Positions 1-64,000 of a DNA stretch of 64,000 nt are shown in pieces. Within the stretch, counting starts at the first letter, position 1. Each line of letters starts with the position of its first letter. Under the pieces are notes generated by a model. That model was given only the letters and a program-made list of their open reading frames with translations. It was not told the DNA's origin and searched no databases. Origin of the DNA: Acholeplasma hippikon (GTDB lineage Bacteria > Bacillota_I > Bacilli_A > Acholeplasmatales > Acholeplasmataceae); NCBI RefSeq assembly GCF_900660755.1, contig NZ_LR215050.1, positions 620,001 through 684,000 of the forward strand. Reading direction: 5' to 3'. Position numbers and translations under genes: made by a program.

Positions 1-485
1 AAAAACGAATTAATCGTAATTGTTTTTTTGTAAATTTGACATGAACCATATTTTGTTTTTAGTGGTTTTACAATGATTGGAACAAGTGTTAGACCTAACT
101 TATTTAAATCATTAACTAAATTTGGTGTTAATGTTTCAATCATTTTAAGTGTTTCATTTTTATAAATTTCAAACATGTTTTTTTCAGTTTGAGCTAACCC
201 ATCAAAAAATACATCAATTGATAGTTCTTTGCCCCATAACTGATATTTTTTAACTTCTACTTTGGATTGTTTTTTATTTTTAAGCTTTAAAATTTTATCA
301 AAGTTTATATCAATAGCATAAATGATATTTTCTTTTGATAAACGTTCATTTGCAGTAACAACTAAAACATTATTTTTAAATCTAAAGTAGATATGCTTGA
401 TTTTTTTGTAATGAATTTCATATGAAAGTGATATATCGCGCTTTTCATATGTTCCACTTAACACTTTATTTTTTCTTTGAAACAC
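1..485 (-). CDS. YgjP/DUF45-family metallopeptidase, N-terminal part (cut by window edge)
   Basis: The reading frame runs off the left edge, so only about 161 residues are seen. The last visible residues read KTKYGSCQIYKKTITIN, which fits the (K/R)-x-(R/Y)-W/Y-GSC...I-x-(L/I)-N block that precedes the HExxH zinc site in the YgjP-like DUF45 family (related to SprT/WLM peptidases); the zinc site itself would lie outside the window. I place the start at a GTG (483-485) because a TTGGAG ribosome binding site sits about nine bases upstream and the frame is open from there; the ATG at 446-448 is in another frame and hits a stop. It overlaps the 3' end of trmR by 20 bases, so it is probably translationally coupled to it. 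Family call is good; physiological role unknown. Confidence 0.75.
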   Translation of the reverse strand, partial: MFQRKNKVLSGTYEKRDISLSYEIHYKKIKHIYFRFKNNVLVVTANERLSKENIIYAIDINFDKILKLKNKKQSKVEVKKYQLWGKELSIDVFFDGLAQTEKNMFEIYKNETLKMIETLTPNLVNDLNKLGLTLVPIIVKPLKTKYGSCQIYKKTITINSF

Positions 486-1035
486 TTAGTCCGTCTCCAA
501 CTTCTGGTAGAATAATTGAATCAAAATCTTTGTTTTCTATTAAGAAAGTTTTAAATGCTTCTAATTTTCTTAATAAGGCTTTTGTATTTCTATTTTTAAC
601 ATCTTCTATTTTTAATTGATGGAATGAGATGTTATCACAAATAATTGCACTATCTGTGTTTAAATTATGTTTGAACTTTTCAAAAAACTTTTGATATTGG
701 CTTTTTGCAGCATCAATAAAGATTAAATCATACTTATCAGTTAACCCTTCATACAGTAGTGCATCTTCATCATAGATTGTTACATTGGCGTTAAATGTTT
801 TAACCCATTTTTTTGCTTCTACGATACGTTCAGGATCTCTTTCAAAAGTGTCAACAACGGTGTTTTCTAGTGAAAAGCATATGGCACTATAACCATATGC
901 TGTTCCAATTTCTAGAATTTTTTTAACGTTATTTTTTCTAATGTAATCAATGATATATGCTAAGCCTTCATCAGTAATGATTGGAATATCTCTTTCCAAA
1001 CAATACTGTTTGAATTCATTAAGCTTCGATGTCAT
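466..1035 (-). CDS. trmR: tRNA 5-hydroxyuridine O-methyltransferase TrmR (YrrM)
   Basis: A 189-residue class I SAM-dependent O-methyltransferase of the family 3/YrrM type. The SAM-binding loop LEIGTAYGYS is at residues 41-50, the acidic ribose-binding end of strand 2 near 66-68 (FERD) and the family motif FIDAAKSQY at 106-114. In Bacillus subtilis the orthologue YrrM (TrmR) methylates 5-hydroxyuridine at tRNA position 34 to 5-methoxyuridine. The gene order alaS-ruvX-yrzB-yrrM seen here matches Bacillus, which supports TrmR rather than a small-molecule catechol methyltransferase. It overlaps the upstream DUF1292 gene by 17 bases. Its likely substrate-making partners, two U32 proteins, lie at the other end of the window. 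Confidence 0.85.
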   Translation of the reverse strand: MTSKLNEFKQYCLERDIPIITDEGLAYIIDYIRKNNVKKILEIGTAYGYSAICFSLENTVVDTFERDPERIVEAKKWVKTFNANVTIYDEDALLYEGLTDKYDLIFIDAAKSQYQKFFEKFKHNLNTDSAIICDNISFHQLKIEDVKNRNTKALLRKLEAFKTFLIENKDFDSIILPEVGDGLSVSKKK

Positions 1036-1297
1036 CTTCAGATTCTTCAGCTTCTAAATCTTTTTGATATTGTTCAAACACTCTATCAACTAATTCCCAT
1101 TCTTCTTCAGTTTCAATATCTAATAGTTCGCCTTCTTCAGGAGTAGCACCTTCAACATATCTTGCTGCTGAAATCTCTTTTGATTCATCAAATTCAAAAA
1201 CTACATAGTTTTTTCCATTTTCTGAGAATGTAAAAATAATTGTTACGATTTCTTCTTTATCATCTGAGATGATTGATAATTTATCTAATACGTCCAT
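1019..1297 (-). CDS. yrzB: DUF1292 family protein (YrzB)
   Basis: A 92-residue, strongly acidic protein, rich in Glu and Asp especially in its last 30 residues. It has the DUF1292 pattern of an N-terminal beta-rich segment (IVTIIFTFSENGKNYVVFEF) followed by an acidic helix. No enzymatic motif is visible and the biochemical role of the family is not known to me. The ATG has a GAAAGGAAG ribosome binding site about ten bases upstream, just over the end of ruvX, and its 3' end overlaps trmR, so it is part of the alaS-ruvX-yrzB-trmR transcript. The same neighbourhood is conserved in many Firmicutes. Confidence 0.85.
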   Translation of the reverse strand: MDVLDKLSIISDDKEEIVTIIFTFSENGKNYVVFEFDESKEISAARYVEGATPEEGELLDIETEEEWELVDRVFEQYQKDLEAEESEDDIEA

Positions 1298-1299
1298 TT

Positions 1300-1719
1300 T
1301 TAAAATCTTCCTTTCGAGTCTAAATAATTTTGTAAAATCACTTGAGCCGCTACTTGATCTTTTAATGCGCGTTGCTTATCGTATTTTTTATTTGAATCCG
1401 ATAAGATTCTAAGGGCTGACTTAGTAGATAATCTTTCATCCCAAGTAATAATTTCAATTTGTTTTTTTGTTTTTAGTAATGTGTTGAAATCTAGAACCAT
1501 TTGGCCTTTTTCACCAAGATCGTTATTCATGTGTTTTGGTAATCCAATCACAACCACATCAATTTTATATTGATCAATGACTTTAACGAGTTGGTCTGCT
1601 GCATCGTTAAAATCTTTTTCTCTAAAGCGAATGGTTAATAAATCATGCGCAATAATCCCTGATTCACTTAATGCAACACCTAAAGTTTTTTCACCTAAAT
1701 CTAGTCCTAAATATTTCAA
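1300..1719 (-). CDS. ruvX: RuvX/YqgF RNase H-fold nuclease (pre-16S rRNA processing, putative Holliday junction resolvase)
   Basis: A 139-residue member of the YqgF family with the usual length. The first acidic strand LGLDLGEKTLG is at residues 4-14, the second motif WDERLST at 93-99, and the third acidic position is in KDQVAAQ at 120-126; together these are the RNase H-like catalytic residues. In Escherichia coli YqgF matures the 5' end of 16S rRNA, and the family has also been proposed as a Holliday junction resolvase. The ATG start overlaps the alaS stop by four bases, so the two are translationally coupled. RuvA and RuvB are encoded separately at 35-36.7 kb, and no RuvC is visible. Confidence 0.9.
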   Translation of the reverse strand: MKYLGLDLGEKTLGVALSESGIIAHDLLTIRFREKDFNDAADQLVKVIDQYKIDVVVIGLPKHMNNDLGEKGQMVLDFNTLLKTKKQIEIITWDERLSTKSALRILSDSNKKYDKQRALKDQVAAQVILQNYLDSKGRF

Positions 1720-4286
1720 ATTAATCCATTACCTTTCAAGTAATTTGTTAACGCTTCTAAGTTTTGAGTACCACCTTGAGCAAAGTCAGGTTTACCGCCA
1801 CCGTTACCTAAAGTTTCTTTAGCTAAAGCTTGAATAATTGCTTTTGCATCTTTAGACTTAGTCTTCACTAAGAATGAAGCTTTTTCTGAAGTTTGATTAA
1901 TTAAAATCACAACTTCTGTCTTCATTTTATCATATAAAACATCGATTAATGGTTTTAGTGAAGCTTGTGGTAAGTCATTTGTTAATACATAAGTTGTTTC
2001 TTTAATTTCATTTGGAGTAAAGCTGTCTGCAGATGCTAGAATGCTATTTAATAATTTAGATTCATTTTCTTTTTCTAAATTCTTAACTAAATTTGATAAA
2101 TTTTGAACATATAATCTGTAGTTTAAGATATCATTGAAGCTTCCCTTAACTTCTGGTTTTGCTTCAAATTTAACGTTTGCATCAATTGATAGAGCCTTAG
2201 TTTCTAATTGGCTGATTTGTTCTAATAAATGCCCTAAGTATTTATCTTGATTTTTAACAACTTCATTTGTGAAGCCTTCAAATCTAAAGATACCTGAACC
2301 AATTGATTCAACACTTGTAATTACAAAATCAATAATATCTTTTGTATTCTTAACGTGTGTACCACCACAGAATTCTAAACTCCATTTATTGATATCTACA
2401 ACTCTAACAACATCACCATATTTTTCACCAAATAACATTTGTGCACCTAATTTTTTCGCTTCGTCAATTGGTAAAACATGTGTAACTACTGCTAACTGTT
2501 CATTAATTTTTTCTTTAACGATTGATTCAATCTTTAAGATTTGTTCTGGTTTAATTGCTTCATAGTGGTTAATGTCAAATGAGAACTTTGTTGGACCATT
2601 GTATGAACCTTGCTGTTTAGCGTGTTCACCTAATACATCTTTAATTGCTTGATGTAAAAGGTGTGTTGCTGTATGGTTTCTTTCAGTTAAGTTACGTGTT
2701 GCTTCATCAACGATTGCTAAGACTTCATCACCTTCTGTAAATGAATCTGTTTCAATGCGATGTAAGTATTGTCCATGAGGAAGTTTAACAACATCTGTAA
2801 CAACTAATCCATTGATTGTACCTGTATCAGCAATTTGTCCACCCATTGTAGCGTAGAATGGTGTTTGATCTAAGACAATACCATCTTCAAAAATCTTAAT
2901 AATTTTTGCTTCAACTTGTAATTGATCATAACCAACAAATTTAGATGGCTCTGTGAAGTTTAAGTAAGTTTCATCTTGACTCTTCATTGAACCTTTGACG
3001 CTTCTTGCTTCTCTTGAACGGTTCTTTTGTTCTAATAATGCAGTTTTGAAACCTTCAACATCAACTGTGATATTATTTTCTGCAGCATATTCTAATGTTA
3101 ATTCAATTGGGAATCCATAAGTATCATAAAGTTTGAATGCCTCTAATCCACTTAAAGATCCGTCTTTAATACTTGACAATAAGTGTTTTTCACCATCATT
3201 AATTGTTGCAAAGAATTTCTCTTCTTCTTTTAAGATAATCTTTTTAACAATTTCTTTTGTTTGTCTTAATGCTGGATAGAATGATTCCATCATTTCAACA
3301 ACTGTATCAACTAGTTTGTATAAGAATGGTTCATTAAACTTAATTGTTCTTCCATACTTAATTGCACGACGTAAGATACGACGTAAAACATAACCTCTAC
3401 CCTCATTTGAAAGTGTTGCACCATCAGAGATTGCAAATGTTAATGTCTTAATATGATCTGAAATGACTTTGAAAGCCATTTGTCCAGTGTATGTAACCCC
3501 TGATAGTTCTTGAGTTTTTAAGATAACAGGATAGTGAAGGTCAGTTTCGAAGTTTGTTTCTGTACCTTGTAAAACACACGCAAATCTTTCTAATCCTGCA
3601 CCCGTATCGATATTTTTATTAGGTAGTTCTTTATATTCACTACGTGGAACATCTGGATTTGCATTGTATTGGCTAAATACGATATTCCAGATTTCAATAA
3701 ATCTATCATTTTCGATATCTTCTTCAATTAATTCTTTACCACGTTTATCGTATTTTTCTCCTCTATCGAAGAAAATTTCTGTACATGGGCCTGAAGGACC
3801 TGCACCGATTTCCCAGAAATTACCTGGTTGTGGAATCATATGGTCTGCTGGAATTCCAAGTGAAATCCATTTTTCTTTAGCTACTTGATCATCTGGATAG
3901 TAAGTTATATATAATTTTTCAACTGGCATGCCAAAGTATTTTTCACTTGTTAACAATTCATAACCGAATTCAATTGCTTCAGGTTTAAAGTAATCACCAA
4001 TTGAGAAGTTTCCCATCATTTCAAAGAATGTATGGTGACGTGCTGTTCTACCAACGTTATCAATATCATTTGTTCTTAATGATTTTTGAACGTTAGTAAT
4101 TCTTCTTGATTTTGGTGTTTCACTACCATCAAAATATTTTTTTAATGGTGCTACCCCTGCGTTAATCCAAAGTAAAGTTGGGTCATTAACTGGGATTAAT
4201 GATGCAGATGGTTCAATTAAGTGTTTTTTTGATTCGAAAAACTTTAACCAAGTTTCTCTAATTTCTGTTGATGACATATATCGCAT
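1716..4286 (-). CDS. alaS: alanyl-tRNA synthetase
   Basis: An 856-residue class II synthetase of full length. The N-terminal catalytic core includes the segment HHTFFEMMGNFS near residue 85 and the conserved GAGLERFA block near residue 230. The editing domain has its zinc-type motifs HTATH around residue 537 and CGGTH around residue 638, so proofreading of mischarged Ser or Gly should be intact, and the C-Ala domain ends with the glycine-rich GNGGGKPDFAQGG. A strong ribosome binding site (AGGAGG, with ATG eight bases on) lies just downstream of a T-box leader with an alanine GCU specifier, which explains its control. It heads the operon alaS-ruvX-yrzB-trmR. Confidence 0.98.
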   Translation of the reverse strand: MRYMSSTEIRETWLKFFESKKHLIEPSASLIPVNDPTLLWINAGVAPLKKYFDGSETPKSRRITNVQKSLRTNDIDNVGRTARHHTFFEMMGNFSIGDYFKPEAIEFGYELLTSEKYFGMPVEKLYITYYPDDQVAKEKWISLGIPADHMIPQPGNFWEIGAGPSGPCTEIFFDRGEKYDKRGKELIEEDIENDRFIEIWNIVFSQYNANPDVPRSEYKELPNKNIDTGAGLERFACVLQGTETNFETDLHYPVILKTQELSGVTYTGQMAFKVISDHIKTLTFAISDGATLSNEGRGYVLRRILRRAIKYGRTIKFNEPFLYKLVDTVVEMMESFYPALRQTKEIVKKIILKEEEKFFATINDGEKHLLSSIKDGSLSGLEAFKLYDTYGFPIELTLEYAAENNITVDVEGFKTALLEQKNRSREARSVKGSMKSQDETYLNFTEPSKFVGYDQLQVEAKIIKIFEDGIVLDQTPFYATMGGQIADTGTINGLVVTDVVKLPHGQYLHRIETDSFTEGDEVLAIVDEATRNLTERNHTATHLLHQAIKDVLGEHAKQQGSYNGPTKFSFDINHYEAIKPEQILKIESIVKEKINEQLAVVTHVLPIDEAKKLGAQMLFGEKYGDVVRVVDINKWSLEFCGGTHVKNTKDIIDFVITSVESIGSGIFRFEGFTNEVVKNQDKYLGHLLEQISQLETKALSIDANVKFEAKPEVKGSFNDILNYRLYVQNLSNLVKNLEKENESKLLNSILASADSFTPNEIKETTYVLTNDLPQASLKPLIDVLYDKMKTEVVILINQTSEKASFLVKTKSKDAKAIIQALAKETLGNGGGKPDFAQGGTQNLEALTNYLKGNGLI

Positions 4287-4299
4287 TGATATTTCCTCC

Positions 4300-4515
4300 T
4301 AAATAAATAAAAAAAGTCCCATAAAAGAATACTCTTCTAAGGACGAATCAAATCCGCGGTACCACCTTAGTTCGCAAGCTTTACTTGCGCACCTTCATTA
4401 TTGCTGTTAAGGCCAGCGTACTTTAGCTCCTAAGGTAGCGTTCATCAGGTCATTTATCACTTTTCACCAACCAGTGACTCTCTAAATAATGGCTTTGACT
4501 ACTCCTCTTATTCAT
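4300..4515 (-). promoter_or_regulatory. T-box leader (alanine specifier GCU) with transcription attenuator, controls alaS
   Basis: On the minus strand the leader carries the T-box proper AAGGTGGTACCGCGG (4354-4368), a stem I region with the GGTTGGTGAAAA-type apical segment, and the specifier GCU at 4437-4439 followed by the usual ACC. The terminator hairpin (about 4316-4344) runs into a U tract at 4308-4315. CUAAGG just 5' of the T-box can pair with CCUUAG in the terminator 5' arm, giving the alternative antiterminator. Uncharged tRNA-Ala should therefore permit transcription of alaS. The leader also fills most of the 322-base gap between alaS and the GNAT gene. Confidence 0.92.
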
Positions 4516-4521
4516 CGCTAC

Positions 4522-4558
4522 AATGATTTTATCATATTTATAAAAAAAATCATTATTT
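4522..4558 (-). promoter_or_regulatory. probable promoter of the alaS T-box transcript
   Basis: Upstream of the leader on the minus strand a TTGATT box is followed after about 18 bases by TATAAA, with TATGAT a few bases further on as an alternative -10. The region is nearly pure A/T, so the exact -10 is uncertain. Confidence 0.4.
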
Positions 4559-4572
4559 TTAATCAAATTAAT

Positions 4573-4604
4573 AAAAAATACCAACATTTAACATTGGTAT
4601 TTTT
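4573..4604 (-). terminator. intrinsic terminator after the GNAT gene (bidirectional shape)
   Basis: Inverted repeat AAAATACCAA / TTGGTATTTT with a nine-base loop, followed on the minus strand by a run of T (4573-4579). It ends the minus-strand operon before the alaS leader region. The plus-strand side also has a T run. Confidence 0.75.
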
Positions 4605-4608
4605 CTTC

Positions 4609-5022
4609 TTATTTTATGTAAATCATTTTTTGATGCGGAATTCCTGCTTCCATATACTTTTTACCTACAATTTGAAAACCTAATTTTTTATAAAATGGTA
4701 CTTTGGGTAGTTGTGCAGAAAGTGCTAATGATTCATGACGTTCTTTTAAGTATTCAATGATTTCAGTTGATAATCCTTGATTCCTAAAATTGATATCTGT
4801 TACCACTCGACCAACATAAGGTTGTTCATTTATATAAAGTAATCTTGCATAAGAAACAATTTGTCCACCTCTTTTAATAAAAAGATGTTTGCATGTTTCA
4901 TCATGTGAATCAATATCTGTTTCAATTATTTTCTGTTCGACCATAAAAACTTCTTGACGTAGTTTCATGATTTGTAAGAGTTCTAAATTAGTGAGTTCAT
5001 CAAAAGTTTTTATAAAAACCAT
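4609..5022 (-). CDS. GNAT family N-acetyltransferase (ElaA-like)
   Basis: A 137-residue single-domain acetyltransferase. The N-terminal block LRQEVFMVEQKIIETDIDSHD (about residues 22-42) is the signature of the ElaA subgroup, and the acetyl-CoA pyrophosphate-binding segment is represented by GRVVTDINFRNQGLSTEI (about 73-90), where the usual R/Q-x-x-G-x-G/A is RNQGLS. Substrate unknown. It is the last gene of the run rnr-smpB-patatin-PAP2-GNAT, three bases after the PAP2 gene, and is followed by a terminator. Function inside the cell cannot be read from context. Confidence 0.8.
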   Translation of the reverse strand: MVFIKTFDELTNLELLQIMKLRQEVFMVEQKIIETDIDSHDETCKHLFIKRGGQIVSYARLLYINEQPYVGRVVTDINFRNQGLSTEIIEYLKERHESLALSAQLPKVPFYKKLGFQIVGKKYMEAGIPHQKMIYIK

Positions 5023-5025
5023 TTT

Positions 5026-5904
5026 TTACACCTTTAATTTCTTAAATAAATATGCGCTTCCACATGTACCGTATAGGCAAATAATTGCATAACGGATTGC
5101 ATCTAAAATCGGATTATCTACTGAAATTAAATCAAATAATACACTTAATCCAACATAACAAATTACAACCCCAATTAAACCAATCAATACACGATATAAA
5201 ACTTTAATACCCGTTGGTTTAAATTGATTATTAATCATCATCTTATCAATAGCGTATCCACCCATGAACCCTGCTAATGCACCTAATGCAACATATACAT
5301 TTTTAAAGTGATGATAATCTACACCAATAATATATAGGATAGTAATAGCTAGTAATAAGAATGGAATCATGTATAACCCAACTCGATGTTCATTATCACC
5401 CATTAAATCCACTAATTTTGATAAACCTAATGCTGCTAATATACCTAATGCTAAGCCAGCTAAAACATCTGTTGGATAGTGTTGACCTAAGTAAACTCTT
5501 GTTAAAGGAACAATGATCATTGCCCCTAATAAAACCCATTTTAACCAGTTATTTTTCTTGCCATACTCTTTATATAAAACAGTTGAAATCACTGCAGTAT
5601 TTTGAGCATGTCCTGATGGGAATGAATAACCACTCGTTTCTTCTCCCACACCAAGCGTTGGGTCTTCTTTAAATGGACGCTCAATTTTAACAACTGATTT
5701 AATTAATTCATTTGCAACCGCACTAAAAGCAAATGAGAATACTAATTTAAATGCAACTTTTTTATTAAAGAACCAATAAATCACCAACACAACACCCATG
5801 AACACGAATTGATCACCAATTTGTGTAAGTATTTCCATTAACTTATCTAAAAAACCAAATCTTATACTTTGAATTGCACGAATAATATCTAATTGAAAAT
5901 CCAT
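5026..5904 (-). CDS. membrane-associated PAP2-superfamily lipid phosphatase
   Basis: A 292-residue polytopic membrane protein with the complete PAP2 catalytic triad motifs: KxxxxxxRP at K69-R76-P77, PSGH at 96-99 and RxxxxxHxxxD at R136, H142, D146. Several further hydrophobic helices follow. Such enzymes dephosphorylate phosphatidic acid, phosphatidylglycerophosphate, diacylglycerol pyrophosphate or undecaprenyl pyrophosphate on the outer face of the membrane; the sequence alone does not choose. It starts one base after the patatin gene ends, so a joint role in phospholipid turnover is plausible. Considerably longer at the C-terminus than minimal PAP2 proteins. Confidence 0.88.
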   Translation of the reverse strand: MDFQLDIIRAIQSIRFGFLDKLMEILTQIGDQFVFMGVVLVIYWFFNKKVAFKLVFSFAFSAVANELIKSVVKIERPFKEDPTLGVGEETSGYSFPSGHAQNTAVISTVLYKEYGKKNNWLKWVLLGAMIIVPLTRVYLGQHYPTDVLAGLALGILAALGLSKLVDLMGDNEHRVGLYMIPFLLLAITILYIIGVDYHHFKNVYVALGALAGFMGGYAIDKMMINNQFKPTGIKVLYRVLIGLIGVVICYVGLSVLFDLISVDNPILDAIRYAIICLYGTCGSAYLFKKLKV

Positions 5905-5905
5905 T

Positions 5906-6910
5906 TTATTCTTCCTCTCTCATTGGTAGTTCTAATACTTCTTTATTTTCTAATTGTTTTATTTCTTCTTTATTTTTTTCAGGAGCTGCTAATTTTGGAT
6001 TTAATCCTAACTTGTAATCTTTAATTGCTTGTTCATCATCTTCATTTAAGTCAATCAAATTAAAGCCTTCATTAATTAAAAAACGATCAAACCATAAGAA
6101 TTTAGATTGAATTTTTTGTTCTTTAACTTTCTTAGTCATCAAACTTCCAACTAAATATCCTATATCTTCTAATTTTTCTTTGTATGTCGATTCAAATTTA
6201 ATCGTATCAATTAAATCTTTAATGATGTTGTTTTCAAATACATTCTTAGATGTTAAGTTAACAATTGTAACTTCTTTATTATCATAAAGTTCAGGTTTAA
6301 ACTTGTTATCTAAAGGTACTGCAAAAATTAAGTTGCAACCATCATCAATTAATGGTTGAATCGGATAGTTATCTAAAACACCACCATCAACATAATTTAA
6401 GCCATTAATCTTTGTTGGTCCAAAGACAACTGGGATTGATGCACTTGCCATAACACCTAAGTAAGGCTCTTCCATATCATTTAATTTCCAAACCTTTTTC
6501 TCCATAGAATCAGTTGAAATTTGGTGGAACATTGATGCTTTATCATACATTAATGCAGTTGTTGCATATCCATTATATTTAGAACGTTGAACGTTCTTCA
6601 TATTAATTCTTTGGAGTAACGTTCTTGCTAAAGGTTCTATTGAATATAATCTATTACTCTCTTTATTAAATAAACTTCCTTTAGTTGCAAACACTTTAGA
6701 GTTATCAATATCCGCCCAAATATCTGCCATTTCCTTATATGTTAATTTGCTCATCAATAGCAAAGTGTTAATTGCGCCAATTGAAGTACCTGAAATACTG
6801 TTGACATGTTTTAAAATGCCTGCTTCCATGAGTGCTTTAACGACACCTAGTTGATAGCTTCCTTTAGCTCCGCCACCACCAAGCATTAACCCAATCTTTG
6901 CTTTTTTCAT
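5906..6910 (-). CDS. patatin-like phospholipase (RssA/YlbK type)
   Basis: A 334-residue patatin-domain hydrolase. The oxyanion-hole motif GGGGAKGSYQLG is at residues 11-22, the nucleophile serine lies in GTSIG (41-45, Ser43) and the catalytic aspartate in DGG at 175-177, so the Ser-Asp dyad is intact. No signal peptide; the C-terminal 40 residues are charged (KNKEEIKQLENKEV). The family hydrolyses acyl chains of membrane lipids. The start overlaps the smpB stop by four bases. Its ribosome binding site, AAAGGGGA, contains an 11-base exact complement to the small RNA at 63.7 kb, which may regulate it (see findings). Confidence 0.88.
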   Translation of the reverse strand: MKKAKIGLMLGGGGAKGSYQLGVVKALMEAGILKHVNSISGTSIGAINTLLLMSKLTYKEMADIWADIDNSKVFATKGSLFNKESNRLYSIEPLARTLLQRINMKNVQRSKYNGYATTALMYDKASMFHQISTDSMEKKVWKLNDMEEPYLGVMASASIPVVFGPTKINGLNYVDGGVLDNYPIQPLIDDGCNLIFAVPLDNKFKPELYDNKEVTIVNLTSKNVFENNIIKDLIDTIKFESTYKEKLEDIGYLVGSLMTKKVKEQKIQSKFLWFDRFLINEGFNLIDLNEDDEQAIKDYKLGLNPKLAAPEKNKEEIKQLENKEVLELPMREEE

Positions 6911-7356
6911 CTATACTTCCCCTTTAATAGTTGTTGCTTTTCTCTATTTAAATCTCTTTCTTTGATTGTTTCGCGTTTATCATATAACTTTTTCCCCTTA
7001 GCGATAGCAATCTCTATTTTAATGAGACCTTGATGTAATTGTACTTGAAGTGGAATCACTGTATAGCCTAAACGCTCTTTATGACCAATAATTTTATTAA
7101 TTTCACTCTTATTTAAGAGCAATTTTCTTGTTCTAGTTTCTTCATGATTAAAAATTGAACTTTGATCATACTTTGCAATATGCATATTTAAAATGAAAAC
7201 TTCACCGTTTTTGAAAGTGATATGTGCTTCATTAATAGACACTTTACCAGCACGTATACTCTTAACTTCACTACCTTGAAGTTGAATACCTGCACTAAAT
7301 TTTTGTTCTATAAAATATTCAAATGTTGCTCTTTTATTTGTTGCGATAACTTTCAT
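6907..7356 (-). CDS. smpB: SsrA (tmRNA)-binding protein SmpB
   Basis: A 149-residue SmpB of normal length: N-terminal NKRATFEYFIEQKFSAGIQL, the characteristic GSEVKSIRAGK (about residues 29-39), and the basic C-terminal tail KGKKLYDKRETIKERDLNRE that enters the empty mRNA channel during trans-translation. It delivers tmRNA to stalled ribosomes. RNase R lies directly upstream, the classical rnr-smpB pairing, in which RNase R degrades the defective message. A terminator after rnr means smpB may have some transcription of its own. No tmRNA gene is present in this window. Confidence 0.97.
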   Translation of the reverse strand: MKVIATNKRATFEYFIEQKFSAGIQLQGSEVKSIRAGKVSINEAHITFKNGEVFILNMHIAKYDQSSIFNHEETRTRKLLLNKSEINKIIGHKERLGYTVIPLQVQLHQGLIKIEIAIAKGKKLYDKRETIKERDLNREKQQLLKGKYR

Positions 7357-7416
7357 GATTTACATACCTATTTTTCATAATCTATTACTATTTTAACATA
7401 ACTCATGTTATGAGAG

Positions 7417-7439
7417 AAAAAAATCCATGCATGCATGGA
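7417..7439 (-). terminator. intrinsic terminator after rnr
   Basis: A perfect palindrome TCCATGCATGCATGGA (7424-7439) followed on the minus strand by seven T (7417-7423), starting one base past the rnr stop codon. A second small inverted repeat, CATAAC/GTTATG (7397-7412), lies between it and smpB. Confidence 0.75.
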
Positions 7440-7440
7440 C

Positions 7441-9555
7441 TTATCTTCTACGTTTATTTGTCTTATTCTTTTGAGACTTATGTTTTGTCTCTTTTTTCTT
7501 TGAATCTTTTGCTTTTTCATCTTTATTTGAAAAAATCGTAAAATCAATTTTACTATCTTCTGTATCAACTGCAATTAATTTAACTTTAATTGTATCGCCT
7601 AGACGGTAACGTCGACCACGGTCAGTGTAGAAAAGTAAATTTTCTTCATCATAGATTAAGTATTGATTAACATTTCTAACACTCACAAACCCTTCAATAC
7701 CATTAGGAATTTTTACAAAGAATCCACTCGGCATCATTTGAATGATTAATGCTTCAAAGGTCTTACCAATGAAGTTACTCATGTATTCAGCAGATTTAAG
7801 ACTAACTACATCTCGTTCCATATTAATTGCCGTACGTTCTTGTTTTGAAGTGTGTTCGGCGTACTCGTTCATATGATTTTTAAAATAATTAATCTTTTTA
7901 TTTAGTGTTTTTTCATCCTGATTTGTTAACATTAATTCTCTAATCATTCGGTGTAAAAGTAAATCTGGATATCGTCTAATTGGTGATGTGAAATGTGAGT
8001 AAAATTCAGAACCTAATCCAAAATGTCCAATTGGTTTTTCTGAATATTTCGCCTTTTGCATACTTCTTAGTAAGATCATATGAATGATATATCCATATTT
8101 AGTATCTGTTGATTCTTTTGTTAGTTTTTGTAGAATTTTAGCAGTAGATTTTTGGTTTTTATCTGCATAAAAACCAAGTTTGCGAAGAGTTAATAAAGCC
8201 GTTTCTAACTTTTCAGCATCTGGTTTTTCATGGACTCTATAAATACCTGATAAACCTTCATCATAAAAGTGTTTTGCAACTGTTTCATTTGCTAGAATCA
8301 TAAATGATTCAATCAGCATTTCAGCATCATCAGTTTTTCTTTCAATAACTTCTAATACTTTACCTTCATGGTCAAGTTTAAACTTAAGTTCTATCGAATC
8401 AAAATCAATCGCTCCACGTTTAGAACGTTTTATTTTTAGAATTTTCGATATCTCATTCATCTTAATGAGCATATCATCAATTTCTTTGTTTCCAACACTT
8501 ACATTTTCTTTTAAGAGTTTATTAACGGCTGTGTAAGTTAAACGTTGTTTAGATTCAATAATTGATGCAAAAATTTTATGACTTATAACATCAAAAGCAT
8601 CATCTAATTCCATTTCACAAGTTAATGTATATTTTGCTTCATGAGGATTTAAACTACATAAATCATTGCTAATTGCATGTGGAATCATAGGAATTACACG
8701 ATCAGCTAAATAAACTGATGTACTTCTTAAATAAGCTTCCTCATTTAATTTCGTTTCTTCTCTTACAAAGTAACTTACATCTGCAATATGAACGCCTAAT
8801 AAATAATTTCCATTATCTAATTTTTCTAAACTGATGGCATCGTCTAAGTCTTTAGCATCTTCCCCATCAATTGTGACGATGAGTTTATTACTAAGATCTG
8901 TTCTTGTTTTTCTTTCATAAACTTCATCAACTTTGATTTCAGAAACTTCTTTTAAGATTTCTTTACTGAATTTAAGTGGCCAACCGTATTCATAAATAAT
9001 TTTAACGATTTCCATATCAGGGTCATTCTTATGACCAATGACTTCTTTAAAATCAGCATAAATTTTAGTTTGGGTAATTTTTTTTACATCTAATGTGACA
9101 ACATGTCCATCTACAATAAAGTCCGGAATATTATCAACGATAATTAATTTGTCTTTAGCGTTTGTCGCATCAAAACGAATTAATTTTTCTTTTTTTCTAA
9201 CCTCAGCAATTACCATGGTTAGATTGTATTTTAAGACTTCAATGACATATGGATCAATTGAACTTCTATTAACTAACACAAGGTCATTTTCCATTGCTCC
9301 TTTTAGATCAAATAAATCTATTTTTAAATCCTTTTCATCTAACATCAATAAAAAGGCAATGCTTTTTTTAACTTGAACATGGCCAATTGCATAATTATTA
9401 TTTAATTTTATATTTTTTTCTTTTGTTACATCAAAATATGGTTTAAGTGAATCGTATATTGAATTTGTTTCTTCTTTATAAGTTTCATATACTTGTTCGT
9501 ATGTTACAAAAGGTGTTTTTTGGCTATAATACCAAATCATAAAATCTTTATTCAT
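7441..9555 (-). CDS. rnr: ribonuclease R (RNB-family exoribonuclease)
   Basis: A 704-residue 3'-5' exoribonuclease: N-terminal cold-shock-like OB folds, a central RNB domain with the catalytic acidic cluster in IDGEDAKDLDDAISLE (around residues 228-243) and the RYPDLLLHR block near 525, a C-terminal S1 domain (FEALIIQMMPSGFFVKI onward, about 613-680), and a lysine-rich tail. RNase R degrades structured RNA and cooperates with SmpB/tmRNA in clearing non-stop messages. It is followed by a terminator and smpB, and preceded by the HAD phosphatase gene. In mollicutes it is often the main 3' exoribonuclease. Confidence 0.97.
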   Translation of the reverse strand: MNKDFMIWYYSQKTPFVTYEQVYETYKEETNSIYDSLKPYFDVTKEKNIKLNNNYAIGHVQVKKSIAFLLMLDEKDLKIDLFDLKGAMENDLVLVNRSSIDPYVIEVLKYNLTMVIAEVRKKEKLIRFDATNAKDKLIIVDNIPDFIVDGHVVTLDVKKITQTKIYADFKEVIGHKNDPDMEIVKIIYEYGWPLKFSKEILKEVSEIKVDEVYERKTRTDLSNKLIVTIDGEDAKDLDDAISLEKLDNGNYLLGVHIADVSYFVREETKLNEEAYLRSTSVYLADRVIPMIPHAISNDLCSLNPHEAKYTLTCEMELDDAFDVISHKIFASIIESKQRLTYTAVNKLLKENVSVGNKEIDDMLIKMNEISKILKIKRSKRGAIDFDSIELKFKLDHEGKVLEVIERKTDDAEMLIESFMILANETVAKHFYDEGLSGIYRVHEKPDAEKLETALLTLRKLGFYADKNQKSTAKILQKLTKESTDTKYGYIIHMILLRSMQKAKYSEKPIGHFGLGSEFYSHFTSPIRRYPDLLLHRMIRELMLTNQDEKTLNKKINYFKNHMNEYAEHTSKQERTAINMERDVVSLKSAEYMSNFIGKTFEALIIQMMPSGFFVKIPNGIEGFVSVRNVNQYLIYDEENLLFYTDRGRRYRLGDTIKVKLIAVDTEDSKIDFTIFSNKDEKAKDSKKKETKHKSQKNKTNKRRR

Positions 9556-9603
9556 TCATACACCTCTTTCTAATAACCATTTTACCATATTAAAAAATTT
9601 AAT

Positions 9604-10323
9604 TTAGATTAGGTCTTCTGTTGTTAAAAGATGATGAATATCTTTAACAACTTTGTTAGAATATGTTTTTAATTCAGAAACTGCATTATCCATAATATAA
9701 CCGTTAAAATCTCTAATCATTTCTAAATCATTCGCTGAATCTCCAACAGTAATGACTTCATATTCATTTAGATTTTTCATTTCAATTAAATGAGAGATTG
9801 CTTTTGATTTATTAATCCTGTGATCAACCATTTCTACTAAATAACCTTTACCAATATCAATCACATAAACATTGATACCAATTAATAAGTTTTGAAGTGC
9901 TTCACTAATTTCATAGGCTTTTTCTCTATCTTGACAATTCATAGTAATTTTAGTGATTTCTTGACTTGACTCATACATTAATTCTCTAGTTTCTAAGGTC
10001 ACAAATGTTAAGTCTTGATAAAACGCTCTAAATTTAGTTAATTCATTGATAATGGATGTTATTTGAAAACTTGTCATCAACGATTTTTTTAATATGTTTA
10101 AATCTTTATCTAAAATTAGTGCGCCACCACATAGGATAAGATAATCAAATGGTGCATAATTTTTGGCTTGAACATTTTTAAAACTTTGAAAAGATCTACC
10201 TGTTGTAATTACAAATAGATTTCCATTTTCTCTCATTTTATTTACATGTTCAATATTTTGACGTAATTCTAATTCATTACGATAAAATGTACCATCATAA
10301 TCTGAAAATAATACTTTTTTCAT
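9604..10323 (-). CDS. HAD superfamily phosphatase, Cof/type IIB
   Basis: A 239-residue HAD hydrolase. Motif I DYDGT (residues 8-12) holds the nucleophile Asp and motif IV GDSANDLEM (about 194-202) the Mg-binding acidic residues; the threonine of motif II is in TTGRS (about 40-44). A cap domain of the Cof type lies between. Such enzymes dephosphorylate sugar phosphates, phosphoglycolate-like compounds or flavin precursors; the substrate cannot be read here. Only 48 bases separate it from rnr. Confidence 0.85.
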   Translation of the reverse strand: MKKVLFSDYDGTFYRNELELRQNIEHVNKMRENGNLFVITTGRSFQSFKNVQAKNYAPFDYLILCGGALILDKDLNILKKSLMTSFQITSIINELTKFRAFYQDLTFVTLETRELMYESSQEITKITMNCQDREKAYEISEALQNLLIGINVYVIDIGKGYLVEMVDHRINKSKAISHLIEMKNLNEYEVITVGDSANDLEMIRDFNGYIMDNAVSELKTYSNKVVKDIHHLLTTEDLI

Positions 10324-10411
10324 GTCTATACCTTCTTCAATATACTATGTTATATTATAACCAATTCAACCTGATATATATATTCAATTTGTAAAAATAT
10401 TATAAATATAT

Positions 10412-10443
10412 AAAGAAAAAAGGTAACTTTTTCAAGTTACCTT
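10412..10443 (-). terminator. intrinsic terminator after eno
   Basis: Hairpin AAGGTAAC / GTTACCTT (10420-10427 with 10436-10443) and a minus-strand T-rich run at 10412-10420, just beyond the enolase stop codon. Confidence 0.85.
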
Positions 10444-10456
10444 AATTTTTATGAAC

Positions 10457-11764
<1,308 letters not shown>

Positions 11765-11798
11765 TTATACCTTTTTAGTTTGTTTAATGACCATAGTT

Positions 11799-11826
11799 AT
11801 TATACATTATTTTATTTAATTTTCAA
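11799..11826 (-). promoter_or_regulatory. probable eno promoter
   Basis: On the minus strand TTGAAA (11821-11826), a 16-base spacer and TATAAT (11799-11804), about 45 bases upstream of the enolase ATG. Confidence 0.6.
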
Positions 11827-11884
11827 TTAAGTATGTGATTAAATCGTACAAAATAAGTAAAACTATACCTTGAAATTTTTTTAT

Positions 11885-12598
11885 TTAAATAATCTTCATT
11901 TTTTCAATTCTTTCCTTAGCAGGAAGGAAGATAACTGAAGTTAAGATACCTTTTGCAACATTTAATAATGCATAATTACCAATAATATAAGCTAAATATG
12001 CACTCATATTTGATAAGTCTGCGCCAAATACGTTTGACATACCTGGATCTTTAATTAATGTAAATATTGAGAAATGGAACTGACTTAATGTAGATGCTGC
12101 AGCACCAGGATAATAATACATATATATACTTATATATATCGGTGTGATAAAGAAGATATTTAATAGAATCATAACTGTTGAAAGAGCTAATGTCATTCCA
12201 ACAATGAATAATAAATATTCTTTGAATTTCATTCTTGTATTGTCTACAATACATTCTTCCAACATTGGTTTATGAAGTCTACCAGTTAATTTCCCAATAG
12301 CAAGATAACTTAACACTAACGTAGAACTCGCTACGACTGCAACTAACTCCCCAAATACTTGGTCTAGAATTAATATTTCTCCTTGTAAAAACTGTCTAAA
12401 GAAACCTCTAAATAAAATAACAACAAACGTTTCTTTTGGACCAATAATAATGACGGATAGTAAGATAACTATCTCTGATAGATCTATTTTCAACCATGGC
12501 AATCCTAGAGGTATTTCAAATAACCCTAGAACGATTGAAATGGCTGTTAGTGTAACTAAATAGATCATTTTCTTTAAAGCAAGTTGATTTTGACTCAT
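11885..12598 (-). CDS. ribU: riboflavin ECF transporter substrate-binding subunit RibU
   Basis: A 237-residue integral membrane protein with about six hydrophobic helices (for example IYLVTLTAISIVLGLF near residue 12 and the IVILLSVIIIGP segment near 42), typical of S components of energy-coupling factor transporters. The vitamin specificity is given by the FMN riboswitch directly upstream, so riboflavin uptake is the best call. S components of this type are normally about 180-200 residues; here an inserted loop around residues 110-120 and a longer central helix pair make it larger. The shared EcfA/EcfT module is not in this window. Confidence 0.88.
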   Translation of the reverse strand: MSQNQLALKKMIYLVTLTAISIVLGLFEIPLGLPWLKIDLSEIVILLSVIIIGPKETFVVILFRGFFRQFLQGEILILDQVFGELVAVVASSTLVLSYLAIGKLTGRLHKPMLEECIVDNTRMKFKEYLLFIVGMTLALSTVMILLNIFFITPIYISIYMYYYPGAAASTLSQFHFSIFTLIKDPGMSNVFGADLSNMSAYLAYIIGNYALLNVAKGILTSVIFLPAKERIEKMKII

Positions 12599-12615
12599 CT
12601 TTTCCTCCTATGAAA

Positions 12616-12650
12616 ATAAAAAGTTACCCAAACAAACCATTTCGGGTAAC
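12616..12650 (-). terminator. riboswitch-controlled terminator ahead of ribU
   Basis: Hairpin GTTACCC / GGGTAAC (12623-12629 with 12644-12650) followed by a minus-strand T-rich stretch, located between the FMN aptamer and the ribU ribosome binding site, so it should be the off-state expression platform. Confidence 0.85.
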
Positions 12651-12681
12651 TAAAAAAAGACGTAAAAAAACTTACATATTC

Positions 12682-12792
12682 TCTTCTCTCATCCAGACTA
12701 TACTGTCGGTTCCTGAATTTCACAGGATCCTGCAAAAAATTTGCTCGCAGACTTTAACTGCCGGTGAGGAATTACACCTCGCCCCGAAGATG
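12682..12792 (-). promoter_or_regulatory. FMN riboswitch (RFN element)
   Basis: Read on the minus strand the conserved RFN blocks appear in order: ATCTTCGGGGCGAGGTG, the CCTCACCGGCAGT strand, AGTCTGCGAGC, GGATCCTGTGAAATTCAGGA and CCGACAGTATAGTCTGGATG with the closing GAGAGAAGA. It lies in the 333-base gap between ribU and gpmI and points to ribU. FMN binding should favour the downstream terminator. Confidence 0.97.
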
Positions 12793-12810
12793 ATTTAATT
12801 TAGCAAAGTT

Positions 12811-12839
12811 ATTTTACCACTTAGAATTACATAATTCAA
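12811..12839 (-). promoter_or_regulatory. promoter of the FMN riboswitch/ribU transcript
   Basis: Minus-strand TTGAAT (12834-12839), an exact 17-base spacer, and TAAAAT (12811-12816), placing the transcript start shortly before the RFN element. Confidence 0.7.
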
Positions 12840-12891
12840 ATAATATTATATTTATCCCCTAATAACCCATAACATACCACACAAATTGTAG

Positions 12892-12897
12892 TATAAT
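12892..12897 (+). promoter_or_regulatory. -10 element of gpmI
   Basis: A perfect TATAAT 35 bases upstream of the gpmI ATG. The -35 region (around 12869-12874) is a poor match, so this is a -10-driven promoter. Confidence 0.55.
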
Positions 12898-12931
12898 ATA
12901 CTAGAAATTAAACAAGAGAGGTATAAAAATT

Positions 12932-14467
12932 ATGGCAGAAAAATTTGCAGCTTTAATTATTATGGACGGTCTTGGTCTTGCACCTGCTTCTTCTTCAAAC
13001 TCAGTTGGACTAGCAAAAAAAGACTATCTAGATTACTTATTAAAAGAATATCCTAACAATACACTTGTTACATCTGGTGAAGCAGTTGGTTTACCAGAAG
13101 GACAAATGGGTAATAGTGAAGTAGGACATTTAAATTTAGGTGCTGGACGTATCGTTTGGCAATCTTTATCAAGAATCAATGTTGCTATTAAAGATGGTTC
13201 ATTCTTCCAAAATGAAGCATTCTTAAAAGCTGTTGAACATGTGAAGAAAAACAATTCTAAACTTCATATCATGGGTTTAGTTTCTGATGGTGGTGTTCAT
13301 GCTCACGTTTCACACTTCAAAGCTTTATTAGACTTAGCAAGACAACAAGGTGTTGCTGATAAAACATTCTTACATGCATTTACTGATGGTAGAGACACTC
13401 CTCAAGAATCAGGCTATGGTTATGTAGAAGATTTAGTTAACTACGGATATAATATCGCTACTGTTGCTGGTAGATATTACGCAATGGATAGAGACAATAA
13501 CTGGGATCGTATCCAACAAGCATTTGACACAATGGTTTTAGGTACTGGTGAAGTGAAAGCTTCAGCATTAGAAGGAATCAAAGATTCATATGCTGCTGGT
13601 GTACAAGATGAATTCATCAAACCTTTTGTTGTGAATAAGTCAGGTTTAATCGCTGATAACGATGCAGTTATCTTCGCTAACTTCCGTCCAGATAGAGCAA
13701 TCCGTATGGCAACTGCATTATCTAACCCAGAAGCTACACAAACAATGGTAACTGAAGGTAAAGCCGTATTAAATATTGAAAAAGCTCCTAAAGGTATCTT
13801 ATTCGTATCAATGATGCACTATAAAGAAACTGTTAAAGGTGAATTAGCATTCCCTCTACAAACATTTGAAAACCTATATGGCGAAGTCATTGAAAAGCAT
13901 GGATTCAGTCAAATTCGTGCTGCTGAAACTGAAAAATATGCACACGTTACCTTCTTCTTTGATGGTGGTAAAGAAGTTGAATTACCTCATTCAAAACGTA
14001 TCTTAGTAGAATCACCTAAAGTTCCTACTTATGATTTAAAACCTGAAATGTCAGCTTATGAATTAACTGATAAAGTCATTGCTGAATTACGCACAGGTAA
14101 ATACCAAACAATGGTATTAAACTTCGCTAACCCAGACATGGTTGGTCATACAGGAAATATCGAAGCAACAACTAAGGCTGTTGAAGCTACTGTTGAATGT
14201 GTTGGTAAAGTAACTGACGTGATCACTAAAGAATTAGGTGGTGTTGCAATCATCTTAGCTGACCATGGTAATGCTGAACAAATGAGAGATGCAGAAGGCA
14301 AACCTCATACTGCTCATACGACAAATCCAGTTCCAGTAATTGTTACTAAACATGGCGTTAAAGTAAACACTGGTGCATTATGTGATGTTGCTCCAACATT
14401 ATTAGATTTATTAGGAATTGAAAAACCAGCTGAAATGACTGGTAAATCATTAATTTCAAAAGAATAA
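12932..14467 (+). CDS. gpmI: 2,3-bisphosphoglycerate-independent phosphoglycerate mutase
   Basis: A 511-residue alkaline-phosphatase-superfamily mutase that interconverts 3- and 2-phosphoglycerate with two Mn ions. Visible are the metal-binding MDGLGL (11-16), the phosphoserine Ser62 in GNSEVGH, the DGRDT block near residue 153, FRPDRA near 255 and the late ADHGNAEQM metal site near 443. A GAGAGG ribosome binding site precedes the ATG, and the gene ends with its own terminator, so it is a single transcription unit, facing away from eno across the ribU riboswitch. Confidence 0.98.
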   Translation: MAEKFAALIIMDGLGLAPASSSNSVGLAKKDYLDYLLKEYPNNTLVTSGEAVGLPEGQMGNSEVGHLNLGAGRIVWQSLSRINVAIKDGSFFQNEAFLKAVEHVKKNNSKLHIMGLVSDGGVHAHVSHFKALLDLARQQGVADKTFLHAFTDGRDTPQESGYGYVEDLVNYGYNIATVAGRYYAMDRDNNWDRIQQAFDTMVLGTGEVKASALEGIKDSYAAGVQDEFIKPFVVNKSGLIADNDAVIFANFRPDRAIRMATALSNPEATQTMVTEGKAVLNIEKAPKGILFVSMMHYKETVKGELAFPLQTFENLYGEVIEKHGFSQIRAAETEKYAHVTFFFDGGKEVELPHSKRILVESPKVPTYDLKPEMSAYELTDKVIAELRTGKYQTMVLNFANPDMVGHTGNIEATTKAVEATVECVGKVTDVITKELGGVAIILADHGNAEQMRDAEGKPHTAHTTNPVPVIVTKHGVKVNTGALCDVAPTLLDLLGIEKPAEMTGKSLISKE

Positions 14468-14486
14468 CTTGATAAAATAACTCTAA

Positions 14487-14528
14487 AACCTCAAATAATA
14501 GCATTTGCTTTTACATTTGAGGTTTTTT
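14487..14528 (+). terminator. intrinsic terminator after gpmI
   Basis: Inverted repeat AACCTCAAAT / ATTTGAGGTT (14487-14496 with 14515-14524) ending in a run of T to 14528. Confidence 0.85.
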
Positions 14529-14615
14529 GTTTACAATATAAGTAACGAATCGATTACTATGCAAACACAAAAATGTTAATAAAACTACTTTAATCATCTT
14601 TAAAAATGATTTTAG

Positions 14616-14644
14616 TTGCATTTTCATTTTTATTGGAGTATGAT
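14616..14644 (+). promoter_or_regulatory. promoter of the small membrane protein gene
   Basis: TTGCAT (14616-14621), a 17-base spacer and TATGAT (14639-14644), 36 bases before the ATG at 14680. Confidence 0.6.
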
Positions 14645-14679
14645 ATGAATCGTTGCAATTACACCATCTGGAGGATTTT

Positions 14680-15120
14680 ATGGATTTCATTATCGAACAT
14701 GCATTAGACATCTTATTAGAGTTAGTTATCGTAGCTATCGTACACTTTGTATGGTCTAAGAAACAAAACAGACTTAAATTTGATTTTGTTACTGTCTTAT
14801 GCTTCTTATTATTAATCATCTTTGGAATTATCATGCCAATTCATTCAGCTGAAAAATATGGTCACGAATACACAACTCCATGGTTACTAATTATCTACAT
14901 CACATTAGCATTATGTGTAGGATTATCAACCTTTATTAAGTTTAAGTTCTTACACCATGAGCATGAATGTATGGAAGTTGAAATGACTGAATGCATCATT
15001 AAGAATAAACGTGCTAATTTAATCTTTGGTAAAGGATTACATTCACTTATTCTTTTCTGTAAATCATTAACAGTATTCGTTTTAATTGGTAATCTAATCA
15101 ATGTATTAATACAAAAATAA
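14680..15120 (+). CDS. small integral membrane protein of unknown function
   Basis: A 146-residue protein with four hydrophobic segments: about residues 9-24 (LDILLELVIVAIVHFVW), 36-53, 69-86 (WLLIIYITLALCVGLS) and 122-142. A His/Glu/Cys-rich linker, HHEHECMEVEMTEC, lies between the third and fourth and could bind metal, but that is only a composition argument. I start it at the ATG with GGAGG five bases upstream; an in-frame TTG at 14653 would lie upstream of that site. No family recognised. It stands alone between its own promoter and a terminator. Confidence 0.75.
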   Translation: MDFIIEHALDILLELVIVAIVHFVWSKKQNRLKFDFVTVLCFLLLIIFGIIMPIHSAEKYGHEYTTPWLLIIYITLALCVGLSTFIKFKFLHHEHECMEVEMTECIIKNKRANLIFGKGLHSLILFCKSLTVFVLIGNLINVLIQK

Positions 15121-15142
15121 AACACCTTTCGGTGTTTTTTTT
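15121..15142. terminator. bidirectional terminator between convergent genes
   Basis: Compact hairpin AACACC-TTTC-GGTGTT (15121-15136) with T runs on both strands, serving the membrane protein gene (plus) and the phosphoesterase gene (minus), which end on either side of it. Confidence 0.85.
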
Positions 15143-15833
15143 ATGTTATTTCATTTCCAAACTCATCGAATATTAAAATATTAACCTTTTTTGTAATAAC
15201 GGTATTGGCATCAATCCCTATAAAATGTTTGTATCTAAATGGTTCATCTGATTCTTTATGTAAATAGTATTTATTTAATGGTTGCACATGATGATGACCA
15301 AAGATATAGACCTTACCATCATACGGGTAATTTTCGATAAATAATGGGGTTTTAGAAAAGTTATAGATATACCATCCTTTTTCTTCGCTAAAGGTATATC
15401 CTGCATGTATAAATACTTTATCATTAAGTTCTATTTTATCTTTCATTTTTGATAATAAATCTAAGATAAATGGGTACTTACCTAAAATAGATTGTCTAAT
15501 CTTTGGCATAGAGTTAGCTTCTTTGTCAGATAATTCAATTAGTGTGTTTCCCATACCATTATATTTGACATTAAAAACACCATCATCTTCACCTTTTAGA
15601 AATTTGAGTAGAAACTCATCATGGTTACCTAGAATCATCATTAAGCGACCAACTCTATCAAAATATTTTAAGAACCCTAAAACTGACAAATTCTCAACGC
15701 CACGATCAAAATGATCACCTAAAGAAATTAAATGGTGATTAGGATTATCAACTTCAAAGCCTTTCTTTTCTAATGCATCGACTAATACTTTAAAGTTTCC
15801 ATGGATATCAGAGAACACAAAATACTTTTTCAT
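15141..15833 (-). CDS. metallophosphoesterase (PPP-type Ser/Thr phosphatase / ApaH-like)
   Basis: A 230-residue calcineurin-like phosphoesterase with all metal-site motifs in order: SDIHGN (8-13), GDHFDRG (about 39-45), GNHDE (about 69-73), the FIHAGY histidine (about 142-147) and GHHH (about 174-177). The pattern is that of bacterial PPP phosphatases, which act on phosphoproteins or on dinucleoside polyphosphates; the sequence does not separate these. It is a single gene divergent from gcvT. Its ribosome binding site is GGGG-type (TTAAAGGGG at 15842-15850). Confidence 0.85.
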   Translation of the reverse strand: MKKYFVFSDIHGNFKVLVDALEKKGFEVDNPNHHLISLGDHFDRGVENLSVLGFLKYFDRVGRLMMILGNHDEFLLKFLKGEDDGVFNVKYNGMGNTLIELSDKEANSMPKIRQSILGKYPFILDLLSKMKDKIELNDKVFIHAGYTFSEEKGWYIYNFSKTPLFIENYPYDGKVYIFGHHHVQPLNKYYLHKESDEPFRYKHFIGIDANTVITKKVNILIFDEFGNEIT

Positions 15834-15905
15834 AGAACCAACCCCTTTAACTTATTTTAACACCGTTTTGTTAGTTAACTAATAGAATAAAAATATACGA
15901 TAGTA

Positions 15906-15937
15906 TATAATGAAAATAGGATGAAGAAAATAGGATG
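15906..15937 (+). promoter_or_regulatory. gcvT upstream region: -10 box and duplicated 12-bp unit with two ribosome binding sites
   Basis: TATAAT at 15906-15911 is followed by GAAAATAGGATG twice (15912-15923 and 15926-15937). Each copy holds an AGGA site; the second places AGGA eight bases before ATG 15944 and also creates an ATG at 15935. No glycine riboswitch is present in this 100-base gap. Confidence 0.55.
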
Positions 15938-15943
15938 TATAAA

Positions 15944-17020
15944 ATGACAGAACTTAAGAAAACAATATTATTTGAAAATCATCAAAAATTAGGTGCCAAC
16001 ATGGTTGAGTTTGGTGGCTTTAGTATGCCACTATACTACACAACAATCGCCCTTGAACACCAAGCAGTACGTAATGAGGTCGGTATGTTTGATGTTTCAC
16101 ACATGGGTGAAATCGTTGTTAAAGGTCCTGATGCATTAGCTTTTGTAAACTATGTGCTATCCAGCAAAGTTGAGTTTTCAAATAAGATGCAATACGGTAT
16201 CTTACTTAATGATAAAGGTGGCGCTGTTGATGATTTAATGGCATATGTCTTCCACCCTGATCATGTACTACTTGTTGTAAATGCTTCTAATAAAGATAAA
16301 GATTTTAAATACTTAGAAAGTTTTATAGATAATTTCAATGTTGAATTGTTTGATGAAACGGATGCATGCGGAGAGATTGCACTTCAAGGTCCAAAGAGTT
16401 TTGAAGTCTTATCTTCTATCTTTAGAAACTTACCACAAGAAAGCATGAAATTTGATTTATATAGTTATGAAGGACATACCGTCTTAATTTCAAGAAGTGG
16501 TTATACTGGTGAAGATGGATTTGAAATTTATGCTGACTTAGAAACTACAATTAAACTTTGGGATAAACTATATAAATCAGGCGTAACACCATGTGGTCTC
16601 GGTTGTAGAGATACATTACGTTTTGAAGCAGCAATGCCTCTTTATGGACATGAACTTGCAGAAGACATTAACCCGATTGAAGCAGGCTTAACATTTGCAT
16701 TAGATCTATCAAAAGAAAACTTTATCGGTAAAGATGCATTAGTAAAATATAAAGAAAATCCAAAACGTAAAATTGTTGGTATTGAACTTTTAGAACGAAA
16801 TGTAGCACGTCAAGGATACGAAGTTTACCACAATGACACTAAAATCGGTGTCATAACCACAGGTTATTTATCACCAACGACACAATTACCAATTGCCTTA
16901 GCACTAATCGATATAAACTATGCTAAAATTGGAACTGAGTTAAATGTTTTAATTCGTAATAAAATGATCCCTGCTAAAGTTAGGGATAAAAAGTTCTATC
17001 ATAAGAAAAACAAAATTTAA
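15944..17020 (+). CDS. gcvT: glycine cleavage system T protein (aminomethyltransferase)
   Basis: A 358-residue T protein. It transfers the methylene group from the aminomethyl-lipoyl H protein to tetrahydrofolate and releases ammonia. Seen are the N-terminal GANMVEFGGFSMPLYY, the folate-site region HMGEIVVKGPDA, SRSGYTGEDGFEIY (about 182-195) and the C-terminal OB-like domain. I prefer ATG 15944 because AGGA is eight bases upstream; ATG 15935 would add three residues. First gene of gcvT-gcvH-gcvPA-gcvPB, with eight bases to gcvH. Confidence 0.96.
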   Translation: MTELKKTILFENHQKLGANMVEFGGFSMPLYYTTIALEHQAVRNEVGMFDVSHMGEIVVKGPDALAFVNYVLSSKVEFSNKMQYGILLNDKGGAVDDLMAYVFHPDHVLLVVNASNKDKDFKYLESFIDNFNVELFDETDACGEIALQGPKSFEVLSSIFRNLPQESMKFDLYSYEGHTVLISRSGYTGEDGFEIYADLETTIKLWDKLYKSGVTPCGLGCRDTLRFEAAMPLYGHELAEDINPIEAGLTFALDLSKENFIGKDALVKYKENPKRKIVGIELLERNVARQGYEVYHNDTKIGVITTGYLSPTTQLPIALALIDINYAKIGTELNVLIRNKMIPAKVRDKKFYHKKNKI

Positions 17021-17028
17021 GGAGTCTA

Positions 17029-17403
17029 ATGAATATGAATAAAAATGATATGTTATACGCAAAATCTCACGAATGGTTATTCGTTGAAGGAAACAAAGGT
17101 AAAATTGGTATCTCAAGTTATGCTGCAATGCACTTAGGAGATATTGTCTTCTTCGATTTACCAAAAGCTGGAGATGAGTTTAAAAAAGATGATACATTTG
17201 CTGCTGTTGAATCAGTAAAATCCGCTTCTGACATCTATATGCCAGTTTCAGGTAAAGTGATTGCAGTAAATGAAGCATTATCAACTGAACCACAATTAGT
17301 TAATGATGATCCATTTAACAATTGGATTGTTGAAATTGAATTAACAAATCCATCAGAAGTTAATGATTTACTTAACGTTGACGATTACGAAGCAACATTA
17401 TAA
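17029..17403 (+). CDS. gcvH: glycine cleavage system H protein
   Basis: A 124-residue lipoyl carrier. The lipoylated lysine is Lys64 in VESVKSASD, in the usual beta-hairpin; the C-terminal NDDPFNNWIVEIE is also typical. It shuttles the aminomethyl group from P to T protein. The start is either ATG 17029 or ATG 17035 (GGAG lies four or ten bases upstream respectively); the second gives the better spacing. Neither a lipoate ligase nor the dihydrolipoyl dehydrogenase (L protein) is in this window. Confidence 0.96.
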   Translation: MNMNKNDMLYAKSHEWLFVEGNKGKIGISSYAAMHLGDIVFFDLPKAGDEFKKDDTFAAVESVKSASDIYMPVSGKVIAVNEALSTEPQLVNDDPFNNWIVEIELTNPSEVNDLLNVDDYEATL

Positions 17404-17435
17404 TCATTCTTAAAAAATCGAAAAGGGGACTAAGC

Positions 17436-18749
17436 ATGCATAAATATTTACCGCATACAAGTCTAGATATCGAAGAAATGTTAAAAGTCATTGGGGTTAA
17501 TCACCTTGATGACTTATTTACTAATATTCCTTCAAATCTAAGATTTAATCGCGAATATAATATAGAGAATCAACTCTCTGATATTGATGTAACCAAACGA
17601 CTACATCAATTATCTAAAGAGAATACAGTTTTAAATATTTTTAGAGGTTATGGTGCCTACGATGTTTATACACCATCTGTTATTAAATCCTTAACTTCTC
17701 GCCAAGAATTCATTACCTCATATACACCATACCAACCTGAAGTATCTCAGGGTACACTTCAATATATTTTTGAATTTCAATCAATGATTTGTGAAATTAC
17801 TGGTATGGATGTAACTAACGCATCAATGTATGATGGACCAACTGCTACTGCTGAGGCAATGTTTATGGCACTTGCTCATTCAAAATCTAAAAAAATAGTA
17901 TATTCAGAAACAATGCATCCAAGAATCATAGAAGTTTTAAAAACTTACGGTCATTTTAGAGACGTTGAATTTGTTGCACTAAAAGAAAAAAATGGAGTAA
18001 CTGATTTATCAGTATTAGATGAGTCACTTACAAATGCTGCTGCAGTAATTTTCCAAAACCCAAATCGTTATGGAAATATAGAAAACTTAAATGGGGTTTC
18101 AGATATCGCAAAAGCTAAACAAAGTTTATTCATTTTAAATGCTTGTCCACGCTCACTCGCAATACTTAAAACACCAGGTGAATTAGGTGCTGATATTGCG
18201 TGTGGTGAACTTCAAACTTTAGGAGTTCCATTAAGTTATGGTGGTGCTTATGTTGGTTATTTAGCTGCCAAAAATCATTTACTGCGTAAAATGCCCGGAC
18301 GTATCTGTGGGGTTACGACAGATGTTGATGGTAAACGTGCATTCGTTTTAACACTTCAAGCACGTGAACAACATATTCGTCGCGCAAAAGCTAATTCAAA
18401 TATTTGTTCGAACCAATCGTTAATGGCTTTATCAGTAGCAATCTATCTTTCATGGGTTGGTAAATATGGCTATCAAGATTTAGCCAAATATTCATTAAAT
18501 GCCGCAAACTATTTAAAGAAATCACTTCTAGCAACCGGACTCTTTAGTGAAGCGTTTAGTTCACCACACTTCAATGAGTTTACCTTAACATCCAATGTTG
18601 ATCCTGTTAAATTCGATAGTTATTTAATTGAAAAAGGCTATCTTGGACCTTATGCAGTTGGTGATAATAAATTTGTCTTTGCGGTTACTGAAAAGAAATC
18701 AAAAAAAGAAATTGATGAATTTGTGAAAGTTGTAGGTGAATTCAAATGA
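17436..18749 (+). CDS. gcvPA: glycine dehydrogenase (decarboxylating) subunit 1, P protein alpha
   Basis: A 437-residue fold-type I PLP-enzyme-like subunit, the partner of GcvPB in the split form of the P protein. Typical blocks are QGTLQYIFEFQSMICEITGM, NASMYDGPTA and PGRICGVTTD. It decarboxylates glycine together with GcvPB and loads the H protein. The ribosome binding site is AAAAGGGGA, complementary over eight bases (17422-17429) to a UCCCC motif of the small RNA at 63.7 kb. The stop is TGA and overlaps the gcvPB ATG; this shows UGA is a stop in this organism. Confidence 0.96.
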   Translation: MHKYLPHTSLDIEEMLKVIGVNHLDDLFTNIPSNLRFNREYNIENQLSDIDVTKRLHQLSKENTVLNIFRGYGAYDVYTPSVIKSLTSRQEFITSYTPYQPEVSQGTLQYIFEFQSMICEITGMDVTNASMYDGPTATAEAMFMALAHSKSKKIVYSETMHPRIIEVLKTYGHFRDVEFVALKEKNGVTDLSVLDESLTNAAAVIFQNPNRYGNIENLNGVSDIAKAKQSLFILNACPRSLAILKTPGELGADIACGELQTLGVPLSYGGAYVGYLAAKNHLLRKMPGRICGVTTDVDGKRAFVLTLQAREQHIRRAKANSNICSNQSLMALSVAIYLSWVGKYGYQDLAKYSLNAANYLKKSLLATGLFSEAFSSPHFNEFTLTSNVDPVKFDSYLIEKGYLGPYAVGDNKFVFAVTEKKSKKEIDEFVKVVGEFK

Positions 18750-20200
18750 TGTACTATGATAAATTAATTTTTGAATTATCAAAAGAACATAGAATTGCAC
18801 ATAACTTACCTCAAAATGAATTTGACGAAGTTAATATTCCAAGCGACTTATTAAGAAGTAAACCTGCAGAACTTCCACAAGTTTCTGAATTAGAATTAGT
18901 AAGACATTATACAAGAGTCAGTCAAAAAAATTTTGGCGTCGAATCAGGATTTTATCCTTTAGGTTCTTGTACAATGAAGTATAATCCTAAAATTAACGAT
19001 GAACTTGCTACTTTAGAAGGATTCTCTGCAATTCATCCACTTCAACCAGCATCAACAACTAAAGGTTTAATGAAGGTTTACTACGAACTTGCTAAAGACT
19101 TATCTGAAATTACTGGTATGGATGCTTATTCATTAAACACTTATGCTGGTGCACACGGTGAACTCGCTGGTTTAATGATTATCAAAGCCTATCATGAAAA
19201 ACGTAATGATACAAAACGTAAATTAATTATTTGTCCAGACTCAGCACACGGAACTAATCCAGCATCTGCTACTGTGGCAGGATTTGATGTTTTAGAGATT
19301 AAATCAAATCCAGATGGTACAGTGAATTTAGAGGCGTTAAAAGCGCATTTAAATGATACTGTTGCTGGTTTAATGTTAACTAACCCTAATACTGCTGGTG
19401 TCTTCGAAAAAGATATCAAAGAGATTTCTAGATTAGTTCACGAAGCAGGAGGACTAGTTTATTATGATGGTGCCAATTTAAATGCACTCTTAGGTGTATC
19501 TCGCCCAGGTGATATGGGATTTGACATTACACACTTAAATCTACATAAAACATTTTCTACGCCTCACGGCGGTGGTGGACCAGGTTCTGGACCAGTCGGT
19601 GTAAAAGATTTCTTAAAATCATTCTTACCTGGACCCGTTGTTGAAAATACACCTAATGGTTATGAAATGATAAAACCAGTTGATTCAATTGGTGCATTAA
19701 GCGCATTTTACGGAAATACTTCTGTTTATCTTCGTGCGTTTGTATATATTAAGACTTTAGGTAAAGAAAATGTGAAGATGATTGGTCGCTTAGCAACATT
19801 AAATGCCAATTATATTCAAGAATCACTCAAAGATTTATTTAAATTACCAATTAATAACCACGCAATGCATGAGTTCGTATTCGATGGTTTAATTGATGAT
19901 TCTACTGTGGTTAAAACATTAGATGTTGCAAAACGCCTACTTGATTATGGGATGCATGCACCTACAATTTACTTTCCTTTGATTTTTGCTCAATCCATGA
20001 TGATTGAACCAACCGAGTCAGAATCTAAAGAAACATTAGATCAATTCATTCATGCCTTAAGAGAAATTGCTCTGGAAGCTAAAACAAACCCAGAAAACTT
20101 AAAAACTGCGCCACATACAACCTTAGTTCGTCGATTAGATGAAGCTAAGGCTGCAAGAAATCCAATTGTTAAGTTTACTGATTTATCTAAATTTATTTAA
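18746..20200 (+). CDS. gcvPB: glycine dehydrogenase (decarboxylating) subunit 2, P protein beta
   Basis: A 484-residue subunit carrying the PLP-binding lysine, Lys268, in HLNLHKTFSTPHGGGGPG. GcvPA and GcvPB together form the two halves of the homodimer-like P protein. Other landmarks are GSCTMKYNPK near residue 75 and CPDSAHGTNPAS near 165. Translation is coupled to gcvPA by a four-base overlap. It is the last gene of the operon and is followed by a strong terminator. Confidence 0.97.
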   Translation: MMYYDKLIFELSKEHRIAHNLPQNEFDEVNIPSDLLRSKPAELPQVSELELVRHYTRVSQKNFGVESGFYPLGSCTMKYNPKINDELATLEGFSAIHPLQPASTTKGLMKVYYELAKDLSEITGMDAYSLNTYAGAHGELAGLMIIKAYHEKRNDTKRKLIICPDSAHGTNPASATVAGFDVLEIKSNPDGTVNLEALKAHLNDTVAGLMLTNPNTAGVFEKDIKEISRLVHEAGGLVYYDGANLNALLGVSRPGDMGFDITHLNLHKTFSTPHGGGGPGSGPVGVKDFLKSFLPGPVVENTPNGYEMIKPVDSIGALSAFYGNTSVYLRAFVYIKTLGKENVKMIGRLATLNANYIQESLKDLFKLPINNHAMHEFVFDGLIDDSTVVKTLDVAKRLLDYGMHAPTIYFPLIFAQSMMIEPTESESKETLDQFIHALREIALEAKTNPENLKTAPHTTLVRRLDEAKAARNPIVKFTDLSKFI

Positions 20201-20205
20201 CGATA

Positions 20206-20234
20206 AAGCCCTTCAAATAAAGAAGGGCTTTTTT
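20206..20234 (+). terminator. intrinsic terminator of the gcv operon
   Basis: AAGCCCTTC / GAAGGGCTT stem (20206-20214 with 20222-20230) and six T. Confidence 0.9.
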
Positions 20235-20241
20235 CATATAC

Positions 20242-20267
20242 AAAAATACCCCAATCACGGGGTATTT
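20242..20267 (-). terminator. terminator of the 20.3-24.5 kb minus-strand genes
   Basis: AAATACCCC / GGGGTATTT stem (20244-20252 with 20259-20267) with minus-strand T residues; it sits back to back with the gcv terminator. Confidence 0.8.
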
Positions 20268-20271
20268 ATCA

Positions 20272-20625
20272 TTATTCCATATCGATTGTTGTTGTAGTAC
20301 TCTTTTTAGTTTTAGTAATAATTATGAATTTCTTAGAAGGAACTAAGATTTCATATACTGGAATGGTTAAGAAGATAATCCAACCTGGGTGCCATAATTC
20401 AAACCCAAATCCTAAAATCAAATAAATAACGGCAACAAATAACCCATATGTAATTTTTACTGATTTCATACCTAATAAAACTGGCATTGCTGGTACTAAC
20501 AAGAATGCTAATGCACCAACACCCCATTTATCAAACACAAATCCTAAAGTTAGGAAGATGATTAATGAGATGATTGGGGTTGCAGCTATTAGGCGTTTTT
20601 GAAAATTATACTGAAACATTTTCAA
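20272..20625 (-). CDS. small membrane protein with repeated LGFxFxxW motif
   Basis: A 117-residue protein with about four hydrophobic helices. Two related segments, LGFVFDKWGVGALAFLLVP (27-45) and LGFGFELWHPGWIIFLTIP (71-89), suggest an internal duplication. This repeat type occurs as the membrane part of some Firmicutes XRE-type regulators and as stand-alone proteins; here there is no DNA-binding domain. The C-terminus ends in a Thr/Lys-rich tail. Function unknown. Confidence 0.75.
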   Translation of the reverse strand: MKMFQYNFQKRLIAATPIISLIIFLTLGFVFDKWGVGALAFLLVPAMPVLLGMKSVKITYGLFVAVIYLILGFGFELWHPGWIIFLTIPVYEILVPSKKFIIITKTKKSTTTTIDME

Positions 20626-20652
20626 ATCCTCCTCTACAATTATGATACCACT

Positions 20653-21006
20653 TTATAAAGTGTCATGTAGTATTTTTACTAAGCGATTTAAGATTGCATG
20701 AATCATACCATTTTTATAGTAAATAATATATGCATCCGCATTTCCATCAACAAAATCAATTCGATAAATCATGGTAAGAAATGAAATTAACCTTTCAAAA
20801 TCCAGTTCATTAATAATTGATAAATCTTTTTCTGCTTTTAAAAAAATTTTTGAATTCGCAACATAATTTTTATCAAGTAAATGATTTTGTTCAAGATACT
20901 TACAAAGTGTATCAATATGAAATCTAATTTTATTTAAATCAGTTTCATTTTTTAGTTTTAAGTTTATTTCTTCAAATGTATTTAAGTGTTTAACAAGTGT
21001 TTTCAT
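20653..21006 (-). CDS. hypothetical protein, DUF6508-like
   Basis: A 117-residue soluble, mostly helical protein. The C-terminal half, with FERLISFLTMIYR...FVDGNADAYIIYYKNGMIHAILNRL, resembles the DUF6508 pattern in which a short helix precedes a D-G turn and a beta hairpin ending in I-L-x-R-L. I rely on memory of the pattern, so the family call is tentative. The start overlaps the end of the SDR gene by four bases. No function can be assigned. Confidence 0.65.
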   Translation of the reverse strand: MKTLVKHLNTFEEINLKLKNETDLNKIRFHIDTLCKYLEQNHLLDKNYVANSKIFLKAEKDLSIINELDFERLISFLTMIYRIDFVDGNADAYIIYYKNGMIHAILNRLVKILHDTL

Positions 21007-21824
21007 TTCAATAACTTTTTAACTCCACTTTGATAAACTTCTTCTCCAAAGCGTAAAACTTGTTTATCTAAATATAACTTTTTAAGTGGTTTTTGTTTGC
21101 CACGTATAAATAGACTCACTCGTTTTTCACTTTCTAAATCAATAATTTTTTCTACTTCCTTAGCTATTTTTTCTGGCATTCTAGAAACTAATCTAATCAA
21201 TGGATGAATAAAACGTATAAGTTTTGGTAAGAAATTGATTGTTGCATTTGAATAAACAATACGGGGGTCAATAAATCTCACCTTAATTTCTTCATCTTTT
21301 AAATTAGTAAAGTAATTTGCTGATAAGAGTTTCCCAATGCCATATGATTTCATTTTTGATAATTTTTCAAAGTCTTTCCTAATCACATTCGTTATTTTTT
21401 TAGGTGATGACATCGAAACTGTATAAAGTAAAGTTTGTTCTTTACCATTTATTAAACTCGGCTTAATAAGTTCAAAAAAATATCTTGGTCCAATAAAGTT
21501 TACTAAATAAGCTATAGGAACATCATTCATATATTCTTTTTTCTTTTTAGGAAGTGCACCAGCATTTAAATAAACATAATCGATTTTAGGATGTTTCATT
21601 AAAATACATGCTGCAGCTTCTTGAATACTTTTTAAATCTGTAAAGTCACATAAAAAACTTGAAATATCGGCATTTGGATCAATTGTTAAAAGTTCGTTTG
21701 TTAATTTATCTACTAACTTAGGATTTCTAGCCACAACAATTAATTTCATCTTATTTTCTATTGCCATTTTGGCAGTAGATTTACCGATACCACTAGTTGC
21801 CCCTGTAATAAGTATTGTCTTCAT
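21003..21824 (-). CDS. short-chain dehydrogenase/reductase (SDR)
   Basis: A 273-residue classical SDR. The cofactor loop TGATSGIG is at residues 7-14, the structural N-A-G in LNAGALP near 91, and the catalytic Tyr and Lys in YGIGK near 159-163, with Ser in the TVSMSSP segment near 139. A long C-terminal region without obvious membrane helices follows. Oxidises or reduces an unknown alcohol/carbonyl substrate with NAD(P). Its start overlaps the preceding gene by four bases. Confidence 0.85.
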   Translation of the reverse strand: MKTILITGATSGIGKSTAKMAIENKMKLIVVARNPKLVDKLTNELLTIDPNADISSFLCDFTDLKSIQEAAACILMKHPKIDYVYLNAGALPKKKKEYMNDVPIAYLVNFIGPRYFFELIKPSLINGKEQTLLYTVSMSSPKKITNVIRKDFEKLSKMKSYGIGKLLSANYFTNLKDEEIKVRFIDPRIVYSNATINFLPKLIRFIHPLIRLVSRMPEKIAKEVEKIIDLESEKRVSLFIRGKQKPLKKLYLDKQVLRFGEEVYQSGVKKLLK

Positions 21825-22885
21825 AGATCAGTGAATTGGAAAATATCCAATTGTTTCCCACCTTTTCTTCTAGAATCATCAATACGTTGCCACTTAGAAC
21901 TTCTTCCTTTACCTAAAGGTTGAATTAGACCTTCTTCCTTTAAACGTTTTAGTGTTCTATCAATTGTGATTAATGAAATGGTTGGATGTTGAATACGAAT
22001 ATCTTCTTTAGAGAAAATTTCTTTTCCTGTTTTAATGGTTGCTTCAATCGAATCACCCTTATTCAGTTTTTTCTCAAAACTATATTCTTTACTAAATCCA
22101 TTAACTTTTTCATAGGCTTGAGTTAAAATGTCAACCAATAATCTTGATAAATAATCTGTGTTAGGGAACCCTGTTGTATAGTAGTAATTGGCTTGGTTAA
22201 GCGCTAATTTAAAACTTTCAAAATGCTTGTAAAAGTATTCAAAGAAAGATACATATTTAAATACTGAAAACTCTTTAATCAAGAATCCATATAATGCAAT
22301 ATAAGAAATTAATTCATTTTGTGAAGTAAAGACTTGCGTATTGATAAAGTCTACGTAAAAATTAGTAATCATTTGAATAAGTTCATATTGTTTTGTCTTA
22401 GATTGCTTAATATATTCATCCGTGATTTGTTCTAATTTAATGCGCATGCTTTCTTTTTTCTTTTCAGATAATAAGGTATTTTCTTGTTTACCTTCATATG
22501 TTCCAAACTTGATTGGTTCAAACTCTTTAGATAAAACTCTTGCAAGTTCATCAAATTCATTTGGAATCACTTCAAAGTCTTTTGGACGTTTTTGAAGTGA
22601 AGTTAAGGCTAATTTAATATTAAGTAATAAGATTTCTGATTTGTTTTTAGGTGTCATCTTCTTCTTACTTAATAGTTTTAGTCTTGCATCTGTTAAAGGT
22701 AAGTTCAAAATTTTTCCTAAATAATAAACATTATCTTCAATGGTCTTTTTCAAGAATACGTCTTTATCGCGTTCAAAAAGATCGTCATAATAGAATTCTT
22801 TTCCTTTTGACTCATAGACCTTTAATAAAAGTAATAAATATTCACTTGAGACTTGCAATCTAGACATATTTGATAAAGCTTTCAT
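21821..22885 (-). CDS. Fic-like protein with degenerate active site and C-terminal winged helix
   Basis: A 354-residue protein of uncertain family. The last 60 residues (about 286-335, with HPTISLITIDRTLKRLKEEG and PLGKGRSSKW) look like the winged helix that ends many Fic proteins. In front of it, residues 177-220 align by eye with the Fic core: YVDFINTQVFTSQNELISY takes the place of HxxFxxIHPFxDGNGRxGR, then a segment like LYLSxYFxxH. If this is right the catalytic His, Gly and Arg are gone (QVFTSQNEL). The N-terminal 170 residues are unassigned. Short gap (11 bases) to the nucleoside kinase gene upstream. Could instead be an unrelated helical regulator. Confidence 0.55.
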   Translation of the reverse strand: MKALSNMSRLQVSSEYLLLLLKVYESKGKEFYYDDLFERDKDVFLKKTIEDNVYYLGKILNLPLTDARLKLLSKKKMTPKNKSEILLLNIKLALTSLQKRPKDFEVIPNEFDELARVLSKEFEPIKFGTYEGKQENTLLSEKKKESMRIKLEQITDEYIKQSKTKQYELIQMITNFYVDFINTQVFTSQNELISYIALYGFLIKEFSVFKYVSFFEYFYKHFESFKLALNQANYYYTTGFPNTDYLSRLLVDILTQAYEKVNGFSKEYSFEKKLNKGDSIEATIKTGKEIFSKEDIRIQHPTISLITIDRTLKRLKEEGLIQPLGKGRSSKWQRIDDSRRKGGKQLDIFQFTDL

Positions 22886-22896
22886 TGAAACTCCTT

Positions 22897-24531
22897 TTAA
22901 TCGTGGAAAGGTGAACCGCCAATAAATTCTAAGAGAATTGAGTTAGATGGGATTAACTTTTCATCGATATCTTTGAAATATTTTAAGAACTTCACTAATC
23001 TATTAGAAACAACAAAGTGTTTATCATTTGTAGGTACTTCTAATAAATGTGGTAAAGCATATTTTTTAAGTACTAATAATTCGTATGATAACTCTGAGTT
23101 AAATACATAGTTAACATTTTCTTGGTTTGGATAAATCCATCTAAATTCACCACGGCGAACACTTGGCCACATATCCATTGTCATGGTTACTGGTGTATTT
23201 CTATATTTTTGGTCACGAACCATTCTACGTAATAAACGAAGATCTGTTAATGAAATTGGGTTGTGGTCATCAATATGAATTTGAGTTTGTGGTGCAATAA
23301 AGATTTTGAATTTTTGATGTGATGGAATTAATGATGTTAAACGATCGTTTAAGGCATGAATTCCTTCAATTAAGATTGGTGAATCTTTTTCTAATTTAAT
23401 CAGTGGACCTTCAACACGTTTACCTTGTTTAAAGTCAAAGTGAGGTAATCTTACTTCTTTTCCTTGAACTAAATCAGCCATGTCACGATTAAAACGTTCT
23501 ATGTCTAATGCTTCTACGTGTTCTAAGTCTGGTTTACCGTATTCATCGATTGGCGCTTCTGATTTTGGTTTATAATAGTCATCCATTGAAATCATCTTTG
23601 GTTTAATGCCTTTAGACAACAATTCAATTCTTAAACGGTTCGTAAATGTTGTTTTACCTGATGAACTTGGACCAGCAACAGCGATTAATCTAACATCATC
23701 AATTTGTGCTTTAATCATATTACCTAGTTCAGCTAATTGATTATTATGTTTTGTTTCGCAAAGGTTCACAAAATCGACTTGAGCATCTCTAGTTTCTGTA
23801 TGCTTGTTGATGTTTGCGATTGTATCACCACCAATAATTTTTCCCCATTTATAAGCTTCTTTTAATGTTTGTCCAAATGATTTTTGATCAATAAATTCTG
23901 GCAATTCACCTTTTAGTTCTGCTCTTGGAAAGAAAATTAAGAATCCTGGGTGATAGTATTTTGTTTCGAATTTAGTTAAGTAACTTGTGTTAGGTAACAT
24001 ATATGAGAACATGTAGTTTACATATTCACCACATTGATAAACGTTAACTGTATCTTCTTGACGGAATTTTAATGTTTCAATTTTATCGATATAACCGAAG
24101 TTAGTATAGATTTGAGTTGCCTCTGCTTTAGATACACTCAAACGTTTAATTTCTAATTTCTTACGAATGATTTCATTTACTTTATCAACTAAAGCGCGAT
24201 AAAGTTCTTCAGTCATTTCTCTATCTTCAACAGTTGCTAAAACTGAACGTGATACAGAGTAAGAAAATCTAATTTTAATTTTTGGATCGATTTCATAAGC
24301 CGCTTTCGCGAATACATAACGTAATGTTGCTTCATAGATTCTCATTCCATCGTGACTTGTTAAATCTAAGAATTCGATATCAGCGTTATCTGATATCTTA
24401 TACATTAACTCTCTAATTCTTCCATCAACTGCAGCGCATACTGCATTTGTATGGTTTGTTTGTTTAGCTATTTCTTCTAAAGAAATTGGCTTTTGAAATT
24501 CGAAAATTTCATTCCCTATTTGTACTTTCAT
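22897..24531 (-). CDS. TGS-domain nucleoside (uridine-like) kinase
   Basis: A 544-residue fusion protein: an N-terminal TGS domain (about 1-60), a region resembling the second additional domain of threonyl-tRNA synthetase (about 60-270), and a C-terminal P-loop kinase of the uridine kinase/phosphoribulokinase family. Walker A is AGPSSSGKTT at about 291-300, followed by SMDDYY. This architecture is widespread in Firmicutes and is usually annotated as nucleoside kinase; the role of the TGS/SAD part is not known to me. It lies just downstream of parC with a 15-base gap. Confidence 0.88.
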   Translation of the reverse strand: MKVQIGNEIFEFQKPISLEEIAKQTNHTNAVCAAVDGRIRELMYKISDNADIEFLDLTSHDGMRIYEATLRYVFAKAAYEIDPKIKIRFSYSVSRSVLATVEDREMTEELYRALVDKVNEIIRKKLEIKRLSVSKAEATQIYTNFGYIDKIETLKFRQEDTVNVYQCGEYVNYMFSYMLPNTSYLTKFETKYYHPGFLIFFPRAELKGELPEFIDQKSFGQTLKEAYKWGKIIGGDTIANINKHTETRDAQVDFVNLCETKHNNQLAELGNMIKAQIDDVRLIAVAGPSSSGKTTFTNRLRIELLSKGIKPKMISMDDYYKPKSEAPIDEYGKPDLEHVEALDIERFNRDMADLVQGKEVRLPHFDFKQGKRVEGPLIKLEKDSPILIEGIHALNDRLTSLIPSHQKFKIFIAPQTQIHIDDHNPISLTDLRLLRRMVRDQKYRNTPVTMTMDMWPSVRRGEFRWIYPNQENVNYVFNSELSYELLVLKKYALPHLLEVPTNDKHFVVSNRLVKFLKYFKDIDEKLIPSNSILLEFIGGSPFHD

Positions 24532-24546
24532 ATACTTCTCCTTTTA

Positions 24547-27123
24547 TTATTCCTCATCGAATAAATCTAATCTCGATAAGCGAATTTGTTTATTTTCTTT
24601 TGTGATAATCGCTTCTTCAATCACTTTAGCTGGTTTTTCATCAATTGCTTCAGCCTTTTTCTTTGGTGTTGGTTTTGTTTCAACTTCTTCACCTAGCGCG
24701 TTAGCAATTTCCATATAGTATCCATCATCTAACATCTTCTTACCAAACTTGTTGGCAACATACTTAAGTTCTGAAACTACTGTTACTAAAGCTTCTTTTG
24801 TTGAAAGTAAGCGTACTTTTACATCCTCTTTAACTTGTGTTCTAGATAGACGTGATGCTGAAACAACATAGTGTGGATTAGTCTTTTGACGTTCAACTAA
24901 AATCACACCACGACGATTTCTAGCATAGCGCGGTAATTCTAAAACCGTATCTTTAATCACATGTCCGCGTGATGTTAAGAAATAAAAATCATCTGATTCT
25001 TTTGCATAGAAGGCAACTGCTAATTCATCACCGTCATTTAATGACATTGATTTTACGCCACCAGCACTTAAGCCATAAATTGGCAGTTCTTCAGTATTGA
25101 AGCGTAATACATACCCTTCTTTACTTAAAGAAATAATATTTTCTTTAACTTCAAAGTCCACACTTCTTAATTCATCATCTTTATCAAGCTTCATCGCACG
25201 CATCGGTTTATTATAGCGTGTAACTTCAAAGTCTGATAAATTCACTTGTTTCATTAAGCCTTGTTTACTTGCAAGTAATAATTTTTTATTACTCTTAAAA
25301 TCAGTAATGCTAAATACTCTAATAATTCTTTCGTTCTTTTCAACTGGAACAATATTATTAATATAAACCCCTAAATCTTTCCATTTTTGTTCATCAATTT
25401 TATATGCAGGTAAGAAAATGAAGTTTCCTAGATTTGTAAACATTAAAAGTGTATCTAATGTATTAATCTCTTCTTCAAATAATAAACAGTCGTTTTCTTT
25501 TAATCCCACTTCTTTTGATGCATTAAATGATCGAAGGGATGCACGTTTAACGTATCCATCTTTCGTAATACCAACCATGATTCTTTCATCTTGAATTAAA
25601 TCTCTATGATCAATCTTAATTGCTTCAATTTCATCTTCAATGACTGTACGACGGTCTTGGCCAATAATGGCATGAACTTCTAAGAGTTCATTTTTAATAG
25701 TCTTCATTAAGATTCTTTCATTTGATAGAATCTGATTTAACTTATCCATTTCTTTTTTTAATGCTTGTTGTTCATCCATTAAGGCTTGAATATCTGTTGT
25801 AGACAAGCGGTAAAGTTGTAACATAACAATTGCTTCAGCTTGTAGTTCAGTGAAGCCAAAACGATTTTGAATGTTAATTTTTGATTGTGACTTATTTTCT
25901 GATTTTCTAATGACTTGAATCACTTCTTCAACAACTGATGTCATCTTAATTAAACCATCAACAATATGATTACGTTTGGTTGCTTTATCGAGTTCATAGT
26001 TAGAACGGTTCGTGATGACTTCTTTTTGGTGTTCAATATATGTTTTAAGTAACTCAATGACACCAACTTGAACTGGTCTGTGATTAAGAATTGCTACCAT
26101 ATTATAGTTATAGGCAATTTGTAAATCAGAATTCTTATATAAATAATTTAAGATAAACTGTGCATCGGCACCTTTTTTTAGATCAATTGCAATACGTAGA
26201 CCTTCTTGGTCTGTTTCATCTCTGATTTCTAATATATCTTCAATATTATTGTTAATTCTTAAGTTATCAATTGCACGTACTAAATCGGCTTTAACAACTT
26301 CATAAGGAATTTCAGTAATCACAATACGGTCTTGTGATTTTGAAATCTCTTCAATCGCAGTTTTCGAACGGATAATGATTTTTCCAGCACCAGTTTTTAA
26401 TGCTTGTTTAATGCCATCTTTACCTTGAACAATACCCCCAGTTGGGAAGTCTGGTCCTTTTACAATAGCTAACATCTCATCATCTGTTAAATTTGGATTT
26501 TCTATTAATGCGATTGTTGCATCAATGATTTCTCTTAAGTTATGTGGCGGAATCTTTGTTGCATAGCCTGCAGAAATCCCCATTGCACCATTCACTAAAA
26601 GGTTAGGAAATTTTGCAGGTAAAACTGTTGGTTCTTGTTCTTCATCATCAAAGTTAGGAACAAATGGAACAGTTCTCTTTTCAATGTCTTTTAATAAATA
26701 CTCAGCTTCTTTTGAAAGTCTAGCTTCTGTATAACGCATTGCGGCTGCTGAGTCACCATCGATTGACCCGTTGTTACCATGCATATCAATTAATGGTACA
26801 CGCATTTTAAAGTCTTGGCTCATACGAACCATTGCTTCATAAATTGATGAGTCACCATGTGGGTGATATTTACCCATGACTTCTCCAGCAATTCTAGCGC
26901 TCTTTTTATAGGGTTTATTGTGTGCTAATCCCATTTCACCCATCGCATATAAAATACGACGTTGAACTGGTTTTAATCCATCTCTAGCATCAGGAAGTGC
27001 ACGATCTTGAATGATGTACTTTGAATATCTCGCAAAGCGGGTAGACATAACATCTTCTAAACGTGTTTTTTGAATTTTTTCTTCAATAAACTGATTGAGT
27101 TTTTTATCTACATTTTTGTTCAT
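24547..27123 (-). CDS. parC: DNA topoisomerase IV subunit A
   Basis: An 858-residue type IIA cleavage subunit. The catalytic tyrosine is Tyr131 in [10 protein letters not shown]. The quinolone-resistance region reads [12 protein letters not shown] with Ser92 and Glu96, the drug-sensitive residues. The C-terminal domain lacks the GyrA box (QRRGGKG) and has instead the ParC-type KWKDLGVYI sequence near residue 570, which decides ParC over GyrA. With ParE it decatenates daughter chromosomes. Start overlaps parE by four bases. The extreme C-terminus is a Lys/Glu-rich tail. Confidence 0.95.
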
Positions 27124-29075
27124 CTAGTCTTCCCCTCAATATCAAAGTCATCTGAAATTTCAAAATCGACATTTCTTTCAATCCATTCACGACGAGGTCC
27201 CACTTGATCCCCCATTAAAACAGAAATATGTTTATCTGATTCATTCACATCATCAATTGTAACTTGAACTAGTGTTCTTGTTTCTGGGTTCATCGTTGTT
27301 TCCCAAAGTTGATCAAAATTCATTTCACCAAGACCTTTGTAACGTTGAATATTGTAATTTGAATCTGACATTTCTAAAATTTCTTTTAATTCATCATCAG
27401 ACCATGCATAAATAATCTCATCTTTTTTACCACGTTTTTTAGTCACTTTATATAGCGGTGGTAGTGCGATGTATAAACGACCATCTTCAATTAATGGACG
27501 CATATATCTAAAGAAGAATGTTAATAATAAAACTTGAATATGTGCTCCATCATCATCGGCATCGGTCATGATAATAACTTTTTTATAGTTACATTTCTTA
27601 ATATCAAAATCAGGTCCAAAATCTGCACCAATGGTATGGATAATTGTAGCGATTTCTTCATTTTTTAATAACGTATCTGTGTTTGTTTTTTCTGTATTTA
27701 AAACCTTACCTCGTAAAGGTAGGATTGCTTGGAAACGACGGTTACGTCCTTGCTTTGCAGAACCGCCCGCAGAGTCCCCTTCGACTAAGAAAAGCTCATT
27801 TATATTCTTATCTTTTCCTTGTGCAGGTGTTAACTTACCTGATAAAATCATTTCCTTTTTGTTTTTCTTTTTATTATCTCTTGCTTCTTCGCGTGCTTTT
27901 CTTGCAGCTTCTCTCGCACGAGCAGCGGCTAAGGCTTTACCAATGATTTTATTTGAAGTTTCTCTATTTTCTTCTAGATAGGTGTTGAACTTTTCATAGA
28001 AAACAGATTCTGTTGCATTTCTTGCATCAGGTGTTCCAAGTTTACCTTTTGTTTGTCCTTCAAACTCTAAAATAGATTCTGGGACTCTTAAAGAGATGAT
28101 TGCAGTTAGACCTTCACGAATATCTACACCATCTAAATTATCATCTTTTTCTTTGATTAAAACGTATTTTCTTGCATAGTCATTAATAACTTTTGTTAGC
28201 GCTGATTTAAAGCCGATTTCATGTGTTCCACCATCTTTAGTTCTTACATTATTAACGAAAGAAATGATGTTTTCTTGATATCCGTCAGTATATTGAAGTG
28301 CCACTTCTACTTCAATATCAGCACCTCTAGATGCTTTAAAAGAACCTTCCACTAATTGAACTTCATGTAAGGTTTGTTTTGATTCATTTAATTGTGAAAC
28401 ATACGCTTTAATTCCATCATCATATTTAAATGTTTCTTTTACATTTTTTCTTTGGTCGATTAGGTTAATCTTTAACCCTTTGATTAAATATGCTGACTCT
28501 TTTAAACGCTCTTTAATTGTGTCGTAGTTATAAAGTGTTGTAGAAAAAATTTTAGGATCTGGCTTGAACCAAACGGTTGTTCCTGTTTTTTTACTATCCC
28601 CAACACGTTCAAGTGGATTGATAATTTTCCCTCCATCTTCAAACTTTTGTTTAAAGATGCCTCCATCTTTGTAAACTGTTACTTCAAGCGCAGTTGATAA
28701 AGCATTAACTACAGATGACCCTACACCATGTAGACCCCCAGCAACTTTATATCCACCTTCTGAACCGAATTTTCCACCAGCATGTAAAACGGTAAAGATG
28801 ACTTGTGTTGTCGGTATTCCAGATTGGTGCATTTTATAAGGCATACCACGTCCGTTATCAGATACCTCAATTGAGTTATCTTGTTTAATGGTTACGCTAA
28901 TTTCATCACCAAAACCGGCAAGCACTTCATCCATTGCATTATCAACTATTTCCCATACTAAATGATGAAGCCCACGACCATCAGTTGAACCAATGTACAT
29001 CCCTGGACGTTTTCTTACAGCTTCTAATCCTTCTAGTATTTGAATAGACGATTCATCGTAATTTTTTTGTGCCAT
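27120..29075 (-). CDS. parE: DNA topoisomerase IV subunit B
   Basis: A 651-residue GHKL ATPase subunit: [13 protein letters not shown] with the catalytic Glu and the Mg-binding Asn near residue 44, the glycine-rich [14 protein letters not shown] lid near 113, and the TOPRIM motifs EGDSAGGSA near 432 and DADDDGAHI near 510. The [18 protein letters not shown] segment is of the ParE rather than GyrB type. It is transcribed before parC from a promoter that overlaps the preceding terminator. Confidence 0.95.
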
Positions 29076-29104
29076 ACGTTACCTCTTCATGTTTTGTTAA
29101 TATC

Positions 29105-29110
29105 ATTATA
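29105..29110 (-). promoter_or_regulatory. -10 element of parE-parC
   Basis: Minus-strand TATAAT in the context TTTTTTATTGTATAAT, lying immediately after the T tract of the terminator that ends the operon on the other side. The same 16-base string precedes obg. Confidence 0.5.
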
Positions 29111-29113
29111 CAA

Positions 29114-29152
29114 TAAAAAAAGATAATCATTACAGAAATAATGATTATCTTT
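29114..29152 (-). terminator. terminator of the EIIB-like/HPr...aldo-keto reductase operon
   Basis: A perfect 14-bp stem, AAAGATAATCATTA / TAATGATTATCTTT (29119-29132 with 29139-29152), and a minus-strand T run at 29114-29120. Confidence 0.88.
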
Positions 29153-29165
29153 AAATAATTTTTTC

Positions 29166-30002
29166 TTATGTAACAGCGTTATTATCCGGATCTGTATAGA
29201 CTCTAGCACCACGGTTAAGTGCATTCATTCTTTCCATTTCAGATTGTGATAAAACAAGTTCAGTTCCATTGAAATTTTCAATTAAACGGTCCTCATGTAC
29301 GCTCTTTGGAATCATCACAATACCACGTTGTAGTCCCCAAGCAATAATCACTTGAGTAATTGTAGCTTGATGCTTTTCAGCAATTGATTTAATCTCAGAT
29401 GCTGTTGGTTCTTCAAAGACTCTACCTTTCGCAAATGGACCATAACTTGTCATTTGGATACCTTTTGAAATTAAGTATTTTTGAAGTCCAAATTGTGCTA
29501 ATAAAGGATGACATTCTACTTGATTGATCATCGGTACAATTTTTGCTGATTCTAATAAACGTTCTAAATGGTGAATTTGAAAATTTGATACCCCAATTGC
29601 TCTAAAGGCACCTTTTTCATAATATTCTTCTAATACACTCCAAGCTGCTTGATTGATTTTCTCATCCATGTTTGGCCAGTGTATTAACATTAAATCAACA
29701 TAACCTAAATCTAAACGACTAAGTGAAGCATCAATGTCTTTTCGTATTTTTTCTTTATCCCCAGAATAAAGCTTAAAGAACTTTGATGTTACAAATATTT
29801 CTTCACGTTTGATGCCAGAATCTTTAATTGCTTTTGCAACATCGGCCTCATTACCGTACATGATTGCAGTATCAATATGACGATATCCAATTTTGAGCGC
29901 TCTTTTTACAGTTTCATAAGCAGATTCACCTGCTTCCACTTTAAATGTTCCAAGTCCAAATTGTGGCATACGTACGCCATTATGAAGTGTTATGTATTTC
30001 AT
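29166..30002 (-). CDS. aldo/keto reductase
   Basis: A 278-residue NADPH-dependent (beta/alpha)8 reductase. The catalytic tetrad is visible: Asp in HIDTAIMYG (Tyr in the same motif, near residue 50), Lys in TSKFF near 73 and His in LIHWPN near 107. The C-terminal cofactor motif is IPKSVHEDRLIEN. Closest in pattern to the 2,5-diketogluconate/methylglyoxal reductase group; substrate not determined. Its ATG overlaps the M42 peptidase stop by one base. The ribosome binding site contains AAAGGGGA (30009-30016). Confidence 0.9.
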   Translation of the reverse strand: MKYITLHNGVRMPQFGLGTFKVEAGESAYETVKRALKIGYRHIDTAIMYGNEADVAKAIKDSGIKREEIFVTSKFFKLYSGDKEKIRKDIDASLSRLDLGYVDLMLIHWPNMDEKINQAAWSVLEEYYEKGAFRAIGVSNFQIHHLERLLESAKIVPMINQVECHPLLAQFGLQKYLISKGIQMTSYGPFAKGRVFEEPTASEIKSIAEKHQATITQVIIAWGLQRGIVMIPKSVHEDRLIENFNGTELVLSQSEMERMNALNRGARVYTDPDNNAVT

Positions 30003-31057
30003 TAATTTTCCCCTTTTAAATTCTTTATTTTTTCAGTAGTTAAATCTTCTAATAGAGTAAATAACATGCGTCTAGCTTGATCTAAATCAAAGTAATCTGC
30101 CATCGCAACACTTGAGTGAATGTATCTTGCTGGTAAACCAATTGTGGTTGCTAAAATACCTTCATGCATGTCGATTGCTTTTGCAGCATCTGTACCACCC
30201 ATTGAGAAATAGGCTTGATATTTGATGTTATGTTTTTGTGCTAGATTTTCAAAGTAATTTCTTAATGGGAATAACATAATATTTTTAGGATCATAAACTC
30301 TTAATAAGAATCCATCACCTAATTTTCCGATTGCTCCTGCATCATGAATATCATTTAATGGTGATGCATCTAATGCAATAAACATATCTGGTTTAAACAT
30401 GTTTGTTGTTGTTTCTGCACCTCGAAGTCCAACTTCTTCTTGTACGGTTGCACCGATTGCAATATTAAAGTCAAACTCTGTTTCATGGAAATATTCAAGT
30501 GCTTCTAATGCCAAACCACAGCCATAACGGTTGTCAATTGCTTTTGCAATAAAACGCTTCTTATTAAACGTGTCTTGATATTTGGTTTCATATAAAACCA
30601 TATCACCAATATTAATTCCATATGATAAGACTTCGTCTTTACTACTTGCACCTACATCAACAATTAATGCTTCAATGCTTGTATTGTTGTTTGTTTTTAG
30701 GTGTGGAGGAATAGAGCCAATAATACCTGGTATTTTTTTACCATCTTTTGTATAAACATAAACCACTTGTGAAATAAATACTTCGCCAGATAAGCCACCA
30801 ATAGGTAAAACTTCAATACCACCATTTGGTTTAATATTTCTGACCATTAATCCAACCTCATCCATATGTCCAGCAACAACTACTGTTGCAGCATTTGGAT
30901 TTTTTGATTGTTTATAGGCAAAAATACTTCCTAATTTATCCTTTTTAATTTGATAATTAGGATACTTTTTAATTACTTCTTCAATGTATGCTCTCACATT
31001 TTTTTCATGTGACGAAATACCCGCTAATTCAGTTAAGATTTGATAATGATTACTCAT
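30002..31057 (-). CDS. M42-family metallo-aminopeptidase (glutamyl aminopeptidase/deblocking type)
   Basis: A 351-residue M42 peptidase. Metal ligands and catalytic residues are in AGHMDEVGLMV (His and Asp, near residue 64), DNRYGCG near 174, and EEVGLRGAE near 207, with a final metal histidine in RYIHS near 313. These enzymes form large dodecameric particles that trim peptides in the cytoplasm. Overlaps trmB by eight bases. Confidence 0.92.
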   Translation of the reverse strand: MSNHYQILTELAGISSHEKNVRAYIEEVIKKYPNYQIKKDKLGSIFAYKQSKNPNAATVVVAGHMDEVGLMVRNIKPNGGIEVLPIGGLSGEVFISQVVYVYTKDGKKIPGIIGSIPPHLKTNNNTSIEALIVDVGASSKDEVLSYGINIGDMVLYETKYQDTFNKKRFIAKAIDNRYGCGLALEALEYFHETEFDFNIAIGATVQEEVGLRGAETTTNMFKPDMFIALDASPLNDIHDAGAIGKLGDGFLLRVYDPKNIMLFPLRNYFENLAQKHNIKYQAYFSMGGTDAAKAIDMHEGILATTIGLPARYIHSSVAMADYFDLDQARRMLFTLLEDLTTEKIKNLKGEN

Positions 31058-31655
31058 TTTTTACAATCGCCTCCAATTGATAAATTGGACCATTCTTACG
31101 TTTTTTAACTTCATACTCTGTCATGAAATCAGATTCAGGTAAATTTAAGTCTGATGCAATGATTTGGTAGTTAGCCTCAATAAAATATTCTAATGAATCA
31201 TTGAATAACTCTAAATGATCAGTTCTTAATATAACCTTTCCATCATGACTTAATAATTGTTTATAGAGGTTTAATTTTGTTGGGTATGTTAATCTACGTT
31301 TATGGTGTCTTGATTTTGGCCATGGATCTGAAAAGTTTAATTGAATTACACTTGCTTTACTATCCACAAAATAATTAGCTAGATTTTCGGCATCATCCAT
31401 AATCACAATTAAATTATCTAATTCCATTTCAGCTCTTTTTTGAGCTAAACGATAACATACGTTTTGTTCTTTTTCCACTGCAACAAATAATCTATCTGGA
31501 TTTGCTTTTGCTAAAGATGTAATGAATTGACCTTTACCAGAACCAATTTCCATAAAGATATTCTCTACTTTATTAGAAATTGGTTTTGCTTCAATCCAAA
31601 CACCTAAATCTAATAAATTTTCAATTGTTGCGTCTTTAATTTTCTTCTGTCTCAT
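31050..31655 (-). CDS. trmB: tRNA (guanine-N7-)-methyltransferase
   Basis: A 201-residue SAM-dependent enzyme that makes m7G46 in the tRNA variable loop. Family landmarks are the SAM loop MEIGSGKGQFI near residues 36-46, and FSDPWPKSRHHKRRL near 109-123, the TrmB signature. It overlaps the DUF368 gene by 20 bases and the M42 peptidase by eight, so all are on one transcript. Confidence 0.97.
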   Translation of the reverse strand: MRQKKIKDATIENLLDLGVWIEAKPISNKVENIFMEIGSGKGQFITSLAKANPDRLFVAVEKEQNVCYRLAQKRAEMELDNLIVIMDDAENLANYFVDSKASVIQLNFSDPWPKSRHHKRRLTYPTKLNLYKQLLSHDGKVILRTDHLELFNDSLEYFIEANYQIIASDLNLPESDFMTEYEVKKRKNGPIYQLEAIVKNE

Positions 31656-32526
31656 GTTCGTCCTTCACAAATAATCTGGCTATATAAATACCAACCGGTA
31701 ATAAAATTATACCAATTAACCACATATACCAGAACGCGTTTAAATTAAATATATCAATTCCTGGTTCACTTAACATCTCACCACGTAAACTCATAATAAT
31801 GTTAATTGGTGATGCTAACATAATCCCTAAAACAAATTGATAGAACTTTCTAGGGATTTTTTTTAAGATAAAGTTTAAACCCTTACCTGCAAGTAAGAAG
31901 GTTGCAATAACACCTAAACCTACAAATAGTCCATTCCAAAATAATGGCATGAACATCTCAAAATCAAAATTGAAAAATGAGGTAAGTGCATCTTTTGGTA
32001 ATTCAGTCATTGGAATATAATAGCCAATCATCATTAAAATCATAGTTCCACTTAAACCTGGAATAATGAGTGAAATTGCTAATAAGAAACCAACGATAAA
32101 CCACATGAATAAATTCGTATTTGATACATTAGCTGTGCTTGGTGAAATAAAAGCAAATACTGTTAAGGCGATAAAAGTAATGCCTACAACAATAAAATCA
32201 CTTGCCTTAAATTGTTTTTCTTTAGCAAGTAAATAAATTTCAGGTACCCCACCAATAATTAATCCAATAAATAATAGTGTGGATGGAATTGGAACATAAT
32301 TAAACACAAGTAAGACAAGAATAAAGCCTAAAATTAACCCAAGACCAATCCCAACGATATACTCCCAAATCGATTTGATTGCTTGAATTGGTTTTTTAGT
32401 CACATTGTCTAATGCATTAATTAATTCACTATAAATATTGAAAGCGGCGGCTATCATGCCACCACTTACACCTGGTAATATTGCTCCAATCCCTACAAGT
32501 GTACCTTGAAGGATTTTTTTTATCAT
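31636..32526 (-). CDS. DUF368 membrane protein, PopT-type undecaprenyl-phosphate translocase
   Basis: A 296-residue polytopic membrane protein (about eight helices). The DUF368 signatures are clear: GIGAILPGVSGGMIA at 12-26 and the repeat SLIIPGLSGTMILMMIGYY near 150-168. DUF368 proteins (PopT) have been shown to return undecaprenyl phosphate across the membrane. Its coupling to HPr (four-base overlap) and its position opposite uppP fit lipid-carrier recycling. In a wall-less mollicute the carrier would have to serve glycan or glycolipid synthesis rather than peptidoglycan; that part is inference. Confidence 0.88.
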   Translation of the reverse strand: MIKKILQGTLVGIGAILPGVSGGMIAAAFNIYSELINALDNVTKKPIQAIKSIWEYIVGIGLGLILGFILVLLVFNYVPIPSTLLFIGLIIGGVPEIYLLAKEKQFKASDFIVVGITFIALTVFAFISPSTANVSNTNLFMWFIVGFLLAISLIIPGLSGTMILMMIGYYIPMTELPKDALTSFFNFDFEMFMPLFWNGLFVGLGVIATFLLAGKGLNFILKKIPRKFYQFVLGIMLASPINIIMSLRGEMLSEPGIDIFNLNAFWYMWLIGIILLPVGIYIARLFVKDEHETEEN

Positions 32527-32795
32527 TCGCTTACTTTTCCTAACCCTTCTGCGACTAAGAAATCCGTAATACCTTTAATTGCTTCTTGAGCATCTGGTCC
32601 TTCTGCAGATATTTCAATAACTTCTCCGTTATAAATACCTAAGCTCATCACGCCCATAATACTTTTTAAGTTAACAGAGCGATTAAACGCTGTTAAACTT
32701 AATTCAGATTCATAAGACATTGCTTGATTAACTAAACGAGTTGCAGGTCTAGCATGTAATCCATATTCTGAAATAATAACGAATTTTTGTTTCAT
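32523..32795 (-). CDS. ptsH: phosphocarrier protein HPr
   Basis: A 90-residue HPr-family protein. The phosphorylatable histidine lies in YGLHARPATRL (His14) and the regulatory serine motif in NLKSIMGVMSLGI (Ser45), so both enzyme I and HPr kinase sites look intact. Length is normal. Unusually, it is not next to ptsI but is translationally coupled (four-base overlaps) to an EIIB-like membrane protein on one side and the PopT-type translocase on the other. It may be the general HPr or a specialised copy; this window cannot tell. Confidence 0.92.
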   Translation of the reverse strand: MKQKFVIISEYGLHARPATRLVNQAMSYESELSLTAFNRSVNLKSIMGVMSLGIYNGEVIEISAEGPDAQEAIKGITDFLVAEGLGKVSE

Positions 32796-33148
32796 TTTGT
32801 TACCTCATTTCGTATTTTATCTAAATTATTTTTTACTTCTACTGGATTTTCTTTAATTAAAAGTTTTAACTCTTTACCAGTTAAGAAACCAGAAATATCC
32901 ATTGATTTTAATAGTGTTTGAGAAACTAATTTTGGATTTTCTAATAATATTTTTAATCTTTTATTCTCTAAAGATGTATTTAAAATATTATTTGATCCTC
33001 CAAGCGCTTCTAGTAAAGTAACTACATTAATATTTGATGGCTTAGATTCACTTTTATTTTTCTTTTTATAGCTAATAAAAAGATAAGTTCCGCCAGCAAT
33101 TAATACAACTAACGCAACGATTAGTGTAATAATTGTATTCTTGTCCAT
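32792..33148 (-). CDS. membrane-anchored PTS EIIB-like protein without the active-site cysteine
   Basis: A 118-residue protein: one N-terminal transmembrane helix (about 5-25), a Lys/Ser linker, then a domain (about 41-115) that follows the glucose-type EIIB pattern, LLEALGGSNNI at 44-54, a RLKI strand, a LLKSMDISGFL loop and a final helix with VEVKNNLDKI. In true EIIB the C-x-T-R-L-R motif carries the phosphocysteine; here the matching stretch is LENKRLKI and the protein has no cysteine at all. ATG 33148 is chosen for its AAGGGA site nine bases upstream. It heads the operon and is coupled to ptsH. EIIB likeness is by eye. Confidence 0.75.
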   Translation of the reverse strand: MDKNTIITLIVALVVLIAGGTYLFISYKKKNKSESKPSNINVVTLLEALGGSNNILNTSLENKRLKILLENPKLVSQTLLKSMDISGFLTGKELKLLIKENPVEVKNNLDKIRNEVTK

Positions 33149-33170
33149 GAAATCACATCCCTTGTAAAAT

Positions 33171-33199
33171 ATTATATGTGTTTTTGACAAAAATTACAA
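33171..33199 (-). promoter_or_regulatory. promoter of the EIIB-like/HPr/PopT operon
   Basis: Minus-strand TTGTAA (33194-33199), a 17-base spacer and a perfect TATAAT (33171-33176), 22 bases upstream of the ATG. Confidence 0.75.
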
Positions 33200-33228
33200 C
33201 GCTTACACCAGACTTTCATGTTATAATG

Positions 33229-33237
33229 AGTTCAATA
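33229..33237 (+). promoter_or_regulatory. extended -10 promoter of uppP
   Basis: TG-T-TATAAT (33229-33237) with no good -35 box, 24 bases before the uppP ATG; divergent from the EIIB-like operon promoter only 30 bases away. Confidence 0.65.
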
Positions 33238-33260
33238 AAAAACTCAGGAGTTTACTACTT

Positions 33261-34094
33261 ATGTCTTATATTGTCGAACTATTAAAATATATTTTACTTG
33301 GAGTTATCCAAGGGATAACAGAAATATTCCCTGTATCAAGTTCTGGGCATCTTGTTTTATTCTCAACACTACTTATGAATGGACAAGATATTGAATCAGA
33401 ACTTAAACTATTATTAATGATTACCAATATGGGATCATTCATTGCACTATTTATCTTCTATTTTAAAGATATTAAAGACTTAATTATCGATTCATTTGAT
33501 TTTATTTTTAAAAAGGAAAAAAGAGTAAATAGTGTAAAGAAGGAAAACTTCTTTTATGCATTAAAACTATGTATAGCAGTTATCCCAATTGGAATTACTG
33601 GTTTAATTGCCAATAAGTATCTTACACCAAATCTATTATTTACAGGTATTTCACTTATTGTCACATCAATTTTATTATTTACTGTTTTCATGTTAAGAAA
33701 CAAGCAATTTATTAATGATATCACTTGGAAAAATGCAACCGTTATTGGTCTCTTCCAAGCACTTGCTCCACTACCTGGATTATCTCGCTCTGGTATTACG
33801 ATTGTAGGTGGGTTAAGTCAAAAAGTTGAACTTAAAAAGGTATTACGCTTCTCTTTCTTAGCATACATATTGGTTAGTGTGCCTGTTTCATTATTAGGAC
33901 TTTATGAAGCAATTAAAAATCCTGGTGTCATAGATATCCCAGGATTTGTATTAGCATTTATCTTTAGTTTCTTATTCTCACTACTTACTGTACGCGTAAT
34001 GAACAAATACGTGCAAGTGAAAAATTTAATTTGGTTCTCAATTTATGCATTTATTGTTGGAACCTTATCAATTACATTATATCTATTTATTTAA
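33261..34094 (+). CDS. uppP: undecaprenyl-diphosphatase UppP (BacA)
   Basis: A 277-residue polytopic membrane phosphatase that converts undecaprenyl diphosphate to the monophosphate. Both family signatures are intact: GVIQGITEIFPVSSSGHLVLF (residues 13-33, with the catalytic Glu and the SSSGH) and PGLSRSGITI (about 172-181) with its essential Arg. It has a GGAG ribosome binding site. It is divergent from the operon containing the PopT-type translocase and converges on queA, with an eight-base overlap of coding ends. Confidence 0.96.
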   Translation: MSYIVELLKYILLGVIQGITEIFPVSSSGHLVLFSTLLMNGQDIESELKLLLMITNMGSFIALFIFYFKDIKDLIIDSFDFIFKKEKRVNSVKKENFFYALKLCIAVIPIGITGLIANKYLTPNLLFTGISLIVTSILLFTVFMLRNKQFINDITWKNATVIGLFQALAPLPGLSRSGITIVGGLSQKVELKKVLRFSFLAYILVSVPVSLLGLYEAIKNPGVIDIPGFVLAFIFSFLFSLLTVRVMNKYVQVKNLIWFSIYAFIVGTLSITLYLFI

Positions 34095-35106
34095 GGAACA
34101 TACTATCGCCGAATGAGAAGAAGCGATAGTTTTTTTCTATTGCTTCACGATAACAATCTAAAATCTTTTCTCTATCGTAGAATGCTGAAATCAACATAAT
34201 AAGTGTCGATTTAGGTAAATGAAAGTTTGTAATAATTGATCCAACAGCTTTAAACTTATATCCTGGATGGATAAAGATTGCAGTATCAAAATGTCCTGCA
34301 GTAAATCCGTTATGATAATTAGATTCTAATGTTCTAACTGAGGTTGTACCTACTGCTACAATATTTTTCTTATTTTTCACAGCTAAGTTTAAACGTTCGG
34401 CTGCATACTCAGTAATTTCATATGATTCATTATGCATATGGTGTTGATTCGTATCATCTACTTGAACTGGTCTAAATGTACCTAACCCGACATGTAGAGT
34501 AACTTCTATAATTTCAACACCTTTTTCTTTTATTTTTTGAAGTAATTCTTTTGTGAAATGAAGTCCAGCAGTTGGTGCTGCTGCACTACCAGGGTTTGCC
34601 GCATAAACTGTTTGATATCTTGATTGATCAGTTAATTTTTCCGTAATATAAGGTGGTAGTGGCATCGTACCTAATTTATCTAAAACCTCTAAGAAAATTC
34701 CCTCATAAATCGCTTGATAAACACGAATACCTTCTTCACGTTCTTCAATGCATTGCATCTTTAATAAACCATTACCAAATGATACTACCGTACCTACTTT
34801 TATTCTTTTTGCCGGTTTAGTTAATGCTTCCCATACACCGGGTTTTATCTCTTTTAAAAGTAAGACTTCAATCCCCGCTTTGGTATCTTCTTTTTCACCA
34901 ATTAATCTTGCTGGAATAACCTTTGTGTTATTCATTACAAGTACATCATTTTCTGTTAATTCATCTACGATATCATAAAAATGTTTATGGCGACGTTCAT
35001 CTGTTTTTCTATCAATGACAAATAGTCGTGAATGATCACGTTTTTCCATTGGATGTTGTGCAATTAATTCATCCGGTAAGTTAAAGTCAAATAATTCTAT
35101 TTTCAA
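34087..35106 (-). CDS. queA: S-adenosylmethionine:tRNA ribosyltransferase-isomerase
   Basis: A 339-residue QueA of normal length that builds epoxyqueuosine from preQ1-modified tRNA. Conserved stretches are [14 protein letters not shown] at the N-terminus, [11 protein letters not shown] near 57, [14 protein letters not shown] near 171-184 and the C-terminal FGDSMF. The tgt gene is not in this window. It overlaps ruvB by four bases, giving the common ruvA-ruvB-queA order of Firmicutes. Confidence 0.97.
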
Positions 35107-36110
35107 TCTAATAAACCTTTGTAATATTTTTTACCAAGAACACTATAGGCTAATTCGGTTGCAACCCTACCTCTAGGTGTTCTTTTAATATACCCTTCCT
35201 GTAATAAATATGGTTCAAATACATCTTCAATTGTGCCTGGTTCCTCACCAATTGTAGACGCAATTGATTCTAATCCTACTGGTCCCCCATTAAATCTTTC
35301 AACAATACCCTTTAAGTATAAGTAATCTGAATGATCAAGACCTCTTGAATCAATCCCCAATTTAGTTAACGCAAGATTGGTAATATCATGTGTAATTACA
35401 CCATCAGACATAATTTCAGCAAAATCCCTTACACGTCTAAATAAACGATTGGCAATACGTGGTGTACCACGACTGCGTTTTGCTAGTTCTTTAACAGCTT
35501 CTTCTTCAATATCATTTTGATAAACGTTTGCTGTACGACTAACAATTTGTGCTAGTTCTTCTTGTGTGTAATAACTTAAGCGTAATGTCGCTCCAAAACG
35601 ATCACGTAATGGGTGAGATAAATCACCAAAACGTGTGGTTGCCCCAATTAATGTAAAAGGAGGTAACTCAATACGAATACTTCTTGAATCGCGATCTTTA
35701 TCTAAGACAATATCTAAAACATAATCTTCCATTGCTGAATATAATACTTCTTCAACAAAACGAGGTAAACGATGAATTTCGTCAATAAATAAAACATCAC
35801 CATGTTTTAGCGTGGTTAAAAGCGCAGCTAAATCCCCAGTTTTTTCAATTGCAGGACCTGATGTAATTTTAATATTTACTCCGAGTTCATTTGCGATAAT
35901 TTGTGCTAAGGTTGTTTTCCCTAACCCTGGTGCACCATAAAGTAAAATATGGTCTAATGATTCATTACGTTTTAACGCTGCTTGAATATAAATGGATAAC
36001 ATTTCTTTAATGTTTGCTTGCCCAATATATTGATTAAGTTTTTGCGGTCTTAAAAGAAGTTCATCATCTTCTTTACTTAAATCTCTAATAACTGAGATAT
36101 TTTCATCCAT
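35103..36110 (-). CDS. ruvB: Holliday junction branch migration ATPase RuvB
   Basis: A 335-residue AAA+ motor. Walker A is GAPGLGKTT near residue 60, Walker [10 protein letters not shown] near 107, and the arginine-finger region [18 protein letters not shown] near 155; a C-terminal winged helix includes the [19 protein letters not shown] block. Works with RuvA at Holliday junctions. Overlaps queA by four bases and starts nine bases after ruvA. Confidence 0.98.
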
Positions 36111-36119
36111 GTTTTATAC

Positions 36120-36677
36120 CTACTTTAATAAATATGCAAGTGCTTCTTTTAATGCTTGATCAACTGGTTGGTCAACATTAATATGTTTTATTGCTTTATT
36201 AATTTCTGTTCTGTTATAACCTAAGGCTTGTAAAGCAGCAATGATATCACTTGTATTATCATCTACTAATCTTGCATCTGGTTCAGTCACTAATTTACCT
36301 TTTAAATCTAAGATAATTTGTGAGGCTGATTTATTACCAATTCCTGGGAATTTCGTTAAATACTTCGCATCACCAGACTCAATAGCATCAACAATACGTC
36401 TAGAATCATCATATGCAACAATACTTAATGCACTCTTAGGTCCAATTCCTGATACACTGATTAATTTTTGAAATAAACTTAACGTTTCTTCATCTTTAAA
36501 CCCGTAAAGTAAGATTGCATCCTCACGAACATGGTAATGTGTGTAAACAACAACATCACTTCCTACGAGATATTGGTATGGAACAGGAGAAATGATTAAG
36601 TAACCAATCCCATTATTTTCAACAATAATATGTTCTGGTGAAACCTTTTTAACGATTCCTTTAATATATCCGTACAT
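36120..36677 (-). CDS. ruvA: Holliday junction DNA-binding protein RuvA
   Basis: A 185-residue RuvA: N-terminal OB fold, two helix-hairpin-helix motifs (ISVSGIGPKSALSI near 74 and LTKFPGIGNKSASQII near 108) and a C-terminal domain III that contacts RuvB. No ruvC is seen in the window; mollicutes and relatives use other resolvases. Transcribed with ruvB and queA from a promoter that mirrors the one of the divergent coiled-coil gene. Confidence 0.96.
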   Translation of the reverse strand: MYGYIKGIVKKVSPEHIIVENNGIGYLIISPVPYQYLVGSDVVVYTHYHVREDAILLYGFKDEETLSLFQKLISVSGIGPKSALSIVAYDDSRRIVDAIESGDAKYLTKFPGIGNKSASQIILDLKGKLVTEPDARLVDDNTSDIIAALQALGYNRTEINKAIKHINVDQPVDQALKEALAYLLK

Positions 36678-36707
36678 AGTCTACATCCTTAATTTTGTAT
36701 TTCTTAG

Positions 36708-36748
36708 TTATTATAACATTTTTTCGCTACTTTATTATGTTATAATAA
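36708..36748. promoter_or_regulatory. mirror-image divergent promoters of ruvA and the coiled-coil gene
   Basis: A 12-bp exact inverted repeat, TTATTATAACAT (36708-36719) and ATGTTATAATAA (36737-36748), gives each strand the same extended -10, TG-T-TATAAT: minus-strand -10 at 36710-36715 for ruvA, plus-strand -10 at 36741-36746 for the coiled-coil gene. The two point away from each other across 17 bases. Confidence 0.65.
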
Positions 36749-36765
36749 ATTTGGATGGTGAGTAA

Positions 36766-39700
36766 ATGGACTTTAAGTTTATTGGTGAAGCGATTTCTAT
36801 GTTAAATAGCTTTGCAGAAAAAGATAAAAAATATAAACAAATTACAGATGATATTACGAATCTACTTTCTAATTTAGAGGTAGAATTTTTGTCTTTCACT
36901 ACTGCTCACAATAACGTATTAAATGAAACATTCAATTCTCAAAATAATATTAAGAAAATTCATGATGCTAAAATCGATATTCTTTATGATAGTTTTGAAC
37001 ATTATAAAGATGAAGTTAAACATAAAATTGATAATTTAAAACGTGTAAAATCTGAATCCTTAGTTTTAATCGATGAGGAAATTAAGACAACTATTAATAA
37101 ACTTGAACAAGATTTATTAGACGCAAAAACTGCATTTGACGAAATCTTATCAGCAAATGAAATCAATAAGTCTAAAGATTTGTCTTATATTGAAAAAACT
37201 ATCTTGGAAATCAAAAAAGATAGTTCAAAATCAATTGCTCAAATTGAATTAAACTACAATCAGGACCTCAACAAAATTGAATCTCGTTTTAAACATATGG
37301 AAGAATCTTATAATCAAAAAATTAAAGAATTTGAAATGGGTGTCTTAGAAGAAAAGTCTAAAATTCAAATTGTTAAAAACGAATACCGTGAACAAAGTGA
37401 CTCAAAATATTTAAGTATTAAAAATGAGTATCATCAACAATCAATGGCTTTCAATAAGAAAGTCGATTCAATTAAGAAAAAACGTAATGATAAACTTAAC
37501 AAATTAACCAATGATTTCAATAACCAAATAGAGCCCTTACAACAACTTCTTTCAATTATTGAAGCTGAATATCAAGCAAACTCTGAAATCATTCAAAAAG
37601 AGTATGATGAAAAGTTATCACTTCATAAAGAAAAATATGAAAATATTGTAGAAAACTTTAATCATGCTAAACAAAAAATCATTAGAGAATCAACTGAACA
37701 CATTACTTTATTAAACTCTAAACTTTCTGCGTATAAAGAATATCTTGCAAAAGAAAGAATGGAAAGCCAAAAAGAACATAATGAAAAACTGATTGGTTTA
37801 TCTGAACAAGAAAGAACTTTATTAAATAAAGAACGTAATAAAAAGCTACGTCAACAGGATAATGAGTTAAATAAACAAATTTTACGCACCAATAAAGAAA
37901 ATCTTCAAAAGTCTAAAGAACAATATGAACTACTTTCATTAGCTGAAGCTAAGTTTATTGAAGAAATGACTGATTGGCGCATTGAAGAAAAGGTTTTAGG
38001 TTTAAACTTTAAACTTCAAAACTACAACAACTATTTAAATTATCAAAATAAATTAAAAGAAAATGATGTGAATCAAAAGAAATTAAAAATCACTTTTGAT
38101 CATGATGTTGAACAATTAGATATTGAACAAATTGAATTAATATCTCCACTTGAAACATCGCTAGCTTCCGATAATGCGATGTCAGAGCGTGATGTTAATT
38201 TATTATCTAATGATACAAACTATCATTTAAATCACTATCAATTTAAAGAAGATAATTTAGATTATAAACTTCAGATTTTTAAACTCGAACAAAAATTAAT
38301 GTTAGATAAAGAGCGTCTTCTACTTGATCACCTACGTAGTGTATATGCAATCACTCAACAACTAGGAATTGAAAAAGAAAATGTCATTCGAGACCAACAA
38401 ATTAAAAATCAAGAATTAAAAACTAACCTTATCATAGAAACGAATACTTTAAATGAAAAGTTAGCTGAATTAAACTATGCACTAAAACGTAGTGAGATAG
38501 AAACTCAAATTAACTATCTTCAAAAAGAGAAACAAGCCCTTCATACATTCTATGATAAAGACTTAAATACCGATGTTGAAGTGTTAAAATTTGATTTATC
38601 ATTTGAAGAAGAAAGACTGCTTTTAACTGAAAACCTTGAAGTAGTTAATCGCGATGTTGGATTATTAAGTAAAGATTTAAATGTTATTCATTCAAGAATT
38701 GATCACTTATTTAATCAAATCTTCTTAATCTATAATATTCAACATCACTTAATGCTTAAGTTAGTTAAGTTATACCAACTTCCTGCACATCCAGAGGATG
38801 TTAAAGTATTTATCAATTTAAATAATGAAATTTTTAAAGATTTACGTATCGTTCAAGAACAAGCTAAAGATGATTTCTTACTTGATATAAAGAATTTCCA
38901 TGAAATAAAAATTAATGATATTACAGGTCAAAAATATCAATCATTAGTCCAAGAACTTGAAGAAGAATTAAATACTAAGTTACAAGATTTAGATGAAGAT
39001 CAACGTCAAATTGAAAATAGTATTAAAAAGATTGATTATCAAATCCAAGTATTAGGTAATAATGTTGATAAAATCCAATCTAACATCAATAAAATTGAAG
39101 TATTAAAATCGGAAGAATCAACCCGAAAAGGACAAAGACAACATCAAAATGAAATTGACTCGCTCGTTCGCCAAATCAACTCAATTGAAATTGAGATGAA
39201 CAACCTAGAAAAAGAGATTGAACGTCATAAAAAACCTATTGATAAAATTGAACAACAACGCCTCATGCTTAAAGATAAATTTGAACTTGATAAGAAAAAT
39301 CTTCATGCGAAACAACAACTTGATGCGAAAGTATATTTTGAACAATTAAGTTTTTACCAAAACTTCATGAAGAAACTTACAAATTTATTTAATGCTTATG
39401 AGAATAAAGTTTTAGTTTTAACAACTAAATTAAATCAGCCACTCTATTTAACAGATGATTTAATTAAGGATGCTCAAAAGTCATTCCAACGTGTTGAAGA
39501 CAACTTTGAACGTCAAGCAAACTTCTTCTATCAAGACCTACTTAAATATAGTATTCAAGTTTTTGATAAACTAAATCTTGAACAAAATACATTGAAAGAT
39601 AATTATCAAAAATTACTTCAGAAGAATATGGTATTGAATAAGAAAAAGATTGCTAATCTTAAGTTCTTAAAAAATCAACAAATCATTCGCCACAATCAAA

Positions 39701-40335
39701 ATTTAAACACATTAAAACATGAAGAACAAACTTACATTAAGACCTTATCATTAAACATCAACAAGGAAAAACAGCCTAAAATTAACGATTTAAGAGCGGA
39801 TATTAAACTACTTGAATCGCAAATTATGGCAACAGAAGAAAAACTTAAGAATGAACTTCTTTTAATTGATGATAACCTTAAATCAGCTATTGATCAAATG
39901 AAAGCTGATCACCAAAAGAACTTAGTTCGTACACACGAACAGTACTTACGTAATGTTCAAAAAGCAACTGACGCTATTGATCAAAAACAAAAGAATTTAA
40001 AACAATTAGAAGAATCAACAAAAGTTAAAAATAATCTACTCTTTACTCGTTTTAATCAAACTGATGCTAAACTTAAAGAACAGTTAAAAGAAAAACTTCA
40101 ACAACTTAAAGAGCAACATCAGAAAAATGATCAAAATTGTACAAGAAAGATTGAACATTTAACAAATGAACTTCATGCTTTATATCTAAAACATAACACT
40201 TTAATCCAAGAGGAAGCGAAAAAGAGTAAACAAATTGCACTTCAAATTGATAAAATTGAAAAGCGCAAAAAACAACGTGAACTTAAAGATGCGAAGAAGA
40301 GTTATCAATATAAAATTAGAGCCTTAAAATTATAA
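36766..40335 (+). CDS. giant coiled-coil protein of unknown function (1189 residues)
   Basis: Almost the whole chain is predicted helix rich in Lys, Glu, Gln, Asn and Leu with heptad-like spacing and very few prolines (for example LPAHPED near residue 674 and NQPLYL near 890, likely hinges). No signal peptide, membrane helix, ATP-binding motif or other domain is visible, so it is not an SMC/Rad50 ATPase; the C-terminus is strongly basic (KIEKRKKQRELKDAKKS). Cytoskeletal, cell-division or nucleoid roles are all possible; I do not recognise a family. ATG 36766 has GGTGAG upstream. It is a single gene between an extended -10 promoter and a terminator. Confidence 0.85.
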   Translation: MDFKFIGEAISMLNSFAEKDKKYKQITDDITNLLSNLEVEFLSFTTAHNNVLNETFNSQNNIKKIHDAKIDILYDSFEHYKDEVKHKIDNLKRVKSESLVLIDEEIKTTINKLEQDLLDAKTAFDEILSANEINKSKDLSYIEKTILEIKKDSSKSIAQIELNYNQDLNKIESRFKHMEESYNQKIKEFEMGVLEEKSKIQIVKNEYREQSDSKYLSIKNEYHQQSMAFNKKVDSIKKKRNDKLNKLTNDFNNQIEPLQQLLSIIEAEYQANSEIIQKEYDEKLSLHKEKYENIVENFNHAKQKIIRESTEHITLLNSKLSAYKEYLAKERMESQKEHNEKLIGLSEQERTLLNKERNKKLRQQDNELNKQILRTNKENLQKSKEQYELLSLAEAKFIEEMTDWRIEEKVLGLNFKLQNYNNYLNYQNKLKENDVNQKKLKITFDHDVEQLDIEQIELISPLETSLASDNAMSERDVNLLSNDTNYHLNHYQFKEDNLDYKLQIFKLEQKLMLDKERLLLDHLRSVYAITQQLGIEKENVIRDQQIKNQELKTNLIIETNTLNEKLAELNYALKRSEIETQINYLQKEKQALHTFYDKDLNTDVEVLKFDLSFEEERLLLTENLEVVNRDVGLLSKDLNVIHSRIDHLFNQIFLIYNIQHHLMLKLVKLYQLPAHPEDVKVFINLNNEIFKDLRIVQEQAKDDFLLDIKNFHEIKINDITGQKYQSLVQELEEELNTKLQDLDEDQRQIENSIKKIDYQIQVLGNNVDKIQSNINKIEVLKSEESTRKGQRQHQNEIDSLVRQINSIEIEMNNLEKEIERHKKPIDKIEQQRLMLKDKFELDKKNLHAKQQLDAKVYFEQLSFYQNFMKKLTNLFNAYENKVLVLTTKLNQPLYLTDDLIKDAQKSFQRVEDNFERQANFFYQDLLKYSIQVFDKLNLEQNTLKDNYQKLLQKNMVLNKKKIANLKFLKNQQIIRHNQNLNTLKHEEQTYIKTLSLNINKEKQPKINDLRADIKLLESQIMATEEKLKNELLLIDDNLKSAIDQMKADHQKNLVRTHEQYLRNVQKATDAIDQKQKNLKQLEESTKVKNNLLFTRFNQTDAKLKEQLKEKLQQLKEQHQKNDQNCTRKIEHLTNELHALYLKHNTLIQEEAKKSKQIALQIDKIEKRKKQRELKDAKKSYQYKIRALKL

Positions 40336-40363
40336 AATGAGTCATATAGACTCATTTTTTTTT
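40335..40363 (+). terminator. terminator of the coiled-coil gene
   Basis: AAATGAGTC / GACTCATTT stem (40335-40343 with 40349-40357) with a T run to 40363. Confidence 0.9.
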
Positions 40364-40364
40364 G

Positions 40365-40394
40365 AAAAAAAAGAAATGACTTTATGTCATTTCT
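40365..40394 (-). terminator. terminator of obg
   Basis: AGAAATGAC / GTCATTTCT stem (40372-40380 with 40386-40394) with eight T on the minus strand (40365-40372). Confidence 0.88.
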
Positions 40395-40395
40395 A

Positions 40396-41655
40396 TTATT
40401 CTAAGTATTCGAATTCGTATGAGAAGATTCTTACAATATCCCCGTTTTGAACCCCTGCTTCACGAAGTGCTTCATCAATACCTATACCTCTTAATTGACG
40501 CGCAAAACGTTTAACAGCTGACTCATTATTAAAGTCCGTACGGTTGAATAAAATAAATACTTTCTCACCTGTAATATCAAAGATACCATCGTCACCTTTA
40601 GTAATCACAAAGTCTGAATCTTTATTTTCATTAAATTCATAAACTTTAGTAATTTGTTTAGGTTCAAATTTAGGAATTGTCTTTAAGACACGAATAATTT
40701 CATATTTTAAAGCCATTAATCCTTCTCTATTTAATGCAGAGATAGGGAATACTTTAATACCATTTAATTTTGATTCAAATTCTTTTAATTTTTCTTCTGC
40801 GTCTTCTGTATCCATTTTGTTAGCTACTACAATTTGAACTCTATCTTTTAATGCTTCATCATATTGAACAAGTTCATTATTAATTGTTAAGTAATCTTTA
40901 TATGGATCTTCACTTTCCATTGAAACGATGTGTAATAAGACACGGCAACGTTCAACGTGTTTTAAGAATTGGATACCTAATCCAACACCTAAGTGCGCAT
41001 ATTCGATTAAACCAGGTAAGTCTGCAACAACAAACTCATCTTCATCCACTCTAACCATTCCTAATTGAGGAGATAGCGTTGTAAATGGATATGGAGCAAT
41101 CTTAGCTTTGGCGTTTGAAATAGATGAAATTAAAGTAGATTTACCAACAGATGGGTAACCAAGTAATCCAACATCAGCTAAGACTTGAAGTTCAACTTTA
41201 GCTCTAAAGGTTTGACCTGGGTCGCCTTGTTCTGCGAAGTCGGGAGCTTGGTTTTTATTTGTTGCAAAGGCAATATTACCACGTCCACCCTTACCGCCTT
41301 TAGCGACAAGTAGTTCTTGACCATGATATAGTACTTCACCGATTAAATTATTCTTTTCATCATATACAATTGTTCCTAATGGTACTCTTACATAAGTATG
41401 TTCTGCGTTTGCACCATGCATACCCTTAATTTCCCCGTTCGCACCATGTTGGGCACGAATATGACGATTATACTTTAAGTCGATTAAGGTATTTTTACCT
41501 TCATCACCAACAAAATAAATATTACCACCATTACCGCCATTTCCACCGAATGGACCGCCAAATTCAACGTGTGCTTCTCTTCTAAATGCTACTTTACCGT
41601 TTCCACCACGGCCGGCTTTAACTTCTACGACGACTTCATCGACAAATAGACTCAT
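40396..41655 (-). CDS. obg: ribosome-associated GTPase Obg/CgtA
   Basis: A 419-residue GTPase: N-terminal glycine-rich Obg fold (residues 1-155, with FGGNGGNGGN), a G domain with P-loop GYPSVGKST near 167, switch region DLPGLIEYAHLG near 210 and NKMD near 280, and a C-terminal OCT domain (about 345-419). It acts in 50S subunit maturation and stress signalling. I start at ATG 41655 (AGGAG nine bases upstream); an in-frame TTG three codons earlier lies inside the ribosome binding region. It has its own -10 after the rpmA terminator. Confidence 0.96.
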   Translation of the reverse strand: MSLFVDEVVVEVKAGRGGNGKVAFRREAHVEFGGPFGGNGGNGGNIYFVGDEGKNTLIDLKYNRHIRAQHGANGEIKGMHGANAEHTYVRVPLGTIVYDEKNNLIGEVLYHGQELLVAKGGKGGRGNIAFATNKNQAPDFAEQGDPGQTFRAKVELQVLADVGLLGYPSVGKSTLISSISNAKAKIAPYPFTTLSPQLGMVRVDEDEFVVADLPGLIEYAHLGVGLGIQFLKHVERCRVLLHIVSMESEDPYKDYLTINNELVQYDEALKDRVQIVVANKMDTEDAEEKLKEFESKLNGIKVFPISALNREGLMALKYEIIRVLKTIPKFEPKQITKVYEFNENKDSDFVITKGDDGIFDITGEKVFILFNRTDFNNESAVKRFARQLRGIGIDEALREAGVQNGDIVRIFSYEFEYLE

Positions 41656-41675
41656 ATATATCAACTCCTATGATA

Positions 41676-41681
41676 ATTATA
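41676..41681 (-). promoter_or_regulatory. -10 element of obg
   Basis: Minus-strand TATAAT in the context TTTTTTATTGTATAAT directly after the rpmA terminator T tract; identical 16-base context to the parE -10. Confidence 0.5.
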
Positions 41682-41684
41682 CAA

Positions 41685-41709
41685 TAAAAAAGGGTAATAA
41701 ATTACCCTT
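41685..41709 (-). terminator. terminator of rplU-prp-rpmA
   Basis: AAGGGTAA / TTACCCTT stem (41690-41697 with 41702-41709) with minus-strand T residues at 41685-41690. Confidence 0.85.
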
Positions 41710-41713
41710 TGAA

Positions 41714-41992
41714 TTAAGCTGCGTAAACTGATACTTGAGTACGGTCTTTACCCTTACGTTCGTATTTTACGATTCCAGCCACTTTAGCGAATAAAGTGTC
41801 GTCTGAACCGCGACCAACATTTGTGCCTGGATGAATTTTAGTTCCTCTTTGGCGATAGATGATTGATCCAGCTGTTGCGAATTGTCCGTCAGATAATTTT
41901 TGACCTAAACGTTGAGCATTAGAGTCACGTCCGTTTTTAGATGACCCAACACCTTTTTTAGATGCGAATAACTGAATATTTAACTTTAACAT
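41714..41992 (-). CDS. rpmA: 50S ribosomal protein L27 with N-terminal extension
   Basis: A 92-residue L27. The N-terminus [21 protein letters not shown] carries the Firmicutes-type extension that must be cut after Ala10 (LFA/SKKG) so that the mature N-terminus can reach the peptidyl transferase centre. The processing protease gene prp lies two bases upstream. The rest, [12 protein letters not shown] and the [15 protein letters not shown] block, is canonical. Confidence 0.97.
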
Positions 41993-41994
41993 CG

Positions 41995-42309
41995 TTATGC
42001 CTCCTTTTGATATTTAATATAAGTACGATACTGAGCTTCAAGCTCATTTAATGTGTAAACTAAATTGTTCAGCAAACCTTCAATAATTGAATTAGTTTGA
42101 AGAACCTGTAATTCGAAGAATCCTTCTTCGACTTTAAGAGAGATTTTATCCTTATATCCTAAAATCTCGATTGCATTTGCTGTCATTATTAAGCCTGTCG
42201 AAACGGATGCACATACGATATCTGTACCGTATGCTCCAAATAATGCATGACCCTCTACTTTAATTGTTTCGATATGATCATCATTTTTTTTGACTTTATA
42301 CTTAATCAT
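41995..42309 (-). CDS. prp: ribosomal-processing cysteine protease Prp
   Basis: A 104-residue YsxB-family protease. The catalytic pair is His21 in [11 protein letters not shown] and Cys33 in DIVCASVS, matching the conserved H and C of Prp. It removes the N-terminal peptide of L27 encoded by the next gene; the three-gene order rplU-prp-rpmA is the standard one in Firmicutes. Confidence 0.95.
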
Positions 42310-42311
42310 AA

Positions 42312-42611
42312 TTAGCCAATGATTGATTTAACAACTAACTTAGTGTATGGTTGTCTGTGACCTTGTTTTCTACGATAGTTTTTTCTTCTCTTGTATTTGA
42401 AAACAATAATCTTCTTTTGTTTACCTTTTTTAACTACTTCAGCAACAACTTTAGCTCCTGAAACGAATGGATGACCTACTTTAGAATCTGTAGCTAAAAC
42501 TTCTGTGAATTCGTAAGTTTCACCAGCTTCAACGTCTAATTTTTCAACGTAGATTTCTTGTCCTTCAGTTACTTTAATTTGTTTACCGCCTGTTACGATA
42601 ATTGCAAACAT
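42312..42611 (-). CDS. rplU: 50S ribosomal protein L21
   Basis: A 99-residue L21 of normal length with the signature region [17 protein letters not shown] near residues 74-90. A GGAGG ribosome binding site precedes the ATG. It heads the operon with prp and rpmA and is preceded by a structured leader and a strong promoter. Confidence 0.97.
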
Positions 42612-42700
42612 GTCTGTGTTCCCTCCTTATTAATATTTTGAAGACTCACTATTAAGGTAGTCATTCGACTTTTAAGACCTTTTCTATGTGGTACAACGCC
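42612..42700 (-). ncRNA. probable L21 leader (5' untranslated regulatory RNA)
   Basis: The roughly 90-base 5' leader on the minus strand contains GGCGUUGUACCAC, followed by the complementary-looking segments AAAGUCGAAUGACU and UAGUGAGUCUUC. The position directly upstream of rplU and the GGCGUUGUAC block recall the L21 leader of Firmicutes, thought to mediate autoregulation. I judge this by recall of the motif only. Confidence 0.5.
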
Positions 42701-42706
42701 TATATG

Positions 42707-42735
42707 ATTTTATATGATTCCTATATTTTTGTCAA
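42707..42735 (-). promoter_or_regulatory. promoter of rplU-prp-rpmA
   Basis: Consensus TTGACA (42730-42735), 17-base spacer, TAAAAT (42707-42712) on the minus strand; the best -35 match seen in this window, as expected for ribosomal protein genes. Confidence 0.85.
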
Positions 42736-42777
42736 GTAAATATTATATATTTATTAAAAAAACATAAATTACTTGAT

Positions 42778-43713
42778 TTATTCCCACTCTGGATCAACTG
42801 TTTTCTTTTGTTTTCCAAATAAATTCATGACTGTTTTAGGGAAAATATAGAGTCCATCTGCAATGACTAAAGGTAAGTGTTTAGCTGCTTCTACTAATGC
42901 ACCAAAACGAATTTTTTCTTTGGTTGCTTCACCTGAGTCATCAAATAAGTATTTTCTAGTAACAATACCAATTCTTAGTGTGAGTAATGCATTGGATACC
43001 CCATCAAGCACACTTGACATGATTGGCTTAATGAGTGGAATTTCACCTAACATGTTCATTGTTGATTGCGGTAAGATATCTGATATATTAATATTTTCTA
43101 ATCCTTCAGCAATTAATGCCGTTGTAAATACGTTAATCACTAATTTAGCTAAGTTCTTGTAACTTGGTCTAAATCCACATAAAACAACTAAATCTTTAAT
43201 CATTCTAATATTTACAACAATTACCGTAATGAAATCTAATCTACCATTTTGTGAAATTGCTGTTGAAACCATCACAGTTTTTGCATGGTTACGAATTGTT
43301 TTATTGATTTGTCTTTTAATGTGTTTGTTGTAAACAGTATTTAACGCATCACGTAATAACTTTGGATCGTGATATGCTTTTTCTAAGTTGTCTTGGAATA
43401 CTTCTGGTAAATCTTTGCGGTCCATTAATCTTTTAGCAACTCTTTTTAACACCTTATATTCTTTTTCAGGCTCGTTATCAAGTGTTGTCTCAATTGAGAA
43501 TGTTGGTGAGAATAAAATAATTAACACCGGTTTAACAATCAAGAAATAAGTTAATAAAACAGCAATGCCATAAAATGCGTATGGCACGTACGGATGAATC
43601 GATTTTAATTGTTCCCCTATTTGTAATACTGACGCTGTAATCATCATCAATATAATAAGTATCACGCCGATGGCTGTAAGATACCATAATTTAACTGTTG
43701 ATTCTTTCTTCAT
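42778..43713 (-). CDS. DUF697/YcjF-family membrane protein
   Basis: A 311-residue protein. Two transmembrane helices near the N-terminus (about 9-30 and 41-70) precede a domain whose LDFITVIVVNIRMIKDLVVLCGFRPS segment (about 160-185) is typical of DUF697, where it forms a hairpin in the membrane. DUF697 proteins are often linked to GTPases and envelope stress, but the molecular role is not established. No coupled neighbour: radC starts 29 bases away upstream with its own context. Confidence 0.8.
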   Translation of the reverse strand: MKKESTVKLWYLTAIGVILIILMMITASVLQIGEQLKSIHPYVPYAFYGIAVLLTYFLIVKPVLIILFSPTFSIETTLDNEPEKEYKVLKRVAKRLMDRKDLPEVFQDNLEKAYHDPKLLRDALNTVYNKHIKRQINKTIRNHAKTVMVSTAISQNGRLDFITVIVVNIRMIKDLVVLCGFRPSYKNLAKLVINVFTTALIAEGLENINISDILPQSTMNMLGEIPLIKPIMSSVLDGVSNALLTLRIGIVTRKYLFDDSGEATKEKIRFGALVEAAKHLPLVIADGLYIFPKTVMNLFGKQKKTVDPEWE

Positions 43714-43742
43714 TCATTCACATCCCTTATGGGATTATTATA

Positions 43743-44390
43743 TCAAATTTTAAATAATTTCTTATTTTTATACGAGTAAAATTCATCTTTTCCAACAATA
43801 ATATGATCGATTGTCTCAACTGATAGTATTTGACTTGCATCCATAATCTTTTGCGTAAGCTTATCATCTGCAATTGATGGCTTCGCATCGCCAGTTGGAT
43901 GATTATGAATAAGAATCATTCCATATGCTCTTAACTTGATAGGCGTTGTAAATATTTCTTTAACAGATACAGGAATTGATGTGGTTGTTCCCATATAAAT
44001 CATCTCTTTTTTTAAGATTTTTCCTTTAATGTCTAAAATTATAATACTGAGTGTTTCTTTATCTAAATACTCCATTTCATTTTTAATTAATTCATAAACA
44101 TCTTCACTATTAAATAAAGATTTTCTTTTATCAAATTCACGTTGATATATGCGATTTGCTAACTCAGTAGTCAAAAGCATTTTTAATTTTTGTTTTTTAG
44201 TTAAGTTAAATCCACTATTTAAATCATCTAAAGTTAATAACCTTAATTTTTGAATTTTTTCAAAATAATCTAAGATTTCAATTGCTTTTAATTCATTTTC
44301 TTCTTCTAATAATAAGGTGAGTAATTCTCTTTGACTTAAACCTTTAATACCTCCACTTAACATCATTTCTTCTAATCTCTTTTTGTCCAT
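43743..44390 (-). CDS. radC: RadC-family JAB1/MPN-domain protein
   Basis: A 215-residue RadC. The metalloprotease-like motif is HNHPTGDAKPSIAD near residues 157-170 (His-x-His followed by Asp), with an upstream Glu in the JAB fold, preceded by a helix-hairpin-helix-like N-terminal region (about 1-75). Despite the name, a DNA repair role is doubtful in other bacteria. Its neighbours do not suggest a role. Confidence 0.92.
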   Translation of the reverse strand: MDKKRLEEMMLSGGIKGLSQRELLTLLLEEENELKAIEILDYFEKIQKLRLLTLDDLNSGFNLTKKQKLKMLLTTELANRIYQREFDKRKSLFNSEDVYELIKNEMEYLDKETLSIIILDIKGKILKKEMIYMGTTTSIPVSVKEIFTTPIKLRAYGMILIHNHPTGDAKPSIADDKLTQKIMDASQILSVETIDHIIVGKDEFYSYKNKKLFKI

Positions 44391-44439
44391 AAAAAAATCC
44401 TTTCTATCATATAGTAGATAAAAAGGATCATTTTAACTT

Positions 44440-45129
44440 TTAAATATGGAAGAATTTCACTAATTCTTGATACGTTACTTTTGGCGCGAATAAGAGCATT
44501 GCACTAAATAAAGTAAAACCTGCAATTAAAGTCATCGCTCCAGTCCAATAAACACCTTCTAGTGTCCACGAACTAAAGAATGCAATTGCTGCATAAATAA
44601 GATTTAAAATAATTAACCAAAATAAATTTCTTACATGCATATAATACTTCTTAGGCATTGAGGCAACAACAATCGGCAAGAATGCTGTTGTCCCTACTAA
44701 GACAAGGGGAATCGCATACGTTATTGCCCACGCTTTATATGCGGTTGCATAATCTAAAATAAGTAAGATTAAACTGACAATAATCACTTGTTTAAGTGTT
44801 TTTGTAGAATAATCACGTTTTGAAATAATCACTTGCTTAATTAATAAATAAACATAAAATAATGAACCAACAACAATAATACTCCACATAATTTTTGTAT
44901 CTTTAAAGGTTAAAATATTGATGACTACACTGATTAAAGAAACAACAATACCGATTAAGATCAATACCCTTGCTGGAATATTCGGTTTTTTTCTATTCAC
45001 TTGTACTTCTGGGTATCCTGGTGTAACTAAATTTGTTTCAAATGCTTTTTCAACTAAGTTATTTCCACAAACGATACATATCTTATGGTTTTCTTCATGG
45101 TAAAGATTACAATGCTTACAATACTTCAT
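44440..45129 (-). CDS. zinc-ribbon membrane protein, DUF6320-like
   Basis: A 229-residue protein with an N-terminal zinc ribbon (CKHC at 4-7 and CIVC at 18-21) followed by about six hydrophobic helices from residue 52 onward. Proteins of this design (DUF6320) are typically encoded next to a condensation/alcohol-acetyltransferase-like gene, as here: the ATG overlaps the stop of the neighbouring gene by one base. Function unknown; an accessory membrane partner of the acyltransferase is a reasonable guess. Confidence 0.75.
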   Translation of the reverse strand: MKYCKHCNLYHEENHKICIVCGNNLVEKAFETNLVTPGYPEVQVNRKKPNIPARVLILIGIVVSLISVVINILTFKDTKIMWSIIVVGSLFYVYLLIKQVIISKRDYSTKTLKQVIIVSLILLILDYATAYKAWAITYAIPLVLVGTTAFLPIVVASMPKKYYMHVRNLFWLIILNLIYAAIAFFSSWTLEGVYWTGAMTLIAGFTLFSAMLLFAPKVTYQELVKFFHI

Positions 45130-46403
45130 TATAATACCTCCCAGTTATTGGCTTCAATTTGCATACTTAAGCCATTTTCACTTAAAATTTTAACAAACGC
45201 TTGTTCAAATTCTCGTTCAACAATCTTTGAAATAAATGAAATACATAAAGTATCTTGATAACTAATTACAGCCGCTACTTTAGGCGTATCATTCGATGGT
45301 GTGATGATAAATTGATAGTGACTAATGAAAGATTCCATTTTCTTAGGAATTGTTACTTTGCCAAGATTTGAAATGACATATGAATTTAATGCCTCACCAA
45401 CAATACCATATGCACTGCGCATCGCAACTACCTTAACCGGAAGTGGTACTGCACGTAATAAGAAATTTTTTTCAATCTTAACGTTTTCTACAATTTGATC
45501 TATCATACGTTCAACATTAAGTTCTTCTTTCATCATACGTTTAACATCCGTAATGACTTGTTCTAACTTTAAATCATTTTGATTTAAATCATAATTGATT
45601 CTAAAGTAACTGATGAAATTACGCATCGTTACGCTTGGGAAATATTGACGCATATTAACCGGTATAAATAATCTAAATAAGTGTTTATATTTATCTAATC
45701 CACCACTACGTTTTGCAGCTAAAATTAAACTTGCAGCGAAAAACTCTGTCACTGTACAATTATATGCTTTAACAACTGCTTTCATTTTTTCTACACTTAA
45801 ATATAGATGCATAACTGCATTATAGTTATTTGCATAATTTGTTCCCTTTAAGTGATGTGCTTTCGGTTCTTTAGCCTTTTTTATTTTTTTCTTATGATAT
45901 AACTTTTTAAACTGATCTTCAATTTCTTGATAATTACCTAAACTATCAATTGTCTTAATTAACCCTTCAGGTTCAATTTCTTTACCTAATAAATTTAAGT
46001 ATTCAAATGCTAAGGAATTAATAAATTCTAAAGCACCTTTTCCATCAGTTAAGGCGTGGAAATATTCAACCGTTAGACGTTGTTTATAATACATTGTCCT
46101 AAAAAGAAAATCATTATTTTCTCTAAAATATAAAAATTCATTGACATATCCAGTATCTTCATAAAGTATTGGATTTTTTTTATTTTCTTCATAGAAATGC
46201 CAAAAGAGTCCTCTTCTTAAGCGAACATTCATGTGTCTAAAACGTTTAGTTGTTTTTACCAACGCTTCTACTAAAACTTCCCTATTGATTTCTTCTTTAA
46301 AGACCACAGAGATGCGAAACATATATGTTCTTGATTCATTGGCAACGACTGGAAAGATTTTAGCAGCATTGTCTAGATCATAATACTTTTGTAATTTAGC
46401 CAC
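45129..46403 (-). CDS. condensation-domain/alcohol-acetyltransferase-like acyltransferase
   Basis: A 424-residue protein of the chloramphenicol-acetyltransferase/condensation superfamily. The active-site HxxxDG is FHALTDGKGALEF near residue 115, and the second conserved region, RNFISYFRINYDL, is near 270. It should transfer an acyl group to an alcohol or amine; no carrier-protein or NRPS gene is nearby, so a lipid or glycolipid acceptor is possible. Coupled to the DUF6320-like gene. Follows the Mrp gene by 15 bases, so all may belong to the long operon starting at the ABC ATPase. Confidence 0.8.
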   Translation of the reverse strand: MAKLQKYYDLDNAAKIFPVVANESRTYMFRISVVFKEEINREVLVEALVKTTKRFRHMNVRLRRGLFWHFYEENKKNPILYEDTGYVNEFLYFRENNDFLFRTMYYKQRLTVEYFHALTDGKGALEFINSLAFEYLNLLGKEIEPEGLIKTIDSLGNYQEIEDQFKKLYHKKKIKKAKEPKAHHLKGTNYANNYNAVMHLYLSVEKMKAVVKAYNCTVTEFFAASLILAAKRSGGLDKYKHLFRLFIPVNMRQYFPSVTMRNFISYFRINYDLNQNDLKLEQVITDVKRMMKEELNVERMIDQIVENVKIEKNFLLRAVPLPVKVVAMRSAYGIVGEALNSYVISNLGKVTIPKKMESFISHYQFIITPSNDTPKVAAVISYQDTLCISFISKIVEREFEQAFVKILSENGLSMQIEANNWEVL

Positions 46404-46418
46404 ATTAAAACCTCATTT

Positions 46419-47408
46419 TTAAAATTTTGATAGGATTTCCTTAGCTAAGGATAAGTATAGTTTACCATTCATATCTTCTAAACTAAATAAATATGAATCT
46501 TTATTTAATGGTTGATTAATTGGAATTTGAATTAATAATGGTACATTTAGGGCATCTGTCACTAATTTTGCTCCACCTTCACCAAAGATAAAATCTTTTG
46601 ATTTAGCTGCTTCATTATAGTAATAACTCATATTTTCAACAACACCAATAATTTCATGTCCCATTTCTTTAGCACCTAATCCTGCTTTTAAAGCCACATG
46701 GCTGGCATTTGGATGTGGTGTTGTTACTAAAATCATCTTTGCATCTGGTACAAAGGTATGAATATCTAGTGGTACATCACCTGTTCCAGGTGGTAAGTCA
46801 ATGATAATGACTTCAATTTCATCATCCCAAACAACATTTTCAAAGAAATGCGTTAAGAGTTTCCCTAACATTGGACCACGCCACATTAAAGGCTGATTCT
46901 TTGGCATGAAAAACTCCGGTGAAATCACTTGAATACCATCTGCATCTGCTGGAATAATTTCATCATCTTCTGTTGTTGATAGTGGTTCAATTGGAAGTTT
47001 AAAAATACTTGGTAAACTTGAACCATAAATATCTGCATCAATAACGCCTACTTTTTTACCTAAGCGTTGCATTGCTTTTGCAAGGTTAGCTGATACGGTT
47101 GATTTACCAACACCACCCTTACCAGAAATCACTCCAATATACTTAATTTTCTTTTCTTCAACACTATATTTAGAGTCAATAAAGTCAATTCTTAAACCTG
47201 GATAACCAAATTTAATTTTAACTGCTCTTGCAATTTCTAATTTTATTTGTGATTCATCACGTTTACGATTTTTTAAGGCAACTACCAATTCAACAATATT
47301 ATCTTCAGTTACCTTTAAATCAATCAAACTTCCTGCAGTCTTAAAATCCAACTTTAAGGTTGGATCAATTAATGTTTCTAAAAAGTTTTTTAAATCTAAT
47401 TCATTCAT
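46419..47408 (-). CDS. Mrp/NBP35-family P-loop ATPase without cysteines
   Basis: A 329-residue protein: a degenerate DUF59 (MIP18) domain (about 1-80) and a deviant Walker A SGKGGVGKSTVS near 94-105, then DADIYGSSLPSIF and IIDLPPGTGD. In Fe-S carriers of this family (ApbC, Nbp35) a C-x-x-C follows ENMSYF; here the sequence is ENMSYYYNEAAKSKDFIFGEGG and the whole protein has no cysteine. It therefore probably does not bind a [4Fe-4S] cluster by the known motif and may act in another way, as the Mrp-family regulator SalA of Bacillus does. Overlaps the ABC permease gene by eight bases. Confidence 0.88.
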   Translation of the reverse strand: MNELDLKNFLETLIDPTLKLDFKTAGSLIDLKVTEDNIVELVVALKNRKRDESQIKLEIARAVKIKFGYPGLRIDFIDSKYSVEEKKIKYIGVISGKGGVGKSTVSANLAKAMQRLGKKVGVIDADIYGSSLPSIFKLPIEPLSTTEDDEIIPADADGIQVISPEFFMPKNQPLMWRGPMLGKLLTHFFENVVWDDEIEVIIIDLPPGTGDVPLDIHTFVPDAKMILVTTPHPNASHVALKAGLGAKEMGHEIIGVVENMSYYYNEAAKSKDFIFGEGGAKLVTDALNVPLLIQIPINQPLNKDSYLFSLEDMNGKLYLSLAKEILSKF

Positions 47409-48765
47409 CTAAATTATTTTCCTCATACATTCTCTTGTTTGCTTCTAATGCTTTTGCATTTTTATACGCATTCTTCATACGCTTAAATAGTTTGGATTGA
47501 TCATAAGATAAGATACTTGCCTTATAAAGTGGTGCGATTAACAACCCTAAGACAAATACTGATGCGATTAACACAACAATCCCTACAATCGCTTCAAATA
47601 ATGAAATATAGCCCATTAAATAAGTAATTGGGATAGATAATGGTGCGAAGAACGGAATATAAGTAAAAATTGATAATAACAAGCCAGACTGGCTTAATCC
47701 TGCAAGCATTGAACCTAAATACCCTGCTGTCATTAATAACATTAAAGGTGTTTGGGTTTGTTGATAATCTTCTTGGTTTAATGAAATCGAACCAATAAAT
47801 GCACCTAAAATTGCATATAATGTAGCACCTAAAATTGCACAAATAAATACTAAACTAACGACTGGCACTATCATTGGAGCGATATCACCTAAAAGTGCAC
47901 TCCATGTCTCGCTACCACCTGACACTCCATTAACAAACGCATTTAAGCCTAGTCCTATGAGTGCATATGTTAGAATCATTGCCATTTGAATGATTTGGAA
48001 AATGATAATAGAGGCAATTTTTGCTACATAGTGCGTTGTCGGTTTAACAGAGGCAATAATGATTTCAATTGCTTTTGTTGATTTTTCATCAATAATTTCC
48101 ATTCCAATACCTTGCACTGCGAAGGTAATTAAAATAAATAATGGGATGACCGCAATTGGTGCTAAGCCCACTAGTAACTCTGAAATACCTCCACCTGAGG
48201 CTGGATTTTCTACATATTCAGGAACTAAATCTATAATTAAAGCATTATCTACATTGTTATCTAACATGTATTTAATACGGTTAAGTTCTTTTAGGCTTGC
48301 TTCTAAAGCAGTTTTTAAAACTGAATTCATTTTTGTGTCATAAACTTTTGCTTTAATCACATAGTTATTCACATCATTTGGATCTAATGATGGTTCAATT
48401 AATTCACGATATAAATAAACAAGTCCATCTTCAGTATGTTTTTGCGTGTAATAATCAAGTGGTGGGACTAAATCACTTTCAATATATGTCACATTATCCA
48501 CCATCATATAAGCGCCAATATAACTACTAATGTAGTTTTTAATATATGCTGTAAAGTCTTTATCACCTTCATCATAAGTTGAATGATTGACAATCACAAT
48601 CTCATCATCTATTTTAGTTAATTGACTACCCACTGAACCCATAATTGATGGTACTAACATAATCCCAATCATGATGACTGCAATGACAGCATTAGCAATT
48701 AAGAAAGCTTTACTAACTAAACGTTTTTTTACGCCGTATTTAACTAAGAACTTAAGCTTCTTCAT
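47401..48765 (-). CDS. ABC-2 type transporter permease (NatB-like)
   Basis: A 454-residue permease: one N-terminal helix, a long extracytoplasmic domain (about 50-190), then five to six helices, with SGGGISELLVGLAPIAVIP at the start of the core and a cytoplasmic tail. This matches the NatB/YhaP group of exporters for Na+, drugs or unknown substrates. I place the start at ATG 48765, overlapping the ATPase gene by 14 bases; an in-frame GTG at 48798 is the alternative. Partner ATPase is the gene before it. Confidence 0.85.
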   Translation of the reverse strand: MKKLKFLVKYGVKKRLVSKAFLIANAVIAVIMIGIMLVPSIMGSVGSQLTKIDDEIVIVNHSTYDEGDKDFTAYIKNYISSYIGAYMMVDNVTYIESDLVPPLDYYTQKHTEDGLVYLYRELIEPSLDPNDVNNYVIKAKVYDTKMNSVLKTALEASLKELNRIKYMLDNNVDNALIIDLVPEYVENPASGGGISELLVGLAPIAVIPLFILITFAVQGIGMEIIDEKSTKAIEIIIASVKPTTHYVAKIASIIIFQIIQMAMILTYALIGLGLNAFVNGVSGGSETWSALLGDIAPMIVPVVSLVFICAILGATLYAILGAFIGSISLNQEDYQQTQTPLMLLMTAGYLGSMLAGLSQSGLLLSIFTYIPFFAPLSIPITYLMGYISLFEAIVGIVVLIASVFVLGLLIAPLYKASILSYDQSKLFKRMKNAYKNAKALEANKRMYEENNLDE

Positions 48766-49657
48766 ACTTCTTACCTGCCTTTGCGATAAAGATTTCACTT
48801 AATGACGCTTCCTCAACTTCAAACTTTTGAATATTGTTCAATGTTTTCACATACTCAAAAACATCCATTGCATTGGCCTCATTTTCGACTTTAACAATCC
48901 ACTGATTTGAGTTTTCAATAACATCATAAACACCTTTGATTGCTTTAAGTTTATCTTTTTCAATACCATCTGCAATTAACTTTATGGTGTGTTTTTTAAA
49001 TTCCTTTTTAATGTCCTTTATTAATCCTGATAAAACCGTCTTACCTTTTTGTAAAATGACTAAGCGTTCACAAAAACTTTCAACATGATCAATTTGGTGA
49101 CTTGAGAAAATAATTGTGCAACCTTTTTCTTTGTACTCTTTAATTACCTCAACAAATAATTCCATATTAATTACATCTAAACCTGAAAAAGGCTCATCAA
49201 GCACTAATAAACTTGGTTCATTGATTAATGCTGAAATAAACTGAATCTTTTGTTGATTCCCTTTTGATAGTTCTTTAATTTTTTTATTTTTATAATTTTC
49301 AATGTCAAAACGTTTTAACCAATAATCTAAACGTTCTAGAATTGTTTTTGCATCTACATTTTTAAGTTGACCAAAATATAACATCAAGTCTTTAACGGTA
49401 AGTTTAGTTAGTAAACTACGCTCTTCAATCATATAGCCAATACGATCGACTGTATCATAGCTTACAAATTCGCCATCATACTTCACATAACCTTTAGAAG
49501 GATAAAGTAGACCCATAATGGTTCTAAAGGTTGTTGTTTTACCAGCACCATTGGTACCAAGTAATCCAAAAATTTCTCCTTTATTAACCTCAAAAGAAAG
49601 ATTCTCTACTGCAACAAAGTCGCCATATTTAAGTGTTACATCCTTTACTTCTAGCAT
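48752..49657 (-). CDS. ABC transporter ATP-binding protein (NatA-like)
   Basis: A 301-residue ATPase: Walker A GLLGTNGAGKTTT near residues 32-44, signature LSKGNQQKIQ near 134, Walker B LLVLDEPFSGLD near 156, and SSHQIDHVE with the switch His near 190. The C-terminal 80 residues are the extension found in DrrA/NatA-type exporters. First gene of a run with the permease, Mrp ATPase, acyltransferase and DUF6320 genes. Confidence 0.93.
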   Translation of the reverse strand: MLEVKDVTLKYGDFVAVENLSFEVNKGEIFGLLGTNGAGKTTTFRTIMGLLYPSKGYVKYDGEFVSYDTVDRIGYMIEERSLLTKLTVKDLMLYFGQLKNVDAKTILERLDYWLKRFDIENYKNKKIKELSKGNQQKIQFISALINEPSLLVLDEPFSGLDVINMELFVEVIKEYKEKGCTIIFSSHQIDHVESFCERLVILQKGKTVLSGLIKDIKKEFKKHTIKLIADGIEKDKLKAIKGVYDVIENSNQWIVKVENEANAMDVFEYVKTLNNIQKFEVEEASLSEIFIAKAGKKYEEA

Positions 49658-49742
49658 TTTGCATACCCCACTTAATAGATTATTTTCGTATAATTTTCTT
49701 AATATTATCTTACCATAGAAATACTTATCTAAACCAAATAAA

Positions 49743-49772
49743 AAATAACCTATACATATGTATAGGCTATTT
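49743..49772 (-). terminator. terminator of thrS
   Basis: Palindrome CCTATACATATGTATAGG (49749-49766) with flanking A/T pairing and a minus-strand T-rich run, six bases past the thrS stop. Confidence 0.75.
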
Positions 49773-49777
49773 CACAT

Positions 49778-51706
49778 TTATTTCTTTTCTTGAATTGCTT
49801 TTTGTAGTAGTTGGATAAATTCATCCACAGAAACACTCACTTGTTCTTGTGAACCGTATTGACGATAAGTTACAGATTTACCTAATACTTCTTGATCACC
49901 AACAACTAATTGGTAAGGAACCTTCATAGTTTGGGCTTCTCTAATCTTATAACCTAGTTTTTCGTTTCTAAAGTCTGATTCAACTCTAAATCCAGCCTTA
50001 GCTAATTTTTCATGTAATTCTTTAACATAGTTACCATGTGCTTCAATTGAAACTGGAATTAATTTCACTTGAACTGGTGCTAACCAAGTTGGGAATGCAC
50101 CTTTATACTCTTCCAGTAAGTATGCAACGAAACGTTCCATAGTTGATACAACACCACGGTGGATAACAACTGGACGATGATCATTCTTACCATCTTCACC
50201 AACGTATGTTAAATCAAAACGTTGTGGTAATAAGAAGTCTAATTGAATAGTTGATAATGTTTCTTCCATACCTAAAGCTGTTTTTACTTGAATATCAAGT
50301 TTTGGACCGTAGAATGCAGCTTCACCAATTGCTTCTTTATATGGTAAACCTAAGTCATCCATAACTTTCTTTAATTGACTTTCTGCTTTATTCCACATAT
50401 CGTCATCATCAAAATACTTTTCTGTATTTTCTGGGTCACGATAGCTTAAACGGAATGAGAAGTCTTTAATTCTAAAGTCTTTATAAACTTCAACAATTAA
50501 GTTAACAACACGTTTGAATTCATCTTCGATTTGGTCAGGACGTACGAAAATATGTGCATCATTTAAAGTCATTTCACGTACACGTTGTAAACCTGATAAT
50601 GCTCCGGATTTTTCATATCGATGCATCATACCAAGTTCTGCAATACGAATTGGTAATTCACGATATGAGTGTAAATCTTTCTTATAAATCATCATATGGT
50701 GAGGACAGTTCATTGGACGTAGAACTAACATTTCTCCATCCCCTAAATCCATTGGAGGATACATGTTTTCATGATAATGATCCCAGTGTCCGCTTCGTTT
50801 ATAGAATTCAACATTAGCCATAATTGGAGTATAAACGTGTAAGTAACCTAATTCGATTTCTTTATCAACAATGTAACGTTCAATAATTCTTCTTACTGTA
50901 GCACCTTTTGGTAACCAGAATGGTAAACCAGACCCTACTTCATTATTTACCATGAAGATATCTAATTCTTTACCAATCTTTCTGTGGTCGCGTTGTTTTC
51001 TTTCTTCTAACATATTTAAGTGATTTGCTAAATCTTCTTCTTTAAAGAAGGCAACCCCATAGATACGTACTAATTGTTTATTCTTAGCATCACCTCTCCA
51101 GTATGCACCAGCAATTGATAATAATTTGAAGTTTTTGATATAACGTGTTGAAGGAACGTGTCCACCACGACAAAGATCAACAAAATCACCTTGACGATAA
51201 ACTGATAAACCATCACCTTTATATTGTTCAATTAATTCTAATTTATATTCATCGTTCTTAAAGATTTCTTTAGCTTCTTCATATGATACATCTTGGCGTT
51301 CAATTTTGTAATCTTGTTTAACAAGACGTTTCATTTCTTTTTCAATATCGCCTAAACGTTGATCTGAGAATGGATCTTGACCAAAATCAACATCATAGTA
51401 AAAACCTTCTTCAATTGCAGGTCCTACTCCGAACTTAGCGTGTGGGAATAAATTTTTAATTGCTTGCGCTAAAAGGTGCGCTGCTGAGTGGTTTAAAGCT
51501 TCAAAAGATTCTTTATCTTCTTCGGTAAATAACACTAATTTTCCATCTTCATTTAATTTTCTAGAAATTTCAATTAAATGATCATTGTATTTTGCAGCAA
51601 CAATTTTCTTAGCTAAACTCACTGATAAACTTTGAGCAACTTCAAAAACTTTGATGCCTTTATTAAATTCTTTTACGCTTCCATCTGGAAAAGTAATTTT
51701 AATCAT
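49778..51706 (-). CDS. thrS: threonyl-tRNA synthetase
   Basis: A 642-residue class II synthetase of full length: TGS domain (1-60), editing domain with HSAAH near residue 73 and CRGGH near 180 (proofreading of serine intact), catalytic core with the zinc ligands in MNCPHHM near 333, and the anticodon-binding domain from about 540. Transcription is governed by a Thr T-box leader. Single-gene unit bounded by its own promoter and terminator. Confidence 0.98.
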
Positions 51707-51726
51707 AGTATTCCTCCATTTAAAAT

Positions 51727-51960
51727 AAAAATCCTTGCATATACTAAAAAATTATGCAAGGACGAAAATGCAAAGTTTCCGCGGTACCACCTTATTTCCA
51801 CGATATCAATCGTGGCACTCTAAGTAACCTTTATCGCAGGTTATACGGACTTATTGGATTAAGTCAGCTCCAAGGTGGTAACAATAATCATTAATTAGTA
51901 AGCTCTCACCATTCTTACTTCGCTTGGGTCGATTATTATCGTGTCCTTTTCAACGCTTCT
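51727..51960 (-). promoter_or_regulatory. T-box leader (threonine specifier ACC) with attenuator, controls thrS
   Basis: Minus strand: stem I with GAAUGGUGAGAGC-type apical bases, specifier ACC at 51877-51879 followed by a second ACC, T-box AAGGTGGTACCGCGG at 51779-51793, and a terminator with stem CCUUGCAU / AUGCAAGG (51732-51740 with 51754-51762) and U tract. UAAGG before the T-box can pair with CCUU of the terminator arm to form the antiterminator. Confidence 0.92.
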
Positions 51961-51965
51961 ACTAT

Positions 51966-51993
51966 ATTTTACTCTAAATCAGTATTTATTCAA
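51966..51993 (-). promoter_or_regulatory. promoter of the thrS leader, overlapping the 3' end of dnaI
   Basis: Minus-strand TTGAAT (51988-51993), 16-base spacer, TAAAAT (51966-51971). The -35 box lies in the last codons of dnaI. Confidence 0.55.
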
Positions 51994-52792
51994 TAGGTTT
52001 TTCATATTTTTCGGTAAATTCAACAGGAATTGTTAAATCTAAAATTCTTTGCATAATTCTAGCTGATTTCATACTTCCTGAATCAGATTCGACTTCTAAG
52101 AATGTCGCTAATTGTCGAAGTGTTAAATTACTTGCAATAAACACTGGCAAGTTCGCATTTAATCGATACTGTAAGATTGGTAATAAAATCTCATCTCTAA
52201 ACCAAGGTGATAAATATTCTCCACCTAAATCATCTAAGATTAAAACACTTGTTCGCTTTAGAATATTCATTTTTGATTCTAAAGTTTGTGTGTTCATTGA
52301 TCCTTTGATTGCTCTTGCTAAATCTGGAATGAATGCGAAAACAACATCAATATTTTTTGAAACTAATTCGTTTGCTAATGCACTTAATAAAAAACTTTTA
52401 CCTGTGCGATAAGGCCCGTGTAAGAATAAACCTTTCTTAAACTTAGGATAAAGTTCAATAAATTCTTTCATATAATCAATTGCTTTTTCATAATTATCAT
52501 TAAGAATCGTTACATCATCAAATTTCGCTTTAGAAATATAAACATCAGATTCAAAAGTTTCTAAATTACGTTTTAACTTAGCTCGTTTTTCTTCTAATAA
52601 TTTTTCTTTTGTCGGCACATAATCTATATGTAAAAATGGTTTTAATCTTAAACGAGGACGAACTCCTTTAAGCGAGTTATCATCACGCTGTAAAATATAC
52701 TGATACGCAATTAATAATTCTTCTTCATTGAGTTGTAAATCTTTGGTGTCTTTATCTTCACTGACGATTTTTTTAACCTCATTCATATCCAT
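51986..52792 (-). CDS. dnaI: primosomal protein DnaI (helicase loader)
   Basis: A 268-residue AAA+ loader. N-terminal helicase-interaction region, then Walker A FLHGPYRTGKSFLL near residues 122-135 (Arg-Thr before Gly-Lys-Ser as in DnaI), Walker B SVLILDDLGGE near 184, and an arginine-finger region near ILPILQYRLNANLPV. Loads the replicative helicase with DnaB. Starts three bases after dnaB. Confidence 0.93.
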   Translation of the reverse strand: MDMNEVKKIVSEDKDTKDLQLNEEELLIAYQYILQRDDNSLKGVRPRLRLKPFLHIDYVPTKEKLLEEKRAKLKRNLETFESDVYISKAKFDDVTILNDNYEKAIDYMKEFIELYPKFKKGLFLHGPYRTGKSFLLSALANELVSKNIDVVFAFIPDLARAIKGSMNTQTLESKMNILKRTSVLILDDLGGEYLSPWFRDEILLPILQYRLNANLPVFIASNLTLRQLATFLEVESDSGSMKSARIMQRILDLTIPVEFTEKYEKPIE

Positions 52793-52795
52793 ATT

Positions 52796-54001
52796 TTATA
52801 GCCCCTTTATATTATTTAGTTCATCTAAGTAAGATTGAATCCATTCAGGATTTAAATTTTTCTTAGACTTGCTAGTTGATTTAGAACTTGATTCTTTTTC
52901 TTTATTTTGTGCATCATTGTTTAAGACTAATCGGTAAGCATCTTCAGTTGTACGTATTCCCATCTTCATCCAAGTTTCTAATACTTTTTCTAGGTAGTTA
53001 ATATGTGGTAGTTCGCCTTCTTTATGTTTTAAGATGTGTAGAAGTAAGGCGTTAATCACACCAACTTCAACTTGGTTTCTATCAAGTAGTTGCATCACTG
53101 TATCTGAGTGCATACTTTGATAGTCCCCCTTACCGTATTTGGCAACAATTTGTAGTGGACTCATCTTCTTTAATGAAATGATTGCTTCCATCTCTTCATT
53201 TTGATCTTTAGTTTCAGCAACAACCATATCATCTTTCTTATGGTCTTCATAGTAGCTTTGTGCCTTGAATGCTAAGTTACCTAAATCTAAACGGCCATTT
53301 GCATCAGCAGTTAGTTTATAAACTTCTGCCATTTCTTCTGCGCTAAACCCATAAACAAATACTAACTTTTGAATGGTATCTTGTGTATGATGCGCCATTA
53401 AAATTGGTTTTTTTAATCTATCTGGTAGTAATTCAATAAACTTTTCATAATCAAGTTGCTTACTAATTTTTGCACCACGATTATTGTTTTTGCCAAGATA
53501 AGTCTTATTATCGTGATGATTTTCAGTACTTACAAAGTTAAAGACATCATCAAAGTTTTTTGTTACTTGTTTATATTCGCTTAGATCAATTTTTTCTACT
53601 CTAAAGACATCTGTTAATTGACCAAACATTTTAGGTCCAACTTCAGTTTTCAAGAATTGACCTAAGACTGTATCTTTAATGAACCCTCTTGGTGATAGTG
53701 GACTTTTTAATTGGTAAATGATATGTTCATTTAACTCATAAGTATCCAAAAGGGAAATTGCTTCTAATTTGTCTTTTGCTGCTTTTAGCTTATCAATCTT
53801 TTCTCCTAATAAATCAACTAAAAATTGATGTTGGAAAGTTTCAGATTGATAATTTTTTTGATTAAGTAAATGATATAAGGTATGGTATAAGCTAAATCCA
53901 AGCGTCCCAATAATTGGCTGATATAATAGCCCTAAGACTTTCCACTCATCACTTGATAGTGCAGATTGAGTTATTACTGAGAATGTTTGTTTAAGCTTCA
54001 T
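52796..54001 (-). CDS. dnaB: replication initiation and membrane attachment protein DnaB
   Basis: A 401-residue Firmicutes DnaB (not the helicase). N-terminal winged-helix domain (about 1-150) and a C-terminal DnaB/DnaD domain with the KKMSPLQIVAKYGKGDYQ...EVGVINALLLHILKH signature (about 270-330). It acts with DnaI and DnaD in helicase loading. The order polA-mutM/coaE-dnaB-dnaI follows Firmicutes, here without nrdR. Confidence 0.92.
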   Translation of the reverse strand: MKLKQTFSVITQSALSSDEWKVLGLLYQPIIGTLGFSLYHTLYHLLNQKNYQSETFQHQFLVDLLGEKIDKLKAAKDKLEAISLLDTYELNEHIIYQLKSPLSPRGFIKDTVLGQFLKTEVGPKMFGQLTDVFRVEKIDLSEYKQVTKNFDDVFNFVSTENHHDNKTYLGKNNNRGAKISKQLDYEKFIELLPDRLKKPILMAHHTQDTIQKLVFVYGFSAEEMAEVYKLTADANGRLDLGNLAFKAQSYYEDHKKDDMVVAETKDQNEEMEAIISLKKMSPLQIVAKYGKGDYQSMHSDTVMQLLDRNQVEVGVINALLLHILKHKEGELPHINYLEKVLETWMKMGIRTTEDAYRLVLNNDAQNKEKESSSKSTSKSKKNLNPEWIQSYLDELNNIKGL

Positions 54002-54013
54002 TTTTCTACCTCT

Positions 54014-55375
54014 TTAAAATTTTAATAAATAATTGTCTATGCTTTTATATAGGTCTTTTAAAGTGCCCTTATTATTTATAACATAAGTTGCTAACTTTTT
54101 CTTACCTTCCAACGACATTTGGTTATTTATTCTTAAGTTTGCTTCCATTTCACTTAAATTGTTACGTTTCATTAGACGATCTAATTGTATTTTTTTAGGT
54201 ACATAGACTAAAAGTGATTCATCATAATTTTTATATTTGGTTTCAAATAAAAGTGGAATATCTAAGAATAATAAATGTTCATAGTTATTGATAATTTCAT
54301 CATCTAAGTACTTAAAGACTAAAGGATGAATGATTTTTTCTAATTTCTTCTTATTTTTCTTATCGTTAAAGATAATTGATGCTAATTTTTCTTTATCTAA
54401 ATCGTTATCTTTAAAACTATCAAATTTTTTGGCAATCATTAATCTAAAGTCCTTATCTAAATAAAGATTTCTTACAAATAAATCACTGTCTAAAACTTTA
54501 AATCCTTTTTTGATTAAATAATTAGAAACTGTAGACTTACCAGAGGCAATACCACCAGTAAGTGCGATAACGTGCGATTTTTGACATGTTGGACAAAAAT
54601 ATGTGCCGCGTCCTTTTAGTTGAATCTTTATGATTTTATCACCACAGTGCTTGCAATAGTGTCCTGCTTTACCATGGACATTTAGTTCTTGTTGAAACTC
54701 TCCTTTGTGTCCTAAAGACTCAAATGTGTCAATCGTTGTACCACCTAATTCGATTGCTCTATTTAAAACTTTAATTGAATTTTCTAATAAAGTTTGTGCC
54801 TCTTGGTAATTGATTAAAAAACCTTTTTTAGCTGGGTGAATTCGACTTAAATAAAGAATTTCATTGGCATATATATTACCAATACCACCCACAATACTTT
54901 GATCTAAAAGTATTTCTTTAATCGTTTTATTTTTAGACTGAATTGCTTGATAAAATGTTTCTAAATCTAAGTTTTGTGGATCTAGTGCTAATTTTTTGTG
55001 ATTGTTTAAATAAGTATCTTTAAAACTAACATCCACTAATTCAAAACGACCAAACTTACGTGTATCATGATAACTTAGCTTATGCCCACTTTCAAAGTAA
55101 AACTCTACATGGGTATGTTTATCATGGTCTTTATCCATGAAGTACTTTCCTTCCATTCTTAGGTGACTAATCATCATATAGTCATCTAAAATGAATTTTA
55201 AATATTTTCCTTCACGGTCGATTCGTTTAATTGTTTGTCCGATTAACTTTTCTTCAAAATCCATCATATTGGATACAATTGGACGATAAAAAACTTTAAC
55301 GTCTTTAATCGTTTCACCTTTTAATACGGTTTCTAAATTGCGTCTGATAGATTCTACTTCAGGAAGTTCTGGCAT
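54014..55375 (-). CDS. mutM-coaE: fused formamidopyrimidine-DNA glycosylase / dephospho-CoA kinase (Fpg-CoaE)
   Basis: One 453-residue reading frame joins two complete enzymes. Residues 1-266 are Fpg: MPELPEVE with the catalytic Pro2 and Glu3, the ANEILYLSRIHP block, and the zinc finger CKHC...CPTC ending at Lys266. Residues 268-453 are CoaE, beginning VIALTGGIASGKST (P-loop) and including DSDLFVR and LDIPLLFE. Only Ser267 and His268 separate the last Fpg residue from the CoaE core, there is no stop, and no start codon near the junction. The ATG is chosen because Pro2 must be exposed; AGAGG lies six bases upstream. Base-excision repair and coenzyme A synthesis are thus on one polypeptide. Confidence 0.92.
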   Translation of the reverse strand: MPELPEVESIRRNLETVLKGETIKDVKVFYRPIVSNMMDFEEKLIGQTIKRIDREGKYLKFILDDYMMISHLRMEGKYFMDKDHDKHTHVEFYFESGHKLSYHDTRKFGRFELVDVSFKDTYLNNHKKLALDPQNLDLETFYQAIQSKNKTIKEILLDQSIVGGIGNIYANEILYLSRIHPAKKGFLINYQEAQTLLENSIKVLNRAIELGGTTIDTFESLGHKGEFQQELNVHGKAGHYCKHCGDKIIKIQLKGRGTYFCPTCQKSHVIALTGGIASGKSTVSNYLIKKGFKVLDSDLFVRNLYLDKDFRLMIAKKFDSFKDNDLDKEKLASIIFNDKKNKKKLEKIIHPLVFKYLDDEIINNYEHLLFLDIPLLFETKYKNYDESLLVYVPKKIQLDRLMKRNNLSEMEANLRINNQMSLEGKKKLATYVINNKGTLKDLYKSIDNYLLKF

Positions 55376-55385
55376 ACGATACCTC

Positions 55386-58019
55386 TTATAGATCGTACCA
55401 AGTCTTACCAGTGTCACATGAAGTGTCTAAATTCACTTTTAGTTTCACTGCTTCTTTCATAATTTTTGGTACCATTATTTTCATTTCTTCTAATTCTTCT
55501 AAAACTGTATCTAAGATCAATTCATCGTGTACTTGTAAAATCAGTTTAGACTTTTTATTATTTTCTTTCAAGTACTTGTATAAATTAATCATGGCAACTT
55601 TAATAATATCAGCTGCTGAACCTTGAACTGGTGCATTTAATGCTGTACGTTTACCAAACTCACGTAATTGGAAAACTTTACTTTCTAGTTCAGGAATATA
55701 ACGACGTCGCTTCATAATTGTTTCAACATAGCCGTGTTTTTTAGCAAATTCAACGATATCAGTCATATACTGTTTAATCTCAGGGTAAACCTCTAAATAA
55801 CGTTGAATGAACGCTTCTGCCTCTTTAACTGTTACATTAATATCTTCTGATAAACTCCAAGCACCAATACCATAGATAATTCCAAAGTTAACTGCTTTGG
55901 CTTTTCTTCTTTGTTCGCTATCGACAGTTTCAACATGGAATACTTTTTTAGCTGTTGATGTATGAATATCTTCTCCATGTAAGAATGCTTCTTGAAGATT
56001 CTTTACATCAGCCATATCAGCTAACACACGTAATTCAATTTGTGAGTAGTCAGCTCCTAATAAATAATTACCTGGTTTAGGAACAAATATTTTACGAATT
56101 AATCTGCCTTCTTCTGTGCGTGTAGGAATATTTTGCAGATTTGGTTCTAGACTTGATAATCTACCTGTTAAAGTCAGTGCTTGATTAAAGATTGTATGCA
56201 CCTTCCCATCTTTAAAGATTGATTCTTTAATACCAATTAAATATGTTGAATAAAGCTTAGTTAATTGGCGATACTCCATTACTTTAGGTATGATTGGATG
56301 TCTATCATATAAATAAGTTAAAACTTCAACATCGGTTGAATAACCTGTCTTTGTTTTCTTTCCATTTGGTAAACCTAATGTTTCAAATAATACATCACCT
56401 AATTGTTTGGGTGAATCGATATTAAAGTTTTTACCTGCTAAGTCAATAATTTCGTCTTTCAATACTTTAATTCTTGATTCTAAATTTTTAGTTTGATTTA
56501 AAAGTTCTTCTTGATCAACTAATAAACCTTCAAACTCCATCTCAGCAATCACCTTAGAAAGTGGTAATTCAATTTCATTTAAAAGATGCAGTTGTTCACG
56601 TTCTTTTAAGATTTCAAGTGTCTTATCCATGAGTTCCACAATAACAAATGCTTTCTTGCTGATATGGTTCTCATAGTCACTCACGATTAATGGTAATGCC
56701 TTTTTCGCACCCTTACCATAGATTTCTTCATCATATGATAAGTGTTGGATATCAAATAATTGAGCAATATTGGTAAAATCCTCTTTCCCAATACTTGATT
56801 TAATAATGTATGCCGCAAGTAATAAATCATAAGTTACATTTTCAATTGATAAGCCATGATGCATTAAATAAACTAATACACCTTTAAAGTTATAAGTAAA
56901 CTTCTTATAATTTGGGTTACTTAAATAAGTTTTTAAAGCATCTGATTCATCAAATAATTCCTTACTTACAAAGTAACTCTTTATACCATCTGATAAACCA
57001 ATCCCCCAAAGCGTTGCCTTATGATAATTAAAATCTGAAAACTCAAAGTAAACTGATAAGTCTTTATTTAAGATTTCAGTTAACTTTTCCTCAGTTTCAA
57101 TTGCCTCATAGTTATACTCGAAATTTTTAGGTTCTGCTTTAATATCTGATTTTTTTCTTGTTTGAATTACTAATTGTTTAAGTTCTAAACGTTTATAGAA
57201 GTTGATTAATTCTTCTTCCATCACATCATTTACTAAAGTATCTTCAACACCAAATGGTAGTGGTGCATCTGTATCAATGGTTGATAATTCTTTAGAGAAG
57301 ATTGCACTTTCGGCATGTTCTCTAATTTTCTCACCTAATTTACCAGTGATTTCTTCTTTCTTTTCAATGATTGTTTCTAAATTTTTATATTTTTGCAGGA
57401 GTGTTACCGCCGTTTTTTCACCTACTCCAGGAACACCTGGAATATTATCTGATTGATCACCCATTAACGCTTTTAAGTCAACGAATTGTTCATGTGTTAA
57501 TCCGTATCTTTCTAGTAGGGTTTCTGGTGTGTAGTCTTCAACAACCTTCATTCCTGACTTTAACATATGAACGGTAATCTTTTCATCAACTAATTGTAAA
57601 AGGTCTCTATCTGATGAATATACATCAACTTCATAACCAGCTTTTGCTGCACGCTTAGCAAGTGTTCCGATGATATCATCAGCTTCATAGCCTTCAAATG
57701 AGAATTCTTTAATTCCTAAATATTTAATTAATTCATGAATGAGTGGAATTTGACTTGCAAGTTCCTCAGGCATTGCCTTTCTTCCAGCTTTATAACCTTC
57801 ATAAGCTAAATGACGTTTTGTTGGTTTACCTGTATCAAAGGCAATAAGCATATGGCCATTACCCACTTCAATAATCTTTTCTAGCATATTTGCAAAAGCA
57901 AAAACAGCATTGGTATAAATGCCTGTTGATGTCTGTAAAATCTTAGCCCCTGGGTAAGCGGTTGCGTAATATGCTCTAAACAGTAGTGAGTTACCATCTA
58001 CAAGTGTAAGTTTTTTCAT
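55386..58019 (-). CDS. polA: DNA polymerase I
   Basis: An 877-residue enzyme: N-terminal 5'-3' exonuclease (about 1-290, LVDGNSLLFRAYYA and GDQSDNIPGVPGVGEKT), a central 3'-5' exonuclease-like domain with VYFEFSDFN where the metal-binding DxE should be, thus probably inactive as in Bacillus Pol I, and the polymerase domain with DYSQIELRV near 650, RRKAKAVNFGIIYG near 698 and QVHDELILD near 845. ATG 58019 is chosen for its GAGGGTGG site; upstream in-frame codons have none. A pair of DnaA boxes lies in its promoter region. Coding ends ten bases before mutM-coaE. Confidence 0.96.
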   Translation of the reverse strand: MKKLTLVDGNSLLFRAYYATAYPGAKILQTSTGIYTNAVFAFANMLEKIIEVGNGHMLIAFDTGKPTKRHLAYEGYKAGRKAMPEELASQIPLIHELIKYLGIKEFSFEGYEADDIIGTLAKRAAKAGYEVDVYSSDRDLLQLVDEKITVHMLKSGMKVVEDYTPETLLERYGLTHEQFVDLKALMGDQSDNIPGVPGVGEKTAVTLLQKYKNLETIIEKKEEITGKLGEKIREHAESAIFSKELSTIDTDAPLPFGVEDTLVNDVMEEELINFYKRLELKQLVIQTRKKSDIKAEPKNFEYNYEAIETEEKLTEILNKDLSVYFEFSDFNYHKATLWGIGLSDGIKSYFVSKELFDESDALKTYLSNPNYKKFTYNFKGVLVYLMHHGLSIENVTYDLLLAAYIIKSSIGKEDFTNIAQLFDIQHLSYDEEIYGKGAKKALPLIVSDYENHISKKAFVIVELMDKTLEILKEREQLHLLNEIELPLSKVIAEMEFEGLLVDQEELLNQTKNLESRIKVLKDEIIDLAGKNFNIDSPKQLGDVLFETLGLPNGKKTKTGYSTDVEVLTYLYDRHPIIPKVMEYRQLTKLYSTYLIGIKESIFKDGKVHTIFNQALTLTGRLSSLEPNLQNIPTRTEEGRLIRKIFVPKPGNYLLGADYSQIELRVLADMADVKNLQEAFLHGEDIHTSTAKKVFHVETVDSEQRRKAKAVNFGIIYGIGAWSLSEDINVTVKEAEAFIQRYLEVYPEIKQYMTDIVEFAKKHGYVETIMKRRRYIPELESKVFQLREFGKRTALNAPVQGSAADIIKVAMINLYKYLKENNKKSKLILQVHDELILDTVLEELEEMKIMVPKIMKEAVKLKVNLDTSCDTGKTWYDL

Positions 58020-58034
58020 ATATCCACCCTCTTT

Positions 58035-58053
58035 GTATGTTATTTTAACATAC
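58035..58053 (-). repeat. palindrome in the polA promoter region
   Basis: GTATGTTA-TTT-TAACATAC (58035-58042 and 58046-58053), an exact 8-bp inverted repeat containing a TAAAAT -10 candidate on the minus strand. It could be an operator or simply overlap the -10. Confidence 0.5.
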
Positions 58054-58066
58054 ATATTTTCATATT

Positions 58067-58089
58067 TTTTCCACAATATTTGTGGATAA
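58067..58089. promoter_or_regulatory. inverted pair of DnaA boxes upstream of polA
   Basis: TGTGGATAA (58081-58089) is a perfect DnaA box (TTATCCACA) on the minus strand; TTTTCCACA (58067-58075) on the plus strand has one mismatch. They face each other across five bases in the 115-base gap between ffh and polA. Confidence 0.6.
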
Positions 58090-58123
58090 AATAACAGTAA
58101 CCCTGCTTTTGCAAGATTACTGT
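58088..58123 (-). terminator. terminator of ftsY-ylxM-ffh
   Basis: Stem formed by 58094-58106 and 58111-58123, fully paired on the minus-strand RNA using two G-U pairs (on the plus strand the same positions mismatch), then UAUUUU. Confidence 0.85.
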
Positions 58124-58134
58124 CTACGCATTAT

Positions 58135-59538
58135 TTAAAATCTAAAGCCACCACGGTTCTTTCCTTTACCTTTTTTGGCCTTCATAGGCTGTGGTTGGAA
58201 AGCACTTGGATTTTTGCTCATTCTTTCTAATTGATTTTCATCCATATTCGCGAACTTCTTCATCATTTGTTTTTGTTGTACTAATGATTCGCGAAGACGA
58301 TTGACATCAGCAACTTGAACCCCTGCACCTTTGGCAATTCTTTCACGACGACGTGAAGACTTATCAATTAATTCAGGATATTTTCTTTCTTCTTCAGTCA
58401 TTGAGTTAATGATGACACTGATGATATCGAATTGTTTTTCATCTACATTACTTAACGCATCTTTCATTTTTCCTAATCCAGGAATAAATCCTAAAATTTT
58501 AGAAATTGAACCCATACGCTTAATCATCTTGAATTGTTTTTGTAAATCAAGATAGTTGTATGAATCACTCATCATTTTTTCCATCATATTTTTAGCTTCT
58601 TCTTCATCAATGTTTGATGTTACTTCTTCAATTAAAGTAAGCATATCGCCCATACCTAAGATACGAGAAGCCATACGGTCTGGATGGAATGCTTCTAATG
58701 TATCCATCTTTTCACCGTTAGATGTAAATTTAATTGGAATTTGAGAGATTTCTCTAATTGATAAAGCTGCACCACCTCGTGTGTCACCATCCATCTTTGT
58801 TAAGATGACACCAGTTGCACCAATTTGATCATGAAATGATTTGGCAACGTTTGCTGCTTCTTGACCCATCATCGCATCTACTGTTAGTAAAACATCGTTT
58901 GGTTGTGCTAATTCTTTAACATCTTTTAATTCTTGCATCATGTCTTCATCAATTGTTAAGCGACCTGCTGTATCAATGATGACAACATCATAATTATTTT
59001 CTTTGGCATAAGCTAAACCGTTTTTCACAATGACTCTTGCATCTTTAATACCTTCATCATAAACGTGAATACCTAAACTCTTACCAATTGTTTTTAATTG
59101 ATCAATTGCGGCTGGACGATAAACGTCAGCAGCAATAAACATCACATTTTTTTTATCTTTTTTTCTAATCCAAAGTCCAAGTTTACCAATTGCAGTTGTT
59201 TTACCACTACCTTGTAAACCAATTGTCATAATCTTGGTTAATCCGGATGTTGCGTAAACTAAACCAACAGATTCTTCACCCATGATACGTTTTAACTCAT
59301 CATGAACGACTTTAACAACTTGTTGTCCAGGATTTAACCCTTTAAGAATTTTTTCTCCTAAAGCTTGTTCTTTGACATTATTTGTAAATTGTTTAACGAT
59401 TTTAAAGTTAACGTCTGCTTCTAATAAACTTAAGCGGACTTCACGCATCATTTCGTCAATATCTTTTTCAGTTAGTGCTGCACGCCCTGTTGTACGGCGT
59501 ACAAACATCTGTAAGCGATCTGATAACGAGTTTTTCAT
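58135..59538 (-). CDS. ffh: signal recognition particle protein Ffh
   Basis: A 467-residue SRP54 GTPase: N domain, G domain with GLQGSGKTTAIGKLG near residue 109, DTAGR near 190 and TKMDGD near 247, and a methionine-rich M domain from about 300 with the ILGFIPGLGKM finger-loop region, ending in a basic Gly/Lys tail. Binds signal sequences and the SRP RNA, and docks on FtsY. Coupled to ylxM by a one-base overlap. The SRP RNA gene is not in the window. Confidence 0.97.
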   Translation of the reverse strand: MKNSLSDRLQMFVRRTTGRAALTEKDIDEMMREVRLSLLEADVNFKIVKQFTNNVKEQALGEKILKGLNPGQQVVKVVHDELKRIMGEESVGLVYATSGLTKIMTIGLQGSGKTTAIGKLGLWIRKKDKKNVMFIAADVYRPAAIDQLKTIGKSLGIHVYDEGIKDARVIVKNGLAYAKENNYDVVIIDTAGRLTIDEDMMQELKDVKELAQPNDVLLTVDAMMGQEAANVAKSFHDQIGATGVILTKMDGDTRGGAALSIREISQIPIKFTSNGEKMDTLEAFHPDRMASRILGMGDMLTLIEEVTSNIDEEEAKNMMEKMMSDSYNYLDLQKQFKMIKRMGSISKILGFIPGLGKMKDALSNVDEKQFDIISVIINSMTEEERKYPELIDKSSRRRERIAKGAGVQVADVNRLRESLVQQKQMMKKFANMDENQLERMSKNPSAFQPQPMKAKKGKGKNRGGFRF

Positions 59539-59852
59539 TATTCATCCAACTTCCTTAATTCTGTAATGTATTTTAAATCTTTTGTTGCCTCAAATTTATC
59601 TAGTAGTTCTTTTCTTCTTGTTGATAACTTTACTAAGTTTAATTTTTCTTCAAACTCATATAAATGTTTTTCAGCAATCTTTAATTGATCATGAACCGCA
59701 TTTCTTGAAACGCCTTTTTCATCTGCAATTTCAAAAAGAGATAAATCATATTGATAGTAACTTACAAAGTATTCTTGTTGTTTATCTGTTAATAAAGAAC
59801 CGTAATAACTAAATAATTCATTTAGATATTCATTTTTATCAATTTGTTCCAT
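59538..59852 (-). CDS. ylxM: SRP-associated helix-turn-helix protein YlxM
   Basis: A 104-residue sigma-70-region-4-like helix-turn-helix protein: YGSLLTDKQQEYFVSYYQYDLS and IADEKGVSRNAVHDQL (about 37-52). In streptococci YlxM modulates Ffh/FtsY GTPase activity. It sits between ftsY and ffh, overlapping each by one base, the conserved Gram-positive arrangement. Confidence 0.93.
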   Translation of the reverse strand: MEQIDKNEYLNELFSYYGSLLTDKQQEYFVSYYQYDLSLFEIADEKGVSRNAVHDQLKIAEKHLYEFEEKLNLVKLSTRRKELLDKFEATKDLKYITELRKLDE

Positions 59853-60808
59853 TAGAAGAATCCTTTGAATAGGTTATAAATATAGTTTTCAATATCAAAT
59901 GGTACTAAATCATCAATTTTTTCACCTAGTCCAACATATTTAATTGGCAGATTATATAAATGTCTAATTGCTAAGACAATACCACCTTTAGCAGTGCCAT
60001 CAAGTTTTGTTAAAACAATTCCTGATAGATCAGTTGCTTCATTAAATACGTGCGCTTGATTCATACCGTTTTGACCAGTTGTTGCATCAATGACGAGTAA
60101 TGTTTCTTGCGGACTATCTGGTAACAACTTTTGAATGACACGTTTCATTTTTGATAATTCATTCATTAAGTTGACTTTATTTTGTAGTCTGCCTGCTGTA
60201 TCAACTAATACTAAGTCATATTTTTTATTAACTGCATCAATTAATGCATCATGAATGACACTTGATGGGTCAACGCCAGCTTCTTTTTTATAAAAATCAA
60301 CACCAGCACGTTTACTCCATACTTCTAGTTGTTCAATGGCACCGGCTCTAAATGTATCGCCTGCAACCATTAATACTTTCTTACCTAAATCTTTATATTG
60401 TTTAGCAAGTTTTCCAATTGTTGTTGTTTTACCAACACCATTGACACCAACAAATAAGTAAACGTTTGTTTTATTTTCATCAAATCTTAATGTGGTATCA
60501 ACAAACTCACCCTTTAAATAAATTTCAAATAATTTATCAACGATTAATTCACTTAATTGATTTGGTGTTTCAAATCCTTGTTTTTCAACTTCTTTTCTTA
60601 ATTCATTCGTGAAGAATAAAACTGTATCTACACCAATATCAGCTGAAATTAATAAATCTTCAATCGAATCAAATAAATCATCATCAATTGAATCAGATTC
60701 ATCAAGTAATTTTTTTAAGTTATCAAAAGATGATTTACTCTTATGTAAACCCATTTGATATTTATCATTTTTTGGTTTCTTTTTAAAAAGATTAGCAAAG
60801 AATCCCAT
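59852..60808 (-). CDS. ftsY: SRP receptor FtsY
   Basis: A 318-residue SRP GTPase: short A region (FANLFKKKPKND), N domain, and G domain with GVNGVGKTTTIGKLA near residue 124, DTAGRLQNK near 205 and TKLDGTAKGG near 268. It is the membrane docking site for Ffh-ribosome complexes. First gene of ftsY-ylxM-ffh, with an extended -10 promoter (minus-strand TATAAT at 60840-60845 in ATGTTATAAT). Confidence 0.97.
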   Translation of the reverse strand: MGFFANLFKKKPKNDKYQMGLHKSKSSFDNLKKLLDESDSIDDDLFDSIEDLLISADIGVDTVLFFTNELRKEVEKQGFETPNQLSELIVDKLFEIYLKGEFVDTTLRFDENKTNVYLFVGVNGVGKTTTIGKLAKQYKDLGKKVLMVAGDTFRAGAIEQLEVWSKRAGVDFYKKEAGVDPSSVIHDALIDAVNKKYDLVLVDTAGRLQNKVNLMNELSKMKRVIQKLLPDSPQETLLVIDATTGQNGMNQAHVFNEATDLSGIVLTKLDGTAKGGIVLAIRHLYNLPIKYVGLGEKIDDLVPFDIENYIYNLFKGFF

Positions 60809-60839
60809 GTAATTTCAACTCCCTTACGTTCACTTGTTT

Positions 60840-60848
60840 ATTATAACA
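60840..60848 (-). promoter_or_regulatory. extended -10 promoter of ftsY-ylxM-ffh
   Basis: Minus-strand TG-T-TATAAT (TATAAT at 60840-60845), 32 bases upstream of the ATG, without a recognisable -35. The same ATGTTATAAT string drives uppP, ruvA and the coiled-coil gene. Confidence 0.6.
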
Positions 60849-60851
60849 TGT

Positions 60852-60896
60852 AAGGGCTTTTAAAGTAAGACTGAAGTTTAAAAAAAGCCCTTTTTT
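60852..60896 (+). terminator. plus-oriented terminator-like hairpin with no plus-strand gene before it
   Basis: AAGGGCTTTT / AAAAGCCCTT (60852-60861 with 60883-60892) followed by six T on the plus strand. The genes on both sides are on the minus strand. Confidence 0.5.
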
Positions 60897-60912
60897 AATC
60901 TTGCTAGTGAAG

Positions 60913-60938
60913 AAAAAAGGTAACCACTAGTGGTTACC
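60913..60938 (-). terminator. terminator of tpx
   Basis: Perfect 20-bp palindrome GGTAACCACTAGTGGTTACC (60919-60938) with a minus-strand T run at 60913-60918. Confidence 0.88.
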
Positions 60939-60948
60939 AATTTATTTT

Positions 60949-61437
60949 TTAAAGCGAATTCATGAAATCTAGTAATTTATAGTAATCTGGATGTTTACTC
61001 ATTTCATCTAAGTATTCTACATAAATTACTTTTCTATCTTTATCTAAAACAAACACAGAACGTGCTAATAAGCGCATTTCTTCAATTAAAACACCATACT
61101 TTTTAGCAAAATCTAAGTTCTTATAATCACTTAATGTTGTGATTGATAATCCCGCAGCTCCACACCATCTTTTTTGTGCAAATGGTAAGTCATTTGAAAT
61201 TGTTAAAACATCAACCTGTTCAAATCCTGCTAAAGATTCATTAATTTTTCTTGTTTGAATATCACAAACTGACGTATCGAGTGACGGAACAACATTTAAT
61301 AAAACATAAGGTTTCTTAAAGTCGCTTAATTTCACGTCTTTTAAATCATTTCCTGTTACTGTAAAGTCTAATGCTTGATCACCAACTTTTAAAACAGTAC
61401 CAGATACCGTAATGGGATTTCCCTTCATTGTTTTCAT
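60949..61437 (-). CDS. tpx: thiol peroxidase (Tpx-type peroxiredoxin)
   Basis: A 162-residue atypical 2-Cys peroxiredoxin. The peroxidatic cysteine lies in SLDTSVCDIQTRKIN (near residue 58) and the resolving cysteine in KRWCGAAG (near 92), both in the Tpx positions; length is normal. It reduces peroxides at the expense of thioredoxin. Single gene with a GGAGGG ribosome binding site and its own terminator, following the U32 genes by about 50 bases. Confidence 0.95.
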   Translation of the reverse strand: MKTMKGNPITVSGTVLKVGDQALDFTVTGNDLKDVKLSDFKKPYVLLNVVPSLDTSVCDIQTRKINESLAGFEQVDVLTISNDLPFAQKRWCGAAGLSITTLSDYKNLDFAKKYGVLIEEMRLLARSVFVLDKDRKVIYVEYLDEMSKHPDYYKLLDFMNSL

Positions 61438-61486
61438 TTATAATTCCCTCCTACTTCTATTATAAGAGAAATTATACAATAAATAA

Positions 61487-62680
61487 CTATCTTTTTGCTC
61501 TAATCATGTCAAAAGGACTAACTTTGAATGGAATATACACTTTTAAGTGCTCTTTAGCTTTAGAAGCACGGTTGATTTGTTCACCTTTTGAATCAAACAT
61601 TAAAGTATTTATGAAGAATCTTTCATCTTCTTTTGGACTAAACACTTCTAATTGTTCACCTGTTAAGAAAACATTCTTTGTTTCTACTGTTGCCATTTTT
61701 GTTTCTTCGTTATAATCAATAACCATGCCAACAAAGTTTTGCATCACTTTTTCACTGCGTTTTTCAAATAATTGTTGTTCGTGAGTTGGTAAACCATTGA
61801 AGAACCCAATTGAAGCTTCTCTGTTTTCAGCCTTATCTAATGCATCTTCATATTTTTGATAATCTTTGATCATATGCGTTTCTGTATACTCATCAATAAT
61901 CTTACGATACGTATTCACAACGGTTGCAATATAGTGTAAAGATTTCATTCTACCTTCAATCTTTAAACTTGAAACACCAATATCAACTAAGCTTGTGATT
62001 TGTTCAACCGCTGATAAATCTTTACTTGACATACTAAATGGAACTTCTTCTAACTTTTCGCCATTTTTATTTTCTAAATCAAAGAACCAACGGCATGTAT
62101 GTGCACAACCACCACGGTTTGCATCACGATTTGTTAAATGATTTGATAAAGAACAACGGCCAGAATAACCCGCACACATACCACCATGGATAAATACTTC
62201 AATTTCAATATCAACATTGTCCATGATATGTTTAATTTCGCCTAACGTTAAGTCACGTGCTAAAACAACACGCGTTGAACCTTTTTCTTTCCAATATTGA
62301 ACCGTTTCAACATTCATCGCTGATTGTTGTGTAGAGATATGTACTTCTAAATTTGTATTTTTTAAGGCAGTATCAATGATGTATGGACTAGCAGCAATAA
62401 TCGCATCCACTCCACAACTTTCTAAATCTTTTAAATAAGGTAATAAGTCATTCATATCATCATGATGCGGAATGACGTTTGTCGTTACATAAACCTTTTT
62501 ACCTCTTGCATGTGCAAACTCACAAGCTTCTTTAATATCTTCAATTGTAAAGTTTGAAGCATTTGCACGTAAACTAAATTGTTTACCACCAATAAAAACT
62601 GCATCTGCACCATATAAAATTGCTATTTTTAATTTTTCTAAATCTCCTGCTGGAGCTAATAATTCAACCATTTTATTCAC
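61487..62680 (-). CDS. peptidase U32 family protein, TrhP2/YrrO type (tRNA hydroxylation)
   Basis: A 397-residue U32 protein. The signature is VFIHGGMCAGYSGRCSLSN (about 166-184) followed by RGGCAHTCRW, giving the cysteines that can hold an Fe-S cluster; a C-terminal beta-barrel domain follows from about 320. In Bacillus the YrrN/YrrO pair (TrhP1/TrhP2) installs 5-hydroxyuridine at tRNA position 34 using prephenate, and TrmR methylates it. TrmR is encoded at the other end of this window, which supports the same role. Overlaps the next U32 gene by eight bases. Confidence 0.88.
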   Translation of the reverse strand: MNKMVELLAPAGDLEKLKIAILYGADAVFIGGKQFSLRANASNFTIEDIKEACEFAHARGKKVYVTTNVIPHHDDMNDLLPYLKDLESCGVDAIIAASPYIIDTALKNTNLEVHISTQQSAMNVETVQYWKEKGSTRVVLARDLTLGEIKHIMDNVDIEIEVFIHGGMCAGYSGRCSLSNHLTNRDANRGGCAHTCRWFFDLENKNGEKLEEVPFSMSSKDLSAVEQITSLVDIGVSSLKIEGRMKSLHYIATVVNTYRKIIDEYTETHMIKDYQKYEDALDKAENREASIGFFNGLPTHEQQLFEKRSEKVMQNFVGMVIDYNEETKMATVETKNVFLTGEQLEVFSPKEDERFFINTLMFDSKGEQINRASKAKEHLKVYIPFKVSPFDMIRAKR

Positions 62681-63542
62681 CCTTAATCATTGTCTTTTCG
62701 CTTAAGAAACCATCATGCCATGTTTCTTCATATTTATCCATGATTGCTTTGGCATCTGCTAAAGACTTATGATCCTTATAAAGTGGAACTACATCTAAAA
62801 CATATTCATCTGATTGGAATAAAGTGTCAATAACAAAATAATCCAGTAAGGAACTTAATTCATCCATATGCGCTAAGCTAGACATTACATATCCTCTAAA
62901 CACATAAGTACCTGCTTCATCTTGGAATACAGGATAGCGTTCATTTTCACGTTTAGGTTCTTTTAATCTTAAATCATCACGTTTTTCATAGATATGATCT
63001 TTTTTCATGTGATCAGCATATAAATTTAAGATCTGGCGTTTCGAATAAAACATTGACATATGGCCATGACCAAACATAAATAATTTTATTTCTTTTCTTA
63101 ATCCAATTTCTTTAATATCTTTTGCTGTAATTTCTTTTGAGGCAAACGCACCTAAGATACCATCTTGTTTTAAATAATTAAAGTCAAAATAATTCGTTAA
63201 TAGCGTTTCCGGGTTATAAACAAACTTATCTTTAATACCGTGTTTTTTAAAGATTTGAAGTAATCCAATATCAGCACACATAAATCCTGTGATTTTATTT
63301 AAATCTAATGTGCTTAAGAATGCATCAATATGATTTAATTCACTATTGGTATACATTCTATTAAATTGAATGAATACTTCCTTTTCTAATTTATTTATTT
63401 TCTCAATAACATCAACGATATAACCTTTTAGGTCTAAAGTTAAATGTTTTGAGAAATCACTTTGTCCAATTAAAAACCCGTCAACTTTAGTACTAAATTG
63501 TTCTAAATGATTTAAATCATGTATTGTAGTTAAAATTTTCAT
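62673..63542 (-). CDS. U32-like protein, TrhP1/YrrN type
   Basis: A 289-residue partner lacking the cysteine cluster of the full U32 motif. It starts MKILTTIHD and has the barrel-like pattern VDGFLIGQSDFS and FMFGHGHMSMFYSKRQ (where U32 proteins have the H-G-x-x-C motif). It is coupled to the following U32 gene. I choose ATG 63542, with AAAGGA nine to ten bases upstream, over longer in-frame starts that have no ribosome binding site. Function by analogy to the YrrN/YrrO pair. Confidence 0.8.
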   Translation of the reverse strand: MKILTTIHDLNHLEQFSTKVDGFLIGQSDFSKHLTLDLKGYIVDVIEKINKLEKEVFIQFNRMYTNSELNHIDAFLSTLDLNKITGFMCADIGLLQIFKKHGIKDKFVYNPETLLTNYFDFNYLKQDGILGAFASKEITAKDIKEIGLRKEIKLFMFGHGHMSMFYSKRQILNLYADHMKKDHIYEKRDDLRLKEPKRENERYPVFQDEAGTYVFRGYVMSSLAHMDELSSLLDYFVIDTLFQSDEYVLDVVPLYKDHKSLADAKAIMDKYEETWHDGFLSEKTMIKGE

Positions 63543-63672
63543 ATCAAACATTCCTTTATTTTTAAGTCCAAACCTCATTTTATAAAATATACAAATTGAA
63601 GTCAAAGAAAGTTATAAAAGAAAATTTAGGGGTGTGGTAAATTGTCGTAATTTAGTTATTTATAGTATAAAT

Positions 63673-63709
63673 AAAAAAAAGCGACCCCGGCACTAAAGGC
63701 GCCGGGGTC
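63673..63709 (-). terminator. terminator of the small RNA (and possibly topA)
   Basis: Nine-bp GC-rich stem (63683-63691 with 63701-63709) and eight T on the minus strand (63673-63680); much more GC-rich than the surroundings. Confidence 0.92.
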
Positions 63710-63775
63710 ATTAAAGGGGATTTGTGTACAAAGTACACTAATAGGGGATAAGTAGCACCCAATTTCGTTGAGTGC
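63673..63775 (-). ncRNA. candidate small regulatory RNA with two exposed UCCCC motifs
   Basis: About 103 nt on the minus strand, not coding. Hairpin 1 pairs 63768-63775 with 63755-63762 (GCACUCAA / UUGGGUGC, one G-U pair that would be a mismatch on the plus strand), linker AUCCCCUAUU (UCCCC at 63744-63748), hairpin 2 GUGUAC-UUU-GUACAC (63724-63738), linker AAUCCCCUUUAAU (UCCCC at 63716-63720), and a terminator stem GACCCCGGC / GCCGGGGTC with eight U. Unpaired C-rich motifs beside stable hairpins are the hallmark of Firmicutes sRNAs such as RsaE/RoxS that bind Shine-Dalgarno sequences. It fills the 316-base gap between topA and the U32 genes. Confidence 0.75.
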
Positions 63776-63781
63776 ACGTTT

Positions 63782-63810
63782 ATTCTACTACTACGTTTTT
63801 TCAATGTAAA
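63782..63810 (-). promoter_or_regulatory. promoter of the small RNA
   Basis: Minus-strand TTTACA (63805-63810), an exact 17-base spacer and TAGAAT (63782-63787), one mismatch in each hexamer. The predicted start falls at the first base of hairpin 1, near 63775. Confidence 0.7.
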
Positions 63811-63858
63811 GTTTTGCAACTTACTATGTTTTTTTTAACATTTTTATTCGACAATCTC

Positions 63859-64000
63859 TTACAATTTAGGTTCAATATGCTTACATTTCGGGAAATTAGA
63901 GCATCCATAGAACTCACCGTACTTAGATTTTCTAATGACTAACTTAGAACCACATACTGGACAAATCTTATCTGTTACAACCGCTTCAACCTTTGCCATA
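63859..64000 (-). CDS. topA: DNA topoisomerase I, C-terminal end (cut by window edge)
   Basis: The last 46 complete codons of a gene that continues beyond the window. The residues include ICPVCGSKLVIRKSKYGEF and YGCSNFPKCKHIEPKL, the C-terminal four-cysteine zinc finger typical of bacterial TopA. TopA relaxes negative supercoils. The in-frame Met at the very edge could be internal. Other proteins with a stand-alone topoisomerase-type zinc finger cannot be excluded from this fragment. Confidence 0.75.
   Translation of the reverse strand, partial: MAKVEAVVTDKICPVCGSKLVIRKSKYGEFYGCSNFPKCKHIEPKL

Follow-up and report, generated by a model that had tools for sequence, protein, structure and literature searches.

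A candidate family of small RNAs with two C-rich linkers, found beside topA in Acholeplasma hippikon and across one bacterial class

We analyzed a 64,000-nt stretch of Acholeplasma hippikon DNA (the window), in which topA lies upstream and a gene for a U32 peptidase lies downstream of a compact unit on the minus strand. The transcription unit (~63775-63674, minus strand) is laid out as promoter, hairpin 1, UACUUAUCCCCUAUUA, hairpin 2, AAAUCCCCUUUAAU, and terminator hairpin. Its features, with mean pairwise identities from an alignment of seven Acholeplasma sequences, are as follows.

63810-63672, minus strand: whole compact unit including promoter and U tract
63805..63810, minus strand: -35 box, TTTACA (93% identity over window positions 63811-63805)
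Between the two boxes, minus strand: spacer of 17 nt (48% identity)
63782..63787, minus strand: -10 box, TAGAAT, TATAAT-like in relatives (95% identity)
63674..63775, minus strand: sRNA of ~102 nt, with a putative 5' start 6 to 7 nt past the -10 box and a 3' end within the U tract
63755..63775, minus strand: hairpin 1 (GCACUCAA...UUGGGUGC), with one U-G pair, from the fold
63739..63754, minus strand: linker 1, UACUUAUCCCCUAUUA, unpaired, with UCCCC at 63748-63744 (100% identity over 63752-63738)
63724..63738, minus strand: hairpin 2, GUGUAC-UUU-GUACAC, from the fold
63711..63723, minus strand: linker 2, AAAUCCCCUUUAA (or AAAUCCCCUUUAA(U)), unpaired, with UCCCC at 63720-63716 (96% identity over 63722-63710)
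63682..63710, minus strand: terminator stem-loop of 12 pairs, followed by CTTTTTTTTA
63672..63681, minus strand: U tract CUUUUUUUUA, directly 3' of the terminator stem

The sRNA had a minimum free energy of -41.0 kcal/mol, compared to a mean of -21.4 kcal/mol for 200 dinucleotide shuffles (z, -6.5), none of which folded as well, and the opposite strand reached a z of only -3.6. The U-G pair of hairpin 1 would turn into a C/A mismatch if the opposite strand were read, which marks the minus strand as the sense orientation. A preliminary description of this DNA had proposed the promoter, the three hairpins, the terminator, and a UCCCC in each linker and had taken the orientation from the same U-G pair; every one of these elements was found where it had been placed. 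Hairpin 1 begins near the expected transcription start. The promoter pattern by itself is within chance for such AT-rich DNA (5 such sites in 2 kb against 9.9 expected), and we judge the promoter to be real because its -35 and -10 boxes are conserved, not because a pattern was matched. No conserved ORF was found within the sRNA (195 of 211 ORFs of at least 8 amino acids were distinct), and a coding region or small peptide was ruled out because the ORFs are not common to the copies.

A nucleotide search detected the element in each of the eight Acholeplasma genomes examined, the carriers including A. laidlawii, A. oculi, A. granularum, and A. equifetale. The preliminary description had named loss of the stems and of the CCCC motifs in close relatives as the observation that would speak against it; the opposite was found, with both kept in 8 of 8 genomes. 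Beyond the values listed above, the seven-sequence alignment showed 90% identity in hairpin 2, 65% in the terminator stem-loop, where the pairing is nevertheless kept, and 36% in the downstream sequence. The unpaired linkers are thus the most constrained parts of the element, a pattern that is expected of an antisense-type RNA.

A covariance model built from 28 sequences (R1) matched the window at 63674-63778 with 99 bits and identified the sRNA in 41 of 88 genomes at the family level and 45 of 160 at the order level, nearly always as a single copy per genome. It was absent from all 29 genomes of one genus (g8) of family f1, which are reduced in size (300-900 kb) and probably represent phytoplasmas. 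In the 28-sequence seed alignment, 94% of cells were paired and 16 of 22 pairs showed changes on both sides; sliding the pairing partners as a control lowered the paired fraction to 31-51%. Other families of the class gave weak R1 matches (33-46 bits). By eye and by single-sequence folding, nearly all of these consist of hairpin 1, a linker at or near ACUUAUCCC(C/U)UACAUA, hairpin 2, a linker at or near ACAUCCCCUUCC, and a terminator, and their stems differ completely in sequence despite the same layout. Judging from these sequences, we take the weak matches to be true relatives or, at the minimum, RNAs built on the same plan. Of 395 genomes of the class, a second model (R2), built after this inspection, matched 80, which belong to families f1, f3, f5, f9, f12, f16, f17, f19, and f24, giving a breadth of about nine family-level groups within a single class (all but f12 and f17 inspected by eye). 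In f16, some genomes have the sRNA at two or three dispersed positions. Sampling 392 genomes of the phylum gave no matches outside the same class. Eight raw DNA pattern matches elsewhere (e.g., in Lachnospiraceae and Bacteroidetes) did not fit the structure and were discarded as chance.

When 60 copies were aligned, 97% of the stem cells were paired and 21 of 22 pairs showed both-side changes (6/6 consensus pairs in hairpin 1, 5/6 in hairpin 2, and 10/10 in the terminator), counts that lean towards the model because this alignment, unlike the seed alignment, was fitted to the structure. Compensatory change in hairpins 1 and 2 around invariant C motifs had been put forward in the preliminary description as a sign of a genuine RNA, and each of the 60 copies indeed has CCC in both linkers. 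UAUCCC occurs in linker 1 of 56 of the 60 copies, across families, and single-sequence folding leaves the linkers unpaired in nearly all cases. Taken with the conserved promoter and terminator, these data bear out the earlier claim of an unannotated, structured, strand-specific sRNA, place its C-rich unpaired linkers under the strongest constraint, and extend it well past the Acholeplasmataceae, a breadth which that description did not contemplate. We conclude that the minus strand adjoining topA in A. hippikon almost certainly carries a gene for a small RNA of ~100 nt, belonging to a real and uncatalogued family.

We infer both that the sRNA is transcribed and that its linkers pair with mRNA, and we favor, as the probable explanation, a repressor acting in trans through pairing of its UCCCC linkers with ribosome binding sites (RBSs) that are rich in G. 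Transcription would start from the sRNA's own sigma-A-type promoter behind topA and stop at the sRNA's own terminator. The two C-rich linkers, ACUUAUCCCCUA and AUCCCCUU, would be presented in single-stranded form by hairpins 1 and 2 and would pair with the G-rich RBSs (GGGGA and flanks) of several mRNAs, perhaps in carbohydrate metabolism, and this pairing would keep 30S subunits from binding and thereby repress translation. RBS regions with GGGG are present at 125 of the 1,359 genes of the A. hippikon genome. We computed duplex energies of both linkers against positions -30 to +15 of each called start in this genome and in 800 kb of a second species. The top predicted candidates in the A. hippikon genome were components of sugar ABC transporters (SBP_bac_1 and BPD_transp_1), a GH130 mannooligosaccharide phosphorylase, and a GalE-like epimerase. 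Also among the top candidates, the RBS of a gene for a 258-amino-acid protein with no Pfam or NCBIfam match (L178, 8641-9414; C1:108641-109417) is predicted to pair with linker 2 at 17 of 17 nt, with G-U pairs allowed, at -24.3 kcal/mol. Across 519 orthologue pairs of the two genomes, however, the real linkers performed no better than linkers in which the core was kept and the flanks were shuffled, so no excess of conserved targets was seen. Enrichment of sugar ABC genes among the predicted targets was at most weak (P = 0.18 in the A. hippikon genome and 0.03 in part of the second), and enrichment of linker flanks beside GGGG in RBSs was weak and inconsistent. Of the proposal that this is a posttranscriptional regulator in Acholeplasma, the sRNA itself stands, and control of translation is left without a general target excess in the two-genome screen.

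The best conserved single predicted site lies at the start of glgC, the second gene of a glgA-glgC operon. In six of the eight genus genomes, the predicted pairing of linker 1 with the glgC RBS has an energy of -14.3 to -15.4 kcal/mol; in the other two it is -13.0 and -9.3 kcal/mol. The letters of the site vary (GGGGGATAAA, GGGGTAAGTA, and AATAGGGGAG) yet the predicted pairing is kept. An energy of -14.3 kcal/mol was reached by 3.5% of genes in the A. hippikon genome, and the mean was reached by 2.5% of core-kept shuffled linkers; these statistics are post hoc, since glgC was chosen for ranking first among the 519 orthologue pairs, and we therefore treat it as a lead. With that understanding, glgC, and with it glycogen synthesis, is tentatively the best single target lead. 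As a separate observation, glgC was absent from 13 of 13 genomes of genus g8 that were searched.

One feature of the linkers sits less easily with the repressor model: besides the C core, ACUUAU is also invariant, which is more than plain anti-Shine-Dalgarno pairing needs. Two near-identical single-stranded motifs, held in fixed places and invariant past the C core across families, could instead titrate or recruit a pyrimidine- or poly-C-binding protein of the KH or cold-shock type, much as CsrB acts on CsrA with another motif, and the lack of a general target excess in our screen would fit such an RNA. We nonetheless regard protein binding as an unlikely basis for the family, given that typical titrating RNAs carry many motifs and this one only two, and that the linker sequence is complementary to G-rich RBSs.

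The genomic context of the sRNA bears on whether it acts in trans at all. As in the window, topA is the upstream gene in most of the family (the exceptions are L004 and L013), with the sRNA close behind it. The downstream gene varies; where A. hippikon has the U32 peptidase, A. laidlawii, among others, has an ABC ATPase, and other genera have a thiol peroxidase (tpx) and then ftsY. Three families share the order topA-sRNA-(tpx)-ftsY, and in one locus each of families f5 (L137) and f9 (L135) the sRNA lies between topA and ftsY, both genes being confirmed by Pfam and NCBIfam; that this position is kept in f5 and f9 supports common descent over that distance. In families f16, f19, and f24 the sRNA is found at other loci. 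The proximity to topA and the recurrent topA-RNA-ftsY order are what one would expect if the element were a 3' product of topA or a riboswitch-like leader or attenuator of the next gene. We consider this improbable, because the element has its own conserved promoter and strong terminator, persists while its downstream gene switches, is found behind genes other than topA and at unrelated loci in other families, in some cases in two or three copies, and shows no conserved alternative fold involving the linkers. Retention of the form of the sRNA while the next gene changes points instead to an independent RNA, and the element combines the general features of an independent trans-acting sRNA, namely, its own promoter and terminator, no ORF, a conserved fold, and varied neighbors. 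Separately, we noted that at L004 and L008 the ABC ATPase gene just downstream has an RBS (TATAAGGGGAAA or TATAGGGGTGA) complementary to linker 1, which is not so in the A. hippikon window.

No Rfam family matched the sRNA at gathering thresholds, either in the window or at 20 distant loci, where the two matches obtained were a nearby tmRNA and tRNA. The window's only matches above Rfam gathering scores lie elsewhere on the minus strand, an FMN riboswitch at 12677-12795 and a T-box leader at 4336-4524. At lax thresholds, the best match was LhrC (RF00616; 24.3 bits, E = 0.09, cutoff of 110), and RsaE/RoxS (RF01820) scored 15.6 bits (E = 2.4) against a gathering cutoff of 79. The RsaE model found nothing above cutoff in the A. 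hippikon genome and 40 relatives and was positive in a B. subtilis control. RsaE, LhrC, and all other Rfam families were accordingly rejected as the identity of this RNA. RsaE/RoxS, to which the preliminary description likened the sRNA, is similar in its length of ~100 to 115 nt, its C-rich regions of the UCCCC type, and its terminal terminator, and AUCCCCUU-type motifs are common to the two. The two C motifs here stand strictly between three hairpins, however, so that the order of hairpins and C motifs differs. RsaE/RoxS also has a conserved Rex operator just downstream of its start and a ResD site near -65. In the stretch upstream of the sRNA, no site had fewer than two mismatches to the Rex consensus and none was conserved. 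No conserved CcpA (cre) operator was found in the sRNA promoters. In a few copies a cre-like sequence spans the -35 box, too little to support a claim. At window positions 63811-63840, upstream of the -35 box and directly past the topA stop codon, a TGT-N8-ACATA-like element is common to Acholeplasma species and is a possible regulator site.

RsaE/RoxS represses redox and central-metabolism mRNAs through RBS pairing, and the LhrC RNAs of Listeria base-pair with Shine-Dalgarno regions; FsrA, the csRNAs, IsrR, and similar C-rich sRNAs of Firmicutes rely on the same principle of C-rich anti-Shine-Dalgarno pairing. LhrC resembles the sRNA in its UCCC-type motifs and rho-independent terminator and differs in having a long unpaired 5' tail and, in the Rfam consensus, a C motif in the loop of hairpin 1. 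FsrA, the csRNAs, IsrR, and the like are set apart here by the lack of an Rfam gathering match at the window locus and in 20 distant relatives. By analogy, the sRNA plausibly works like RsaE/RoxS or LhrC; the likeness proposed in the preliminary description was one of function only and is still plausible. Kinship with RsaE/RoxS, like membership in either family, is not supported. The motif likeness could suggest a divergent RsaE/RoxS descendant that kept its motifs and rearranged its hairpins, or a sponge for a G-rich sRNA, and both are very improbable given the RsaE scores and given that no G-rich partner RNA was identified. A sponge would have a precedent in the sponge partner described for RoxS in B. 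subtilis (PMC8216469). A search of the open literature, excluding the supplements of PMC8632094 and of PMC8040213, a survey of RNAs of the human microbiome, found no report of this sRNA; the main text of the former, a 26-genome search for structured RNAs that covered Acholeplasma, describes a motif upstream of aroF and not this sRNA. Because no Rfam family matches at threshold and the layout is unlike that of RsaE/RoxS, we consider the sRNA to be the founding example of a new family of C-rich sRNAs that is unusually widespread.

Trans-acting sRNAs are usually limited to close relatives, and this one spans about nine family-level groups with its two linkers almost frozen. More speculatively, and short of what we would call probable, it may be an ancient, class-wide core sRNA of Acholeplasma and related uncultured Bacilli, inherited at topA-ftsY, duplicated in some families, and setting carbohydrate storage and uptake through RBS pairing. 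If so, it would rank with RsaE among the most widely conserved trans-acting sRNAs known from Gram-positive bacteria and the wall-less relatives of these. RsaE has been described as the sole sRNA besides 6S RNA that is common to Staphylococcus aureus and B. subtilis (PMC4409812). A. laidlawii has only ~52 transcription factors (PMC5138195); since it carries the sRNA, is cultivable, and is wall-less, posttranscriptional control can be tested there directly. The covariance model permits immediate annotation of the sRNA in dozens of genomes. In one of these (L128, genome G315), two copies lie in tandem on the minus strand at 1506-1615 and 2061-2134, separated by ~450 nt, and the match to the second lacks a terminator stem.
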